Shown in pieces: positions 1-64,000 of a stretch of DNA of 64,000 bases. The notes beneath the pieces were generated by a model. The model did not search any database. It had not been told where the DNA came from and worked only from the letters and a program-made list of their open reading frames with translations. Numbering within the stretch: position 1 is the stretch's first letter; every line of letters starts with the position of its first letter. The translations under genes were made by a program, and so were the position numbers. This DNA is from Akkermansia muciniphila (GTDB lineage Bacteria; Verrucomicrobiota; Verrucomicrobiia; Verrucomicrobiales; Akkermansiaceae), in the NCBI GenBank assembly GCA_945874895.1, contig CAMCIC010000001.1, positions 248,001 through 312,000 of the forward strand. The letters run 5' to 3'.

Positions 1-94
1 GCCACGATCGTCCCCATCGATAAAAAGAAAATCCACGGTATGAGCGATGGAGTGCTCACGGCCGTATCGGCCGCAGGCTCCTAGAGATGAGCAT

Positions 95-1291
95 TCAGGT
101 TTGGAGAAAAAATTCTCTGGTCGCGATCACTTCACCGTTCGCCTTGATCTCAAGACGGTGAATGCCCGGATGATAGACACGGGTGGTGATGACGCGGAAC
201 GAGTGCCGCCGCGCGATCTGCAACGGTTGGGCAGGATCAAGTGTGAGATCTTTCCAACGAAACACTTTGGGAGTCATGGATCCCTTGGCCTTCTGGTGAT
301 GAATCACATAATCTAGGCGCAGTGACTGAGAAATGGCGGCGCGCGATCTGATTTCGAGACGGAATTCCAAATTTTGCCCGATGGCAATGCGATCCGAAGA
401 CAAGGACAAATCCGCTTTCTGCAGCTGTGGTTTGCCGAACTGATAGAGAGCAAGAGCCTGCGGATGACCTTGTTTCAGAAGATTTCTCAGCGCATGCCGG
501 ATCAGGCGCTGGCGGTCCGATGGCGCGTTGCGATGCCACTCACAGGCCAGCTCCATGACCAGCTCGGGGTGATCACGGGCATTGTCATTCAGATGATTGG
601 CGACTGACTTCCTGACATAGTCTGAAGGATCATCGCGCAGTGCTTCGAGAAGATGCCACGTGCTTTGCGGCTTCTCGATGAAAGCATTCAGTTGCAAGCC
701 CCAAGGCAAACGCGGGCGTGAGCCCTCGGACACCAAGCGGCGAACATGTTCATTTTTATGATGAACCCATGGCGACACTAGAGCCATTGATTCATCAGGA
801 TGACGAAGCCAAAGATGACGGATGCCGAATTCCGAAGTAAATCGCATGGTCAATTCTTTGAGCAAATCCATGGCCAACGGCAGGCAACCAGCTCCTTGAC
901 GTCCTGCGAATTCCGTCAGCGGGAGGATGAGCCACCCTTGGATGCCATCAAGCGTCGTGCCTTCACCGCTGGCATTGGCATCGAGGGCTGGGTGCAGGGA
1001 TTGACGAATGGCGGTCGCCGCCACAGAAAAATCCGCGGGCAGAAATTGGCAAAGAGCTTGGTAGATTTGCTCGCTTCTTGCTTTGAGTTCCAATGCTTCA
1101 AGACCTTCGCTTGCGGCAGAGACAAACCCGCGACTATCCCAGGATGAGACATGTCGGGCCAACACGGCGCTCATGAGAGCGATTCCCTCTTGATGAAAAA
1201 CGTTTTTGACCTGATCCACATGAGCACTCTGCCTCGCGCTGAGGAGCTTGGTCAAGCCGCATGAGAAATCCTGTTTTTCCATCGCCTGCAT
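95..1291 (-). CDS. AlkC-type DNA alkylation repair protein
   Basis: A 398-residue protein that looks like a HEAT-repeat 3-methyladenine DNA glycosylase of the AlkC/AlkD superfamily, which excises alkylated bases in the cytoplasm. The family block EGSRPRLPWG lies at about residues 189-198, followed by the HEAT-like DPSDYVRKSVANHLND at 221-236. Residues from about 290 to the end form a beta-rich, Ig-like tail, as in AlkC proteins that carry an extra C-terminal domain. The ATG at 1291 is the first start after an upstream stop; a second ATG three codons later is equally possible. It stands alone, with only 94 bases downstream of it in the window. The family call is by motif recognition; substrate range cannot be told from sequence. 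Confidence 0.8.
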   Translation of the reverse strand: MQAMEKQDFSCGLTKLLSARQSAHVDQVKNVFHQEGIALMSAVLARHVSSWDSRGFVSAASEGLEALELKARSEQIYQALCQFLPADFSVAATAIRQSLHPALDANASGEGTTLDGIQGWLILPLTEFAGRQGAGCLPLAMDLLKELTMRFTSEFGIRHLWLRHPDESMALVSPWVHHKNEHVRRLVSEGSRPRLPWGLQLNAFIEKPQSTWHLLEALRDDPSDYVRKSVANHLNDNARDHPELVMELACEWHRNAPSDRQRLIRHALRNLLKQGHPQALALYQFGKPQLQKADLSLSSDRIAIGQNLEFRLEIRSRAAISQSLRLDYVIHHQKAKGSMTPKVFRWKDLTLDPAQPLQIARRHSFRVITTRVYHPGIHRLEIKANGEVIATREFFLQT

Positions 1292-1662
1292 AAGACGGCG
1301 ATCGAGCTAGGGAAATGATGTCATGCAGGAGAAAGCCTTCTGACTCGTGAGAGATCACTGGAATGGAAACGATGCCCGCGCGGCTCAAGTGCATATGACG
1401 TAAAACAAGAGCGGCTATGCAGGTCAAAAAGATCCGCTTTTTCACGACGGATTTACGGATTTCACGGATGAAAAGAGGCTGGCGGAAATGAAGGCATTTG
1501 GTGCATTCATCCGTAAATCCGTATCATCCGTCGTTTCTTTGGTCTTCATCATCACCAATGTTTCGAGCGTGGGGGTTCACACCCTGATTCCCTAGCTGGA
1601 TCGCCCTGCCTGTTGTGGGAAATAATTCTCGCGGATGACGGAATGTGGTTTAGAATACCACT
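1292..1662. other. intergenic region between alkC-like and lpxR-like genes
   Basis: This 371-base gap separates two divergently transcribed genes. It contains an inverted repeat (listed separately) and no convincing gene. A minus-strand frame reading from 1445 starts with MKKRIFLTCIAALVL, which resembles a signal peptide, but it runs on into the alkC-like gene in another frame and has no family resemblance, so I do not call it. A sequence like a -10 box (TAGAAT, about 12 bases before the lpxR-like ATG) sits too close to the start codon to be persuasive. Confidence 0.5.
1444..1534. repeat. intergenic inverted repeat of ACGGAT units
   Basis: The left arm (1444-1472) and right arm (1506-1534) are near-perfect reverse complements once one single-base indel is allowed on each side. 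Both begin ACGACGGAT from the outside and end ACGGATGAA on the inside. Each arm is itself built of repeated ACGGAT words. A spacer of about 33 bases separates them. The unit resembles the ATCCGTAAATCCGT-type intergenic repeats seen in many bacteria; whether other copies exist in this genome cannot be seen here. Confidence 0.7.
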
Positions 1663-2727
1663 ATGAAATGTATGCGTTACGCGCTGACTATCGCCATCCT
1701 CTGGCTTCCTTCGCGCGCGCATGCAGCACGAGAGACCCCGTTCGATTTCGGCCCAGGGTTTCTTAGTTTTTATCTGGACAACGACTTGTTTGCGAACCGT
1801 GACCGTGATTACACAAACGGAGCGAGATTATCCTGGATTTCCAGCAATCGCAGGATGAAGGACATCGGCGCGGTGCAGCGTGCGCTGAGACCGCTCACCA
1901 GTGACGACACGTCGCCGCAATTTCTGCAAACCCTCTCGGGCTTTGTTGATCCTGAACTCTTGTCCTACAACTACGGTTTTTCGCTGACGCAATTGATGTT
2001 CACGCCGGAAGACATGGTTTCCCGAACTCAACCGGAGGATCAGCGGCGCTACGCAGGTTGGACCGCGCTGGGATTCTCCCTTCATGCCAAGGATAGCAAA
2101 CGCCTGAATACCGTAGAATTTCTGTTAGGCATCACGGGAAAATATTCATTTGCGGAGGAAACGCAAAATCTCATTCACGATGTTCGGAACATCGATTCAT
2201 TCCAAGGCTGGGACCAGCAAATCCCTACAGAAGTCACGCTGGATCTCTCGTTTTTGCAGCGAAATCGTCTACCGCTCGGCAAGTTCAACTCGGTTATCAG
2301 CATGGATGGATTCACCGAATGGGGCGCAAGACTGGGGACATTCCGCACCACTGCGCAAATGGGAGCAATGATGCGCTGCGGCTTGTATCTGCCGGCGGAC
2401 TTCAGTGATCCTCGACTCAGTGAAACCGCCTACACCCACAAGTTTTTTACCGGGGAGGAGCACGAAAATCATCCTTGGTCCCTCTACTTTCTCACCGGGG
2501 TCAGAACTTTCGCCATCGCTCATGATGCAACTCTGGACGGTCCTATTTTCAACGATTTTCACACCGGTAACAAACGCGCCCCCTTTGTGGGAGAAGTGTA
2601 TGTGGGCATCGGTTGGCGCATCCGCACGGTAGAGATGAGCTACGCCCACACCTGGCGCACCGAGGAATACCGCGAGCAGCGCGGCGATTCGAATTTCGGC
2701 ACGGTGAGCGTGCGCTTGCAGTTCTAA
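1663..2727 (+). CDS. LpxR-like lipid A deacylase / outer membrane barrel
   Basis: A 354-residue protein of the LpxR family (DUF2219), outer-membrane beta-barrels that in enteric bacteria remove the 3'-acyloxyacyl chain of lipid A. A signal peptide covers about residues 1-21, ending in RAHA. The family signature follows at about residues 38-55 (DNDLFANRDRDYTNGARL), containing the Asn, Asp and Thr expected near the calcium-dependent active site. The protein ends in VSVRLQF, with the terminal Phe typical of barrels folded by the BAM machinery. A TTG-started dus gene begins 12 bases after the stop. The barrel call is firm; enzymatic activity on this organism's lipid A is inferred. Confidence 0.85.
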   Translation: MKCMRYALTIAILWLPSRAHAARETPFDFGPGFLSFYLDNDLFANRDRDYTNGARLSWISSNRRMKDIGAVQRALRPLTSDDTSPQFLQTLSGFVDPELLSYNYGFSLTQLMFTPEDMVSRTQPEDQRRYAGWTALGFSLHAKDSKRLNTVEFLLGITGKYSFAEETQNLIHDVRNIDSFQGWDQQIPTEVTLDLSFLQRNRLPLGKFNSVISMDGFTEWGARLGTFRTTAQMGAMMRCGLYLPADFSDPRLSETAYTHKFFTGEEHENHPWSLYFLTGVRTFAIAHDATLDGPIFNDFHTGNKRAPFVGEVYVGIGWRIRTVEMSYAHTWRTEEYREQRGDSNFGTVSVRLQF

Positions 2728-2739
2728 CGGATTCTTCCC

Positions 2740-3771
2740 TTGCGCGATTTTCTTCCCAACGATCGTCCCGCCCTTGTGCTGGCACCGATGCAAAGTGTGA
2801 CCGATCTTCCGTTCATGCGGGTGATCGCTCGACGCGGTGGGCCCGATTGGTTTGTTACGGAATTTTTCCGTGTCCATCCCGCTTCGAAACCGGATCGCTA
2901 CATCCTTCGCTCGATCAGGGAAAACACCACTGGCATTCCCATTTTTGCTCAAATCATTGGCTCGGACGCGGATGCTATGGTCAAAGAAGCCAAGATCTTG
3001 CTGCGGGAAAACGTCGCGGGCATCGACCTCAATCTCGGCTGCCCCAGTCCCACGGTTTGTGGTAAAAGTGCCGGCGGCGGATTGCTGCGGCATCCAGAGG
3101 ACATCGATCGCATGATCGGTATGCTGCGCGATGCCATCCCTACGCGTTTCACCGTGAAAACGAGAGTCGGGTATTCCGACGAGAGTGAGTTCGACACCCT
3201 ACTGAACATTTTCCGAAAACATGCCATCGATGGGCTGACGATTCACGGTCGCACCGTGGTCGATCGCTACCAAACCCCAGTGCGTCCCCACTGCGTGGCC
3301 AAGGCCGCCGCGACCTTAGCCTGTCCCGTGATCGCCAATGGCAATGTAGTCAACGCCCGCGCGGGTGTAAACTACCATCAGCGAACCGGTGCCCATGGCT
3401 TGATGATCGGGCGCGGTGCCATCCGCAATCCCTGGATCTTCGATCAACTGCGCGCCCATTACCAAAAAACTACTGCCCTCCAACCGCGCGCCTGCGATTT
3501 GTTAGCATACATCGAGGATCTCTATGCCGAACTCGCGCGGGAAAGCAAAGAGTTTCATGAGGTGCACCACATCCAGCGCATGAAAAAAACCATGCTCTAC
3601 ATCGTGCAGGGACTGGGTGAAGAATTGGAACACGCCATGCGCCGCATGAAAACGGAGGAAGAATTTTTTGCCTTATGCCGTGGTGCTCTCAACCATTCAC
3701 AACCGCTGCCAGACGTGCCGCCAGAGCAATCGAAACTTTTTTGTGGATTCCACACCTTGCTGGCACCTTGA
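2740..3771 (+). CDS. dus: tRNA-dihydrouridine synthase
   Basis: A 343-residue flavoprotein that reduces uridines in the tRNA D-loop to dihydrouridine using FMN and NADPH. The N-terminal LAPMQSVTDLPFM is the FMN-binding family start, and DLNLGCPSPTVCGKSAGGGLL at about residues 88-108 holds the catalytic Cys of GCPSP. Later blocks TVKTRVGY, LTIHGRTV and MIGRGAIRNPWIF are the phosphate and substrate sites of the TIM barrel. The only usable start upstream of LAPMQ is a TTG at 2740, 12 bases after the lpxR-like stop, so the two are probably cotranscribed. Subfamily (DusA, B or C) is not assigned. Confidence 0.92.
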   Translation: MRDFLPNDRPALVLAPMQSVTDLPFMRVIARRGGPDWFVTEFFRVHPASKPDRYILRSIRENTTGIPIFAQIIGSDADAMVKEAKILLRENVAGIDLNLGCPSPTVCGKSAGGGLLRHPEDIDRMIGMLRDAIPTRFTVKTRVGYSDESEFDTLLNIFRKHAIDGLTIHGRTVVDRYQTPVRPHCVAKAAATLACPVIANGNVVNARAGVNYHQRTGAHGLMIGRGAIRNPWIFDQLRAHYQKTTALQPRACDLLAYIEDLYAELARESKEFHEVHHIQRMKKTMLYIVQGLGEELEHAMRRMKTEEEFFALCRGALNHSQPLPDVPPEQSKLFCGFHTLLAP

Positions 3772-3811
3772 TCAAGCGCCAAAGAATCATCGAGACAGAC
3801 CTCAGTTTCTG

Positions 3812-4282
3812 TCACGGCAAAATATCCCCGTAGATGCCGGGATCACTGCCCTCGATGACGGTGGCACCGCAGGCCTTCTCATAAAACTCGCGGGGGCCTA
3901 CGCCGCCGATGACCGCGTAGGCGTAGCCGATGTCACGCATGGCCTCGAGACTCTTGTGAAGCAAGGCCTTGCCGATCCCCATGCCGCGGGCAGCCTCCTC
4001 CACGCCGGTGGGTCCAAAAAAACCACGCATCGTCGTCTCGTAGCAAGCGAATCCGAGAATCGCCTTGTCCCTGGTGGCAATGAAACAACTCACCGGTTGA
4101 CGCGTCAGAGCCACCTCAATCTCGCTCACCCATTTTGCAGAAAAATGCTTGCGCGCGAATTCCGCAACCGTGTGTTTTTCAAAGGCACGGGCGCGCCGCA
4201 GAGTCACGCCGTGCGATGCCACTTCCTGATAAACTTGCGCGCTCTCCGGCAACGCATACAACCGCACCAGCATGTCAACCAT
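3812..4282 (-). CDS. GNAT family N-acetyltransferase
   Basis: A 156-residue acetyltransferase of the GNAT superfamily. The acetyl-CoA pyrophosphate-binding loop RGMGIGKA is at residues 99-106, followed by the helix LLHKSLEAMRDIGY and the strand YAVIGGVGP, with EFYEKACGA near the C-terminus as the usual last motif. The acceptor substrate cannot be predicted. It converges on dus with a 40-base gap and is divergent from the HD-domain gene. Confidence 0.8.
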   Translation of the reverse strand: MVDMLVRLYALPESAQVYQEVASHGVTLRRARAFEKHTVAEFARKHFSAKWVSEIEVALTRQPVSCFIATRDKAILGFACYETTMRGFFGPTGVEEAARGMGIGKALLHKSLEAMRDIGYAYAVIGGVGPREFYEKACGATVIEGSDPGIYGDILP

Positions 4283-4362
4283 GTCCTCATCCTACCGCCT
4301 TTATCCCTCGCTGCCAATAGGAAATGACATTGCTCCTTGGTGCGGAATGACCTTGCATCCGA

Positions 4363-5025
4363 ATGAATCCCTTTTACCCTCTGAGCGACGTTATGGAATA
4401 CGCGACACGGCAACGATGGATGGAACTGGTGGAATTTTTGGGCGCGGACCGCAATCTCGCGCGACGATGGTTCGATCGGTTGGAACAATGCTACCGCGAG
4501 CCCCATCGTCGCTATCACACCTTCCAACATTTGGAAGAGTGTCTGGAGGAATTGGACGAGATCGAGGGTGATGAAGAACGCCTCGCGCTGATGGAAGTCG
4601 CGCTGTGGTTTCACGATGCCATTTGCCAGCCCGGTGCTGCCAGCAATGTCGCGTTGAGCGCCAGTCTTGCGAAAGAATTTTTGTTAGAATGCCAAGCGAC
4701 CGAATCGGTGATCGAATTTGTGAACGATATGATCATGGCCACCAAAGACCATCGCGCCAAGGATGATCCGGATGCCGCGATCGTGATTGCTTTGGATCTG
4801 AACATTTTCGCCCGCAGTCCGCAGCGCTACATGGCTTATGAAACCCAAGTGCGAGAAGAATGCTCCGCCATGAACGACGAAGCTTATCGCACCCAGCGCA
4901 TTGCTTGGCTACAAGGATTCATCGATCGTCCCGTGATTTACGAGAGCGAAACCATGCGCGAAATTTACGAGGACCAAGCCCGCTTCAATCTGGAGCAGAG
5001 AATCGAGCAGTTGCAACGCGTGTGA
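4363..5025 (+). CDS. HD-superfamily metal-dependent phosphohydrolase
   Basis: A 220-residue soluble protein of the predicted HD phosphohydrolase family represented by COG4339. Residues YHTFQHL (51-57), the HD pair in WFHDA (His84-Asp85), His130 in TKDH and Asp145 in LDLNIF give the metal-binding set expected for this family. The biological substrate is unknown for the family as a whole. The ATG at 4363 is preceded by an in-frame stop region; a second ATG lies ten codons later. It ends 22 bases before the convergent rsmH gene. Confidence 0.75.
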   Translation: MNPFYPLSDVMEYATRQRWMELVEFLGADRNLARRWFDRLEQCYREPHRRYHTFQHLEECLEELDEIEGDEERLALMEVALWFHDAICQPGAASNVALSASLAKEFLLECQATESVIEFVNDMIMATKDHRAKDDPDAAIVIALDLNIFARSPQRYMAYETQVREECSAMNDEAYRTQRIAWLQGFIDRPVIYESETMREIYEDQARFNLEQRIEQLQRV

Positions 5026-5047
5026 CATCCGCGCGACCCGACGTCTT

Positions 5048-6082
5048 TTACACCAGCGCCCAGCGCAATTTCGCTGGAATGGATCGCGGGTTCGCCCTGC
5101 GCTCCTCGGCACTGGCAGTGATGACCTCCTCGTTCACGGTTTGAAAGAGCCCGTCGCGTTTTCCTTGTTGGAAGGCTTTTTTCACGCGCCTGTCCTCACC
5201 ACTGTGAAAGGTCAGGATCGCGAGACGACCGCCCGGTTTGAGGAAAAAAGGAGCGGTGCGCAAAAATGCATCAAGCCCGCCAAACTCATCATTGACCGCG
5301 ATGCGCAGCGCCTGAAACACCCGCCTCACGGTATCTCCGGAATCATCGCGCACAACGGCATGGATCGCATCGACAAGATCCATCGTAGTCGATAACGAAC
5401 GACCCGCGAGGTGGGCGGCGATTTCATCAGCGCGTGATTCATCAGCATTTTCTCGCAACACCTCCGCCAGCTCATCCACGGAACAACGGTGCAGGAAGTC
5501 GGCAGCGCTGATCCCACGATGAGGATTCATGCGCATGTCCAATGGTCCATTCGCCTTGAAGGTGAAGCCGCGGTCCGGATCATCGATCTGCATCGAGGAA
5601 CAACCGAGGTCGGCGAAGATAAAATCCACTGCAGCAATCCCCTTCTGTCCTAGAACCTTACCGATTCCCGCGTAATTTGACAGGACCGCCTCAAACACAT
5701 CCGGCCCAAATCCTTCTGCGCGGAGACGTGCGATGGTTTTCGGTTGTTCGATGGGGTCAAGGTCCAGTCCGATCAACTTGCCGCCGGGGCTGATGCGATG
5801 AAGAATTTCACGCGCATGTCCGCCGAATCCGAGCGTGCCGTCCACACCCATCATGCCAGGCGAGAGTTGCAGGGCTTCCATGCATTCTCCCATCAATACG
5901 GGGATGTGAGTGCCGGCCGGAGTCTTTCCGGATGAGGCAACTTTTTCAATGATTCCAGGAAAACGATGGGGATCTAGTTCCTTGTATTTCTCCGAAAACT
6001 TGCGTGGATTTTTTCCCGAGTAGCGCTTGCGCCGCACATGCGTGGGAGCCTCGCCATCGGCCGCGGATGGATCAGAGCTCAT
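5048..6082 (-). CDS. rsmH: 16S rRNA (cytosine-1402-N4)-methyltransferase
   Basis: RsmH (formerly MraW) methylates N4 of C1402 in the ribosomal P site. The family core starts at residue about 59 with HIPVLMGE, motif I VDGTLGFGGHA is at 80-90, and FHSGEDRRVK is at about 292-301. The first 55 or so residues form an extra basic, disordered-looking extension (VRRKRYSGKNPRKF) not found in the usual roughly 310-residue enzymes. In most bacteria rsmH opens the division/cell-wall cluster; here there is no mraZ, ftsL or ftsI neighbour. Its ATG lies 11 bases inside the end of the upstream pyrophosphohydrolase gene, so they are probably translationally coupled. Confidence 0.95.
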   Translation of the reverse strand: MSSDPSAADGEAPTHVRRKRYSGKNPRKFSEKYKELDPHRFPGIIEKVASSGKTPAGTHIPVLMGECMEALQLSPGMMGVDGTLGFGGHAREILHRISPGGKLIGLDLDPIEQPKTIARLRAEGFGPDVFEAVLSNYAGIGKVLGQKGIAAVDFIFADLGCSSMQIDDPDRGFTFKANGPLDMRMNPHRGISAADFLHRCSVDELAEVLRENADESRADEIAAHLAGRSLSTTMDLVDAIHAVVRDDSGDTVRRVFQALRIAVNDEFGGLDAFLRTAPFFLKPGGRLAILTFHSGEDRRVKKAFQQGKRDGLFQTVNEEVITASAEERRANPRSIPAKLRWALV

Positions 6083-6422
6083 GATACTTGCGATTGTTGC
6101 CGCGCGACTTTTCCACCGGATAGCGCTGTTCGTTGTGAGCGATTTTCGCCGCCATCACATCACCGAGTTTCATGCCTAACAAATCCGCCATCTCAAACAA
6201 CAGGATGCCCACATCGGCGATCTCGGAAGCAATCTCCTCGCGATGCTCGCGGACTCTGGCATCAAGCTGATCCGGTTGCTGCCAGACGAAGTGCTGCATC
6301 AATTCCCCCGCTTCCGCCGCGATGGCCACAGCCATGTCCTTGGGATTGTGGTATTGCTGCCACTCCCGCGCGGCGACAAAAGAACGGATGCGTTCGGTTA
6401 GCTCTTCGATGGAATCATTCAC
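6072..6422 (-). CDS. MazG-type nucleotide pyrophosphohydrolase
   Basis: A 116-residue all-alpha NTP pyrophosphohydrolase of the MazG/RS21-C6 (dCTPase-like) group, which hydrolyses nucleoside triphosphates to monophosphate and pyrophosphate to clean the nucleotide pool. The magnesium-binding ExxE is EAGE at residues 37-40 and the second motif is EIAD at 67-70. The length and single-domain form match small dimeric dCTPase-like proteins rather than tandem-domain MazG. It overlaps rsmH by 11 bases. Which nucleotide it prefers is not visible in the sequence. Confidence 0.82.
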   Translation of the reverse strand: MNDSIEELTERIRSFVAAREWQQYHNPKDMAVAIAAEAGELMQHFVWQQPDQLDARVREHREEIASEIADVGILLFEMADLLGMKLGDVMAAKIAHNEQRYPVEKSRGNNRKYHEL

Positions 6423-6534
6423 GAACTAACCTTGCGGTGTATCCTTGCCACAAGCAAGAGCGAAGTCTAGATCCAGATGAGCTCGCAAGTGGCGGGTTGG
6501 GGCCAGATAGCTCGAATCCATAGGCAAGATTCGT

Positions 6535-7167
6535 CTAGGCTATGCGCAAATCAAGGAGTTGATGCGGTGAGTCGACGAGGTGCGTGGGATCATTCGTTTC
6601 GAGAGAGTCGCGTGAATTGAATCCCCAGGTGACGGCTGCCACGGCGATTCCTGCCTTTTGCGAAGCTTTCACATCACGGATCTCATCTCCCACGTAGAGC
6701 ATTTCACCAGCCTGCAGAGAAAACGTTTTGCGAATGGCTTTAAGATGTTTGGCTTTACCCGTGAGCTTAGAAGTAGAGGAAACAAACGTGAAGTGATCGC
6801 GGAGGCCGTGAGTATCGAGGAAAAGATTCACGTTGTCCGTCGCATTGGAGGTAAGGATGCCAAAGGTTTCGGTGCGACGACGCAGTTCTGGAAGCACGGC
6901 AGCGATACCGGGTATGATGGGAATTTCCGCAATGCGTTCCCGTAGCATTGTCGTGCCACGCGAGAGCAAGGATGGTACGCGAAGCTTCGAGATTTCCAGA
7001 TGTTGCAGCAGCTCGCTGAGCGAAAAATTCCGCAGTTTTTCCAACTCATGTGACTCCACAGTGCGAAGGCCGTAGTCCCCCGCCAACTGATTGTAAATGC
7101 AACGAGTTTGCTCAAGCGTATCGGCAAGAGTGCCGTCGAAGTCGAAAATAATGGCGCGGTAGTTCAT
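6535..7167 (-). CDS. HAD-superfamily phosphatase (phosphoglycolate phosphatase-like)
   Basis: A 210-residue HAD hydrolase. Motif I IIFDFDGTLAD gives the nucleophile Asp9 and acid/base Asp11. Motif II is the LTSNATD stretch, motif III Lys is in LTGKAKHL, and motif IV is VGDEIRDVKAS. An alpha-helical cap sits between motifs I and II, as in phosphoglycolate phosphatases (Gph). The gene starts 6 bases after the ABC ATPase stop on the same strand, so they may share a transcript, but no functional link is evident. Substrate is inferred only at family level. Confidence 0.8.
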   Translation of the reverse strand: MNYRAIIFDFDGTLADTLEQTRCIYNQLAGDYGLRTVESHELEKLRNFSLSELLQHLEISKLRVPSLLSRGTTMLRERIAEIPIIPGIAAVLPELRRRTETFGILTSNATDNVNLFLDTHGLRDHFTFVSSTSKLTGKAKHLKAIRKTFSLQAGEMLYVGDEIRDVKASQKAGIAVAAVTWGFNSRDSLETNDPTHLVDSPHQLLDLRIA

Positions 7168-7173
7168 GGAATA

Positions 7174-7935
7174 TCAGTGAGTGGAAATGCCGGCAAAAGC
7201 CCGGTCTAACAAATCTTGGTTGAGGATCTGAGCAACGGGACCAAATCCCAGAGCGCGACCATCGAGCAGCAAGGCTTCATTGAATAGAGCGGGTGCCGTG
7301 GTCAGATCGTGGTGCGAAGCGATGATAAGGCGTCCCTCTTTGGCCAGATCGCCGAGCAGAGCGCCGAGACGCATGGAGGCATTGCGGTCAAGACCGGTAA
7401 AGGGCTCGTCCAGTAAAAGCACATGAGCCTCCTGAGCCACGGCACGAGCCAGAAAAGCGCGCTGCTGCTGGCCACCCGAGAGTTCACGGATCTGGCGGTT
7501 TTGCAAATTCGTTAGATCCAGTGCCTGCAGGGCTTGATCGACAGCAGCTTCATCGGCGGGGCGATACTTGCGCCACCAACCGGTCTGAGGATAGCGTCCC
7601 ATTTCCACCAAGCCACGCACGGTGATGGGAAAAGACCAGTCGACTTCCTCGCGCTGGGGTAGGTAGGCAAACTCGCGCGACCAGCGCTTCACGGGCGCAC
7701 CGCGCCACAAGATCGTGCCCGACTGACGCGGCACCAGACCGGCAATCGCTTTAAGAAGAGTGGATTTTCCTGCTCCATTGCGACCTACCAAAGCAACTCG
7801 CGTGCCGCAGGAAGTGGCAAAGGAGATCTTTTCCAGAGCGGTGATTTTGCGATAGGAAACACTCAGATTTTCCACCACCAGTTCATGATGCTGGTGATGA
7901 TGGGCGCAACAATCGTGATGGGAGTGATCCTTCAT
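7174..7935 (-). CDS. zinc/manganese-type ABC transporter ATP-binding protein
   Basis: A 253-residue ATPase of the metal-uptake family (ZnuC/MntB-like). Walker A is GRNGAGKST (residues 51-59), the signature LSGGQQQRA (152-160) and Walker B VLLLDEP (172-178). The start at 7935 is chosen because its ATG overlaps the upstream gene's TGA in an ATGA junction, although an open frame extends much further upstream. The first 17 residues contain eight His and two Cys, a likely metal-binding tag that fits zinc or a similar ion. No permease or substrate-binding gene is beside it. The metal specificity is inferred from family resemblance and the tag. Confidence 0.85.
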   Translation of the reverse strand: MKDHSHHDCCAHHHQHHELVVENLSVSYRKITALEKISFATSCGTRVALVGRNGAGKSTLLKAIAGLVPRQSGTILWRGAPVKRWSREFAYLPQREEVDWSFPITVRGLVEMGRYPQTGWWRKYRPADEAAVDQALQALDLTNLQNRQIRELSGGQQQRAFLARAVAQEAHVLLLDEPFTGLDRNASMRLGALLGDLAKEGRLIIASHHDLTTAPALFNEALLLDGRALGFGPVAQILNQDLLDRAFAGISTH

Positions 7936-8381
7936 GGCAGTTCCCAGAGGTCGTCGATCGAGCCCGCGGCATCGAAGACGTGAGTGAGGGCATCGCGCTC
8001 GGGTGCATCGAGCCGGAGCTTGGCAAAGTAACGTGGTGCTGGTGGGCCGCTCCATGAGATCTCTAGAGCGATCTGACGCGGTAATCGCGTGAGCTGGGCC
8101 GCGAACTCCGTATCCTGCGGGTCCTTCACTTGCCACAAAACCAGCCCGTTTTCGTCCCGTAGTCGGACACTCAGGGCAGCGGATGAAAGTTGTAGGCTGA
8201 AAGGCACATTCATCTGGATCGGGTCGGTGACTGTGATTTCCGGACCAGTCAGCGGCTTGACACTCGACTGGCTCATGCGCCACAGGGGTAGCGCCGCTAA
8301 GCCCAGACCCAACGCTGTCAAAAATGTCCGCAGTATCGGTGAACCTCGCACGGCATACTTTTTGAACCAGTCTGGGCTCAT
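7932..8381 (-). CDS. small membrane-anchored protein, unknown function
   Basis: A 149-residue protein that I do not recognise. A single transmembrane segment (about residues 17-36, LRTFLTALGLGLAALPLW) is followed by a beta-rich extracytoplasmic domain resembling an Ig-like fold in strand pattern, with no Cys or obvious catalytic residues. Its stop overlaps the ABC ATPase start by four bases, implying coupled translation and a role near a metal transporter. The ATG at 8381 is preferred; a TTG two codons earlier is possible. It is divergent from the crtI-like gene. Confidence 0.6.
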   Translation of the reverse strand: MSPDWFKKYAVRGSPILRTFLTALGLGLAALPLWRMSQSSVKPLTGPEITVTDPIQMNVPFSLQLSSAALSVRLRDENGLVLWQVKDPQDTEFAAQLTRLPRQIALEISWSGPPAPRYFAKLRLDAPERDALTHVFDAAGSIDDLWELP

Positions 8382-8471
8382 GTGCAAGCATGATGCGATC
8401 TCACAAGGGATTTTGGCAAAAAATCATTAGCGCTGTGAAAAAAATGCGCTATAAGAACGCACCAAAGCAGC

Positions 8472-9998
8472 ATGACCAAGAAGAAAGTGATTATCGTAGG
8501 TGCCGGTCCCGGTGGTTTGACTTCGGGAATGATTCTGGCTCACCGCGGATTTGATGTGACCATTTTGGAAAAACAAAATCGTGTGGGTGGTCGCAATGCG
8601 GAACTGAAAGTGGGTGATTTTTCTTTTGATACTGGGCCTACCTTTTTGCACCAGAAGTTTACTCTCGATGAAGTCTTTGCGGAAGCTGGAGCGAAGGCGG
8701 AGGACTACATGGATCTCGTGCTGCTGGATCCTATGACGAAACTGACGTGGGGCGACTTGTCGATGGAAACGACCTGCGATCGCGAACTCATGGAAGCAAA
8801 TGTGGAAAAAGCCTTTCCCGGCCACGGCGAAGGCTATCGACGATTCATGGCAGACCATGCAGTAAAACTGGCTGCGATTTACCCCTGCCTGCAACGCCCC
8901 TATCATGAGCTAAAATCCTTTCTCAGCGCCTCTCTCATGAAAGCCATCCCCTACGTTGCAACGGGGAAAAGTGTGGTCGATGTGCTGGAAAACTACTTCG
9001 CCGATGACCGCCTCAAGCTCGCCTTTACCTTTCAGGCGAAATACCTCGGAATGTCACCTTGGCGCTGCCCAGCTTTATTTAGCATCCTGTCTTACATCGA
9101 GTATCGTTACGGCATCTACCACGTTCAGGGTGGTCTTTGCAAAATCTCCGAGGGCATGGCGGAGCTGTTTCAGAAAAACGGTGGCAATTTGCGCCTCAAT
9201 ACTGGTGTAAAGGAGTTAAAGTTCTCCGGCACGAAATGTAGCGGAGTGGTTCTGGAAAACGGTGAACTCTTGGAGTGTGATGACATCATCCTCAATGCGG
9301 ATTACGCCCACGCCGTAACTCATCTGCTCAACGGCCACTCAAAGCCCGCCTCACAAGTGGAGAAGAAGAAATTCTCTTGCTCCACTTTCATGCTCTACCT
9401 CGGACTGGACAAAATTTACCAAGACGAGCCGCACCACCACATCATCTTTGCTGATAACTATCGCCACAACGTCGAGGACATCCAGAGCGAAAAAATCGTC
9501 TCGGATGATATGTCGGTCTACGTGCGCAACTCGTCCATCACAGATCCCCACGTGGCTCCGCCAGACCAGTCCGGTCTATACATTCTGGTGCCCACCATCA
9601 ACACCCGCCACGGGTTCGATTGGGAGACTTACAAGCAGGAATACCGCGATAAGGTGATTGCCCGCATCGAAGCCAAAACCGGAATGAAGGATCTGAACAA
9701 ACACATCATCGCCGAGCGCATTCTCACCCCGCAAGATTGGCGCGATGAGGGCGATATTTTCATGGGCGCCACCTTCAACCTGGCCCACACACTCGATCAA
9801 ATGCTCTACCTCCGCCCTCACAACCGCATGGAGGGATATGAAAATCTGTTCCTCGTTGGCGGCGGCACCCACCCCGGTAGCGGTCTACCCACCATTTACG
9901 AAAGCGGGCGCATCTCGAGCAACCTGCTCTGCGATCGTCACAAGATCGCCTACGACCGCGTCGATCTCGCACCGGCGTTCCTCGGCAGCGCCGACTGA
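8472..9998 (+). CDS. phytoene desaturase-family FAD oxidoreductase
   Basis: A 508-residue protein of the CrtI/CrtN carotenoid desaturase family. The N-terminal dinucleotide fold VIIVGAGPGGLTSGMILA with ILEKQNRVGGR (residues 6-42) binds FAD. The C-terminal block VGGGTHPGSGLPTIYESGR is the diagnostic family signature. Such enzymes desaturate phytoene or C30 diapophytoene at the membrane. It has the usual length. No phytoene synthase or other carotenoid gene is adjacent, so substrate and pigment are unknown; related proteins also act as carotene isomerases or oxygenases. A poor -10-like TATAAG lies about 20 bases before the ATG. Confidence 0.82.
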   Translation: MTKKKVIIVGAGPGGLTSGMILAHRGFDVTILEKQNRVGGRNAELKVGDFSFDTGPTFLHQKFTLDEVFAEAGAKAEDYMDLVLLDPMTKLTWGDLSMETTCDRELMEANVEKAFPGHGEGYRRFMADHAVKLAAIYPCLQRPYHELKSFLSASLMKAIPYVATGKSVVDVLENYFADDRLKLAFTFQAKYLGMSPWRCPALFSILSYIEYRYGIYHVQGGLCKISEGMAELFQKNGGNLRLNTGVKELKFSGTKCSGVVLENGELLECDDIILNADYAHAVTHLLNGHSKPASQVEKKKFSCSTFMLYLGLDKIYQDEPHHHIIFADNYRHNVEDIQSEKIVSDDMSVYVRNSSITDPHVAPPDQSGLYILVPTINTRHGFDWETYKQEYRDKVIARIEAKTGMKDLNKHIIAERILTPQDWRDEGDIFMGATFNLAHTLDQMLYLRPHNRMEGYENLFLVGGGTHPGSGLPTIYESGRISSNLLCDRHKIAYDRVDLAPAFLGSAD

Positions 9999-10106
9999 AA
10001 TCCACAACCCCTTTTTGCGAAATTTCGTGAAATCGCCTTGCCAAAGTCCCTCGCCCGTGCGAATTTGGGTCGACGACATTAGTATCTTTATCAACTCACT
10101 AAGGTT

Positions 10107-11867
10107 ATGCTTCCTGCCCACGCTCCGTTTTCTGAAACCGCACGTCGATTGATCGAGACCGCCCTCGTGGGTCTGGATGCCACCCAGCGCGCCTGGCTTT
10201 CCGGTTATCTTGCCGCTACTCCCGTCGCCACTACCACGGCTCCACTGGCTACAGTCAAAGCACTGGTGCTGTATGGAACTGAATCAGGGAACTCGGAAAA
10301 ACTCGCCGACCGCACCGCCAAGGAGGCGAAGAAAAAAGGCATAGCCGCCACCGTCAAAAACATGGCCGACGTCAAGACCGCCGACCTTGCCAAGCACCAA
10401 AATCTCATGGTGGTGGTATCGACCTGGGGCGATGGTGAGCCTCCCGATGGAGCCACTGCTTTTTACAAAGAATTCATGGCTTCGGAGACGAAACTGCCTG
10501 ACCTTCGTTTCTCCGTGTGTGCTTTGGGCGACACCTCTTACGAAAAATTCTGCCAAACCGGCAAAGACATCGATGCCAAGCTCGAATCTCTCGGTGCCCA
10601 GCGCGTCGCGGCTCGTGTGGATTGTGATGTCGACTACGAAGACGCTTTCACCGATTGGTTGCATGCCACGCTGAGTGCCTTTGCTCCATCGGCTAGCGCA
10701 GTGCTGGATGTGCCAACGGCAGTTTCCTTGACTGCTGCTACCAGCTACGGTCTGAAGAATCCTTTCCCTGCCGAAGTGTTAGAAAACATTCTCCTCAACG
10801 GCAAAGGCAGCGCCAAGGAAACCGTTCACGTCGAACTTTCCCTCGCCGGTTCTGCTCTCACGTATGAGCCTGGGGACGCCCTCGCAGTGATTCCGTTCAA
10901 CAGTGATGATGTCGTGGCGGATCTTCTCCGGGTTGCCAAACTCAAGGGCGACGAAGAAATTGACACCAAAGTCACTGGCAAAAAGTCGCTCGCTCAAGCC
11001 CTTCGCGAGGATCTCGATATCACGGGGCTCTCCCGCTCTGTATTGACAAAACTCCAGGAAGCCGCACCGAACGCTGCGTTGGGCTCGCTGCTGGAAGAAG
11101 GTGCCAAGGACCAGCTCAAGGAATACATCTACGGTCGCGAAATCATCGATGCCATCCAAGATTTTGCCCCCCAAGGCCTTTCTGCTCAAACCCTCGCGAC
11201 CCTCCTCCGCAAACTACCGCCACGCCTTTACTCGATCGCTTCCAGTCCGCTAGCACATGCCGATGAAGTGCACCTCACCGTGGCCGCCGTGCGCTACCAG
11301 TCTCATGGTCGGAGCCGCAAAGGCGTAGCATCGACCTATTTGGCGGACAAGGCACACACCGGTCAATCGGTAAAGGTATATACCCATGCCAACAAAAACT
11401 TCCGTTTGCCAGAAAATGGAGATACTCCCATCATCATGGTGGGACCCGGCACTGGCATCGCACCATTCCGCGCCTTTGTCGAACATCGAGCTGAGCTCGG
11501 TCACAAGGGACAGAGCTGGTTGTTTTTCGGGGATCAGCGTTACATGTTTGATTTCCTTTACCAATTAGAATGGCAGGAGCATCTCAAAAACGGCACGCTG
11601 AGCCGACTCGACGTTGCTTTTTCCCGCGACCAACCGGAAAAAATCTACGTCCAGCAGCGCATGCTCGAGAAATCCCGCGATCTCTACGACTGGCTGCAAA
11701 ACGGAGCCCATTTTTACGTTTGCGGTGACGCCTCCCGCATGGCGAACGACGTTCACGAAGCTCTCATCACCATCTACCAGCAGCACGGCAACCTCACCCG
11801 TGAGGCAGCCGAGGCCGAACTCGAAGCCCTCAAAAAAGCCAAGCGCTACCAGCGTGATGTGTATTGA
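10107..11867 (+). CDS. cysJ: sulfite reductase flavoprotein (alpha) subunit
   Basis: A 586-residue diflavin reductase that passes electrons from NADPH through FAD and FMN to the CysI hemoprotein. After an N-terminal helical stretch, the flavodoxin domain runs from about residue 51 to 195 with the FMN loop YGTESGNSE (56-64) and STWGDGEPPDG. The FAD domain contains RLYSIASSP, and the NADP domain GPGTGIAPFRAF and WLFFGDQ. The protein ends with YQRDVY, the classic CysJ terminus with an aromatic last residue. It heads the cysJ-cysI-cysH group, all on the plus strand. Confidence 0.93.
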   Translation: MLPAHAPFSETARRLIETALVGLDATQRAWLSGYLAATPVATTTAPLATVKALVLYGTESGNSEKLADRTAKEAKKKGIAATVKNMADVKTADLAKHQNLMVVVSTWGDGEPPDGATAFYKEFMASETKLPDLRFSVCALGDTSYEKFCQTGKDIDAKLESLGAQRVAARVDCDVDYEDAFTDWLHATLSAFAPSASAVLDVPTAVSLTAATSYGLKNPFPAEVLENILLNGKGSAKETVHVELSLAGSALTYEPGDALAVIPFNSDDVVADLLRVAKLKGDEEIDTKVTGKKSLAQALREDLDITGLSRSVLTKLQEAAPNAALGSLLEEGAKDQLKEYIYGREIIDAIQDFAPQGLSAQTLATLLRKLPPRLYSIASSPLAHADEVHLTVAAVRYQSHGRSRKGVASTYLADKAHTGQSVKVYTHANKNFRLPENGDTPIIMVGPGTGIAPFRAFVEHRAELGHKGQSWLFFGDQRYMFDFLYQLEWQEHLKNGTLSRLDVAFSRDQPEKIYVQQRMLEKSRDLYDWLQNGAHFYVCGDASRMANDVHEALITIYQQHGNLTREAAEAELEALKKAKRYQRDVY

Positions 11868-11925
11868 AAAAATCCGACTGATCCGACCCATCAGTCTCAT
11901 CTGAGCTATCATCCCTTTTACTACC

Positions 11926-13635
11926 ATGTCTGAAACCAAACTAGCCGCCAACGAGTATATCAAAATTCGCTCGAACTACCTTCGCGGAACCTTGGCCGAG
12001 GAGCTCAATGACGTCTCTACCGGCTCGATCTCCGAGGACAGTCAGCAGCTCATCAAATTCCACGGCTCCTATATGCAGGATGACCGCGACCTACGTGCCG
12101 ACCGCCGCAAGCACCGCTTGGAAAAAGCTTTTTCTTTCATGATCCGCATCCGCGTACCCGGCGGTGTCGCGACTCCCGCCCAGTGGCTCGCTACCGATGC
12201 ACTTTGCGAAAAATACGGCAATCAGGATTTCAAACTCACCACCCGCCAGGCCTTCCAGTTGCACGGCGTCATCAAGTCGAACCTGAAACGCACGATCCAA
12301 GAAATCAACCAGGCCGCCATGGATACCATTGCCGCCTGCGGTGATGTGAACCGCAACGTGATGTGCAATCCGAATCCCCACCTTTCGCACATCCACGCCG
12401 CCGCTCTAAAGGCCGCACAGGACATTTCCGATCACCTCACCCCACAAACTGGCGCTTACCATGAAATCTGGCTCGATGGTGAAAAAATCCAATCCTCCGA
12501 GGAAGAAGTGGAACCCATCTACGGCAAGACCTACCTACCAAGGAAATTCAAAATCACCGTCGCGGTCCCACCCTCAAACGATGTCGATATCTACGCGAAC
12601 TGCCTCTCTTTCGTCGCCATCGTCGAAAAAGACCAACTAGTCGGTTATAATGTGGCTGTTGGCGGTGGAATGGGCATGACTCACGGCGCCGAGGAGACAT
12701 ATCCGCGCATTGCTGACATCATCGGCTTCTGTACGCCCGAGCAAGTGGTGGAGGTGGCGGAGATGGTCGTCAAGGTGCAGCGCGATTTTGGCTGCCGCAC
12801 CGATCGCAAACACGCCCGTCTGAAATACACAGTGCAGGACAATGGTCCCGATTGGTTCCTCAGCAAACTCAACGAATACCTCGGATGGAATTTGGAGCCT
12901 GTCCGTCCGTTTGTATTCGAAAACAACGGCGACCGCTACGGCTGGATCACCGATCCCAATGGCAACTCGCACCTGACCCTCTTCATCGAAGGCGGACGAG
13001 TGATCGACCGCCCCGGCAACCCGATCCGCACGGGTCTCAAGGAAATCGCCAAGATCCACAGCGGCGATTTCCGCCTCACCGCCAATCAGAACGTCATCAT
13101 CGCCAATGTAACGCCGGCACAACGTCCTCAGATCGAAGCGCTCGTCGAAAAATACGGTCTCGAAGACGGCAAAAAGCGCAGTGCGCTTCGCCTGAATGCT
13201 CTCGCCTGTGTCGCCCTGCCCACCTGCGCGCTCTCCCTTGCCGAAGCCGAGCGCTATCTGCCCGTGCTCATCGATGATATCGAAAAAGAAATCGAAAGCG
13301 CCGGCTTGCGACATGATGCCATCACCATCCGCATGACGGGTTGTCCCAACGGTTGCGCGCGCCCCTACATCGCCGAGATCGGTTTCGTCGGTCGCGGCCC
13401 CGAGCGCTACAACGTCTACCTCGGCGGTGGCCACGCGGGTCAGCGCTTGAGCAAACTCTACAAAGGCGATGTGCCGCAGTCGGAAATCCCCGCACTGCTC
13501 AGCCCCATCATCCATCGCTACGCCAAAGAACGTGAAGAGGGCGAAAAATTCGGTGACTTCGTCATCCGCGCTGGCATCGTAGTCGCCACCATTCAGGGCG
13601 ATGATTTCCACAAAAACATCAAAGTCTTGTCATGA
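11926..13635 (+). CDS. cysI: sulfite reductase hemoprotein (beta) subunit
   Basis: A 569-residue siroheme and [4Fe-4S] enzyme that reduces sulfite to sulfide by six electrons. The cluster-binding cysteines are Cys428 and Cys434 (CVALPTC) and Cys473 and Cys477 (GCPNGC), the last also ligating siroheme iron. Arg-rich siroheme-phosphate contacts are present in LTTRQAFQLHG. Length matches E. coli CysI (570). Its TGA overlaps the cysH ATG in an ATGA junction (13632-13635), and cysJ ends 58 bases upstream. Confidence 0.96.
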   Translation: MSETKLAANEYIKIRSNYLRGTLAEELNDVSTGSISEDSQQLIKFHGSYMQDDRDLRADRRKHRLEKAFSFMIRIRVPGGVATPAQWLATDALCEKYGNQDFKLTTRQAFQLHGVIKSNLKRTIQEINQAAMDTIAACGDVNRNVMCNPNPHLSHIHAAALKAAQDISDHLTPQTGAYHEIWLDGEKIQSSEEEVEPIYGKTYLPRKFKITVAVPPSNDVDIYANCLSFVAIVEKDQLVGYNVAVGGGMGMTHGAEETYPRIADIIGFCTPEQVVEVAEMVVKVQRDFGCRTDRKHARLKYTVQDNGPDWFLSKLNEYLGWNLEPVRPFVFENNGDRYGWITDPNGNSHLTLFIEGGRVIDRPGNPIRTGLKEIAKIHSGDFRLTANQNVIIANVTPAQRPQIEALVEKYGLEDGKKRSALRLNALACVALPTCALSLAEAERYLPVLIDDIEKEIESAGLRHDAITIRMTGCPNGCARPYIAEIGFVGRGPERYNVYLGGGHAGQRLSKLYKGDVPQSEIPALLSPIIHRYAKEREEGEKFGDFVIRAGIVVATIQGDDFHKNIKVLS

Positions 13636-14348
13636 CCACGCAGTCGCTGAGCGCCGAGGGGCTTTCGCTTCGCTTGGAATCACTTAAGGCCGCTGACCGA
13701 TTGCGCCTGTTGCATGAGGAATTCGGTCCACGCTTGGTTGCCACGACGTCTTTCGGTCTGCAAGCGGCGGTGATGCTGCATCTGATTCATCACCATGCGC
13801 CAGAGGTGCCGGTGGTGTTCATTGATACTGGTTATCTCTTTCCTGAGACCTATCAATACATGCAAGTCTTGATGGAAAAATGGCCAGTGCAACTGCGCAC
13901 CTACATGCCAAAAATGACTGCCGCCCATCAAGAGGCGATTTATGGCAAGCTCTGGGAACAGGGCAAAGAGGGCAACGAAAGATACGGTATCATCAATAAA
14001 GTGGAACCGATGAACCGTGCCTTGCAAGAACTGGGTGCCGACGTCTGGATTTCCGGCCTGCGCCGCAGCCAAAGCTCCACCCGTGTGAATCGGCCCTTCG
14101 CCGAGCAACAGAAAAAAACCCTCAAGGTTTATCCCATTCTCGACTGGGCCGATGCACAGGTGGCTGCTTACATGACAACGAATGGCATTCCCCCTCACCC
14201 CTTGGCCGATCAATACGTCACCATGGGCGACTGGCACAGCACCTCCCCTGCTGAACAAGGCGTGGAAGCCGAGCATACCCGCTACAACGGACTCAAATAC
14301 GAGTGCGGCCTGCACGAAAGCTCGACACAATCGGATTTCCAGATTTAA
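13632..14348 (+). CDS. cysH: phosphoadenylyl-sulfate (PAPS) reductase
   Basis: A 238-residue PAPS reductase that makes sulfite for CysJI. TTSFGLQAAVMLH is the phosphate-binding loop of the PP-loop fold, FIDTGYLFPETY and WISGLRRSQSSTR bind the nucleotide, and the catalytic Cys225 is in YECGLH near the C-terminus. The paired cysteines that bind [4Fe-4S] in the APS-reducing class are absent, so this should be the cluster-free, thioredoxin-dependent PAPS type. That in turn needs APS kinase (CysC) and sulfurylase elsewhere in the genome. It overlaps cysI by four bases. Confidence 0.94.
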   Translation: MTTQSLSAEGLSLRLESLKAADRLRLLHEEFGPRLVATTSFGLQAAVMLHLIHHHAPEVPVVFIDTGYLFPETYQYMQVLMEKWPVQLRTYMPKMTAAHQEAIYGKLWEQGKEGNERYGIINKVEPMNRALQELGADVWISGLRRSQSSTRVNRPFAEQQKKTLKVYPILDWADAQVAAYMTTNGIPPHPLADQYVTMGDWHSTSPAEQGVEAEHTRYNGLKYECGLHESSTQSDFQI

Positions 14349-14367
14349 GCATCTCCCCCTATGGAAC

Positions 14368-14409
14368 GCGGACTTCAGTCCGCATTTCTTGAAGCGGACT
14401 GAAGTCCGC
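14368..14409. repeat. REP-like double palindrome after cysH
   Basis: GCGGACTTCAGTCCGC (14368-14383) and GCGGACTGAAGTCCGC (14394-14409) are exact reverse complements separated by 10 bases, and each copy is also a palindrome with a two-base centre. The whole can form one 16-bp hairpin or two short ones. It lies 19 bases after the cysH stop and could help end or stabilise the cysJIH transcript. There is no T-run, so it is more like an extragenic repeat than an intrinsic terminator. Confidence 0.75.
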
Positions 14410-14490
14410 GCTCCGATTGACTCACCCGATGCATCCCTGATTGCATAAAAATTCTCCTCGCCATCACCTACGATTGGCAATAGGGTGAGC

Positions 14491-14886
14491 CCGCCGTTTC
14501 CTGGACGGTCGCAGTGAGGCGAAAGTCTTGCTGAGGAAAGTCCGGACACCGCAGGGTAACGTGCCTCGTGAAAAGTGAGGACAGGGGGATCGTGAGAGAA
14601 CCTTGATGGAAAGTGCCGCAGAAAATATACCGCCCATGGTCTCGCTTGCGGGAATCAGGTAAGGTTGAAATGGTGGGGTAAGAGCCCACCGCACCGAGGG
14701 TAACCGAGGTGGCAGGGCAAACCCCACGTGGTGCAAGACAGAACAGGGGAGAGCGACCCGCTCAACATCTCCGGGTAATAGTCGCACTTCACGCAAGTGA
14801 GGTCCCGCGCGAGCGGGAAGAGAAATGACCGTCCATGGTGGCCGTGAGGCCACCGGGACAGAATCCGGCTTACAGGGAAACGGCCC
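14491..14886 (+). ncRNA. rnpB: RNase P RNA (bacterial type A)
   Basis: The catalytic RNA that trims 5' leaders from tRNA precursors. The 5' conserved core GAGGAAAGTCCGGAC is at 14533-14547 and its P4 partner GACAGAATCCGGCTTA is at 14857-14872; AGAAATGACCGTC, found just before the 3' core, is at 14820-14832. Helix P1 is formed by GCCGTTTCCTG (from 14493) and CAGGGAAACGGC (to 14884), which fixes both ends to within a few bases. Length of about 395 nt fits type A. A possible -35 (TTGACT at 14417-14422) lies upstream with only a weak -10. The CCCCC/GGGGG palindrome at 14885-14896 follows the 3' end. Confidence 0.95.
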
Positions 14887-14906
14887 CCCATGGGGGAAGC
14901 AGAGCC

Positions 14907-14938
14907 AAAAAAACAGGCGACCCTAGTGGGTCGCCTGT
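14907..14938 (-). terminator. rho-independent terminator of the pseudopilin gene
   Basis: A perfect 10-11 bp stem, ACAGGCGACCC/GGGTCGCCTGT with a 4-base loop (14913-14938), is followed on the minus strand by seven T residues (complement of the A-run 14907-14913). It sits 26 bases beyond the stop of the minus-strand pseudopilin gene. On the plus strand there is no T-run, so it ends rnpB transcription less obviously. Confidence 0.85.
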
Positions 14939-14963
14939 AAGAAAACAGTTGAAAAGATCGTGC

Positions 14964-15689
14964 TTACTGAGGAAGCAGAACGCTAGGCTGCAAGGCGTTA
15001 GCACCCTGTCCCCAAACGGATCCTTGGCCTTGACCAAACAAGCTGTTGCCACCACCGATGCGGACACGGTTATCGGTCGCGTTCAGACGCTCGGAACGAG
15101 CCGATCCGTCAACGCGGAGATACACACCACGGCTGTCATAGGGATCCGCTTTGAAAACGGCGTCGTTTCCACCAGTTTCCACAGGAGCACACAAAATAGG
15201 AATGCCACCGTTGTCAGAGGTGCTCAGGCCGCGCTGTGTTCCAGTGCCGGTCGCACCACCCGTTACCAAAACATACGAAAATCCGCACTCGCCTTGGCTG
15301 AGAATTTGTGCAACAGGACTAATTACATCGTCGGGTTTTTTGTTGCCAGCGGGGTTGCCGCCTTTTGCAAAGAAAATCTCCTCGGAGCGAGTGTAGCCAC
15401 CGGCAATCAGCTGACCCAGCAATTGGTTGGCGAAATTGCCAGTAAATTGTTGCAGCTCTTGGCTCTGCGTTGCTGTGTTTGGATCGGGGAAATTGCCGAA
15501 GTCTTGGTCGAAGTCCTGCAACACCAGATACACTTGCTTGGAGTTGCTGATGGCTTGCGTCATATCCATCTTCTTACGCTGGCGCAAGATGGCTGGGGTG
15601 GCGAGAGCCGCAAGAGCGACGATAATCGCGATCACGACGAGAAGTTCCACAAGTGTGAAACCTTTACGGGTCCATTGATTGGTTTTCAT
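14964..15689 (-). CDS. type II secretion/type IV pilus-like pseudopilin
   Basis: A 241-residue protein with a class III signal: the prepilin peptidase should cut after Gly10 (TRKG|FTLVELLVVIAIIVALAALA), leaving Phe11 and the conserved Glu15 at position 5 of the mature chain. The hydrophobic N-terminal helix is followed by a globular part rich in Gly, Asn and Asp. This fits the major pseudopilin-like (PulG/GspG) proteins that are numerous in Verrucomicrobiota and Planctomycetota and are usually encoded singly, away from secretion operons. No other secretion genes are nearby, so its machine and role are unknown. Confidence 0.85.
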   Translation of the reverse strand: MKTNQWTRKGFTLVELLVVIAIIVALAALATPAILRQRKKMDMTQAISNSKQVYLVLQDFDQDFGNFPDPNTATQSQELQQFTGNFANQLLGQLIAGGYTRSEEIFFAKGGNPAGNKKPDDVISPVAQILSQGECGFSYVLVTGGATGTGTQRGLSTSDNGGIPILCAPVETGGNDAVFKADPYDSRGVYLRVDGSARSERLNATDNRVRIGGGNSLFGQGQGSVWGQGANALQPSVLLPQ

Positions 15690-15872
15690 GGTAGGTATGT
15701 GTTTGGTTTTATGGGTAGGAGCAACGCTCCCAGGTTATGATGACTGATGGGTAAATCAGTTAGGAGAAAAATACGATGACCCCAGATGAAAGCAAGGAGA
15801 AAAATCAAAATCTCGCATTGATCAAAAAAACCATCGAGGTTTTTTCCTATGGATTTTCCGAGCACCGGTGTC

Positions 15873-17063
15873 TCACATCTCCAATAGCATGCGAGTCGGG
15901 TTTTCCAGAGAGTCCTTGATACGAATGAGGAACGTAACGGCTTCCTTGCCGTCGACAAGACGATGATCATAGCTCAGAGCCAGATACATCATCGGCCTGA
16001 TTTCCACCTTGCCATCCACGGCCACAGGGCGCTGCTGAATGGTGTGCATACCCAGAATGCCGCTCTGGGGAGGATTGAGAATGGGAGTGCTGAGTAGCGA
16101 ACCGTATACTCCACCGTTCGATATCGTAAACACACCACCCTGAAGATCTTCCATCGCGATTTTACCATCGCGAGCCTTAGCGGCGTAGTCGAGGATATCT
16201 TGCTCTACACGCGCGAAACTTTTCTGATCGCATTCACGCAACACAGGAACGATCAGCCCTTTTTCCGTTCCGATCGCCACGCCGATGTCATAGAAGTGGT
16301 TTTCGATGATGTCGTTGCCATCGATCATCGCATTGATCTGCGGCACATCCTTCAGAGCCTGCACCACAGCTTTTACAAAGAAGGACATAAAGCCCAGCTT
16401 CACGCCGTGTTTTTTGAGAAAATCATCCTGAACGGATTTGCGCAGGTTCATTACCGCTGTCATGTCCACTTCGTTGAAAGTCGTGAGGATGGCAGCCGTT
16501 TGCTGGGCATTGACCAAGTGGTTGGCGATCTTGCGTCGCAGCATCGACATCTTCTTGCGAGTGGTGCGACCATCGCTCACCACGGATGCGGACGTTGTCT
16601 CAGCAGGCGGAGTTGCTACTACAATCGTAGTAGGTGCGGCCACCGGAGCAAATCCCGTGACAGATGCTGGTGTGGGAGTAGGAGCCGGTGCCGATACCGC
16701 AACGACGGGTGAAGCAACAGGTAGGGGAGCCACCGCGACCGCGACCGCGACCGGAGCCGGAGCCGGAGACGGAGCCGGAGCCGGAGACGGAGACGGAGAC
16801 GGTGTTGGTGTTGGCGCAGCAACTGCCGCGCCCTCGGCAATGGAAGCGATCACCGCCCCAATGGAGACTTCTGTTCCTTCGGGAACGATAATGGTCAAGG
16901 TGCCATCGGAGGGGGACTCAAGTTCGGATGAAACCTTATCCGTTTCAAAGGTAACAATGGTTTCGCCTTTGCGGACCGTGCTTCCGGTGGGCTTGTGCCA
17001 GCGGGCCACGTTGGCAGAGGTGATGGATTCTCCAAAGGCGGGAACTTTGATATCGAGAGACAT
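15873..17063 (-). CDS. sucB: 2-oxoglutarate dehydrogenase E2 (dihydrolipoyl succinyltransferase)
   Basis: A 396-residue E2 that moves succinyl groups from E1 to CoA. The lipoyl domain covers about residues 1-78 with the modified Lys43 in ETDKVSSE. The catalytic domain runs from about 170 to the end, with the active-site DHRLVDG near residue 370. The 85-residue link between them is almost wholly Pro/Ala/Val/Ser/Thr, and I see no peripheral subunit-binding domain. The ATG at 17063 gives the standard start [13 protein letters not shown]; the frame stays open further upstream but into sucA. It starts 28 bases after sucA. Confidence 0.94.
16733..16816. repeat. hexanucleotide tandem repeat inside sucB
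   Basis: Fourteen consecutive 6-base units (plus-strand CCGCGA, CCGGAG, ACGGAG and variants ending TTGGCG) encode alternating Pro-Thr, Pro-Ser, Pro-Ala and Val-Ala pairs in the flexible linker of the E2 subunit. The repeat keeps the reading frame whatever the copy number, so length can change by slippage without breaking the gene. Confidence 0.85.
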
Positions 17064-17091
17064 GGGAAGAATGGGTAAGAAGGTGAAAAAA

Positions 17092-19860
17092 TCAGATGGT
17101 GAAAGCGGCTTTGAGAAGGGCTTTGGTTTCGCGGTAGTGCATGGCTTTGGAGCCGGCGGCCGGGCTGGCAGCCTCTTCGCGACCGGCATAGGCTAGGTCT
17201 TTGCCCACAACCTTGCGCAGACGTGGTGCGATGTAAGTCCATGCACCCATGTTTTCGGGTTCTTCCTGACACCAGACAAACTGGCGGGCGTTGCGGAATT
17301 CGCGAACAAACATGGCGGCAAGCTCGTGATGGAACGGATACAACTGCTCCACTCGAATGATGGCGGTATCGGTCAAATTGTGTTCCTTGCGGTATGCATC
17401 GAGGTCGTAAAATACCTTACCAGAGCAGAACACGATGCGTTGGATCGCAGCGGGTGTCTGATGAGCAACGGTATCGGGCAACATTTCTTGGAAGCAAGTG
17501 CCAGGAAGGAAGTCCTCGATATTCGATACCGCTTCTGCCCGAGTAAGGAGACTCTTCGGCGTCATGAGGATCAGAGGCTTGCGGAATTCGCGGCGTTTTT
17601 GACGACGCAGAGCATGGAAATACTGGGCCGGCGTCGTGAAGTTGCCGACGATCATATTGTCATCCGCACAGAGTTGCAGGAATCGTTCGAGACGCGCGCT
17701 GGAGTGCTCTGGGCCCTGCCCTTCGTAGCCGTGGGGCAGCAGCAGCACGATATCAGAAGGAGTCTGCCATTTTGATTCCGCAGAAGCGATGAATTGATCG
17801 ATGATGACTTGGGCGCCGTTGGAGAAATCTCCGAACTGCGCTTCCCACATGGTCAGCATGTTAGGAGCACCGAGGGAGTATCCGTAGTCAAATCCCAAAA
17901 CGGCGAACTCGGAAAGCAGAGAATTGTATACACAGAATCTGCTCTGATTCGAGCCAAGATTTTGCAGCGGAATGTAGCGCTCACGATTTTCGTAGTCGTA
18001 AAAAACTGCATGGCGCTGGCTAAAGGTGCCGCGTCGGCAGTCCTGACCGGACAAACGAACGGCGTTGCCTTCTAACAGCAGGCTGCCCCATGCCATGGAT
18101 TCGGCGAGAGCCCAATCGATGTTCTGCCCTTTTTCGATGGCTTCTTTGCGACGAGGAATAAAGCGTTTTTCCAGCGTGGGATGGAGGTGAAAGGTATCGG
18201 GCACCGTCGTTAGCACTTGACCGATGTGACCGAGGGTGGATGCCTCGACACCCGTCGCCACGGGCGCGTGGTGATAAGGTGCTTGTTCGATAGCGGTAGA
18301 GCCGCTGAAAGCAGTGCGGTCGCCTTTTTCCTGGAGCTCTACCATTTTTTGGTAGCCGGCTTCCAGTTTGTCCCAGATCGACTTCTCGATGGCCTCGGCT
18401 TCCTGTTCGGTGATGGTGCCGTTGGCGATCAGTTCTTTTTTGTAGAGATAATTGATCGGTTCCCGAGAGGCAATGGACTTAGCGATCAAGGGTGCGGTGA
18501 AAGCGGCCTGATCCGTCTCATTGTGGCCTTGGCGGCGATAGCAATACATGTCGATGACGACATCGCGGCTGAACTGCTGGCGGAAATCAAGAGCGAACAG
18601 GGCCGCCCACCACAACTCTTCAGGGCGCTCGCCATTGACGTGGAGAATAGGAGCCTCGATCATCTTCGCGATGTCGGTAGCATATGCGGAGGAACGGGCG
18701 TCCGCTGGCATGGTGGTAAAACCGATCTGATTATTGACCACGAGGTGGATCGTTCCGCCCGTGCGGTAGCCGGGGAGTTGCGAGAGATTGATCACTTCCG
18801 CCACGGATCCCTGACCAGCAAAAGCGGCATCGCCATGAAGCAGGATGGGTAGCACTCGTTTGCGGTCGGTGATGTGACCGTCATCGCCGAGCAGGCGCTG
18901 ACGCGCGCGGGCCTTGCCCTCGACGACAGGATTGACAGCCTCGAGATGGCTTGGATTGGCAGCGAGGCTTACGCGCACTGTACCTCCATCGACCTCGCGC
19001 TGGCTTTCATAGCCCAAGTGATATTTCACATCACCATCACCCGCCACGAGATCGGGTTCGTAATTCGGCGTGAATTCATACAGGATGGTGGTCAGCGTTT
19101 TCTGTACGAAATTGGCAAGGACATTGAGGCGACCCCGGTGAGCCATTCCCATTTCGATTTCTTGCACACCGGAATTCGGGGATGCCTCGAGAATCGCGTT
19201 AAGGACAATCATGGATCCCTCGCCGCCTTCGAGTGAAAATCGTTTTTCACCAATGAATTTTTTGCCTAGGAAAGTTTCGAAGATTTCCGCTTCCATCAGC
19301 CAACGAAGTGACTTGATCCGTTGTTCGCGGCTCTCCGGTGCACGATGCGGGCGATTTTCGATGCGCTCACGCACCCAATGCCGCACGGCCGTATTGTGAA
19401 TGTGCATGAACTCGAAACCGATCGGCCCGGCATACGTCTCATCCATGACACGGAAAAAATCGCGCAACTTCATGCGCTCACCACTGCGGAAAAAGGCTGA
19501 TGCCGCCTCTTTGTCCATGTCCCCATCGGAGAATCCCAGTGCCGCCGGAGTGAGACGGGGATTGGTTTCAGGTTTATCCGCAAGCGGATTGATGTGAGCC
19601 TGCGTGTGCCCGAGACGGCGATAATTTTCAACAACGCTCGTGATCTTAGCACGGAAATCGGGCTCACCCTGAGGTGCAAGCTGCTCCGACTGACCACCTG
19701 CTGAGGCAGCAACGCGACTGGGCGGCTGTGCAACCCCCAACGAAAAACCCTCGAAAAATACGGCCCATGTGGCATCAACAGACTCGGGATTGGCGCTCCA
19801 ACGGGCATACATTTCGTCGAGCAAATCGGCATTCAGGCGCGCACTTATCGAAGGTTTCAT
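17092..19860 (-). CDS. sucA: 2-oxoglutarate dehydrogenase E1 component
   Basis: A 922-residue thiamin-diphosphate enzyme that decarboxylates 2-oxoglutarate in the TCA cycle. The N-terminal [19 protein letters not shown] is the E1o family start that binds the complex core. [44 protein letters not shown] and VNNQIGFTT follow in order and include the ThDP- and substrate-binding histidines. The ATG at 19860 gives the expected start [14 protein letters not shown]; an in-frame ATG 90 bases earlier is less likely. It precedes sucB, while the E3 gene is not in the window. Confidence 0.95.
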
Positions 19861-19973
19861 GATGTAAAATCGGCTGACTAGCGCGCACCAAATTTCACAC
19901 TTGGCGATTAGCGCGCGGGAGTTCATAGTCGCTGGGCGCTGGAACGTCAACAGTGCAGAGCGAAAAATATCAG

Positions 19974-20906
19974 ATGATCGAAGTGCATCAACTCACCAAG
20001 TCCTACGCTAGGCACCATGCCGTGCGGGGCATATCGTTTCACGTCGATCGCGGCGAAATCGTTGGCTTCCTCGGACCGAATGGTGCGGGCAAGACCACCA
20101 CCCTGCGCATGCTCACCGGCTACCTGCCGCCCACCTCCGGCAGCGCCAGCATCGCCGGGTTTGACATTTTCCGCGAATCGATCGCCGCACGACGCAAGAT
20201 CGGCTACATGCCGGAAAACGTGCCGCTCTATGATGACATGCGAGTGCGCGAATATCTATCATTTCGGGCGCAGCTCAAAGGGCTAGACCACCGACGCTCG
20301 CGCCAGCGCGTGGGCCATGTGCTGGACACTTGCGGCCTCGAGTCGGTAAAGAAAAAAATGATCAAAACGCTCTCCAAGGGCTATCGCCAGCGGGTGGGCC
20401 TAGCGGACGCATTGGTCCATGAGCCAGAGTTGCTGATCCTCGACGAGCCCACTAACGGTCTCGACCCCAACCAGATTCGTCAAATTCGCGAGTTGATCAA
20501 ACAACTGGGGGAAAACCACACAATTCTTGTCTCCACCCACATCCTGCATGAGGTAGAAATCACCTGCAACCGCGTCATCATCATCGATACGGGGAAAATC
20601 CGCGCCGCTGACACACCGTCCAACTTGGTGAATCAGATGCGTGCGGCCGGTCGGGTGACAGTGGAATTGCAAGTGGATGCGGAGATCGGAGCGGCAGCAC
20701 TGGGTCGTGTGGATCACGTCAAAAAAGCACGACACGAGGCGCTGGATGATGGATGGGTGCGCTTCCACCTGCTCAGCGACTCAGGAAGCGATGTGCGAGA
20801 GCCCATTGCACTTCTGGCGGCCCAATACGGTTGGCCACTGCGCACGGTCTACCGCGATGAACCGACACTGGAGGATGTTTTTGTGGAAATGACGCGCAAG
20901 GATTGA
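19974..20906 (+). CDS. ABC transporter ATP-binding protein, GldA/NatA-like
   Basis: A 310-residue ATPase of the ABC-2 exporter class related to gliding/NatA ATPases. Walker A GPNGAGKTT is at residues 34-42, signature LSKGYRQ at 133-139 and Walker B LLILDEPTNGLD at 153-164, followed by a C-terminal extension of about 100 residues usual for this group. In relatives, one or two membrane permease genes follow immediately. Here the next gene is tspO on the opposite strand, so the permease is missing from the locus. The ATG at 19974 is preferred over a GTG seven codons earlier. Cargo is unknown. Confidence 0.82.
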   Translation: MIEVHQLTKSYARHHAVRGISFHVDRGEIVGFLGPNGAGKTTTLRMLTGYLPPTSGSASIAGFDIFRESIAARRKIGYMPENVPLYDDMRVREYLSFRAQLKGLDHRRSRQRVGHVLDTCGLESVKKKMIKTLSKGYRQRVGLADALVHEPELLILDEPTNGLDPNQIRQIRELIKQLGENHTILVSTHILHEVEITCNRVIIIDTGKIRAADTPSNLVNQMRAAGRVTVELQVDAEIGAAALGRVDHVKKARHEALDDGWVRFHLLSDSGSDVREPIALLAAQYGWPLRTVYRDEPTLEDVFVEMTRKD

Positions 20907-21431
20907 TCACCGCGGCAACACAGAACCATTGAGCGACCAGAGCACCGCATTCAAAAGAACCGCAAAGGTCACCCAAACCAGATAAGGCCACATCATCAGA
21001 CCCGCGGGTTTATCGATGCGCCTGAAAGCGATCGTCAGCCACAAAATCATCCACCAAAGAGCCAATATGTCGGCCATGGCCCAATCGGCACGTCCCTGCG
21101 CGAAAAACAACCAACTCCACGCCGCTTGAAAAATCAGGTGTGCGAGGTAACCGATGCACGCGCCCGCCACAGGCATTTCGGTTCTTTTGCGCCACACACG
21201 CCAGACCGCCACTGCCATCAAACCATACAGCCCGGTCCACACAGGACCAAACAGCCATGCCGGCGGAGCCCAAAAAGGTTTCCCCATAACAGCATACATC
21301 TGCCCCGATGACCGCGAAGCCAAACCCCCAAGCAACGCGGCCGACCAAGTGACAAGCATAAAGCCCAAAAAAGCAAAAATCGATGAGCGGCGCGTCACTG
21401 GTCGGGGCATGGCGATGGGAAGTCTCACCAT
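20907..21431 (-). CDS. TspO/MBR family membrane protein
   Basis: A 174-residue protein of the TspO/peripheral benzodiazepine receptor family, which binds tetrapyrroles and related ligands in the membrane. Five hydrophobic segments are visible. The family blocks KPFWAPPAWLFGPVWTGLY, AAWSWLFF and PYLVWVTFAVLLNAVLW are clear, including the Trp-rich ligand pocket. The start at 21431 gives the usual family size; the frame is open further upstream but that part is low-quality sequence overlapping alaS. Its stop abuts the convergent ABC ATPase stop. Role here is unknown. Confidence 0.9.
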   Translation of the reverse strand: MVRLPIAMPRPVTRRSSIFAFLGFMLVTWSAALLGGLASRSSGQMYAVMGKPFWAPPAWLFGPVWTGLYGLMAVAVWRVWRKRTEMPVAGACIGYLAHLIFQAAWSWLFFAQGRADWAMADILALWWMILWLTIAFRRIDKPAGLMMWPYLVWVTFAVLLNAVLWSLNGSVLPR

Positions 21432-21516
21432 CTGGTCCGCAGCGTCAAGGTCGATCTCGTCTCGATGAACTCCCTTGCCAATCAGCGCGAATCGTGATTG
21501 TTTCCGTGCCTCATTT

Positions 21517-24345
21517 ATGAACGCCGCTGAGATCCGCCAGAGCTTCCTTGATTTCTTTCGCGAGAAACAACACACCATCGTGCCCTCCGCTTCCCTGCTC
21601 CCGCAGTCGCCCGGTCTGCTGTTTACCAACGCAGGAATGAACCCTTTCGTGCCGTATTTCCTAGGGGTGGAAAAGGCTCCCTACGATCCACCGCGCGCTG
21701 CCGACACGCAGAAATGCATCCGCGCTGGCGGGAAACACAATGACCTCGAGGATGTAGGCTATGATACCTACCACCACACATTTTTCGAAATGCTCGGCAA
21801 CTGGTCCTTTGGCAACTATTTCAAAAAAGAAGCCATCCAATGGGCTTGGGAACTCGTCGTCGAGCGCTGGGGACTTCCCGCCCACCGTTTGCACGCCTCG
21901 GTCTACGCGCCTAAGCAAGGTGACCCGGGGGAATTCGATCAGGAATCCTACAACATCTGGGCCGAACTCTTTCGCTCCAAAGGCTGCGATCCCGCCGTGC
22001 AGATCGTGAATGGCAACGTCAAGGACAACTTCTGGATGATGGGCGAGACCGGTCCCTGCGGCCCTTGTTCGGAACTCCACGTCAACCTCACTCCCGAAGG
22101 TGATCCGAAAACGGGTCGCGAATTGGTCAACAACGATTCCGACCTCTGCATCGAAATCTGGAATCTCGTCTTCATCCAATACAACGCCGAGGCAGATGGC
22201 AGTTTTCGCGAGCTGCCTGCGAAGCACATCGATACCGGCATGGGCTTCGAGCGCGCCTGCTCGATCATTCAAGGCACAAAAGGTTTCACCGATTTCTCGC
22301 AGAAGCCCAGCAACTACGCCACCGATGTCTTCACGCCTCTCTTTCGCAAGCTCGAAGAACTGAGCGGTAAAACATATGTCAACATCTACCCCGCCCTCGG
22401 CGCCGACCGATCGGCCTTCACCGAGGAGATGAAAACCGCGATCGCCTTCCGCGTCATCGCCGATCACCTGCGCACGCTCAGCTTCTCCATCGCCGATGGC
22501 ATCATGCCCGGAAACAACGGTCGCAATTATGTTTTGAGACGTATTTTACGACGGGCCGTTCGTTACGGTCGCCAGCTCGGTTTCTCTGGCGAGAAACCCT
22601 TTTTCGGCGCACTCGTAGAGACTCTCGTCAAAGAAATGGGCGAGGTGTTTCCAGAATTGAAAAACCGCCAGGAAGTGGTGCGCCAAACGCTGGAGCAGGA
22701 AGAATCGAGCTTCAATCAAACGCTAGACCGTGGACTGAAGCGCTTCGAAGATGCTCTCGCTCATCTCACGAACCAACAATTTCCAGGAGAGATTGCCTTC
22801 GATCTCTACGACACTTACGGCTTCCCCATCGACCTGACCGAACTGCTTTGCTCGGAACGAGGTCTGACCACAGACATGCTGCGTTTCGAACAACTCATGC
22901 ACGAGCAGCAGGAGCGTTCGCGTGCCGCGCAGAAATCGACTGTTGTTCGCGCGCTCGACATCTCCAGCGATGCCGTCACCGAGTTTCTCGGCTTTGAGCA
23001 AGACGCCTGCGAGGCAACCATTCTCGAAATCCACCCACAGGAGGACTCGATTTTTGTCATTACCGACAAGACTGTTTTTTACGCCGAAATGGGTGGTCAA
23101 TCCGGCGATACTGGCACCCTTGACGGCATCACTGTCTCTGGCGTTCAACAGATCGGCAAAGCCCGTGCACTGATCCTTCAGCAATCCGCGATCAGCGATC
23201 CGCGATCCTCCATCGAACCCGGTGCCAAAGTCACCCTCCAGCTCGAGACCGCCCGGCGCCGCCCCATCGAGGCCCACCATAGCGCCACGCACCTTCTGCA
23301 CTGGGCCTTGCACGAGGTAGTATCGAAAGATGCGGCGCAACAAGGCTCATCCGTCGATGAAAACCGCCTGCGTTTCGACTTCAACAGCTCCGCCGTGACA
23401 CCCGAGCAACTGACCGCTATTGAGGAGAAGGTCAATGCCGCAATCCAGGCTGACGACTCCGTTTCGTGGACCGAAGTGAAGCACTCGGACATCAAGAGCC
23501 GCGCCGACATCATGCAATTCTTCGGCGACAAATACGGTGACATCGTGCGTGTGGTACAGATCGGTGGCGAATCCAACCAATTGAACGGCTACTCGCAGGA
23601 ACTTTGCGGCGGCACACACGTCCGCAACACCGGTGCGATCGGACTTTTCAAAATCAAATCCGAGGGCGCCATCGCCTCCGGCGTGCGGCGCATCGAAGCC
23701 GTATGCGGTGATGCCGCCTGGATCTACCTGAACGAAGTCGTTGAAAAATGGAACAATGACCTGAAAGTCGCCCAAGCCAAGCTGCAGGCCGCCAATGAAA
23801 AACTCGCGGCCATTGGCGAAGCCGCCGTGTTGGTCAACGATTTTCCCCACGCTTTGGACGCCATGCTGGCCGAGCGGGCGGACATCACGCAAATCAACGC
23901 CACCTTCGCCCATGCGCAACGAACTTTGGAGGAAACCCAGCAAGGGGGTGCAGAAGCGGACAAACGTCTCAAAAAAATCCAATCTGCACAGGCCGCACAA
24001 CTCGCCGATGAAGCTCTGGCGGAGCGCATCGCAGCAGCGCAGCCCATTGCCCTCAGTTTCGAGGCCGATGCCTCACTGCTCCAGGAACTGCTCAACGGTC
24101 TGAAAAAACGCCAATTTTCCGAGGCCGCCGCATTGCTGGTGGATGACGGCGAAAAACTCCACCTCGCCACCTACTGCGGGACGAATGCAAAAAGCTCCGG
24201 CAAGGCCGCTGGGTCAATGCTCCAGCAACTCACCGCGATCGGCTGTGGCAAGGGCGGAGGCAATGCCGATATGGCGCGCGGCGCGGTCGGAGATCGATCG
24301 AAGCGAGCGGAGATTGAAACTACGATGAACCTAGTAATTTCTTGA
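21517..24345 (+). CDS. alaS: alanine-tRNA ligase
   Basis: A 942-residue class II synthetase that charges tRNA-Ala. The start MNAAEIRQSFLDFF and FTNAGMNPFVPYF, GKHNDLEDVG and FFEMLGNWSFG mark the catalytic domain. The editing domain has the zinc ligands His588 and His592 (HSATH) and Cys697 and His701 (CGGTH), which hydrolyse mischarged Ser- or Gly-tRNA. The C-terminal DHHA1 part ends near GKGGGNADMARGA. Start at 21517 was chosen over an upstream in-frame ATG because it gives the normal N-terminus. Confidence 0.97.
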   Translation: MNAAEIRQSFLDFFREKQHTIVPSASLLPQSPGLLFTNAGMNPFVPYFLGVEKAPYDPPRAADTQKCIRAGGKHNDLEDVGYDTYHHTFFEMLGNWSFGNYFKKEAIQWAWELVVERWGLPAHRLHASVYAPKQGDPGEFDQESYNIWAELFRSKGCDPAVQIVNGNVKDNFWMMGETGPCGPCSELHVNLTPEGDPKTGRELVNNDSDLCIEIWNLVFIQYNAEADGSFRELPAKHIDTGMGFERACSIIQGTKGFTDFSQKPSNYATDVFTPLFRKLEELSGKTYVNIYPALGADRSAFTEEMKTAIAFRVIADHLRTLSFSIADGIMPGNNGRNYVLRRILRRAVRYGRQLGFSGEKPFFGALVETLVKEMGEVFPELKNRQEVVRQTLEQEESSFNQTLDRGLKRFEDALAHLTNQQFPGEIAFDLYDTYGFPIDLTELLCSERGLTTDMLRFEQLMHEQQERSRAAQKSTVVRALDISSDAVTEFLGFEQDACEATILEIHPQEDSIFVITDKTVFYAEMGGQSGDTGTLDGITVSGVQQIGKARALILQQSAISDPRSSIEPGAKVTLQLETARRRPIEAHHSATHLLHWALHEVVSKDAAQQGSSVDENRLRFDFNSSAVTPEQLTAIEEKVNAAIQADDSVSWTEVKHSDIKSRADIMQFFGDKYGDIVRVVQIGGESNQLNGYSQELCGGTHVRNTGAIGLFKIKSEGAIASGVRRIEAVCGDAAWIYLNEVVEKWNNDLKVAQAKLQAANEKLAAIGEAAVLVNDFPHALDAMLAERADITQINATFAHAQRTLEETQQGGAEADKRLKKIQSAQAAQLADEALAERIAAAQPIALSFEADASLLQELLNGLKKRQFSEAAALLVDDGEKLHLATYCGTNAKSSGKAAGSMLQQLTAIGCGKGGGNADMARGAVGDRSKRAEIETTMNLVIS

Positions 24346-24349
24346 AAGC

Positions 24350-25153
24350 ATGGCTGCGCTTGAAGAAATCGTTCGTTTTCTGAATGCGGAACTTCGCATC
24401 GCAGAGATCCCCGATTACAGCGGTGCTGTGAATGGGTTGCAGCTTCAGAACAATGGGCAAGTCACGAAAGTCGCAGCAGCGGTTGACGCGTCGCTGCCCG
24501 TCATACGCAAGGCCATAGCAGCGGGAGCTGACCTGCTTATCGTCCATCACGGCATGTTCTGGCAGGGAGCCCAACCCCTGACCGGAGCCTTCTACCAAAA
24601 GATCCATGAGGCGATGCAGGCAAACCTAGCCATCTACAGCGCCCACTTGCCGCTGGATGTCCATACGCATTGGGGTAACAACACCCTCTTGGCCGCAGCG
24701 ATTGGCATGACCACCACGGGCACATTTCTCCCCTATAAAGGACAAGACGTCGGACTACTCGGCGAAATAAGCTTTGCCACGGATTGCGGACTTAGGCCCG
24801 AATCATCCAACTCGACCCCTTCTCTCATCCATCGCGAACAACTTCGCCAACGCCTCGAAAGTGCGGTCGGCGGCCCTGTCCTGCTATGCCCTGCCGGTCC
24901 GGAATTCGTCCGAACGGTCGGCCTCTGCACGGGCGGCGCAGGCAGCGAAATTGCCGCCGCGCGTGGATTGGACGCCTTCATTTCCGGCGAAGGCCCCCAC
25001 TGGAGCTATTCGTTGGCCGAGGAAATGGGCATCAATTTCTACCTCGCAGGCCACTATGCGACCGAAACTTTCGGCGTGCGTCAGATCTCAGAAGTCCTTG
25101 CCACAAGCTTCGGAATCCATTCCCTTTTCCTCGATCATCCGACAGGATTGTGA
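24350..25153 (+). CDS. Nif3-like dinuclear metal-centre protein
   Basis: A 267-residue Nif3/YbgI family protein forming a hexameric ring with two metal ions per subunit; proposed as a GTP cyclohydrolase 1 type 2 or phosphatase but without an agreed function. Metal ligands are in VHHGMFW (His66, His67), SAHLPLDVH (the Asp and His) and, near the end, GHYATETFGV. It starts four bases after the alaS stop and is surely cotranscribed with it. Family assignment is firm, function is not. Confidence 0.9.
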   Translation: MAALEEIVRFLNAELRIAEIPDYSGAVNGLQLQNNGQVTKVAAAVDASLPVIRKAIAAGADLLIVHHGMFWQGAQPLTGAFYQKIHEAMQANLAIYSAHLPLDVHTHWGNNTLLAAAIGMTTTGTFLPYKGQDVGLLGEISFATDCGLRPESSNSTPSLIHREQLRQRLESAVGGPVLLCPAGPEFVRTVGLCTGGAGSEIAAARGLDAFISGEGPHWSYSLAEEMGINFYLAGHYATETFGVRQISEVLATSFGIHSLFLDHPTGL

Positions 25154-25220
25154 TTTTTCAGAGTATGGCCAAAGACAACCCTTTCGCTCTGGAAATTTTT
25201 ACAAAAGTTTAAAAAAGAGC

Positions 25221-25249
25221 TTGTCAGTCGCCACTCATTCCGTTATGTA
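25221..25249 (+). promoter_or_regulatory. likely promoter of tRNA-Gly
   Basis: TTGTCA (25221-25226) and TATGTA (25244-25249) are separated by 17 bases, placing the transcription start a few bases before the tRNA at 25262. The -35 matches the sigma-70 consensus at five of six positions, the -10 only moderately. Confidence 0.5.
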
Positions 25250-25261
25250 TTGTGTGTCAGC

Positions 25262-25335
25262 GCGGGCATAGCTTAGTGGTAAAGCGCTATCCTTCCAAGT
25301 TAGACATGCGGGTTCGATTCCCGCTGCCCGCTCCA
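25262..25335 (+). tRNA. tRNA-Gly (anticodon TCC)
   Basis: The acceptor stem GCGGGCA pairs with TGCCCGC (25325-25331), followed by discriminator T and an encoded CCA. The D-arm contains AGTGGTAA, the anticodon loop is CTTCCAA with TCC at positions 34-36, and the T-arm is GCGGGTTCGATTCCCGC. There is one T-T mismatch in the anticodon stem. The secreted-protein gene starts 51 bases downstream with no terminator between them. Confidence 0.97.
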
Positions 25336-25386
25336 ATTTTCCCCAGCAGTTCCCCCTTGCCATTCGAAAAACAAACCGAAAAAAAT

Positions 25387-26025
25387 ATGAAAATCTCTTC
25401 ATTTATGGTCTTGCTGGCTTTTGCCACCATGGTTCTCAGTCACGCTCAGCAAGCTCCTGTGACTGATGCCAAACTTCTCTCTTCTATCAAAGCTCAAGTA
25501 ACCGCTAACCCATCTTTTGTTTTGCAAATCGTGGAACGCGCGGTTCGTGAAAATCCTTCCGCCGCTAGCGAAATCGTAAAAACGGCGATCCAAGCAACGA
25601 ATGCAGATAGCCAATTGATCGCGTCCATCGTCGAAGTGGTAGCCCGTTTCGCACCTGAGCAACTTAACGCTGCCGCTCGTGGCGCGGCGGCGGTGGCTCC
25701 CGATTCTTTCGAAGCAGTTCAAGCAGTTCTTGTCAAATTCGATCCGGCAGCAGCGGAAGCAGCCATGTCCAACCCTCTCGATTTCCCTGCTGCTGAGGTT
25801 GCCACCGATGAGAACGGCGGCAATAGCGATGGTGGAAATGGCGGAGGCAACGGTGGAGAGGACGGGGGCAACGGTGGAGATGGCGGAAGCAGCAGCAGCA
25901 GCGTCGGCTTCGGATCCAATTCCCCAGGTGGCAACAGCCCTGGCGGTTCCACGGGAAGCCCCCTCTTTGGCAGTGGTGGTCAAATCGTCATTACCCCTCC
26001 TAAATCGACGAAAAACGACAATTAA
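25387..26025 (+). CDS. secreted Gly-rich protein of the polysaccharide locus
   Basis: A 212-residue protein that I do not recognise. A signal peptide covers about residues 1-20 (ending LSHAQ). Residues 25-130 form an Ala-rich, mostly helical domain with weakly repeating segments (ANPSFVLQIVERAVRENPS, NADSQLIASIVEVVARFAP). The tail from about 140 is low complexity, Gly/Asn/Asp/Ser-rich, and ends basic. ATG 25387 is chosen because an in-frame GTG upstream would read through the tRNA. It is followed by the outer-membrane barrel gene, so it may be an envelope or matrix component of the export locus. Confidence 0.7.
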   Translation: MKISSFMVLLAFATMVLSHAQQAPVTDAKLLSSIKAQVTANPSFVLQIVERAVRENPSAASEIVKTAIQATNADSQLIASIVEVVARFAPEQLNAAARGAAAVAPDSFEAVQAVLVKFDPAAAEAAMSNPLDFPAAEVATDENGGNSDGGNGGGNGGEDGGNGGDGGSSSSSVGFGSNSPGGNSPGGSTGSPLFGSGGQIVITPPKSTKNDN

Positions 26026-26082
26026 CCCCGATGATAGGACTCCGTTGCCGACTGATCATTTCACTCCGAATCTCATCCAAAT

Positions 26083-27303
26083 ATGAAATTGAAGACCGCT
26101 CTCACTATCGCTACCTTGGCCACCACAGTTCCTCTTTTTTCCCAAGGGCTGTATTATGTTGGCCAAGAAGCTACTAAATCGATACCGCTGACTTGGACTG
26201 TCGGCGCCAGCATGATTTGGGATGACAATGTTACGCCTACAGCCCCCGAGGGATCTCTGGGCTTTGAAGACGCCGTCTGGAGCATCAATCCTTACGTCGA
26301 AGCCAACTACACTGTCATCGATCCGCGCACCAGCATCAACTTCTCCGCGCGCGCTGGCATGAACTACTACTTCGATGGTATTGCAGCTCCAGGAGCCAGT
26401 GATACCATTCCTAGTTTCCGGTCGGGATTTGATTTCAACCACAGCATCAGTCCTCGTCTGCGCTTCAGCAGTCGCAGTTTCATTGCTTATGAAATGGAAC
26501 CCCAGTTCGCCCTCGGGATTTCGAATGACCGGACGACTGATCCTTATTCCTTGTTTAGTACCGATAATTCCGTGGGCTACCGTTGGACCCCGCGTGTCGG
26601 TTCCTACACCGGTATTGGTTTCACGAGTCTTTCCGATCGCAAATCCTGGAACTTCTATCACCAGATGCGCTACCAATACACTCGTCGATCGGTGCTTACC
26701 AGTCAGTATCGCTACACGGCATGGTCGGGCGACGCCAGCGGCAGTTCAAACCATTTCCTCACTGGAGGCATGGAACATCGTCTATCACAAAACGCCATTT
26801 TCCTCAGTAGCGCAGGTATCCAGCTTCGGAGCCTCGATAACGATCAGTCACAAGATAGCGTATCCCCATTCCTTGAGGGTTCCATGCGCTCCCAAGTCAA
26901 CAGCGCTTTCGGCCTTCGCGCTTTCGTTCGTTATAGCATGGAGGATTTCAACACCATTCAAAATGTCGATGGAGTTGCCTACGAATACTCAGAACTCCAA
27001 GTCTTTCGGGTTGGCTTAACAGGTGACTATCGCATCACCCCTCGTTTGACGGGGGCCGGCGGTTTTGACTTTGTTCACACCATGTTTGATGCAGGCAACA
27101 AACGCGATATTGATGACCCGGGAGCAGATACGAATTCCGGTCTTACCGAAGACTTGATGAACGGCTACATCGGTCTCCGCTATCAAATCAACGATGCACT
27201 CACGCTGGATTGCTCCATCAACTATACGGAATCCATTTCCGAAACTGACAACAACGATTACAATCGTCTCCGTTTGAGCACCGGCTTGAACTACACGTTC
27301 TGA
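26083..27303 (+). CDS. outer membrane beta-barrel protein
   Basis: A 406-residue protein with a signal peptide (about 1-20, ending PLFSQG) and regularly alternating strands rich in aromatic residues, ending in LNYTF with a C-terminal Phe, as expected for a BAM-assembled barrel. It resembles the outer-membrane beta-barrel proteins found next to exopolysaccharide or exosortase export genes and may be the pore or a secretin-like partner for the Wza-type protein downstream. No enzyme motif is visible. It is followed by a strong terminator. Confidence 0.75.
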   Translation: MKLKTALTIATLATTVPLFSQGLYYVGQEATKSIPLTWTVGASMIWDDNVTPTAPEGSLGFEDAVWSINPYVEANYTVIDPRTSINFSARAGMNYYFDGIAAPGASDTIPSFRSGFDFNHSISPRLRFSSRSFIAYEMEPQFALGISNDRTTDPYSLFSTDNSVGYRWTPRVGSYTGIGFTSLSDRKSWNFYHQMRYQYTRRSVLTSQYRYTAWSGDASGSSNHFLTGGMEHRLSQNAIFLSSAGIQLRSLDNDQSQDSVSPFLEGSMRSQVNSAFGLRAFVRYSMEDFNTIQNVDGVAYEYSELQVFRVGLTGDYRITPRLTGAGGFDFVHTMFDAGNKRDIDDPGADTNSGLTEDLMNGYIGLRYQINDALTLDCSINYTESISETDNNDYNRLRLSTGLNYTF

Positions 27304-27328
27304 TTTTTTCAAACCAACCATTCATCCA

Positions 27329-27358
27329 CCCCCTCGATCGAAAGACCGAGGGGGTTTT
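27329..27358 (+). terminator. rho-independent terminator after the barrel gene
   Basis: An 8-bp GC-rich stem, CCCCCTCG/CGAGGGGG, with a 10-base loop is followed by TTTT, 26 bases after the barrel gene stop. It separates the secreted-protein/barrel pair from the kinase-led operon. Confidence 0.85.
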
Positions 27359-27414
27359 CATTTGAATCAGCTCATCGCAGGCCTCAAATCAGCCAAGGGC
27401 ATCATTCGCAAACT

Positions 27415-27490
27415 CCTGGCGTGCTGGAATCATCCGCCGGAAGCTAGGCGGTAGCGACAGTGGGAAGAAAGCCGGGCCCCAGCTGGCAGG
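27415..27490 (+). promoter_or_regulatory. possible structured leader upstream of the tyrosine autokinase
   Basis: Nested pairings can be drawn: CCTG (27415-27418) with CAGG (27487-27490); GCTGG (27423-27427) with CCAGC (27479-27483); and an inner hairpin CCGCC (27434-27438) with GGCGG (27447-27451). The stem junctions enclose a purine-rich stretch (GACAGTGGGAAGAAAG). This lies about 130 bases before the kinase ATG. I tested it by eye against cyclic-di-GMP, cobalamin and other riboswitch cores and found no clear match. The rest of the 315-base gap (27304-27618) holds only the terminator and AT-rich sequence near the start codon. Confidence 0.3.
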
Positions 27491-27618
27491 CCATTCATCT
27501 AACACCATTGTCACAAAAATTATCCGCTGCGCTGTGTTTTTTGATTGCTCTGCAACGGGTTTGTGAATAGGGTTTTGCAGCCATAAGGCAGCCACCTCCC
27601 CCCTAATAAAATTCTTTT

Positions 27619-29775
27619 ATGCAATCTCCATCGTCACAAAGCGAAGCTACTCTTCACGCCGTTGATTACTGGCAGGTGATCAAAAATCGCTATGGTGTCA
27701 TTTTGATGACTCTTCTTTTGGTATTCATGACCGCTGCGGTAATTACTTATGTGATGCCGAAAAAATTCCAAAGCACCGCTGTGGTGCAAGTGAAACCCTC
27801 GACTCGGGTGGGTGTGGCTCTCGGCAATGAAAATGCGATGACGAGTGTGATGACTCCGCAATTTTTTGCTACCGAGTTCGAGGTCATTCGGGCGCAGCTC
27901 ACGCTGAAATTGGTAGTCCAACGTCTTGGTTTGATGACCCGCTGGAACATGACGGAGGAAGAAGCCCTGAACACACTGCGCGGCATCGTGGATGCGCAGA
28001 ATGTGCGCGGCACGGACTTGATTACGATTTCCGTAAAACACACCGGTCCAGAAGATGCTAGGGATGTCGCCAAAGAAGTATATGAGGCATACAAAAAGCG
28101 CCGCGAGGATAAGGAGCGCCTTGCCTTGGAAGAAGGGATGAAAGAACTGGAAAAAGCGGTGCTCGACCAGTCCGACGTGGTAGAGGAAAAGCGCAAACAG
28201 CGAGACAACCTACTTCGCCGCGCCCCTGTGATGATTCGGGATACCATCACCGGCGTGAATGGCTCCAATAGCATTCAAAGCATGCAATCCATGTTGGAAA
28301 ACCAAGTGGAGAACGCCACCACGGAGTTAGCGGAACTGGACAGCACCATCAAAACCATCCACAGCTTAAACGCGGAAGAAGTCATCCGCTATGCCGCGAA
28401 CCTGGAAGCCGCAGGTCAAGAACTGAAGTCGCTCTACCCAGAGTATCAGTCACAGGACCGAATTTTGAAAGGGATGCGGACACAAGGTCTTGGCGTCAAT
28501 CACCCTACGGTGCAATCTCAGCAAGGCACTGTCGAGAGCCTATTCAAACAACTTCAGGCCAGTGTCGTGTCGTTCAAAGATTCGCTCAATCTGAAGCGGA
28601 ATACGAAAGTGACGGAACTGGAAGATCTCAAGAAACGCCTCAACGCTTTCAGGGAAGTAGCCGTGAACAACGTGATTTTGATGACGAACATCCAAGGGGT
28701 TCAAAAAGAGTTTGAAACACAACAGGAAATGCTCGATCGCATGCGAGAAAAGCTGTCCCAAGACCGCATCAATTCGAAGCAACCGCAGAGCATCATTGAA
28801 TTGCACGAGGAGCCGCTCGTGGCCCAGTTCCCCTCGAGTCCGAACGTAACGCTCAACCTGATCCTCGGCGCGGTGGTGGGACTCATTTTCGGCATTGGCA
28901 TTGCCTTCTTCCTGGAGTATCTCGACACATCGGTGAAAACTCTGGAAGACGTGGAGCGCTACTTGCAAGTTCCGGTGCTCGCCGTGATTCCCAAGGAAGT
29001 TGGTTTGCTTCACAAGCAAAGTGGCATGAGCCCCGATGCTGAGGCCTACCGAATTTTGCGCACGAACATTGAGTTCAATCGCAAAAACCCTGAAGATAAT
29101 GCTCTGACCGTCGTCTCCGGAGGAGCTGGTGAGGGCAAATCCACCACTCTTGTCAATCTCGCATACATTTGCGCCCAGGGTGGGTATACGACTTTGATGA
29201 TCGACGCCGACTTGCGTCGCCCACGTTTGCACACATTCTTCGACATCAACAACTCGGTGGGACTCACCAATTACTTGACCACGGAGTTGATGCTGGAAGA
29301 TGTAATTCTCCAAACTCCCGTGGAAAATCTGTTTTTCATGCCCTCAGGCATTCTTCCGACCGACGCAGCTGGCATTCTCAACTCCCGCCGCATGTCGGAA
29401 CTGGTCCAAGACGTTAAGCAGCGTTTCGACCTCGTTCTCATGGACTCCCCGCCCATCTTGGGCGTGAGTGATGCCTCCGTACTCGCCAGCGAAGTTGACC
29501 TCACCATCATCGTGGTTCAACACCGGAAACTGCCTCGCAATATGCTGCTTCGCGTGAAGCAGGCCGTAGAAAACGTTGGTGGTCGCGTGATTGGCGTGGT
29601 ATTGAACAACGTGGATGTCCGCAGTGACAGCCAATATCAATATTACACCAGTTACTACACGTATTACGCTCCCTCGGAAGCACGCGTGGCTCAACCGAAA
29701 AGCACTCGACAAGCCAACAGCGCGGCCTCCCCATCTACCTCCGTGGAGGCTCCCACTGATGATACCCTCTATTAA
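27619..29775 (+). CDS. Wzc-type polysaccharide tyrosine autokinase
   Basis: A 718-residue bacterial tyrosine kinase fused to a Wzz chain-length domain; such proteins control the length and export of capsular or extracellular polysaccharide in the inner membrane. Transmembrane segments are at about 32-52 and 413-435 with a long coiled-coil periplasmic region between them. The cytoplasmic kinase has Walker A GGAGEGKST (501-509), Walker A' LMIDADLRRP soon after, and Walker B LMDSPPILG. A Tyr cluster (seven Tyr between 673 and 683, plus the last residue Tyr718) is the autophosphorylation tail. It starts the operon with the Wza-like gene 18 bases downstream. Confidence 0.92.
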   Translation: MQSPSSQSEATLHAVDYWQVIKNRYGVILMTLLLVFMTAAVITYVMPKKFQSTAVVQVKPSTRVGVALGNENAMTSVMTPQFFATEFEVIRAQLTLKLVVQRLGLMTRWNMTEEEALNTLRGIVDAQNVRGTDLITISVKHTGPEDARDVAKEVYEAYKKRREDKERLALEEGMKELEKAVLDQSDVVEEKRKQRDNLLRRAPVMIRDTITGVNGSNSIQSMQSMLENQVENATTELAELDSTIKTIHSLNAEEVIRYAANLEAAGQELKSLYPEYQSQDRILKGMRTQGLGVNHPTVQSQQGTVESLFKQLQASVVSFKDSLNLKRNTKVTELEDLKKRLNAFREVAVNNVILMTNIQGVQKEFETQQEMLDRMREKLSQDRINSKQPQSIIELHEEPLVAQFPSSPNVTLNLILGAVVGLIFGIGIAFFLEYLDTSVKTLEDVERYLQVPVLAVIPKEVGLLHKQSGMSPDAEAYRILRTNIEFNRKNPEDNALTVVSGGAGEGKSTTLVNLAYICAQGGYTTLMIDADLRRPRLHTFFDINNSVGLTNYLTTELMLEDVILQTPVENLFFMPSGILPTDAAGILNSRRMSELVQDVKQRFDLVLMDSPPILGVSDASVLASEVDLTIIVVQHRKLPRNMLLRVKQAVENVGGRVIGVVLNNVDVRSDSQYQYYTSYYTYYAPSEARVAQPKSTRQANSAASPSTSVEAPTDDTLY

Positions 29776-29793
29776 TCGAAGCCCCATCCTACC

Positions 29794-30366
29794 ATGAAAA
29801 ATCGTATCGCAGTCCTGTTGGCTTTTTTAACCTTCGCGTGCTTTTCCCCGTGCATCGCCCAAATTTTGGCGGGCCGCGGGATCGAGATTCGCATCCAAGG
29901 TGTGCCCCCAGAGGAAAAAGGGCGCATTGATGGCAACTATTCCGTTTCCGGTTCTGGCACTGTGCGCATGCCCTTGATTGGCGAAGTCAGCGTGGCTGGT
30001 ATGAATACCAACGCAGCGGCAGCCAAATTGGAAGAGGTCTACAAAAACGCCGGGATTTATACGACCCCCACGTTCCAGATCAGTGCGACTTCCATTGAGG
30101 GAGGTCCGCGTCAAGACATGGTGACGGTCAGCGGATTCGTGAGAACTCCTGGCCCCAGACCTTTCACGCCAGGAATGACGCTTTATCAGGCACTCGCTGC
30201 TGCGGGCGATATCAATGAATTTGGCAACAAGAAACAGGTGTTGCTGATGCGAGGAAAATCATTTCGTGTCTACGATATGAACAACTTAGAGGATAGGAAC
30301 ATTTCCCTTCAAGCCGAAGATACCATAGAAGTGAAGGAAAAGTCTTGGAATCCACTGAGAAACTGA
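29794..30366 (+). CDS. polysaccharide export protein, Wza-like with SLBB domain
   Basis: A 190-residue exported protein with a signal peptide (about 1-23) followed by a poly-export domain (SVSGSGTVRMPLIGEVSVAGM) and a soluble-ligand-binding beta-grasp (SLBB) domain from about residue 108 (VTVSGFVRTPGPRPF, ALAAAGDINEFGNKKQV). It is shorter than E. coli Wza (about 379) and shows no lipobox Cys nor the C-terminal transmembrane helix, so the outer-membrane pore may be supplied by the neighbouring barrel. Its last 22 bases overlap the start of the PDZ gene. Confidence 0.85.
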   Translation: MKNRIAVLLAFLTFACFSPCIAQILAGRGIEIRIQGVPPEEKGRIDGNYSVSGSGTVRMPLIGEVSVAGMNTNAAAAKLEEVYKNAGIYTTPTFQISATSIEGGPRQDMVTVSGFVRTPGPRPFTPGMTLYQALAAAGDINEFGNKKQVLLMRGKSFRVYDMNNLEDRNISLQAEDTIEVKEKSWNPLRN

Positions 30367-31157
30367 TCGTGTTACTCAACACCGCGAAAGCACACGCTTG
30401 CAGGAGCAGGGGCATCTTACTGTCCTCTTTGACCTTTTTTTTAGCAAATGCTGCGAGTGAACCGGCACCCATGGTTGATCCTGTGGCTGGAGCAGTGAAT
30501 CAGCTCAAAAGCACCAACCGAGCCGAACGTAAGGCAGCTGTGACCCAGCTCCAGGAATGGGTGGAAAAGGAGCCGGCAGCCGCCAAAAAAATTCTGCTTA
30601 TGCAACTCGCGCAATCCACTGAACCGGAAATCCGCGAGCGTTGCCTGCAGTTGCTCAAGCCCATCGCTGTTCGTGAATTTGGAAATTTCGGAGAGGGATA
30701 CATGGGCATTTCGATGGGAGAAGCCACTCCCACGCAAGTGCCGGGAGAAGCAGAGCCACGATGCGGGCTGGTGATCAGTTCCATCACGAAAGATTCCCCG
30801 GCGCAAAAAGCAGCTCTGCAGCAGGGAGATGTGATCATCGGCCTCAACCAGCATCAATGGAAAGATCCGCAATCGATCCTCGATCAAAGAAGCGGGCTAT
30901 CCGCCAAGATCCGTGCTGTAGGTGCGGGAAAACAGGCGAAGGTGGAAGTCTGGCGCAAAGAACAGCTGATCCAAGTCGAAGTTCTGCTAACTCGCCGACC
31001 TGGCAACATCGATCAGATGGAAATGCAACTCATGCCGAATGGGGCAATCCGCATCAATGAAGAGGAGTTGAAAAAGTTGGTCGAGCTCGAGAAAAACAGC
31101 GATGTGTATTTCAAAGAGTGGCTGACAAGGCAATTGGCGCAAGAAGGCGCCAAATAA
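30345..31157 (+). CDS. PDZ-domain envelope protein
   Basis: A 270-residue protein with an N-terminal hydrophobic segment (about 24-37, ILLSSLTFFLANAAS) that looks like a signal peptide after a longish polar start, an alpha-helical HEAT-like region (about 50-110), and a PDZ domain (about 118-215; GYMGISMGE, ISSITKDSPAQKAALQQGDVIIGLN). No protease triad is present, so it probably acts as a binding partner. It overlaps the Wza-like gene and is followed by the tail-specific protease gene, which also carries a PDZ domain. The start is uncertain because of the overlap. Confidence 0.72.
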   Translation: MESTEKLIVLLNTAKAHACRSRGILLSSLTFFLANAASEPAPMVDPVAGAVNQLKSTNRAERKAAVTQLQEWVEKEPAAAKKILLMQLAQSTEPEIRERCLQLLKPIAVREFGNFGEGYMGISMGEATPTQVPGEAEPRCGLVISSITKDSPAQKAALQQGDVIIGLNQHQWKDPQSILDQRSGLSAKIRAVGAGKQAKVEVWRKEQLIQVEVLLTRRPGNIDQMEMQLMPNGAIRINEEELKKLVELEKNSDVYFKEWLTRQLAQEGAK

Positions 31158-31255
31158 AATCAACAATACCCCCTCTCTGGTCCGCTAAGTTTCTTGGACA
31201 ATTTCGCAATAAATGGCACATTGCCGCGCGTAATAGCATCACTGCTTTCATCATC

Positions 31256-33505
31256 ATGACTTCTTCCATCATTCGCAAAGTCGTTGCATCTGCCTCCATC
31301 GCACTCGCGTCCAGCTGTTCGCTGCTGGCGGAGCAACCCACAGATTTCAATGAGGTCGGCAAGCAAGTCTCCATTCTCCTGCAAAACACCCATTTTTCTC
31401 GTGCGAAATGGAACAAGGAACTGAGTGTCAAGTTTCTCGACACCTACCTGCACGAACTGGACCCTCGTCGCATGTATTTCCTGCAATCCGATGTCACTCG
31501 CTTTCAGACTGAATACGGTGAAAAGCTTCACGACATGCTTTTGCAGAAAAAATGCACTGTGCCCGCCGAAGACATTTACAATACCTATATCAAGCGGGCA
31601 AAGGAATCATCGGAGTTCATCAATGCCGTGCTGAAAGAACCCTTTGATTTCACGAAGGAAGAAACCATCGAGCGCAGCCGAAAGAATTCCCCTTGGCCCA
31701 AAAATCAGCAGGAATGGCAAGGCTTATGGCGCGCATCCGTCAAGGATGCCATCCTCAGCGAGACGCTCAGGCGTGAGGCGATCGCTCGCTTGGCCAACGA
31801 GCAGGGCAAAGAGGACCCCACAACAAAAGAAAAAAGCCCAGTGGAAAAAGTTCGACTGCGTTATGAAAGATTGCTCCACAGCATTACCGAGGCAGATACT
31901 GACGACATGGCCACGTATTTCCTCGTCGCGGTCACCAAAGCCTTCGATCCTCATACCGAATACATGGGCTATCGTGAAATTGCTCGGTTCAAGGACAGCA
32001 TGAAAAATCAGCTTGTCGGCATTGGCGCCCAACTCCAAGCGGAAGAAGATGGAGCCACCGTCATCAAAGGCATTGTGGTCGGCGGACCGGCGGACAAGCA
32101 TGGTGAACTGAAGCTGAACGACCGAATTGTGGGCGTAGACAGCCTGAACACGGGCGAAGTCACCGACATCATGTTCATGAAAATCGACAAGGTGGTGGAC
32201 CTGATTCGAGGCAAGGAAGCGACCGAGGTTCGTCTCAAGGTGGAGCCAGCAGGAGCTGCTCCTGGCGAGACCAAATTTATTGTCATCACTCGCGGCAAGG
32301 TGGAGATGAAGGATGAGCAGGCAAGTGCCGAGATCATCGAAAAGAAAGACGACAAAGGCGTAGCCCGCAGACTCGGATGGATCACCCTGCCTGCGTTTTA
32401 CATGGACTTTGACAACAATGAAGCGAGCTGCGCAAACGACGTAGAAAAACTGTTGCGACGTTTGATGGAGGAAAAGATCGACGGCCTGATCATCGATCTG
32501 CGCGGGAATGGTGGAGGATCTCTCGAAGAAGTGCGCAAGATGACCGGCTTTTTCATCAAGCGCGGTCCTGTGGTTCAAGTGAAGACGGAAATGGGGCAAA
32601 TCGAGGTTAAGGATTCAGAGGCGCGCGAACCCATCTACCATGGACCATTGGTGGTGATGATCGACAAAACCAGTGCTTCGGCCAGCGAAATTCTTGCCGG
32701 CGCCCTCCAAGATCACAATCGCGCCGTGATCGTGGGAAGCACATCCAGTTTCGGCAAAGGCACAGTGCAGCAACTGATGGACGTGGGTCGCATGATGCCG
32801 TTTTTTGCTCGCCGTGACCGTGCCGGCACAGTCAAGGTCACGTTGCAAAAATTCTATCGCCCCTCGGGAGACTCTACACAATTGCAAGGCGTGAAATCCG
32901 ACATCGTTCTTCCCAACCTGTTAGACGGGATGGAAATCGGCGAGGAGTTTCTGGAAAACAAACTCGAGTTCGACAAAATCCGCAAGGCGGGCAACTTCGA
33001 ACCACTGGACCGCAACAGTCTGTTTTTGCCCCGCTTGCTGGAGCTCAGCGCCGCTCGCATCAAGGAAAGCAAAGACATGGTTTACACCTTGGAAGATATC
33101 GCCGAGATGAAAAGACGCATGGTGGAAAACAAGGACAGCCTCAACAAGGCGATACGCGACAAGGAAATCAGCGATGCTGACATCAAGCGCCACGCGCGTA
33201 ATAAGGAGCGGATCGAACGCTATGCGGCTGTGACCCAAAAGGATAAAGAAACGACCAAATTCTACAAACTCTCACTGACCGATGTGAACGAAAATAAGCC
33301 AATTGCCACTTATGATCCATCCATCACGGATGAAAAATACATGCGCAAGGCCAAAGACGAAACGGCGGACCTCGATGACACGCCGAAGTGGCCCAGCGGG
33401 ATCGACATGGTGAAGCGCGAGAGTCTTGCTATATTGATGAACCTGACCCAAGCCACGGAATCAGCCAAAGCCGCCGGTGCTCTGAAAAAGACAGCTGAAC
33501 GTTGA
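31256..33505 (+). CDS. prc: carboxy-terminal (tail-specific) processing protease
   Basis: A 749-residue periplasmic S41-family protease with a signal peptide (about 1-24, ending SCSLLAEQ), a large N-terminal TSP domain, a PDZ domain at about 240-320 (GIVVGGPADKHGELKLNDRIVGV), and the catalytic core. TSASASE with the nucleophile Ser475 and FGKGT with Lys501 form the Ser-Lys dyad of E. coli Tsp (Ser430/Lys455). The C-terminal basic helical region is the DUF3340-type domain. ATG 31256 is chosen because it gives the signal peptide. Its TGA overlaps the next ATG (TGATG). Confidence 0.92.
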   Translation: MTSSIIRKVVASASIALASSCSLLAEQPTDFNEVGKQVSILLQNTHFSRAKWNKELSVKFLDTYLHELDPRRMYFLQSDVTRFQTEYGEKLHDMLLQKKCTVPAEDIYNTYIKRAKESSEFINAVLKEPFDFTKEETIERSRKNSPWPKNQQEWQGLWRASVKDAILSETLRREAIARLANEQGKEDPTTKEKSPVEKVRLRYERLLHSITEADTDDMATYFLVAVTKAFDPHTEYMGYREIARFKDSMKNQLVGIGAQLQAEEDGATVIKGIVVGGPADKHGELKLNDRIVGVDSLNTGEVTDIMFMKIDKVVDLIRGKEATEVRLKVEPAGAAPGETKFIVITRGKVEMKDEQASAEIIEKKDDKGVARRLGWITLPAFYMDFDNNEASCANDVEKLLRRLMEEKIDGLIIDLRGNGGGSLEEVRKMTGFFIKRGPVVQVKTEMGQIEVKDSEAREPIYHGPLVVMIDKTSASASEILAGALQDHNRAVIVGSTSSFGKGTVQQLMDVGRMMPFFARRDRAGTVKVTLQKFYRPSGDSTQLQGVKSDIVLPNLLDGMEIGEEFLENKLEFDKIRKAGNFEPLDRNSLFLPRLLELSAARIKESKDMVYTLEDIAEMKRRMVENKDSLNKAIRDKEISDADIKRHARNKERIERYAAVTQKDKETTKFYKLSLTDVNENKPIATYDPSITDEKYMRKAKDETADLDDTPKWPSGIDMVKRESLAILMNLTQATESAKAAGALKKTAER

Positions 33506-34185
33506 TGAGCGACGTCGCCGCCAATCTGTTTGCCATCCGCTCGAAAATTCGGGCTGCCTGTTTGCGTGCAGGACGGCAGGAAAACGAAGTCACATTGATT
33601 GCTGTCACCAAAACGTTTCCTGCCGAGCGAGTGCGAGAGGCATTTGATGCAGGACAACGGGACGTGGGCGAAAATCGACTGCAAGAAGCAGAATCAAAAA
33701 TTCCGCTTTTGCCTGCGTCACTGCGCTGGCATTACATCGGCCAGTTGCAACGGAACAAAGTCCGCAAGGTCCTGCCTCTTTTTTCGATGATCCATAGCAT
33801 CGATTCGCTGCGACTCGCCCAATACACCAACGAGGTCGCGCGCGATCTCGGGCTATTTCCTCAAGTGCTGTTGCAGGTCAATCATGCCGATGAGTCAAGC
33901 AAGGCTGGATTTTCGTTAGATGAGCTGCGCGCACAGTGGCAGGAATTACTGGGCTTGGATCGGCTTGAGATCACTGGCTTGATGACGGTTCCCCCTGCGG
34001 TTGATGACCCAGAAAAAGCGCGTCCATGGTTCGCTACCTTGCGAGATCTGCGCGAGGAATTATCCCTGAGGGCTCATGCACCGCTGCCTTATCTGAGCAT
34101 GGGGATGAGCGGTGACTTTGAAGTCGCTGTGGAAGAGGGAGCCACTCACGTCCGGGTCGGATCGGCTATTTTCGGTAGTCGTTGA
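33505..34185 (+). CDS. YggS-family pyridoxal phosphate homeostasis protein
   Basis: A 226-residue PLP-binding TIM-barrel protein (YggS/PROSC family), which keeps free pyridoxal phosphate low. Lys36 in AVTKTFP binds the cofactor, and GENRLQEA, WHYIGQLQRNK, GLMTVPP and LSMGMSGDFE are the family blocks. The ATG overlaps the tail-protease TGA. A TTG one codon earlier exists but ATG is preferred. No enzymatic activity is known for the family. Confidence 0.93.
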   Translation: MSDVAANLFAIRSKIRAACLRAGRQENEVTLIAVTKTFPAERVREAFDAGQRDVGENRLQEAESKIPLLPASLRWHYIGQLQRNKVRKVLPLFSMIHSIDSLRLAQYTNEVARDLGLFPQVLLQVNHADESSKAGFSLDELRAQWQELLGLDRLEITGLMTVPPAVDDPEKARPWFATLRDLREELSLRAHAPLPYLSMGMSGDFEVAVEEGATHVRVGSAIFGSR

Positions 34186-34233
34186 TTCCGATGGTTGCCA
34201 AAGTTCGTGGTATCGTGCATGGTGATCTCAGCC

Positions 34234-35049
34234 ATGTGGATCAGTGCAGCCGAGTTTGAGGACATACGTTACGAAACCACCGATGAAGGTGCGATTGCCA
34301 AAATCACCATCAACCGACCGGAAGTCAGAAATGCCTTCCGCCCGAAGACGGTAATGGAATTGCTGCAAGCGTTCGAATTGGCCCACCAGGATCCGCAGGT
34401 AGGTGTCATCATCCTTACGGGGGAGGGTGATCTTGCTTTCTGCTCAGGAGGAGATCAAAAGGTGCGCGGCCATGCCGGCTATGTGGGCGAAGATGGAGTG
34501 CCGCGGCTCAATGTTCTTGATCTGCAGAAAAAAATCCGTTCGTTGCCAAAACCTGTTGTCGCCATGGTAGCAGGCTACGCGATCGGGGGTGGCCACGTCT
34601 TGCATGTGGTCTGTGACCTCACCATCGCCGCGGACAATGCCCGCTTTGGTCAGACCGGACCCAAGGTGGGATCCTTCGATGGCGGACTGGGGTCAAGTTA
34701 CCTCGCTCGAATTGTTGGCCAAAAAAAGGCACGGGAGATCTGGTATCTTTGTCGGCAGTATGATGCCCATCAGGCACTAGAAATGGGCTTGGTGAACACC
34801 GTGGTTCCTTTGGCCGATCTGGAGAAAGAAACACTGCAGTGGTGCCGTGAAATGTTGGTGCACTCCCCGCTTGCTCTGCGGTGCCTGAAGTCCGCACTCA
34901 ATGCCGATTGCGATGGCCAGATGGGGTTGTTGGATTTGGCAGGAAATGCGACCTTACTTTATTACATGAGCGAAGAAGGCAAAGAGGGCAAACAGGCCTT
35001 CATCGAAAAACGCAAGCCGGACTTCAGCAAGTTTCCCAGAGTGCCGTAA
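34234..35049 (+). CDS. menB: 1,4-dihydroxy-2-naphthoyl-CoA synthase
   Basis: MenB closes the naphthoquinone ring in menaquinone synthesis. The 271-residue crotonase-fold protein has EDIRYET and [15 protein letters not shown], the Gly-rich oxyanion loop [12 protein letters not shown] with the MenB-specific GGDQ, and [19 protein letters not shown] with the conserved Ser and Asp. SNKP-like segments follow near the end, [14 protein letters not shown], as in other MenB. The start is uncertain: ATGs at 34219 and 34234 are both possible, and I chose the latter since it leaves a normal N-terminus. It stands with menA downstream. Confidence 0.95.
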
Positions 35050-35148
35050 CGTTACAAGATCGCTGCGCTCTCGGTTATGAGACATAAGAGGAAAATGCGA
35101 GTTTACCCTTGATCTGATTTCTCTTTTCAAAATTTCAGCCATCCCACC

Positions 35149-36024
35149 ATGTCCTCCTGGATCCTCGCCGCCCGCCCCAAGACGCTTCCTGCCGCCCTTG
35201 TTCCGGTGTGGGCTGGATGCGTATTGTCATGGAAGCTCCAAGGCACGTGGAATCCATGGCTGGCATTCTGCACCTTGATGGGTGCGATCTGCATTCAGAT
35301 TGCCACGAATTTTTTCAATGACGCCATCGATGCCGTTAAGGGGGCTGACACCGCGAAACGCCAAGGCCCCACACGTGTAACGGCAACTGGTTTGATTTCG
35401 CGCCGCGCGGTATTCACTGCTGCTACGATATCCTTAGCCATGGCGATTGCCTTTGGCGTGGTGCTCTACCAAGCAGTGGGATGGCCCATCATCGCCATCG
35501 GCTTACCCTCGCTCTATTTGGCCTACGGCTACACCGGTGGACCGTTTCCATTGGCGTATCGCGGGATGGGAGAAATTTTTGTTGTCGCGTTTTTCGGCAT
35601 CATCGCGGTAGGAGGAACGGTATGGATCCAAACCGGACAATGGCGTGATGAGGCAATGCTGTTAGGTTTTCAAATCGGACTGCTGTCGGCGGTTTTGATT
35701 TCTATCAACAACCTGCGCGATCGGGAAGAAGATGCCACGACGGGGAAAAACACCATGGCCGTTCGACTGGGTAATCGCGGAGCACGGATTCTCATTTGGC
35801 TGGAAATCAAGGTGGCGGCATTTTGCGGGTTGATTTGGCTGAAGCACCAGCTTCCCTGGTTGGCCTTGGCTGCCATTCCGCTCCTTACCTTGGGCATGTA
35901 TCTTTCCTTTTGCATTTTCACTCAACCGGCCGACCGCGGTATGAACCGTCTGCTCGCTCTGGGTGGTCTACAACTGGTCCTATTCGCGGCCTTTTTCCAT
36001 GTCGCCTCCGCGATGTTTTTATGA
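35149..36024 (+). CDS. menA: 1,4-dihydroxy-2-naphthoate polyprenyltransferase
   Basis: MenA, a UbiA-family membrane enzyme that attaches the prenyl tail to dihydroxynaphthoate in the inner membrane, giving demethylmenaquinone. The 291-residue protein has about eight hydrophobic segments, the family start ILAARPKTLPAALVP, the first Asp-rich motif NFFNDAIDAVKGAD and the second NNLRDREEDATTGK with its Asp/Asn pair. The enclosing reading frame places it 99 bases after menB. menB and menA together indicate the classical menaquinone route, which is the only quinone pathway seen here. Confidence 0.94.
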   Translation: MSSWILAARPKTLPAALVPVWAGCVLSWKLQGTWNPWLAFCTLMGAICIQIATNFFNDAIDAVKGADTAKRQGPTRVTATGLISRRAVFTAATISLAMAIAFGVVLYQAVGWPIIAIGLPSLYLAYGYTGGPFPLAYRGMGEIFVVAFFGIIAVGGTVWIQTGQWRDEAMLLGFQIGLLSAVLISINNLRDREEDATTGKNTMAVRLGNRGARILIWLEIKVAAFCGLIWLKHQLPWLALAAIPLLTLGMYLSFCIFTQPADRGMNRLLALGGLQLVLFAAFFHVASAMFL

Positions 36025-36061
36025 GCTTGTGCGAGACGCGGCTTTTCCCCAAGCTCACGTC

Positions 36062-37381
36062 ATGGCGGACACGGTCAGAACGAGATTCGCCCCATCACCA
36101 ACGGGGTATTTGCATGTGGGAGGTGCGCGCACGGCGCTATTTTGTTGGCTGTTCGCTCGCAAACATGGAGGACAATTCATTTTGCGTATCGAAGACACAG
36201 ATGAAGCACGCAACACAGAAGCGGCAAAAAAAGCCATCTTTGATGGAATGGATTGGTTAGGGCTGCAATGGGATGAAGGTCCGGACATCGGTGGTCCCTA
36301 CGGACCATACTGCCAGAGCGAACGCCGTGAAATCTACGATCGCTATTTTGAGAAGCTTTTGACCGCTGACCGAGTCTATGAAAGTGAGGGAGCATGGCGT
36401 TTCCGCTTTGATCGCAAGCCCATCACCATGCACGATCTTGTTTGCGGCGAAGTCACCATCGATTACCGCGATGAATCGAATACCCCGGACATGGTCATCA
36501 AACGATCCGATGGCTCGTATGTGTTTCATTTTGTCAATGTCGTGGATGATCTCGAGATGAAAATCACCCACGTCATTCGCGGCGAGGATCACCTCATGAA
36601 CACGCCGAAGCACTTGCAGTTGATCGAAGCCCTGGGAGGCACAACTCCGGCCTACGCGCACATCCCTTTGATCCAAAATGCCAACGGCTCCAAAATGTCC
36701 AAACGCGATGTAGGCGCTGCGGTAGGTGATTATCCGCGCCAAGGCTTCGTCGCACCCGCATTGATCAATTTTCTCGCCCTGCTGGGATGGTCGTCAAAAA
36801 CGGATGAAGAGATTTTCACGATGGACGAACTGGTGCAACGCTTCTCTCTAGAAGCAGTGAACCGATCCCCTGCTCGCTTCGATGCTGAAAAATGCGCTTG
36901 GGTCAATCAACAACATTTACTGCGCATGAGTGCGGTAGGCTTTGCCGATGCCGCGAGACCATTTGTGGTAGAAGCCGAGTTGAATCCAGGAGATAATTTC
37001 ACCGCAGTCGCTTCATCCGTTCAAGAGAAAGTTCGCCTTCTCAAGGAAGTGCCGAATGCTGTAAGGTTTTTGTTGGATGATGATTTCCCCATGGATCATG
37101 CCGCTATGGACAAAGTCAAAGCTGGCGCCCAAGCGTCTGCCGTTTACGCATCCCTTCACGAGGCATTTGGTGTCGTCTCCCCTTGGAATGGCGAATCCGC
37201 CAAGTCCGCAATGAACGACGCAGCGAGCTCTCTGGGTATCAAAGTGGGACAGATGATGTTTCCTCTGCGTGTGGCACTATCTGGCAAGTCGGGTGGTCCT
37301 GATCTGGCAGTGATCCTAGAATTGTTAGGTCGCGATCGCGTGTTGCAGCGATTGAAAAACATCCTTGGCATGATGGCATGA
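36062..37381 (+). CDS. gltX: glutamate-tRNA ligase
   Basis: A 439-residue class I synthetase charging tRNA-Glu. The HIGH-type signature is FAPSPTGYLHVGGAR at residues 7-21 and the KMSKS-type signature is GSKMSKRD near residue 218. The anticodon-binding C-terminal region follows. A CxC/CxxC zinc site is not apparent. The ATG at 36062 is used because the frame upstream overlaps menA. Its TGA overlaps the aroE ATG in an ATGA junction. A second, shorter synthetase-like gene of the gluQ type lies at the right edge of the window. Confidence 0.95.
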   Translation: MADTVRTRFAPSPTGYLHVGGARTALFCWLFARKHGGQFILRIEDTDEARNTEAAKKAIFDGMDWLGLQWDEGPDIGGPYGPYCQSERREIYDRYFEKLLTADRVYESEGAWRFRFDRKPITMHDLVCGEVTIDYRDESNTPDMVIKRSDGSYVFHFVNVVDDLEMKITHVIRGEDHLMNTPKHLQLIEALGGTTPAYAHIPLIQNANGSKMSKRDVGAAVGDYPRQGFVAPALINFLALLGWSSKTDEEIFTMDELVQRFSLEAVNRSPARFDAEKCAWVNQQHLLRMSAVGFADAARPFVVEAELNPGDNFTAVASSVQEKVRLLKEVPNAVRFLLDDDFPMDHAAMDKVKAGAQASAVYASLHEAFGVVSPWNGESAKSAMNDAASSLGIKVGQMMFPLRVALSGKSGGPDLAVILELLGRDRVLQRLKNILGMMA

Positions 37382-38286
37382 ATGGCGAGGTTTATCAGAT
37401 GAGCGACTTGATCGCTCGGGATGTGTTGGATGCCTTTCACGAGAAGCCTGCGATTCTCGCGGTGATTGGGTGTCCCGTCGGACACTCGGCATCACCCGCC
37501 ATGCATCAACCAGCGCTGGACGCCTGTGGCATCTCGGGACGTTACATCAAACTGGAGGTGCCAGTGGGCCGAGTCATGGAAGCTTTGCAGCACCTCAACG
37601 AGCTCGGATTCGTGGGAGCCAATGTCACCGTGCCCCACAAGTTTGCTGCTTTGGATGCCTGCCATCAGGTCGATGAAGCCGCACGTCAAATCGGTGCCGT
37701 AAATACGATTCGTTTTGTCGATGGTGAGATCCACGGCTGGAATACCGACGGCCCTGGATTCGCGCGTGCGATTGAGGAAGAATTCCAGACCTCGCTTGCA
37801 GGCCTGCGTGTAATGATCGTGGGAGCAGGCGGAGGAGCGGGTCAGGCGATCGCTACCCAGTGTGCGATCGATGGCGCACAGCGCGTCATCTTGGTGAACC
37901 GGACTGTCGAAAAAATCGACACGCTCGTTCAAGTATTAGGTCGTCGATTCCCTGCAACCCAATTCCACAGCATTGCTCTGAACGATCCGCAACTCTGTGG
38001 CGTGGCCAAACAATGCCAACTGATGGTCAACACCAGTTCTCTGGGATTAAGGCCTGACGATCCCTCGCCCCTATCCGCCACCTGCTTCGCACGCCACCAG
38101 TGGGTCTACGATACCATCTACAAGCCGCCACTCACTTCTTTCCTGCGCGACGCCATCAAGCAGGGAGCTGAAGTCGCGAACGGTTTTTCCATGCTATTGC
38201 ATCAAGGAGTGCTCGCCTACAATATCTGGTATCCAAAACAAGCGCCTCTGGAAATCATGCGCAGCGGTTTACGGAGTGTCAGTTAG
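37378..38286 (+). CDS. aroE: shikimate dehydrogenase (NADP)
   Basis: A 302-residue enzyme of aromatic amino acid synthesis that reduces 3-dehydroshikimate. The substrate block GCPVGHSASPAMHQPALDA is intact, GANVTVPHKFAA carries the catalytic Lys, NTDGPGF holds the catalytic Asp, and VGAGGGAGQAIA is the NADP loop. About 20 extra residues precede the first motif. It overlaps gltX by four bases and its end overlaps the convergent minus-strand gene by 18 bases. Confidence 0.94.
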   Translation: MNGEVYQMSDLIARDVLDAFHEKPAILAVIGCPVGHSASPAMHQPALDACGISGRYIKLEVPVGRVMEALQHLNELGFVGANVTVPHKFAALDACHQVDEAARQIGAVNTIRFVDGEIHGWNTDGPGFARAIEEEFQTSLAGLRVMIVGAGGGAGQAIATQCAIDGAQRVILVNRTVEKIDTLVQVLGRRFPATQFHSIALNDPQLCGVAKQCQLMVNTSSLGLRPDDPSPLSATCFARHQWVYDTIYKPPLTSFLRDAIKQGAEVANGFSMLLHQGVLAYNIWYPKQAPLEIMRSGLRSVS

Positions 38287-39453
38287 TTCCACACCGGGGT
38301 GTTCGATTCCCATCCAATGACAAGCGAGGACCTCCACCAGAGTGAACACTTTTTCCTCTCCTTTTGTTGAGCGACGGATTTTCACACAAACCCTCGCCGT
38401 ATTCGGTGGGTCTGCTTGAGGGAAAATCGAGCTCATGAGAGGTTGGTTTTCTTTTCTCGCTGTCAGCGCCGCAGCGATCATGCGACCACTACGGCTCTTA
38501 CGATCGATCAGAAACTCGGGAGTCGCCAGACCTAGGGGCGATCCACGCAAAAGCGATGGTTCGTAAAAAACGAGGCTCATTTGCAAATCAGAAAAATTCT
38601 GTTCCGCCAACCGTTCGCGTACAAGCATGCGGAAAACACCTTCAGCATCGCCATCGCCACCTTGAAACACCGACCATGGCATGGTAGAACTTTTGGCGTA
38701 GCTCTCCCAATCGAGAACCCATCGTTCATCCTCCTTAGCAAAGACCATCTCCACGTTACGACCGCGCTTATCGGTCCAGATGGTTTCAATGAGAGGGAAA
38801 TCACCAGGCCTGATCACGTTTTTTTCCGTTAGCTCAATCGACTCGGGTTTAAAAAATGAGGCTTTAGGGCCATCGTTCATGATGATCGATGACAGGCTGG
38901 GGCGCTGTCGGCAATACTGAGCCAGAGCTTCAGGCGCAACGACTTCAAAGAGAACTGTGGCTGTTTGAAGCAGCGCAGGATACGCTTGATTGAACAGATC
39001 GACATTTTCGCTCTCCCATTTTTTCTTTTGCTGCGAGACTTCGGTTTCTGTTCGCGCAACAGCGACTTGAGGCGCGGAGCGGGATTTCCACTTGATCACG
39101 CCAGCGAAAACGCCCACGCAAATCAACCAACCGGCCACAAACTTCACCAATCTGTTCGATTTTTTGCTTTTGCGCTCCGAATGGCTCCGGGAAGAGGAAG
39201 AGCCCGCAGCTCGCTTGTGCGTGTCGATCCGCACCAACTGACCAGAGCCTGAGGATTCCTGTATAAGGTTGGGACTGAACTCCTTACGTATTTCACTCGA
39301 AGCACCCTGAACGACGTGGACGTTGATTTTTTTCTTGGATGGCAAGGGTGACTTTGCGCATGCAGGACAATGCGAATCCCAGGTGCCCTTAAACACCTCT
39401 CCGCATTTACCGCAATGATGCCAACCTATCAGATTTCCATTCACCGAGGCCAA
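38269..39453 (-). CDS. zinc-ribbon membrane protein, unknown function
   Basis: A 394-residue protein that I do not recognise. Residues 14-33 form a zinc ribbon (CGKCGEVF and CPAC), a Ser/Lys-rich stretch follows, and a single transmembrane helix lies at about 104-122 (LVKFVAGWLICVGVFAGVI). The remaining 270 residues should be extracytoplasmic and end near CVKIRRSTKGEEKVFTLVE. Segments such as WVLDWESY and FSDLQMSLVFYEPSLL match counterparts in the upstream gene, suggesting tandem duplication. The TTG start is one base past the upstream stop; GTG three codons later is possible. Confidence 0.6.
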   Translation of the reverse strand: MASVNGNLIGWHHCGKCGEVFKGTWDSHCPACAKSPLPSKKKINVHVVQGASSEIRKEFSPNLIQESSGSGQLVRIDTHKRAAGSSSSRSHSERKSKKSNRLVKFVAGWLICVGVFAGVIKWKSRSAPQVAVARTETEVSQQKKKWESENVDLFNQAYPALLQTATVLFEVVAPEALAQYCRQRPSLSSIIMNDGPKASFFKPESIELTEKNVIRPGDFPLIETIWTDKRGRNVEMVFAKEDERWVLDWESYAKSSTMPWSVFQGGDGDAEGVFRMLVRERLAEQNFSDLQMSLVFYEPSLLRGSPLGLATPEFLIDRKSRSGRMIAAALTARKENQPLMSSIFPQADPPNTARVCVKIRRSTKGEEKVFTLVEVLACHWMGIEHPGVELTDTP

Positions 39454-39454
39454 A

Positions 39455-40537
39455 CTAGGGCATAACCCAGTCTTTGTGAAGCATCTCTGTGATGAAAAAG
39501 CGATTTTGTGACGACAAGTCGTCGGTTTTTTTCAATCGAACCGTAACGCGCAGTTCCTGCATGTGCTCCAGTAACTCTGAGTCGATGCGCAACAGCTCAC
39601 GGATTCGCTGGTGCTCGGGAGAGTCTCGTCGCACGTAGCCCCAGACTACGGTATCATCATGCAGACATGTCAGTTGATAGGATTCAAATTCACTCTCTGG
39701 CAATGTCGGGAGATAATAGGCAGATGGCGACAGGAGCACTCGAACCGTAACGGGGTTTTCCGTGGGAAAACGAGCCAAGCTGCTAAGCCTAGCTTCGCCC
39801 AATTGCATGGAAGCCTCCCAATCGAGTTTGAGCTCGTCACCATCAGGCACAAAAAACGCCAGAAACGAAGAGCCATCCGCATTTTTGCCGCCCATGGATA
39901 AAAAGGCCCTGCCCTGGGTTTCATCGAAATCAAATTGGAGTTGATCCTGTTGATCCAGTAACGGCGTTGACGGCCAAGGCTTCCAGTGTTTTTCCAGCAT
40001 CGAGGAGGTGATATCGGAAATCCGGATCAGCGGCAGGATCTCCGCGCGTTTTTTCGCTGCAGTAAATTGGCGGAAGAGTGTTACGGCCTGTTGTTGTTTG
40101 CGGTAGGAATTTTTCATCAGAGCAAACAACTGAGAATCCTCATCAGGATGGTCTTCAAAAACGATGATTCCCTGGGGGATCGATTGATTGGTACCATGGT
40201 TCTCGCGAGAACCGTGGTTGACGCCGGCTATGGCTGCGAACATCAGCGTGATCGCTCCTGCAAACGACCACCAGACGCGACGATGCTCTTGGGGTGCTTG
40301 GTTTTGCCCCCAGGACAACTCACCGTCTTTGGGCAATCGTTCTTCGAGCGCAGCCTGTTGTTCTGGATTCACCTCCATTCGGGCAATTTCTTTCACAATC
40401 CCAGCGGTGCCGAGATCCAATTTGATCGGTATCTCCGGTGCTGGCATCATGAAGTCAGAACCGTCATCGCCATCGTCCAAGGATGCGACGACGCGTCTAC
40501 GGCGTTGGCCTTTTCGGGATGAACCTTTTCGCATCAT
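39455..40537 (-). CDS. membrane protein, paralogue of the zinc-ribbon protein
   Basis: A 360-residue protein of unknown function. It has a basic start (RKGQRRRRVVASLDD), a Lys/Glu-rich linker, one transmembrane helix at about 87-104 (VWWSFAGAITLMFAAIAG) and an extracytoplasmic domain with LKLDWEAS and TVRVLLSP, ending LRVTVRLKKTDDL and FITEMLHKDW. These C-terminal blocks correspond to those of the next gene (VCVKIRRSTKGEEK, TLVEVLACHW), but there is no zinc ribbon. It sits between the SH3-type lipoprotein and the zinc-ribbon gene on one strand, likely one operon. Confidence 0.6.
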   Translation of the reverse strand: MMRKGSSRKGQRRRRVVASLDDGDDGSDFMMPAPEIPIKLDLGTAGIVKEIARMEVNPEQQAALEERLPKDGELSWGQNQAPQEHRRVWWSFAGAITLMFAAIAGVNHGSRENHGTNQSIPQGIIVFEDHPDEDSQLFALMKNSYRKQQQAVTLFRQFTAAKKRAEILPLIRISDITSSMLEKHWKPWPSTPLLDQQDQLQFDFDETQGRAFLSMGGKNADGSSFLAFFVPDGDELKLDWEASMQLGEARLSSLARFPTENPVTVRVLLSPSAYYLPTLPESEFESYQLTCLHDDTVVWGYVRRDSPEHQRIRELLRIDSELLEHMQELRVTVRLKKTDDLSSQNRFFITEMLHKDWVMP

Positions 40538-40619
40538 GCGATCATTTTGGGGGCACAGCGTTCTTGCGTTCAGCTTGCCATCGCTATCAATGAGCCTACC
40601 TCAGACCCATATGAGATTT

Positions 40620-41222
40620 TTACTGGCCGATCGGAGGTTGTGGCAGGGAGCCTCCCTTTGTGGTTTCGGGGGAAGGATTGAGGTTCGATGGTTTGGCATC
40701 CAGCGACGATGGAGGAAGCTCATTGGAGGTCGGCGGCTGAGGCACGGCATTGTCCGTTTGGGCGGGAGTGAAGCCGGGCTGCAACCCTGCAGGCAATGGA
40801 GCGACTGCCTCTCCACCCGTGGGAATAGCGTTCGGATCTGTGACGCTTTGTTGGGATTCCAATAAAAGAGCTGCTGCCACGTATCCAACTTTGCCGTTAT
40901 CGAGCTCGACTTTGACAAAAGTGTCCTCGGACTTGATCACGCGCATCATGGTTCCCGCTGCCAACAACTCATCCGCCTCGGCATTCCCCGACGGCTTTTT
41001 GCTAAAGAATGCGGTGGAGTTCGAGGCTGCGGTGACAAACTGTCCCGCATTGAACTGATAATTGCTCGCTACGGTAGGCTCGGCAGCCTGTTGGCGATAA
41101 CCCGCCGTGCTCAGAGGATCAAAACTACCGCTACCGAACGGCGCTTCGATATCCGCGCAACTGCTGACCACTACCGCGCCACACAATCCCAACATTGCAT
41201 AAGGAAGTTTCATATCCATCAT
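40620..41222 (-). CDS. SH3-like lipoprotein
   Basis: A 200-residue lipoprotein with a signal (about 1-21) and lipobox-type VVSSC with Cys22 as the lipidation site. Residues about 61-121 form a bacterial SH3 fold (AGTMMRVIKSEDTFVKVELDNGKVGYVAAALLLE); such domains often bind peptidoglycan stem peptides. The tail is long, Pro/Ser/Asn-rich and disordered-looking. It is the first gene of the three-gene minus-strand cluster, 82 bases ahead of the next gene, and divergent from coaE-rho. Ligand unknown. Confidence 0.7.
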   Translation of the reverse strand: MMDMKLPYAMLGLCGAVVVSSCADIEAPFGSGSFDPLSTAGYRQQAAEPTVASNYQFNAGQFVTAASNSTAFFSKKPSGNAEADELLAAGTMMRVIKSEDTFVKVELDNGKVGYVAAALLLESQQSVTDPNAIPTGGEAVAPLPAGLQPGFTPAQTDNAVPQPPTSNELPPSSLDAKPSNLNPSPETTKGGSLPQPPIGQ

Positions 41223-41329
41223 CGTATGGCTATGCTCCTAGGGCGTCAAGTTTTTCCCACCCAGAAAAATTTCGTGCATTCGCCATGTTACAGCTTGCCA
41301 GTGCCCCCATTCGAACCCATACTTCGTCC

Positions 41330-43231
41330 ATGCGAGTTTTCGCCCTTACCGGGGGCATCGCCAGCGGCAAATCCACTGTATGCCGATTGCTGCGCGAATT
41401 ATGCCCGACCGTTACCATCTTTGACTGCGATGCAGCCACACGTCGACTCCACAGCGACCCTGACGTGGTGGAGCAATGCCGTGCCGTATTCGGCGATGAG
41501 GCGATTTTTGCGCCCAAACAATGTCTTGACCGCGAATTCCTGCGCAAAAAAATCATTCATGATGAGGTCGCCAAAGCTCAGTTGGAAGCCATCATCCACC
41601 CACTGATCCGTCAGGATTGCCTCGCCTCTCTGGAGCATGCCCGAGAGCAGTCGCCATCTTCTCTTTTCATCGCGGACGTCCCCTTGCTTTTTGAAAACGG
41701 TTTCCATTTCGGCCAAGAAAAATCATTGTTGGTTGCTTCCAGCTTTGAAACCCAAGTCCGCCGCTTGCGCAATCGGACGCGTTGGGATGACGATATGATT
41801 CATGCCAGCATCGCCGCACAGATGCCCGTATCGGAAAAAATGTTGCGCGCCGATGCCGTTTTTTGGAACGAAGGTCCCTTGACTAGCTTGCGCACTCAGA
41901 TTGCGAGATTTCTCGAGTCTCATGGCATCACCACCACCGATGCGTCGATGATCCACGCCATACCTGTGACGTTGCCGGGATCGATTGATATCAACCGATT
42001 CCGTGCCAAGCCACTGGCCGAACTGCATGATATGGCAGACGCCATCCCAGGCTTGCAAGTGGCGCACGCGACGAAGAGCCAATTGATCTACGAATTGCTC
42101 CAATTTTACGCAACGGAAGGCGTGGAGTTGACTTGTGAAGGCGTGTTGGAATTGGGTAAGGAAAACTTTGCCATGCTGCGTGATGCGGAGCGGAGTTTCC
42201 GTCATTCCGCCGACGATATTCATGTTCCCATCAACTTCATTCGCGAAAATGGGTTGCAGTCTGGACAGAAAGTCAAACTCCGCGTTCGCGCTCCCAAGGA
42301 AAAAGATAAGTTTCTCACGACCTCAGCCCTATTGGAAATCGAGGACAAGGACATTCATCTCTGGCAGCCGCCGACGGATTTCGACAAACTCACTCCGCTG
42401 TTTCCAGACCGCCGAGTGTATCTCGAAGGCGCGGGCTCTGACTTTCTGAGCGTCCGCTTGGTCGACCTCATCGCTCCGCTCGGGCTGGGGCAGCGCGCAC
42501 TCATCGTGGCACCACCACGCGGAGGAAAAACGATCTTGCTCAAGCAAATCGCCAAAGCGATCAAGACCAATCATCACGACGCAGAACTCATCGTGTTGTT
42601 GCTTGATGAACGCCCAGAAGAAGTGACGGACTTCGAAGAAAGTGTCGGCTGTACCGTGTATGCCTCTACGTTTGACGAATCTCCCAAGCGCCACGCCCAA
42701 GTGGCCGACATGGTGCTCGATCGCGCCAAGCGACTCGTGGAGCAGGGCAAGGATGTGATCTTACTGCTCGATTCTCTCACCCGCCTCGCGAGGGGTCACA
42801 ATTCCGCGAATCCATCTGGCCCCATTGGTTCTGGTGGTGTATCACCCATTGCTTTGCAAAAATCTCGAAAGTTTTTCGGTGCCGCGCGCAACGTCGAGGA
42901 AGGCGGGTCGCTCACCATTCTTGCCACTGCGCTGATCGAAACCGAGTCCCGCATGGATGATGTGATTTTCGAGGAATTCAAGGGCACTGGTAACATGGAA
43001 ATCCGCTTGGATCGCGAACTGGCCGAACGACGGATCTATCCTGCCATCCACATTCCTCAATCGGGCACAAGAAATGATGACCGCCTGTATCACCCGGATG
43101 AATTCTCCAAAGTACTCGACATCCGCCGTCAACTGGCTCAACTCCCCTACGGCGAGGCGATCGAGACCTTGATGAAAAACCTCAAAAACACCCAAAACAA
43201 TACCGAGTTGCTGCTGCGCGGCATTCGCTAA
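41330..43231 (+). CDS. fused dephospho-CoA kinase - transcription terminator Rho
   Basis: A single 633-residue frame with two complete enzymes. Residues 1-206 are CoaE (last step of CoA synthesis): ALTGGIASGKST holds the P-loop and DCDAATRRLH the base-binding site. Residues 207-633 are Rho, the RNA-dependent ATPase that ends transcription: RNA-binding region (RRLHAIP-type start, CEGVLELGKENFAMLR), Walker A APPRGGKT (394-401), LLLDERPEEVTD, and FFGAARNVEEGGSLTI. An in-frame ATG at 41948 (codon 207) would give a 427-residue Rho of normal length, but no ribosome site is obvious before it. Thus fusion, internal start, or both are possible. rnd follows 6 bases later. Confidence 0.93.
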   Translation: MRVFALTGGIASGKSTVCRLLRELCPTVTIFDCDAATRRLHSDPDVVEQCRAVFGDEAIFAPKQCLDREFLRKKIIHDEVAKAQLEAIIHPLIRQDCLASLEHAREQSPSSLFIADVPLLFENGFHFGQEKSLLVASSFETQVRRLRNRTRWDDDMIHASIAAQMPVSEKMLRADAVFWNEGPLTSLRTQIARFLESHGITTTDASMIHAIPVTLPGSIDINRFRAKPLAELHDMADAIPGLQVAHATKSQLIYELLQFYATEGVELTCEGVLELGKENFAMLRDAERSFRHSADDIHVPINFIRENGLQSGQKVKLRVRAPKEKDKFLTTSALLEIEDKDIHLWQPPTDFDKLTPLFPDRRVYLEGAGSDFLSVRLVDLIAPLGLGQRALIVAPPRGGKTILLKQIAKAIKTNHHDAELIVLLLDERPEEVTDFEESVGCTVYASTFDESPKRHAQVADMVLDRAKRLVEQGKDVILLLDSLTRLARGHNSANPSGPIGSGGVSPIALQKSRKFFGAARNVEEGGSLTILATALIETESRMDDVIFEEFKGTGNMEIRLDRELAERRIYPAIHIPQSGTRNDDRLYHPDEFSKVLDIRRQLAQLPYGEAIETLMKNLKNTQNNTELLLRGIR

Positions 43232-43237
43232 TTTTTC

Positions 43238-44302
43238 ATGCCTACTCTCATCCAAGACTCGAAAGCTTTGCTCGAACTGGTAGAGCGCATTGCTCCCATA
43301 GCGCCGGTATGCGCGATCGATACTGAGGCCGATAGCCTTCACCGCTACAAGGAATCGCTATGCCTGATCCAGCTATCTGCCGGAGGAGAAAATGTCCTGA
43401 TCGATTCTCTTGCGATCAAGGATTTGCAGGTTTTTGCCGATTACCTCTGCTCCTGTGAGGTATGGATGCATGGTGCTGACTATGACATGACCATGATTCG
43501 CCGTGAATTTGGTAAGCTGCCACCCGTAGTCTGGGACACACAAATTGGCGCGCGATTGTTAGGTCTGAGAAAATTCGGTCTATCGGATCTTGTGGAGCAC
43601 TGGTTCGGTGTTCATCTTGTGAAAACCTCACAAAAGGCCGACTGGGGAAAAAGACCCATGACTCCGACCATGCTCGATTACGCCATCAACGACGTCGTTT
43701 ATCTGCTCCCCATGGGCGAATGCATCGTTGAGGAATTGATCGATCTGGGGCGCTACGATTGGTTTGTGCAAAGCTGCGAGGCCGCTCGAAAAAAAATTCT
43801 CGAACGCGATGACAGCCGCGAGGAAGCTTGGCGCATCAATGGATCGGCACGATTATCCCCTCTCGGCTTAGCCTATTTGCGCGCGCTTTGGCATTGGCGC
43901 GATGCCGAGGCTGCCTCGTGGGACAAACCCTCTTTCATGGTGGTGAATAACAAACAGATGATTGAATGGGCTGATCTGCTCGCTCAAGATCAAACCATTT
44001 CCCTGCCTCGCCACCTTCAGCGACCAGAACGCCAGCGTCGTTATGAAAAAGCAATTGCGGAGGCTTCCTCCCTATCCGAAGAAGATTTGCCTCAAAAAAT
44101 CAGAGCGCCGCGCCGCAAAAAAGATGCCGCTTTCGAAAAAGCTGTAGACACCATCATCCAGAAACGCGACAGCGCCGCACAGGCTCTGAATATCGATCCA
44201 TCGCTGCTGATCGCTCGCAGCGTGGCAGAATCTCTGGCTGCTGGGGAAGTTCAGCCTGAGGATTGCCTGATGCCATGGCAAATTGAACAACTGAAACTGT
44301 AA
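43238..44302 (+). CDS. rnd: ribonuclease D
   Basis: A 354-residue DEDD exonuclease that trims tRNA 3' ends. The metal ligands are visible as IDTEAD (Exo I), HGADYDMTMI (Exo II) and YAINDVVYL (Exo III, DEDDy type with Tyr). An HRDC-like helical part follows at about 205-285. It starts 6 bases after coaE-rho, so the two share a transcript. The C-terminal 60 residues are Lys/Arg-rich. Usual E. coli length is 375. Confidence 0.92.
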   Translation: MPTLIQDSKALLELVERIAPIAPVCAIDTEADSLHRYKESLCLIQLSAGGENVLIDSLAIKDLQVFADYLCSCEVWMHGADYDMTMIRREFGKLPPVVWDTQIGARLLGLRKFGLSDLVEHWFGVHLVKTSQKADWGKRPMTPTMLDYAINDVVYLLPMGECIVEELIDLGRYDWFVQSCEAARKKILERDDSREEAWRINGSARLSPLGLAYLRALWHWRDAEAASWDKPSFMVVNNKQMIEWADLLAQDQTISLPRHLQRPERQRRYEKAIAEASSLSEEDLPQKIRAPRRKKDAAFEKAVDTIIQKRDSAAQALNIDPSLLIARSVAESLAAGEVQPEDCLMPWQIEQLKL

Positions 44303-47075
<2,773 letters not shown>

Positions 47076-47085
47076 TGGGTAGTAA

Positions 47086-47109
47086 GGTCACTAGTCACTG
47101 GTCACTGGT
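47086..47109 (+). repeat. left terminal inverted repeat of the four-helix-bundle element
   Basis: A 24-base repeat starting GGTCACTAGTCACTGG, reverse complement of 47498-47521 except at one position. It contains three GTCACT words in tandem and lies 10 bases after the gyrB stop. Confidence 0.9.
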
Positions 47110-47113
47110 ATTT

Positions 47114-47512
47114 ATGAACAATGACATCAACAAACTGGAAATCTATCGCAAGGCCATGCGCCTAGGCGAAGAAGTGTGGGGCGTGGTGGTGACATGGGAC
47201 TTTTTTGCCAAGGACACAGTGGGCAAGCAATTCGTCAGAGCCGTCGATTCCATCGCGGCGAACATCGCCGAAGGCTATGGGCGCCATCACTACAAGGAAA
47301 ACATTCATTTCTGCCAATACGCCCGGGGTTCCGCTGAGGAAACGCAAACCTGGATTGAAAAATCCGCCAATCGCGCTCTCATCGAAAAAACAACCGCCCG
47401 CCAACTCTATCGCGAACTCAACACTCTCAAAAAGCGTCTGAACGCCTACATCAAAACCATAGGCAAACCCGCCAACCCCAAACGCACAACAGCAAATACT
47501 AGTGACCAGTGA
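47114..47512 (+). CDS. four-helix-bundle protein (S23/IVS-protein family)
   Basis: A 132-residue protein of the four-helix-bundle family first known from intervening sequences of 23S rRNA genes (S23 family). Markers are LEIYRKAMRLGEEVWGVV, QFVRAVDSIAANIAEGYGR, and FCQYARGSAEETQTWIE. The function is unknown; the fold may bind nucleic acid. ATG 47114 is preferred, five bases inside the left repeat; the frame is open upstream into the gyrB end. The coding end (NTSDQ and the TGA) is made by the right inverted repeat. It is a lone gene set within a gyrase operon, not in rRNA. Confidence 0.9.
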   Translation: MNNDINKLEIYRKAMRLGEEVWGVVVTWDFFAKDTVGKQFVRAVDSIAANIAEGYGRHHYKENIHFCQYARGSAEETQTWIEKSANRALIEKTTARQLYRELNTLKKRLNAYIKTIGKPANPKRTTANTSDQ

Positions 47513-47521
47513 CTAGTGACC
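47498..47521 (-). repeat. right terminal inverted repeat of the four-helix-bundle element
   Basis: A 24-base repeat beginning ACTAGTGACCAGTGAC on the plus strand, pairing with 47086-47109. It encodes the end of the four-helix-bundle protein and ends 11 bases before the gyrA ATG. Confidence 0.9.
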
Positions 47522-47532
47522 ATTTTACTCAT

Positions 47533-50151
47533 ATGTCCGACCACATCAAACCAATCTCCGTCGCCGAGGAACTCTCGACCTCTTTCCTCGACTACTCGAT
47601 GTCCGTGATCATATCCCGTGCGCTCCCCGACGTGCGTGATGGTTTGAAGCCCTCGCAGCGACGCATTTTGTTCGCCATGCGCGAGCTGAATCTGGCACCG
47701 GGTAAGCAACACATCAAATGCGCAAAGATTTGCGGCGATACCTCGGGCAACTACCACCCGCACGGCGAGGCGGTGATTTATCCGACCCTGGTGAACATGG
47801 GTCAGCATTGGACGATGCGCGAAACGCTCATCGATGGTCAGGGCAACTTTGGTTCGGTGGAAGGTGACCCTCCTGCTGCGATGCGATACACGGAAGCACG
47901 TCTCACCCATCTCGGTATGGCGATGATGGAGGACCTGGAAAAAGAGACCGTCGATTTCGTGCCGAATTACGATGAGCGACTCACCGAGCCCACCGTTCTG
48001 CCCGCCGCATTTCCGAATCTATTAGTCAATGGCGGCACCGGCATCGCCGTGGGCATGGCCACGAACCTCGCGCCACACAACCTGCGTGAAATCGTCGATG
48101 CGATTTGCGCGCAGATCGACAAGCCGGACATCACCTTGCCAGAACTGATGCAATACGTCAAAGGTCCTGACTTCGCGGGCAAGTGCGAGATCCGCGGTCT
48201 CAAGGGCATCGAGGAATACATGCGCACGGGACGTGGCTCGGTGCGCTTGCGAGGTCGCATCGAGATCGACGAACAGGAAGGCGGCAAGAGCATTCTCACG
48301 ATCCGCGAAGTGCCGCACGGCGTCAACCGCGCGACATTGCAAGAACGGATCGCCGAACTGGTGAATGAAAAAATCCTCACCGGCATCTCCAGCATGCGCG
48401 ATCTTTCCGATGAGGAAACGCGCATTGAGATCGAGCTGAAGCGCGATGCCCGCCCGCAGGTCGTCGCCAACCAGATCTTCAAGCTCACCAGCATGGATAC
48501 TTCCTACAGCATCAACATGCTGGCCATCCATGAGAAGCGCCCGAAGATGCTCACGCTCAAGGACGCGATCGATTGCTACATCGAACACCGCCGCGAAGTC
48601 GTCGTGCGTCGCACGAAATATCTTCTGCGCAAGGCCGAGGACCGCGCCGAAAACCTCGAGGCCTATCTGCTCGCACTCGGTCACCTCGATGACTTCATCC
48701 ACATCATCCGCTCGTCGAAAAACCGCGATGAAGCCCGCGAGCGCCTCGCCTCCTACACCTTCCCTGTCAAGACCGCGGAAAGCCTTGGCATTCTCATCCG
48801 CTCGCAAGCATCGGTGCAGGGCGATACCTACGTTTTCTCCGAGCGTCAGGTCAATGCCATCCTCGAACTCCGCCTCTATCAACTCACCGGCATGGAGCGC
48901 GACAAGATCAAGGGCGAATACGACAGCGTTCTCGCCGAGATTATCGACTTCATGGACATCATCGCCCGCGAGATCCGCGTGCTCACCATCATCAAGGACG
49001 AGCTCCGCGCCATCGGCGAAAAATACGGCACACCCCGCCGCTGCCCCATCCTTCCCGATGAAGGCGAGATTGCTATCGAGGACCTCATCGCCAACGACTC
49101 GATGATTGTCACGCTCACCCATCGCGGCTACATCAAGCGCACTCCTGCCAGCGAGTTCCGCGTGCAGGCGCGCGGCGGCAAAGGCCTGCGCGGCATGGAA
49201 ACCCGCGCATCCGGCGATCAGGAGGATGACTTCATCGAGCATCTCTTCTCCACCCAAGCGCACGATTACCTGATGTTCTTCACCAACACCGGTCGCGTGT
49301 ATGTCGAGCGAGTCTATGACATCCCCGAAGGCTCACGCGCCGCGAAAGGCCGTGGCATCCGCAACGTGCTCAACCTCCAGCCCGAGGAGAAAATTGCCGC
49401 TCTGCTGCGCCTCGAGCGCGTCACCGATGAAAACAACAACGACATTACATTCCGCGACGAAGCTGGCTTTATCCTCTTCGCCACGAAAGTGGGCCTGGTG
49501 AAAAAAACCCCGCTCAACGATTACCGCAACTATCGCAAGGCCGGTCTCAACGCCATCAATCTCGAAGAAGGCGATGAACTCATCGGTGTGCGCCAGACCA
49601 GTGGCAACGACGAAGTCATCCTGGTCACCCGTCACGGCATCAGCATCCGTTTCCACGAGGAACAAGCCCGCAGCATGGGTCGCACGGCGACAGGCGTTTG
49701 GGGCATTCGACCCGAAGAAGGCGACCACGTGGTCAGTCTCGCGCTTGTCACGCCCGGTAGCACCTTGCTTGTGGCCGCCGAAAACGGTCTCGGCAAACGC
49801 ACGGCTTTTGAGGAATATCGTCTGCAATCTCGCGGAGGCAAGGGCATCATCACGATGAAGATCACCGAAAAAACCGGCAACGTCGTTGGTGCGGTGACCG
49901 TGGAAGAGCAAGACGAGCTCATGCTCATGACCAACACTGGTCTGAGCATCCGCATCAAAGTCAACACCATCCGCGAAACCGGAAGAAACGCCCAAGGCGT
50001 GAAATTGCTGACGATGAAAGAAGGCGAAACCCTCCAAGACATCGCCAAAGTCATCCCCGATGGCGAAGACAACAACAGCGACGCCGCCGAACAAGCACCG
50101 TCTGACGAAGAGCTTTCTAACGAAGAAATCAACACCAACGAGGAAGAATAA
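47533..50151 (+). CDS. gyrA: DNA gyrase subunit A
   Basis: A 872-residue cleavage/wrapping subunit. The active-site Tyr119 is in AAMRYTEAR, the quinolone region is HPHGEAVIYPT (from about residue 75), and the GyrA box QARGGKG is at 545-551, confirming gyrase rather than topoisomerase IV. The C-terminal beta-pinwheel follows with repeats such as GRTATGVWGIRP and SRGGKGIITMKI, and an acidic tail. ATG 47533 gives MSDHIKPISVAEEL; the first longer frame start is inside the upstream element. Ala80 and Pro84 occupy the positions of E. coli Ser83 and Asp87. Confidence 0.97.
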   Translation: MSDHIKPISVAEELSTSFLDYSMSVIISRALPDVRDGLKPSQRRILFAMRELNLAPGKQHIKCAKICGDTSGNYHPHGEAVIYPTLVNMGQHWTMRETLIDGQGNFGSVEGDPPAAMRYTEARLTHLGMAMMEDLEKETVDFVPNYDERLTEPTVLPAAFPNLLVNGGTGIAVGMATNLAPHNLREIVDAICAQIDKPDITLPELMQYVKGPDFAGKCEIRGLKGIEEYMRTGRGSVRLRGRIEIDEQEGGKSILTIREVPHGVNRATLQERIAELVNEKILTGISSMRDLSDEETRIEIELKRDARPQVVANQIFKLTSMDTSYSINMLAIHEKRPKMLTLKDAIDCYIEHRREVVVRRTKYLLRKAEDRAENLEAYLLALGHLDDFIHIIRSSKNRDEARERLASYTFPVKTAESLGILIRSQASVQGDTYVFSERQVNAILELRLYQLTGMERDKIKGEYDSVLAEIIDFMDIIAREIRVLTIIKDELRAIGEKYGTPRRCPILPDEGEIAIEDLIANDSMIVTLTHRGYIKRTPASEFRVQARGGKGLRGMETRASGDQEDDFIEHLFSTQAHDYLMFFTNTGRVYVERVYDIPEGSRAAKGRGIRNVLNLQPEEKIAALLRLERVTDENNNDITFRDEAGFILFATKVGLVKKTPLNDYRNYRKAGLNAINLEEGDELIGVRQTSGNDEVILVTRHGISIRFHEEQARSMGRTATGVWGIRPEEGDHVVSLALVTPGSTLLVAAENGLGKRTAFEEYRLQSRGGKGIITMKITEKTGNVVGAVTVEEQDELMLMTNTGLSIRIKVNTIRETGRNAQGVKLLTMKEGETLQDIAKVIPDGEDNNSDAAEQAPSDEELSNEEINTNEEE

Positions 50152-50162
50152 AACGAGCTCCG

Positions 50163-50696
50163 CTAGCGCAAGCGCTGGATGAGGTCACTGCGGAGCTGAG
50201 GGAGGCTAGCGCCGATTTGCGCCAGCTCTACGAACGCTTCGCCGCGATCGCGGCCTATACCTTCGATGCGGGCAAGCTCGCGTTCGAAGTGGCGTAGGGC
50301 TCTGAGGCTGGCCCCTTCTTCGCTCAAGTGTCGTAGGGCACGACTGAGCAGATCGTGCATTTCCTCGTGCGGATGTTCAGGTTCGCATACTTGCTCGATG
50401 AGTCCACAACAGTAGCCGGCCAGCATCATCGTGTGATAATCCCGACGCAACCCCTCACGGAAATCGACCACGTTGCACTCGCGCAAGTGATGCAATTTCC
50501 CGCGCTTGGCTGCCTGCCATGAAAACTCAGCAGCGAAAAACAGATCGAGCTTTCCCGCAAATGAGCTTTGGGGATTCCGCGCGCCTTTCGCCACCGTATC
50601 GATGATCCCATGTTCCACCGTAGACCAACGAACAATGAGGCTCGTCTCCGTCAATTTCGTGAGCCGTAAAATGATGCCTTGTGCCGTATCTCCCAC
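50163..50696 (-). CDS. recO: DNA repair protein RecO
   Basis: A 177-residue RecO-type protein that loads RecA together with RecF/RecR. The N-terminal OB fold is recognised from AQGIILRLTKLTETSLIVR, HGIIDTVAKGARNPQSSFAG and LDLFFAAEFSW. The middle helical part (LRRDYHTMMLAGYCCGLIEQ, LRALRHFERELARI) fits the family. It is shorter than the usual roughly 240 residues and lacks the four-Cys zinc finger near the C-terminus. Convergent with gyrA and 18 bases from the following isomerase gene. Confidence 0.82.
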   Translation of the reverse strand: MGDTAQGIILRLTKLTETSLIVRWSTVEHGIIDTVAKGARNPQSSFAGKLDLFFAAEFSWQAAKRGKLHHLRECNVVDFREGLRRDYHTMMLAGYCCGLIEQVCEPEHPHEEMHDLLSRALRHLSEEGASLRALRHFERELARIEGIGRDRGEAFVELAQIGASLPQLRSDLIQRLR

Positions 50697-50714
50697 AGTC
50701 GGTCTTACAGATCA

Positions 50715-51572
50715 TCACGCTTTTTTCTTTGCGTAATCGCGGAGATAATTCACGCAATCGGTGATATCGGGCACGTTATTGTCCCAATGATGTTCGTATT
50801 CGATGGTGACGTTGCCCTTGAATCCATGCTTGCGCACTTCATCGAGAATGGCGGTAAGGTCGATGATGCCTTTGCCGAAAATCTCATCGTGCGTGGGACC
50901 GGTGATGCTGGTGCGATCCTTCATGTGGAAGGCATGAACACGGGGCGCAATTTTTTTGATGACATCGAGCGGATTGAGGCCTGAGGAGGCCCAGTGACCG
51001 AGGTCCGCGCAAAAGCCGAGGTTCGCATCGCGCCCCTCGATCGCTTTCATAATCGTATCTGGATTCCACAGTGCGGTCGGTTTCGGGTGATTGTGGAAGC
51101 AGACCTTGATGTCGTATTCTTTGGCGAGTTTTTCCAACACATCGATGGAACCGATGGACTCGGTGGTGATGCCATAGAGACCGAGGGTTTTGGCAAATTC
51201 GAAATATGGGCGAGCCTGTTCCGCATTGTTGGGAATCGCCACCACGCCAAAATTGACAATCGCGATCTTGTGCTTCTTCGCATGCTCCTGCATGGCGGTG
51301 ATCATCTCCGCTGGCATATCGTGACCGACTTTCACATTCTTGTGCTCGGGGCTGAGGATTTGTCCGGCAAAGATCTCCACCCCCTGCGCGCCGGCTTGAG
51401 CGGATTTTTCAATCGCCTCGAACAAACTGAATTTTTTCAAGGACCAACACTGCACAGAAATGGTGTAGCCTGCCGCGGTGACGATAGAAGGATCGAGAGC
51501 CTTACCCCACGCGCGGGTGGCAGCGGCAGCAGCTGCAAGAGGAACAAGTGTGAGGATGCGACGACGATTCAT
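50715..51572 (-). CDS. secreted sugar phosphate isomerase/epimerase-like TIM-barrel protein
   Basis: A 285-residue xylose isomerase-type TIM barrel. A signal-like start MNRRRILTLVPLAAAAAATRAWG resembles a Tat leader with a run of Arg. Metal and substrate residues are suggested by GVEIFAGQIL, VCFHNHPKP, GFCADLGHW, FHMKD and TIEYEHHWDN. Such proteins are abundant in Verrucomicrobiota and Planctomycetota and act on sugars or inositols; the substrate cannot be told here. ATG 51572 gives the leader; an upstream in-frame start is possible but would add an odd stretch. Confidence 0.78.
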   Translation of the reverse strand: MNRRRILTLVPLAAAAAATRAWGKALDPSIVTAAGYTISVQCWSLKKFSLFEAIEKSAQAGAQGVEIFAGQILSPEHKNVKVGHDMPAEMITAMQEHAKKHKIAIVNFGVVAIPNNAEQARPYFEFAKTLGLYGITTESIGSIDVLEKLAKEYDIKVCFHNHPKPTALWNPDTIMKAIEGRDANLGFCADLGHWASSGLNPLDVIKKIAPRVHAFHMKDRTSITGPTHDEIFGKGIIDLTAILDEVRKHGFKGNVTIEYEHHWDNNVPDITDCVNYLRDYAKKKA

Positions 51573-51736
51573 AGGTGTTGAAAAAATCATGCCAAACGCG
51601 CTGCAAACTGCGAGCAAAAAATGCTACCGATTCTGGGCATACTCGTATCACCCAAGTTTCCTATCCGCATCACTTGAGTCGTTTTTGTGAGAACCCATGA
51701 TGCACCGATGGAATGATCCTACCGCGACATTATCAT

Positions 51737-52507
51737 TCACGGCTGCCATTGCTGGTGCCATTTCTCGAGCACTTTTTGCACTTGCGGATCGCGCAACGCC
51801 TGCTCCATTTGAGGATCACGAAGAATCTCTCCATAGCGTTTCTGCTCCAATAGCGTGCGCCATTTTGGATTTTTGATCCACGAAGCGTTGAGCTGCAGAG
51901 GTTCGGGAAGAAAGAGGGATGGCGGAGCCTCATGCTGACTGGCATAGGAGATCCATTGGGCCAACGCCAACCGCAAGGGGTCTGTGATTGGATCGATGCG
52001 CTGCAGCCATGCGGGCGGAATGTGGCGGTCGATCACATCTTTCCAGAGAACGCTAATCGAACGCGTGTCAGGATCTTCTACTTGCCGCAAGGTTCCCAAA
52101 TGCCTTATCAGCAATGCGGCAATCAGGCAGAGTAGGGTCGTAGGAACCAGGCTCAAGCTTGCAGAAAACCATTTTCCCGGAGGTGACTCTGGTTTTGCGC
52201 TGAGAAATCGTAAGGGAGCAGCAAGAAACCGAAAAATTCTCCTCAGCACGAGTAAAGTGAATATCCCTGCTAGAGAGGGTATCACATAGGGAAGCCACAG
52301 TGGCGCAGGTCGAAACAACTGGCTTCCCCAATCGGGAGTTATCATCCATACCCGATAGGCCACCCAGATCGAACAAGTAAGGATCGATGTGTGGAGGATA
52401 AGACGGAACACACCGCGGAGAATCGCGAAGATGGCGCACACCGCTGCGATTCCCAACGCAATGGCGCCGAGGCTCACATAGGGGTGAGACATCAGATCAT
52501 CCATCAT
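51737..52507 (-). CDS. CvpA-like membrane protein
   Basis: A 256-residue membrane protein with about four hydrophobic segments (about 12-32, 36-54, 72-89 and 118-133) and a C-terminal cytoplasmic or extracytoplasmic tail rich in DPQMEQALRDPQVQKVLEKW, a repeated PQ-type helix. The arrangement resembles CvpA-family proteins (colicin V production/cell-envelope), but key CvpA residues cannot be confirmed by eye. It ends the minus-strand run with aroC 5 bases upstream, so these two are likely cotranscribed. The segment 51573-51736 downstream of it holds nothing clear. Confidence 0.5.
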   Translation of the reverse strand: MMDDLMSHPYVSLGAIALGIAAVCAIFAILRGVFRLILHTSILTCSIWVAYRVWMITPDWGSQLFRPAPLWLPYVIPSLAGIFTLLVLRRIFRFLAAPLRFLSAKPESPPGKWFSASLSLVPTTLLCLIAALLIRHLGTLRQVEDPDTRSISVLWKDVIDRHIPPAWLQRIDPITDPLRLALAQWISYASQHEAPPSLFLPEPLQLNASWIKNPKWRTLLEQKRYGEILRDPQMEQALRDPQVQKVLEKWHQQWQP

Positions 52508-52512
52508 GAAGG

Positions 52513-53595
52513 TCAGTGATTGATCGCCCGCTGACGCAGCAAATGATCCGTGAGCACGAGAGTGGCCATTGCCTCCACGATGGGAACAGCACGCGGAAGG
52601 ACACAGGCATCGTGCCGGCCCTTGCCCTGAAGCTCGGTGTTTTGCCCATCACTGGTGACCGTCTGCTGGCTGGTCATGATGGTGGCGGTGGGTTTGAATG
52701 CGACTCGAAATACGATGGATTCGCCATTGCTGATTCCCCCCTGAATGCCACCGGAGCGGTTGCTAGAGGTGCGCACAGCATCTCCTTCCATCACAAAAGG
52801 ATCATTGTGTTCACGACCAGTGAGTAAGGTGCCAGCGAAACCGGAACCGATCTCAAAACCCTTAGTCGCAGGTATGGAAAGCATAGCCTTAGCGAGATCC
52901 GCTTCGAGTTTATCAAAGATCGGTTCGCCCAAGCCCGGCGGACAGTTGCGGATCACACATTCGATCACACCACCCACGGAGTTGCCTTGGCTTCGTATCG
53001 CTTTGATGTGTTCAATCATAGGCTCGACCATGGCCGGGTCACCAGTGCGTACGATGTTACCTTCGATCGTCGCAGCATCGATGGTTGCGGGATCGACGGT
53101 TGCTTCAAGGTGCTGGATCGATTTCACCCAAGCTAGGATTTCGATATCGGGAATGTGGGCGCGCAATACTTCCAGCGCGATAGCGGCGGCAGCAACGCGT
53201 CCAATCGTTTCTCTTGCTGAGGCGCGACCGCCGCCCGATAGCGCACGGATGCCATATTTCGCATCATAGGTATAATCAGCATGCGAGGGTCGATACTTTA
53301 GCGCCATCTCATCGTAGGCGCCGGGCCGTTGGTCGGTATTTTTTACGGAAATGGCGATCGGAGTGCCTAGGGTAAGATCATCTTGAATGCCGGATAAAAT
53401 CTCCGCGGTATCCGCCTCCTTGCGAGGAGTCACGATTTCAGATTGGCCCGGTCTGCGACGATCCAGTGCGGCTTGAATCACAGCATGATTGATGGGGATC
53501 CGTGGCGGGCATCCATCCACAATCACGCCCACAGCACCGCCGTGAGATTCGCCAAATGTGTGAATGCGGAAGGCATGACCGAATGTGGATGACAT
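52513..53595 (-). CDS. aroC: chorismate synthase
   Basis: A 360-residue FMN-dependent enzyme making chorismate, the last common aromatic precursor. The start motif [58 protein letters not shown] and [14 protein letters not shown], in order, are diagnostic. Length is normal. Together with aroE it shows aromatic amino acid synthesis. Followed by the CvpA-like gene after five bases on the same strand; divergent from the candidate peptidase. Confidence 0.97.
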
Positions 53596-53729
53596 GCCCA
53601 GATACTAACGTGTGATGCGGCATTCGCCAAGAGCAGAGATTGGCCTTGGAATGACGAATTTTTCGTGATGACGGAAGTCACATGAATCAAAGCCTACTTC
53701 CATGCTTGTCGCACGGGAGGCATGCTACC

Positions 53730-55094
53730 ATGATTGGGCGGATGATTCTACGATCTCTCTTCCTATCGATCCTCATGAGCATCGCCATGCCATGGGGCAC
53801 CTTGTGCGCAGCAGATGACGCCTACGCGATACTGACTTGGAAACAAACCAAGGCGCAGGGACCGTGGCAAGGTGTGATTGATGCTCTGGCAAAAAAACAT
53901 AATGCCATCGTGATCGTTTGCGATCGCAACCTCAGTGAGTCGCTGCCCACGCTACAAAAAAATCCACCTCGTTTTGTCGCGGTCGTGGGAGCTTGCGAAC
54001 AGATCGACGGAAAGTTCATCAACCAGTTCCATCCGCTGATGCGTCAGGTGGATGCCGACCCCTACACGGATGTACGCTGGGGCGTGATCACAGGCCGGAG
54101 TGCTGATGACGCGATGAAGATTGTCCATGAAGTCGAGCCCTTGGAAATCCACCGCACGGTTTCGGGCACGCGCATCGCCACCCGCATGTGCGAGGAGGCT
54201 GAGTGCTTTGATGAACTATTGCCTCGCGGCCACTCCGTCAAAAACAGGGGTGAAGCAGAGAAGGAAATCCCACTCCCTGATGCCGATAGTGTTGCCGAGT
54301 TAGCCAGCGCCTTGGCTCATCCTGGCACCCAGTTCATCATCACCTCCGGCCATGCCACCACCCGCGATTGGCAGCCAGGATTTCGCTATAAAAACGGCTC
54401 TTTTCACTCACGGGACGGGGTGATCTATGGTCGCGATTTACAGCATAAGGAATACCCCGTGCACCATGAAAAACCCACGGTCTATCTCCCCTGCGGGAAT
54501 TGTCTCATGGGGTTGATGGACGGCCCTGATGCCATGGCTCTGGCGTGGATGCACAGCGCCGGAGTGAGACAGATGGCAGGCTATGTTGAACCAACCTGGT
54601 ATGGCTATATGGGCTGGGGCATGTTGGATTATTTTCTCGAACAACCCGGTCGCTACACCTTCTCCGAGGCCTTTCTTGCCAATCAAATCGCGCTCGTACA
54701 TCGACTGGAAAATACCGCCGACCTCAAGCCCATGGACCGCAAGGGCCTGTTATTCGATCGCGATATGGTCGCATTTTACGGTGATCCCGCGTGGTCTGCC
54801 TCTATGGCTCCGCGTCCTCTGCCGTTTTCCCAAAAAATCACCCAAACCGAAGAAACCATCGCGATCGAAATCATACCGCTCGAGGGCGAAAAAAGCTACG
54901 ATACGATCGACACCAATGGCTCCCAGCGCGGTGGTCGCCCCTTCGTGGCATTTCTGCCAAAACGCATCAATCCCCAAATCTTTCGCACCACAGATCACTC
55001 TCAAGCCCTACTCGCTGACGATTTCATTCTCGTCCCACGCCCCGTCGCCGGCAGCAAGGCAAAAACCATCCGCGTCGAATGGCATCGTCATTGA
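53730..55094 (+). CDS. secreted protein with caspase/gingipain-like His and Cys motifs
   Basis: A 454-residue exported protein (signal about 1-27, ending GTLCA) that I do not recognise as a named family. Residues VAVVGACEQIDG and QFIITSGHATTRDWQPG with His208, then 47 residues later TVYLPCGNCLMG with Cys255 and Cys258, resemble the hydrophobic-strand-His and hydrophobic-strand-Cys pair of clan CD cysteine peptidases (caspase, gingipain, legumain). MAGYVEPTWYGYMGWGMLDYF follows and is well conserved-looking. This is inference from spacing and context, not proof. A basic/aliphatic C-terminal domain of about 100 residues follows. Start ATG 53730 gives the signal peptide. Confidence 0.55.
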   Translation: MIGRMILRSLFLSILMSIAMPWGTLCAADDAYAILTWKQTKAQGPWQGVIDALAKKHNAIVIVCDRNLSESLPTLQKNPPRFVAVVGACEQIDGKFINQFHPLMRQVDADPYTDVRWGVITGRSADDAMKIVHEVEPLEIHRTVSGTRIATRMCEEAECFDELLPRGHSVKNRGEAEKEIPLPDADSVAELASALAHPGTQFIITSGHATTRDWQPGFRYKNGSFHSRDGVIYGRDLQHKEYPVHHEKPTVYLPCGNCLMGLMDGPDAMALAWMHSAGVRQMAGYVEPTWYGYMGWGMLDYFLEQPGRYTFSEAFLANQIALVHRLENTADLKPMDRKGLLFDRDMVAFYGDPAWSASMAPRPLPFSQKITQTEETIAIEIIPLEGEKSYDTIDTNGSQRGGRPFVAFLPKRINPQIFRTTDHSQALLADDFILVPRPVAGSKAKTIRVEWHRH

Positions 55095-55157
55095 ACCTGC
55101 TGTGTGGTCGGGCGTATCAGAGACCAAGAGGTCTTGGGGCGATGTTGCGAGGACGAT

Positions 55158-55784
55158 TCAGTTCCCCGCTTTGGGTTCTATGAAAAAGACGAGGGATGCG
55201 CGGAGATAATTCCATCCAGAAAGAGCGGTAAGGAACACAGCGATCCACAGTGAGGGCATCAGGATCCACGACAATCCTACGCTCAGAAGAGAGAACGTTG
55301 TTTGCTTCTTCAGACACAATCCCAACAGTGCGGCGATCACAAAAATCATCTGGAAAATCGTTTTCAACTTGCCCCAGCGATCGGCCGCCATCACGACGCC
55401 ACGCTCCACGGCGATCTGGCGCAGTCCGGTAACGAGAAATTCGCGTGCGATGATGAAAATGGTCACCGCCATGGGGCAAAGCCCAGCCATGCTGAGATGT
55501 ACAAAAGCGGCGCAGACGAGGATTTTATCTACTAGTGGGTCTAGCAGTTTTCCCAACGCGGTCACTAGATTCATTTTGCGAGCCAGATAGCCATCCAGCC
55601 AGTCCGTGGTAGCAGCGATGACAAAAGAGGCCAATGTCACCCATGCGGCCATGACTCCAGAAAACGTCGCCGCGGTAACGTAAAGCACCGTCAGAGCGAG
55701 TCGCGCCAGAGTGATGGAATTAGGCAAATTCACTTCCACAACTTGAGAGAAAATCGACTGCTTGGCAACCCCAGCGTGAGACAA
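55158..55784 (-). CDS. pgsA: CDP-diacylglycerol-glycerol-3-phosphate 3-phosphatidyltransferase
   Basis: A 208-residue membrane enzyme that makes phosphatidylglycerophosphate. The CDP-alcohol phosphotransferase motif appears as DWLDGYLARKMNLVTALGKL followed by LDPLVDK (about 61-87), with the full D-D-G-A-R-G-D-D set. Five to six hydrophobic segments are visible. N-terminal NLPNSITLARL is the family start; the extra 18 residues before it may be spurious and the true start may be later. Convergent with the secreted-protein gene. Confidence 0.92.
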   Translation of the reverse strand: MSHAGVAKQSIFSQVVEVNLPNSITLARLALTVLYVTAATFSGVMAAWVTLASFVIAATTDWLDGYLARKMNLVTALGKLLDPLVDKILVCAAFVHLSMAGLCPMAVTIFIIAREFLVTGLRQIAVERGVVMAADRWGKLKTIFQMIFVIAALLGLCLKKQTTFSLLSVGLSWILMPSLWIAVFLTALSGWNYLRASLVFFIEPKAGN

Positions 55785-55812
55785 TCACCGCGAAAACTTT
55801 TTCGTGCGCGGG

Positions 55813-56607
55813 TCACTCCTCCTCCATTTCTAACAACTCAGCAGCTGGGCTGCTACCAGCGGCGCGTCGTTCAACGACGATTTCGCTCAGAATCGAGCTT
55901 TGGCGGATCACAAACTGGTTCATTTTCATCAACTCCAATACTGCGAGGAAAGTGACGATCACCTCGGCCTTGGTGGTGGCTTGATCGAACAGGCTCTCGA
56001 AGGCGATGGACTGCCCGGGCTGGAACCGATCCATCAACATCTCAATTTTGTCAGCCACTGTGAATCGGTCATCGACGATCGCGCCGAAATCGTGAGCCTC
56101 TTCGAAGCGCTTGAGCACGTTCTGGAACGAGCGGATGAGATCAAAAATCGACACCTCAGCCAACTCTGGTGGCGTTTCGTCCTTGGGGACATCGGGTTGA
56201 TACGCAAAAGATCCATCGAGCTCGACCTCGCGCTTGATAAGGAAAGAGGCGGCGTCCTTGAACTTCTTGTATTCGATCAGTTGGCGAATGAGATCCCAGC
56301 GTGGGTCATCGGCATCCTCTTCATCCTCGGGCGGCTGTTCGGATTTCGGCAACAACGTGCGACTCTTGATATACATGAGGTTAGCGGCCATTAGGACGAA
56401 CTCCGCTGCGATGTCGATATTGAGCAGTTTGAAGGTATTGATGTATTGGAGGTATTGGCGCGTGATCTTCTCCATCGACACCTCGTGGATATCGACCTCC
56501 TCTTTTTTGATCAGATAGAGCAGAAGATCGAGCGGTCCCTCGAAAATCTCTAATTTGACTTTGTAATCTTGCTCCTCCACAGCGCCGATGTAGCGGAGGA
56601 AAGACAT
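55813..56607 (-). CDS. scpA: segregation and condensation protein A
   Basis: A 264-residue kleisin partner of SMC in chromosome condensation. The N-terminal YKVKLEIFEGPLDLLLYLIKKEEVDI is cut as EIFEGPLDLLLYLIKK and IHEVSMEKITRQYLQYI, and the middle has AAEFVLMAANLMYIKSRTL. The winged-helix C-terminal region ends with VVTFLAVLELMKMNQ-type VIVTFLAVLELMKM. Acidic linkers sit between. scpB is not beside it. pgsA lies 28 bases downstream on the same strand. Confidence 0.93.
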   Translation of the reverse strand: MSFLRYIGAVEEQDYKVKLEIFEGPLDLLLYLIKKEEVDIHEVSMEKITRQYLQYINTFKLLNIDIAAEFVLMAANLMYIKSRTLLPKSEQPPEDEEDADDPRWDLIRQLIEYKKFKDAASFLIKREVELDGSFAYQPDVPKDETPPELAEVSIFDLIRSFQNVLKRFEEAHDFGAIVDDRFTVADKIEMLMDRFQPGQSIAFESLFDQATTKAEVIVTFLAVLELMKMNQFVIRQSSILSEIVVERRAAGSSPAAELLEMEEE

Positions 56608-56698
56608 TTGCGCGAGGCAATTTTTTCGGATGATTTTCCACTGGCAATTCCTGCCAAATTGGCGCTAACTGTTCTTGGATCTGTGGAACGATTTCTGA

Positions 56699-58390
56699 AT
56701 GAACATCGAAACGACAAAACAATTCAACGAACGGCTGGCACAATGGGTCGCAAACCAAGGATTTTGGTTCCAGATGCGCTACTCGATGGCTGGCGGAGGA
56801 AAGTCTGTGCTGATGTATCATGTCTTACGTTTGCTGTTGAAGGTCATGATTTTTCTCGGCGTGGTCGCCACAATGCTGCTATTTTTCCTGTTTCGCCGCA
56901 CGGATCAGGAAGCTTTCCGAACGAATCTACAAGACCGCATCGTTGCAGGATTCGATTGCCAGAGCGGGAAAATGAAAAGCTTCACTCGGACTCAAAACCG
57001 AGCATCCATCCGCCATCTGGCTCTGAAAGGCGGGCCGAACAGCTACATCGAAGACTGTGAAGCCACAGGCATATCGTTCCGCATGGGCTTGCTTGATGGC
57101 TTGGTTGGCACTTGGGATGCCAATCAGATCAGCGTGGAACGGATGTCGCTCAACGTCAAAGCAGGTGCTGAGACCGAAGCGGAAGGGCAAGCCTTGGCAC
57201 GGGCGCTGAGCAAACGTTTCGATTCGTTGCGCTTCCAAGCCCTAGAATGCCAAAACACTCGCATCGCATGGGGCTACTCTCTCCGCACTATGGGAAGCAT
57301 TTCCCAAAGCCACATGACCGCGATTCGCTATGAGAACGGTTGGCGTTTGCGATTCACGGGTGGCACTTTCCAGCAAAATTGGCTCAAAAATCTGGAAATC
57401 GATGAGTTGATTTTGGTCTGCAATAGTGAATCGATTGTCGTCGAGAAGGGCACTTTCTCCGTTACGCGACCACTGGCGGAATTGTCTGCTCAAAAAACCC
57501 ACGGCAAAGTGCGGTTCGAGGATGTTAAGATCACCGGGGGACTGCGTCCGACCTTCAGTGGCTCCGTCACTTTCGAAAACCTTCCGTTGCAGAAATTGCT
57601 GCAAGACAGCTACAAGGACTATGTGGAAGGTTCTGTATCTGGTCGCTTGAAAATTCTCGGATCCACCAACTCGACCGATGGAGTCATGCTCAGTGGAAGG
57701 GTATCGCTGAATGAATCAGACGAAATCGTCTTGCGCAATCAATTGCACTTGATGAACAGCTTGTCCATTCTTTCTCCGGCCGGCAGCTTCCGCAAAACAA
57801 CTTTCCGTGAGGGTTACTTCAACATCAAAACTTCAGGAGGCACGCTGACGATCACTGACATCAGTTTGATCGCGCCAGAACAGATGGAAATGCGCGGTAG
57901 CTTTGTGGTTCGGCCCGCCAAAGCAGAAGAAATTAGCGAAATGTTGCGCAAAGGCTTCATCACTGACGAAATCGCTCAAGGCGTGGTCGCCACATCTGCC
58001 GAAATTCCTGCTGGTTCGGACGAATTGTCCCTACGTCGTGCGATGGAATTGGCTGGCAAAAATCAGGCTACATCGACGGGCTTCGATACAGAGATCACCG
58101 ATAACAGCTCACCATTCGCCGCCGAGGCTCTGGCATCTGAGTTGCTCACGAAAACGTCTGAGAAACAGGCGTTAACCGCCGTATTTGATGGCAAAGTTTC
58201 CCTGACTATGCCCTTGGCTCCCTTTGCCAACGCTCCGAGTATGATCAAAATGGCTCGCACCGTGGATCAGAATTCTCTGGAACTGGATTGCCTTCTCGAT
58301 GGCAACCTCTTCAACCTCACAAGAGTTCAGGCAGAAAGCCTGCTAGTTCTGGAGAAGAAGCCTGAAAAACCAGCCACCGAACAGCCTTGA
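56699..58390 (+). CDS. AsmA-like inner membrane protein
   Basis: A 563-residue protein with one transmembrane helix at about 46-66 (KVMIFLGVVATMLLFFLFRR) and a long periplasmic, beta-rich domain with repeating amphipathic strands, as in AsmA/YhdP/TamB-like proteins that move or shield lipids. Segments such as VEGSVSGRLKILG and LSGRVSLNESDEI are typical; no enzyme motif is seen. Family assignment is by fold pattern and moderate in confidence. It is divergent from scpA with 91 bases between them, and convergent with transketolase. Confidence 0.6.
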   Translation: MNIETTKQFNERLAQWVANQGFWFQMRYSMAGGGKSVLMYHVLRLLLKVMIFLGVVATMLLFFLFRRTDQEAFRTNLQDRIVAGFDCQSGKMKSFTRTQNRASIRHLALKGGPNSYIEDCEATGISFRMGLLDGLVGTWDANQISVERMSLNVKAGAETEAEGQALARALSKRFDSLRFQALECQNTRIAWGYSLRTMGSISQSHMTAIRYENGWRLRFTGGTFQQNWLKNLEIDELILVCNSESIVVEKGTFSVTRPLAELSAQKTHGKVRFEDVKITGGLRPTFSGSVTFENLPLQKLLQDSYKDYVEGSVSGRLKILGSTNSTDGVMLSGRVSLNESDEIVLRNQLHLMNSLSILSPAGSFRKTTFREGYFNIKTSGGTLTITDISLIAPEQMEMRGSFVVRPAKAEEISEMLRKGFITDEIAQGVVATSAEIPAGSDELSLRRAMELAGKNQATSTGFDTEITDNSSPFAAEALASELLTKTSEKQALTAVFDGKVSLTMPLAPFANAPSMIKMARTVDQNSLELDCLLDGNLFNLTRVQAESLLVLEKKPEKPATEQP

Positions 58391-58444
58391 ACGGCAACTC
58401 ACCGCGTTGGGAAAATCTCCACAGAACAAGCGTCTAGAGAATCC

Positions 58445-58480
58445 AAAAAAACTGCGGGATCTCTGAACGAGTCCCGCAGT
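58445..58480 (-). terminator. rho-independent terminator of transketolase
   Basis: A 9-bp perfect stem, ACTGCGGGA/TCCCGCAGT (58451-58459 and 58472-58480), is followed on the minus strand by six T residues (complement of 58445-58450). It sits 30 bases past the transketolase stop. Confidence 0.85.
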
Positions 58481-58509
58481 CTCAGGGGTAATCCTAGCCT
58501 GGATCAGGC

Positions 58510-60489
<1,980 letters not shown>

Positions 60490-60682
60490 AAGAAAATAGA
60501 AAGTCGCGGGATGGTAGGAGAAATCACGTGTATGACAAGTAGCGATTTTGACATCCATTCGTGTCACATTTCTCACTTCCGATGGCTCCATTCATCCCCC
60601 CAGCCCGCCCTGAGAAAAAGCAGATCCCGCGCACGATCGAAATCCGCATTGTCAAGCACGCACCACTTTGCCAATCTGAGTC

Positions 60683-61549
60683 ATGGCTGAGACAGCGAAC
60701 ATTGGCATCATCGGCGGGAGCGGGTTGTATGAAATCGACGGATTTGAAAAAACCGACGAGCGCGTGATCGATACACCCTTCGGCTCGCCCAGTGATGCAT
60801 TGATCGGTGGAACGATGGCGGGGCGGCAGGTTTGGTTCCTGCCTCGTCACGGGCGCGGGCATCGGCTGCTACCCACGGAAATCAATCACCGTGCCAACAT
60901 CTGGGCGCTGCGCAGTCTCAACGTGCGCTGGTTGATCTGCGTTACCGCAGTCGGTAGCTTAAGAGAACAATTTCACCCGCGCCATGCAGTGTTGCCAGAT
61001 CAGTTTTTCGATCGCACCAGCCGCCGCGAACATCATACATTTTTCGGTCAGGGCATCGTCGGCCATGTTAGTTTTGCCGATCCCGTTAGCGCGGCATTGC
61101 GGGCTCTTTTGCGAGATGCTGCCACGGCAGAAAATCTGCACGTCCATGATGGCGGCACCTATGTCAACATGGACGGGCCGGCTTTTTCCACGAGGGCAGA
61201 GAGTGAGACGAACCGTAAGCTCGGTTTTGATGTCATCGGCATGACCAATTTGCCCGAAGCCAAGCTAGCGCGCGAAGCGGAAATCGCCCTCGCCACCCTC
61301 GCCATGATTACAGATTACGATGGCTGGAAAGTAGAAGAAAGCGCTGTCACCGCCGAGGCCGTCATGGGACATCTGCACGCCAATGTGACGGCAGCAAAGG
61401 CAGTGATCCGCCGTGTGCTTCCACGCATCCCGGAGATACCAGACTGGCCAGAGCATCGTTCCCTTGACGGAGCCATCATGACACCGCGCGAACTATGGCC
61501 ACAGCAGCGAGTGGCGATGCTTGGAAAAATCCTGCAGCGATTCGCTTGA
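60683..61549 (+). CDS. mtnP: S-methyl-5'-thioadenosine phosphorylase
   Basis: A 288-residue purine-type phosphorylase that splits methylthioadenosine in methionine salvage. The N-terminal IGIIGGSGLYEI, LPRHGRGHRLLPTEINHRANI phosphate/ribose site, and IGMTNLPEAKLAREAEI with the base-specificity residues are all typical of MTAP rather than PNP. Other salvage genes are not nearby. It stands alone, 30 bases ahead of msrB on the same strand. Confidence 0.93.
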   Translation: MAETANIGIIGGSGLYEIDGFEKTDERVIDTPFGSPSDALIGGTMAGRQVWFLPRHGRGHRLLPTEINHRANIWALRSLNVRWLICVTAVGSLREQFHPRHAVLPDQFFDRTSRREHHTFFGQGIVGHVSFADPVSAALRALLRDAATAENLHVHDGGTYVNMDGPAFSTRAESETNRKLGFDVIGMTNLPEAKLAREAEIALATLAMITDYDGWKVEESAVTAEAVMGHLHANVTAAKAVIRRVLPRIPEIPDWPEHRSLDGAIMTPRELWPQQRVAMLGKILQRFA

Positions 61550-61579
61550 TTCCCTGACGAACCCGCGTAATTTCTCTTC

Positions 61580-62155
61580 ATGCGCCATTCATTTCTCATC
61601 ACCTGCGGTGCGGTCCTAGCACTGATGATGGTCACCGTCATCGCGCAAGACCCCGGTAAAAAAGAAACGATGAAAACACAAGACACTGCTCCCGCACAAC
61701 CAGAAGCCAAGGTAGAAAAAACCGAAGCCGAGTGGAAAGCTCAACTCACGCCCGAACAATACCGCGTTCTCCGTCAGGCGGGCACCGAACCTGCCCACGG
61801 CGAAGTCTACAAACGATTCAAACAACAGGGCGGCGGCACCTATTATTGCGCGGGATGTGGGGCGGAACTTTTTTCTTCGCAACACAAATTCGATTCCCAC
61901 TGCGGCTGGCCCTCGTTTTACGATGCAAGCAACAATAAAAATGTAATCCTGAGGGATGACCTATCCCACGGCATGATCCGCACCGAAGTGCTTTGCGCTA
62001 AGTGCAACGGTCACCTCGGACATTTGTTCAAAGGGGAGGGCTTCGACACCCCGAAGGACCAACGCTATTGCATCAACGGGGTGACACTTCTCTTCGTGCC
62101 CGAGGGCGGGAAAAAACCGGAGACAAAAGCGCCAGCAGCGGAGGAGAAAAAATAA
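61580..62155 (+). CDS. msrB: peptide-methionine (R)-S-oxide reductase, exported
   Basis: A 191-residue MsrB that reduces methionine-R-sulfoxide. A signal peptide (about 1-24, ending TVIAQ) precedes the fold, so it should act in the periplasm or outer envelope. The Zn site is YYCAGCGAEL and LCAKCNGHLGH, the active site includes SHCGWPSFYDA, and the catalytic Cys is in RYCINGVTLLF. The C-terminal tail is Lys/Glu/Ala-rich. Starts 30 bases after mtnP. The partner reductant (thioredoxin-like) is not visible nearby. Confidence 0.94.
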   Translation: MRHSFLITCGAVLALMMVTVIAQDPGKKETMKTQDTAPAQPEAKVEKTEAEWKAQLTPEQYRVLRQAGTEPAHGEVYKRFKQQGGGTYYCAGCGAELFSSQHKFDSHCGWPSFYDASNNKNVILRDDLSHGMIRTEVLCAKCNGHLGHLFKGEGFDTPKDQRYCINGVTLLFVPEGGKKPETKAPAAEEKK

Positions 62156-62249
62156 CATTTCCCATTTCCTTAGACTCCGTAGTCCGAGAGAAAACCATTG
62201 CCAATCCCGCGGCACCACCTATTGACTCCGGAGCAGACATTTTTTTATT

Positions 62250-63278
62250 ATGACAAACGACATCATCCGCGATGCGCTTCGCACAGTTCGCTACCCAGGA
62301 TTTTCCCGTGACATTGTTTCCTTCGGGCTGGTGAAGGACATTCACATCGAGGGCTCCACCTTGCGGGTTCGTTTGGAAATCCAAACGCGCGATGCCGAGG
62401 TGCCGCAACAAATTTTCAAACAATGTCACGAGGTCCTGGACCAATTGCCCGATTTCACTCATGTGAAAGTGGGGATCGATGTGAAGGATCCCTCGGCTCA
62501 GGCAGCACCCACCCAAGCAGGTGCCTCATCCATTCCCGGGGTGAAAAAAATCATCGCCGTAGCCTCTGGAAAAGGCGGCGTGGGCAAGTCTACCGTCGCA
62601 TCCAACCTAGCTATTGCGTTGGCAGCTACAGGAGCGAAGGTTGGTCTCTGCGACTGCGATCTCTACGGACCTTCGATCGCCATGATGTTCGGCTGTGAGG
62701 AAAAACCCATGGCAAACGAAAAAGACGAGATCATCCCCATCGAAACACAAGGATTGAAAATCATGTCGATGGGCTTGCTGTTGGAAGAGCGCTCCCCCGT
62801 GATCGTTCGTGGTCCGCTCGCCACACGATACACCCAACAATTTCTGCGTCAGGTAGCATGGGGAGAACTAGATTATCTGATTCTCGATCTACCACCCGGC
62901 ACTGGCGACATCCAACTGACCATCGTGCAGACCGTCTCGCTGCACGGTGCAGTGATCGTCACCACACCCCAGGAAGTGGCGCTCATCGATGCCCGCAAGG
63001 CCGTGAGCATGTTTGCTAAAGTCAACGTTCCGATTCTCGGCTTGATCGAAAACATGTCGTGGTTCGAATGTGATGCAGGCAAAAGATATTATCTATTTGG
63101 CGAAAACGGAGGGTGGCGCGAGGCAGAAAAACTACGGGTTCCCTTGCTCGCGCAAATCCCCCTACAAGTGCCCATTTCCCAGGGGGGCGATGCCGGAAAA
63201 CCCGTCGCATTGCTCGACCCGCAACGCTGTCCGGCATCGGCCGCCTTTCATCAAGCCGCACGTTTGCTTTTGTCCTAA
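62250..63278 (+). CDS. mrp: Mrp/ApbC-type iron-sulfur carrier ATPase
   Basis: A 342-residue Mrp/NBP35-family P-loop ATPase that carries Fe-S clusters. The N-terminal MIP18-like domain (about 1-80) is followed by the deviant Walker A SGKGGVGKST at about 108-117, DCDLYGPSIAMMFG, and LPPGTGDIQLTI. In place of the usual C-x-x-C metal motif it has WFECDAGKRYYLFG, with one Cys only. The gene has a clear family start after a 94-base gap from msrB and is followed by the gluQ-like gene after 6 bases. Confidence 0.92.
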   Translation: MTNDIIRDALRTVRYPGFSRDIVSFGLVKDIHIEGSTLRVRLEIQTRDAEVPQQIFKQCHEVLDQLPDFTHVKVGIDVKDPSAQAAPTQAGASSIPGVKKIIAVASGKGGVGKSTVASNLAIALAATGAKVGLCDCDLYGPSIAMMFGCEEKPMANEKDEIIPIETQGLKIMSMGLLLEERSPVIVRGPLATRYTQQFLRQVAWGELDYLILDLPPGTGDIQLTIVQTVSLHGAVIVTTPQEVALIDARKAVSMFAKVNVPILGLIENMSWFECDAGKRYYLFGENGGWREAEKLRVPLLAQIPLQVPISQGGDAGKPVALLDPQRCPASAAFHQAARLLLS

Positions 63279-63284
63279 CCGGTC

Positions 63285-64000
63285 ATGATTGTCACTCGAT
63301 TCGCCCCGAGCCCAACCGGATTTCTGCATCTGGGACACGCTCTGGCAGCATGGGTGGCATATGACTGGGCAAAGCAACACGGCGGCACCATGCTGTTGCG
63401 ATTTGAGGACATCGATGTCACTCGCGTAAGACCAGAATTTTATCCCGCGATTGAAGAAGATCTGCGTTGGCTCGGAATCGAGTGGGAGGGAACCCCATGG
63501 CGCCAACTCGATCGCACTGAGGCCTATCAATCGGCGCTGGAGCGCCTTTGCGAAATGAATGTAGTGTATCCGTGTTTCTGCACGCGAAAGGAAATCGCGC
63601 AAATGGCGCATGCTCCGCAAATGGGTGACGGAATGGAAGCAATGATCTATCCAGGCATTTGCCGTGAACTCCCGCATGTTGAGCGCGAATCTCGCATGAT
63701 GCGGGGCGAGCGCTGGTGCTGGCGCCTGGACTCCGCCAAAGCCGGAGCAATGTGCGGCAATATCTCATGGCAGGATCATCGCTGCGGAGTGCAAGATCTC
63801 GATCCATCCTCGCTGGGTGATGTGATCATCGCACGCAAAGACATTGGCGTTTCCTATCACCTCGCCGTGGTGGTTGATGACGCGGCACAAAATGTCAACT
63901 GGGTAACGCGTGGGGAAGACCTGCTGAGCTCGACACACATTCATGTCATGTTGCAACGCCTCTTGCAGCTGCCCCATCCGCAATACTGGCATCACCCGCT
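63285..64000 (+). CDS. gluQ: glutamyl-Q tRNA(Asp) synthetase, partial
   Basis: The 5' part (about 238 codons) of a gene that runs off the right edge. It is similar to class I GluRS: the HIGH-type signature is FAPSPTGFLHLGHALA at residues 5-20, and the zinc site CFCTRKE with CREL resembles GluQ-RS, which lacks an anticodon domain and attaches Glu to queuosine in tRNA-Asp. LRFEDIDVTRVRPEF and DVIIARKD are family blocks. It starts six bases after mrp. The KMSKS-like part and C-terminus are outside the window. Confidence 0.85.
   Translation, partial: MIVTRFAPSPTGFLHLGHALAAWVAYDWAKQHGGTMLLRFEDIDVTRVRPEFYPAIEEDLRWLGIEWEGTPWRQLDRTEAYQSALERLCEMNVVYPCFCTRKEIAQMAHAPQMGDGMEAMIYPGICRELPHVERESRMMRGERWCWRLDSAKAGAMCGNISWQDHRCGVQDLDPSSLGDVIIARKDIGVSYHLAVVVDDAAQNVNWVTRGEDLLSSTHIHVMLQRLLQLPHPQYWHHP

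Follow-up and report, generated by a model that had tools for sequence, protein, structure and literature searches.

A small S23 gene framed by inverted heptamer arrays in the gyrase operon of Akkermansia muciniphila, a probable member of a widespread class of mobile elements

The gene for a four-helix-bundle (S23) protein that lies between gyrB and gyrA most probably belongs to a widespread class of small mobile elements, each made up of a single S23 gene and inverted arrays whose repeat unit is specific to the element. We give this explanation, in which the insertion at gyrB-gyrA is old and has been retained vertically, with its protein still under selection, a joint probability of roughly 0.7. 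The window analyzed here is the whole stretch of 64,000 nucleotides that contains the locus. A sequence-only reading of it had placed an S23 gene bounded by inverted repeats inside the gyrase operon at 47086-47521; these coordinates are right, and its interpretation as a whole is partly supported. The locus comprises the following features.

44529..47075, + strand: gyrB, intact, the upstream host gene
47075..47532, no strand: full extent of the imperfect inverted repeat in its lengthened form, from the gyrB stop to the base preceding the gyrA start
47086..47109, + strand: left (upstream) inverted arm, consisting of GGTCACT, AGTCACT, GGTCACT and GGT, within a lag-7 array at 47085-47111
47114..47512, + strand: S23 gene, encoding a four-helix-bundle protein of 132 aa (PF05635, TIGR02436)
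47498..47521, + strand: right (downstream) inverted arm, overlapping the last codons and the stop of the S23 gene
47533..50151, + strand: gyrA, intact, the downstream host gene

The S23 ORF matches PF05635 with 98.7 bits (curated cut-off 33.8) and TIGR02436 with 103.2 bits (cut-off 24), and the nearest solved structure to its product is 2GSC. It is the sole ORF between the arms, which leaves the element without the cis transposase of an insertion sequence. The left repeat, GGTCACTAGTCACTGGTCACTGGT, and the right repeat, ACTAGTGACCAGTGACTAGTGACC, are complementary at 23 of 24 positions, as the sequence-only reading had it, and a repeat search lengthens the pair to 39 nt (47075-47113 and 47494-47532) at 87% complementarity. 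The S23 ORF is enclosed by terminal inverted repeats, a feature of insertion sequences, MITEs and 23S rRNA intervening sequences (IVSs) alike. Two further claims of that reading were confirmed: the right arm codes for the C-terminal residues of the S23 protein (..NTSDQ) and its TGA stop, and removal of 47086-47521 places the gyrase genes 10 + 11 = 21 nt apart. Absent from it was the substructure of the repeats. Each is itself a tandem array of the heptamer RGTCACT, the right arm being the inverse of the left, and in having tandem 7-nt units in intergenic DNA the locus resembles STRR-type repeats.

Four PF05635 genes are present in this genome (G000, 2.92 Mb), and heptamer arrays lie near all of them, with a different unit at each: RGTCACT at gyrB-gyrA (L002), TAAGACR at L001, TTTTGAA at L003 (weak and mainly one-sided) and a weak AGTGAAG-like unit at L004. 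The three genes outside the gyr site thus show one clear array pair and two weak ones. An unbiased scan of 832 kb of the genome for lag-7 arrays at 15/18 or better returned only seven, five of which are S23 arms, and the heptamer array at the gyr site is therefore far beyond what chance would produce. Of the other two, one is in alaS and one between gltB and gltD. The first (GCAATCCGCGATCAGCGATCCGCGATCC, window 23181-23214) runs in frame within the gene and is possibly a captured solo array; the second (L189:8093-8117) is a solo array of AGACAGA type with no S23 gene. A genome-wide family of GTCACT-type repeats, for which the sequence-only reading had proposed a search, did not emerge. Doubled GTCACT is confined to the gyr locus and one match with a single mismatch elsewhere, because each S23 gene bears its own heptamer. 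Several same-ended copies per genome, as expected of MITEs, are lacking in G000 and are found on Nostoc plasmids.

The arrays might instead be ordinary intergenic heptamer repeats, products of STRR-like slippage that happen to gather around S23 genes. Heptamer arrays independent of S23 are indeed widespread, with cyanobacteria and Xanthomonas as known cases (PMC4692102). Slippage, however, does not produce inverted arms of the same unit on both sides of a gene, and neither the predominance of S23 arms among the arrays of G000 nor the filled and empty sites described below, which differ by arms and gene jointly, is in keeping with it. We consider this origin improbable.

Comparison of the gyrB-gyrA junction in relatives favors a mobile element and bears out the earlier proposal that repeats and gene are one unit inserted between intact gyrase genes. 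Within the genus the full element is present in G000, G006 and G008, the last two with arms of the same type; in G001 a contig end cuts the junction and the S23 gene lies next to gyrA. The spacing check that the sequence-only reading had suggested revealed three congeners (G009, G004 and G002) with gyrB-gyrA gaps of 58-108 nt and no element, and in a fourth, G005, only a right array, CTAGTGACCAGTGACTAGTGACC, stands at this position. G015 and G021, which belong to other genera, carry a gyr-site element, both of whose arms are built from units of GTCARYG type. Insertion into the operon thus stands, but not as a recent event, since other genera share the insertion at this site and the gene is under purifying selection (in comparisons with gyr-site orthologues, dN/dS is 0.08-0.20 wherever dS is unsaturated). 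The gyrB-gyrA junction is also an insertion hotspot in G003, G046, G048, G041, G045 and G008 (L083, L094, L103, L105, L106 and L078), where the inserts include VapBC-like pairs, nucleotidyltransferase-like pairs and a truncated ORF, some of them beside solo heptamer arrays.

In many phyla, S23 genes usually stand between inverted heptamer arrays. Among 131 pooled loci from many phyla, which are best-scoring family matches and not a random sample, inverted arms (score of at least 18) occur at 86, a lag-7 array at 80 and one or the other at 109; control stretches taken 820-1000 nt away from the S23 loci yielded inverted arms in 1/124 and lag-7 arrays in 5/124. Lags of 7 (80 loci) and 14 (60 loci) dominate over all 131, followed by 8 and 15 (11 each). 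The same two lags are prominent at 73 loci from 57 relatives, with none in control stretches. Inverted alignment of matched flank pairs in the first locus set gave a median of 21.5, as opposed to 10 for swapped pairs, and direct orientation was rare. The pattern persists through the rest of the phylum and is present in 24 of 30 genomes of other phyla (including Nitrospirota, Bacteroidota, Chloroflexota, Acidobacteriota, Cyanobacteriota and Gammaproteobacteria) versus 1 of 26 controls. All nine cyanobacterial plasmid loci have a best inverted alignment of at least 18, although at L350, on a cyanobacterial plasmid, the arrays adjoining the S23 gene run in the same direction despite such a score. 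The unit differs in nearly every case, and some elements have units of 8 or 11 nt in place of the heptamer. Upstream arms are purine-rich on the S23 sense strand in 72 of 87 cases, with a median of four units. About one third of the 131 loci fall below the inverted-arm threshold, which counts against the mobile-element reading.

Arms and genes can be followed together between sites. In a protein tree the gyr-site S23 clade (support 100/99) includes a gene beside cysS in G020 (L071) and another after dnaK in G018 (L072), both of which have kept GTCA-type arms. The S23 genes at metK-ahcY have at least two origins (starred branches of the tree), and their arms follow the lineage, with AAGAC in one and TTTTCAG in the other. 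Pairs at different sites with at least 60% protein identity have an arm similarity of 0.59, compared with 0.61 for same-site pairs, and between different sites high arm similarity is found only at this level of identity. We infer that the arms move along with their gene, and that they evolve fast and in concert. The dN/dS of S23 orthologues is 0.08-0.23, calculated only where synonymous sites are unsaturated, and this purifying selection indicates that the protein is used.

An alternative would place the function of the arms in RNA. They would pair in the gyrBA mRNA, RNase III would cut, and the S23 cistron would be removed or degraded, leaving the element silent in the operon as 23S rRNA IVSs are. 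In keeping with this, the arms close one long stem in the predicted fold of the element RNA (z = -5.4), and S23 genes mostly lie in the sense direction within operons, 86 of 126 being in the same direction as both neighbors and 7 opposed to both. A stem by itself, however, needs no 7-nt periodicity, and some elements are antisense to their operon, for example between nrdB and nrdA in Nostoc. Selection for RNA pairing should leave an excess of GU-compatible mismatches, but compatible and incompatible transitions in the arms are equal in number (65:69 in one set and 149:145 at the pooled loci), a balance that favors maintenance of arm identity in the DNA itself over selection on an RNA stem. Although we think it unlikely that the arms are explained in this way, IVS behavior is compatible with a DNA-level element and the two could coexist. 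The sense bias suggests either a role for expression from the host operon or the loss of antisense copies. Raw DNA insertion with no selection on expression leaves this bias unexplained, a further point against the mobile-element reading.

Filled and empty sites on Nostoc plasmids speak for mobility. At one junction of a four-gene block, pNsp_c carries an S23 element whose arms are GGGAAAA; at the neighboring junction, pNsp_a and pC052_D carry a different S23 element, with AGTCAGR arms. Elsewhere on Nostoc plasmids, empty junctions have flanks that match the filled ones. On pNPM1 (L366:1053-1706) an element without S23, but with heptamer arms of the same type, has split an S23 gene, and two further Nostoc junctions hold S23-less inserts bounded by arms. 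A possible 3-bp target-site duplication (ATG) is seen at one junction, and about 1 bp or none at the others. S23 insertions also occur between cas genes in Anabaena and Pseudanabaena plasmids. At L349 and L350, both type I-D CRISPR loci, the S23 element separates cas6 from cas4. IVP genes have been reported in cas loci (PMC3936711); they fit insertion between cas genes and may themselves be insertions. The comparisons taken together show that gene and arms form one unit, which can be there or missing while the flanks are identical. A single S23 lineage, together with its type of arm, occupies different sites, different lineages occupy the same site, and arms of this kind also bound elements that lack S23.

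These observations also bear on the proposal that S23 is a conserved host regulator, for which the heptamer arrays would be operators tuning neighboring genes and mobility would be incidental or ancient. Strong purifying selection on S23, its maintenance across genera at gyrB-gyrA and metK-ahcY, the sense bias and the persistence of solo arrays near genes are all consistent with a regulatory module. Yet congeners are patchy for the element at the same operons, its neighbors at other sites are unrelated, and different lineages have occupied one site independently. Arm-bounded insertions that lack S23, one of which breaks an S23 gene, are equally hard to reconcile with such a role, and we judge it somewhat less probable than RNA-level excision.

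Arrays exist apart from S23 as well, which also weighs against the mobile-element reading. Around GTCACT arrays at 80 loci elsewhere, no S23 gene was found within 400 nt (0/80), and such arrays were therefore rejected as pointers to an adjacent S23 gene. S23 genes are present in 35 of the 38 genomes that hold these arrays, a figure that stands without a matched-genome base rate. In genomes picked for S23-distant GTCACT arrays, that heptamer was found on S23 arms at 8/30, versus 1/102 unselected loci, in a comparison that sets genomes of different phyla side by side and in which the single case is the locus of this window; these counts support a possible link in trans between S23 and the arrays. 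In Acidobacteria (L244, L264, L270, L279 and others) there are gene-less, MITE-like pairs of inverted AGTGAC/GTCACT arrays about 30-100 nt apart.

In the mobile-element explanation the arrays, usually of heptamers and sometimes of 8- or 11-nt units, would serve as terminal inverted repeats, and insertion would take place mostly between operon genes, leaving both neighbors intact. The S23 protein, as a pentamer of four-helix bundles, may bind several heptamers and so mark or synapse the ends; a pentamer is the form of the Xanthomonas S23 structure as summarized in PMC4990558. S23 has no recognizable catalytic domain, so an enzyme of the host, or one acting in trans, would have to carry out strand transfer or copying. 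Since both arms change together in sequence, a DNA-level process, conversion or copying, probably homogenizes them. Against the mobile-element reading, the S23 elements examined showed no cis transposase, no clear target-site duplication and no observed movement. As a partner, a Y1 transposase was uninformative, being present in 51 of 57 relatives with no link to S23 arms. One tblastn query revealed no S23 gene in phages, and none of 20 loci scanned with Rfam lay in an rRNA gene.

S23 proteins and rRNA IVSs have gone for decades without an accepted function or origin, and the heptamer repeats of cyanobacteria have had no known source so far. Inverted heptamer arrays around S23 genes join these two puzzles and point to a widespread, little-recognized class of mobile elements, in which case an S23 gene in a cas, gyr, met or nrd operon may have been inserted there and not belong to the pathway. 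More tentatively, with the odds somewhat against it, S23 elements could be a separate class that recognizes its ends by heptamer arrays and not by one fixed terminus, rewrites both arms together, and is the source of many STRR-type repeats and of rRNA IVSs. No paper in our search reports a general link between heptamer arrays and PF05635 genes; since the search did not reach most preprints or subscription journals, priority is uncertain.

Several known systems share features with the S23 elements. Avd, an accessory protein of DGRs, belongs to a four-helix-bundle family reported to be homologous to PF05635 (PMC10053308), but a reverse transcriptase, sought as a candidate partner, is lacking in G000 (no PF00078 match). 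MITEs and REP/RAYT systems likewise have short units, inverted ends, and gene-bearing and gene-less forms with common ends. In contrast to these, the ends of S23 elements are tandem arrays that vary between elements, and the protein has no HUH or DDE domain. Bacterial heptamer repeats include GGGGAYT in Nostoc, GGGAATC in Xanthomonas and TAACTGA in Beggiatoaceae (PMC4692102, PMC4679880). These and STRRs are also tandem, intergenic and sometimes in inverted pairs, whereas here inverted arrays flank S23 at most loci, cyanobacterial plasmids included. The searched text of the two papers makes no mention of S23, and one of them reports no general link to mobile elements. The sequence-only reading had pointed to the S23 genes of 23S rRNA IVSs, and the comparison is apt: in Coxiella and Leptospira these share the protein family, a unit of about 0.4 kb and terminal inverted repeats. 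The Coxiella study, which calls the origin of IVSs unclear, records tandem GACAGAT heptamers before the S23 ORF (PMC4990558), resembling S23 arms found here such as AGACAGA (L024). Unlike these IVSs, the gyr element is found in an operon, between two protein-coding genes, and not in a 23S rRNA gene, the heptamer differs from element to element, and the ORF, which decays in Coxiella, is under purifying selection. The rRNA IVSs would represent one insertion class of the S23 mobile element.
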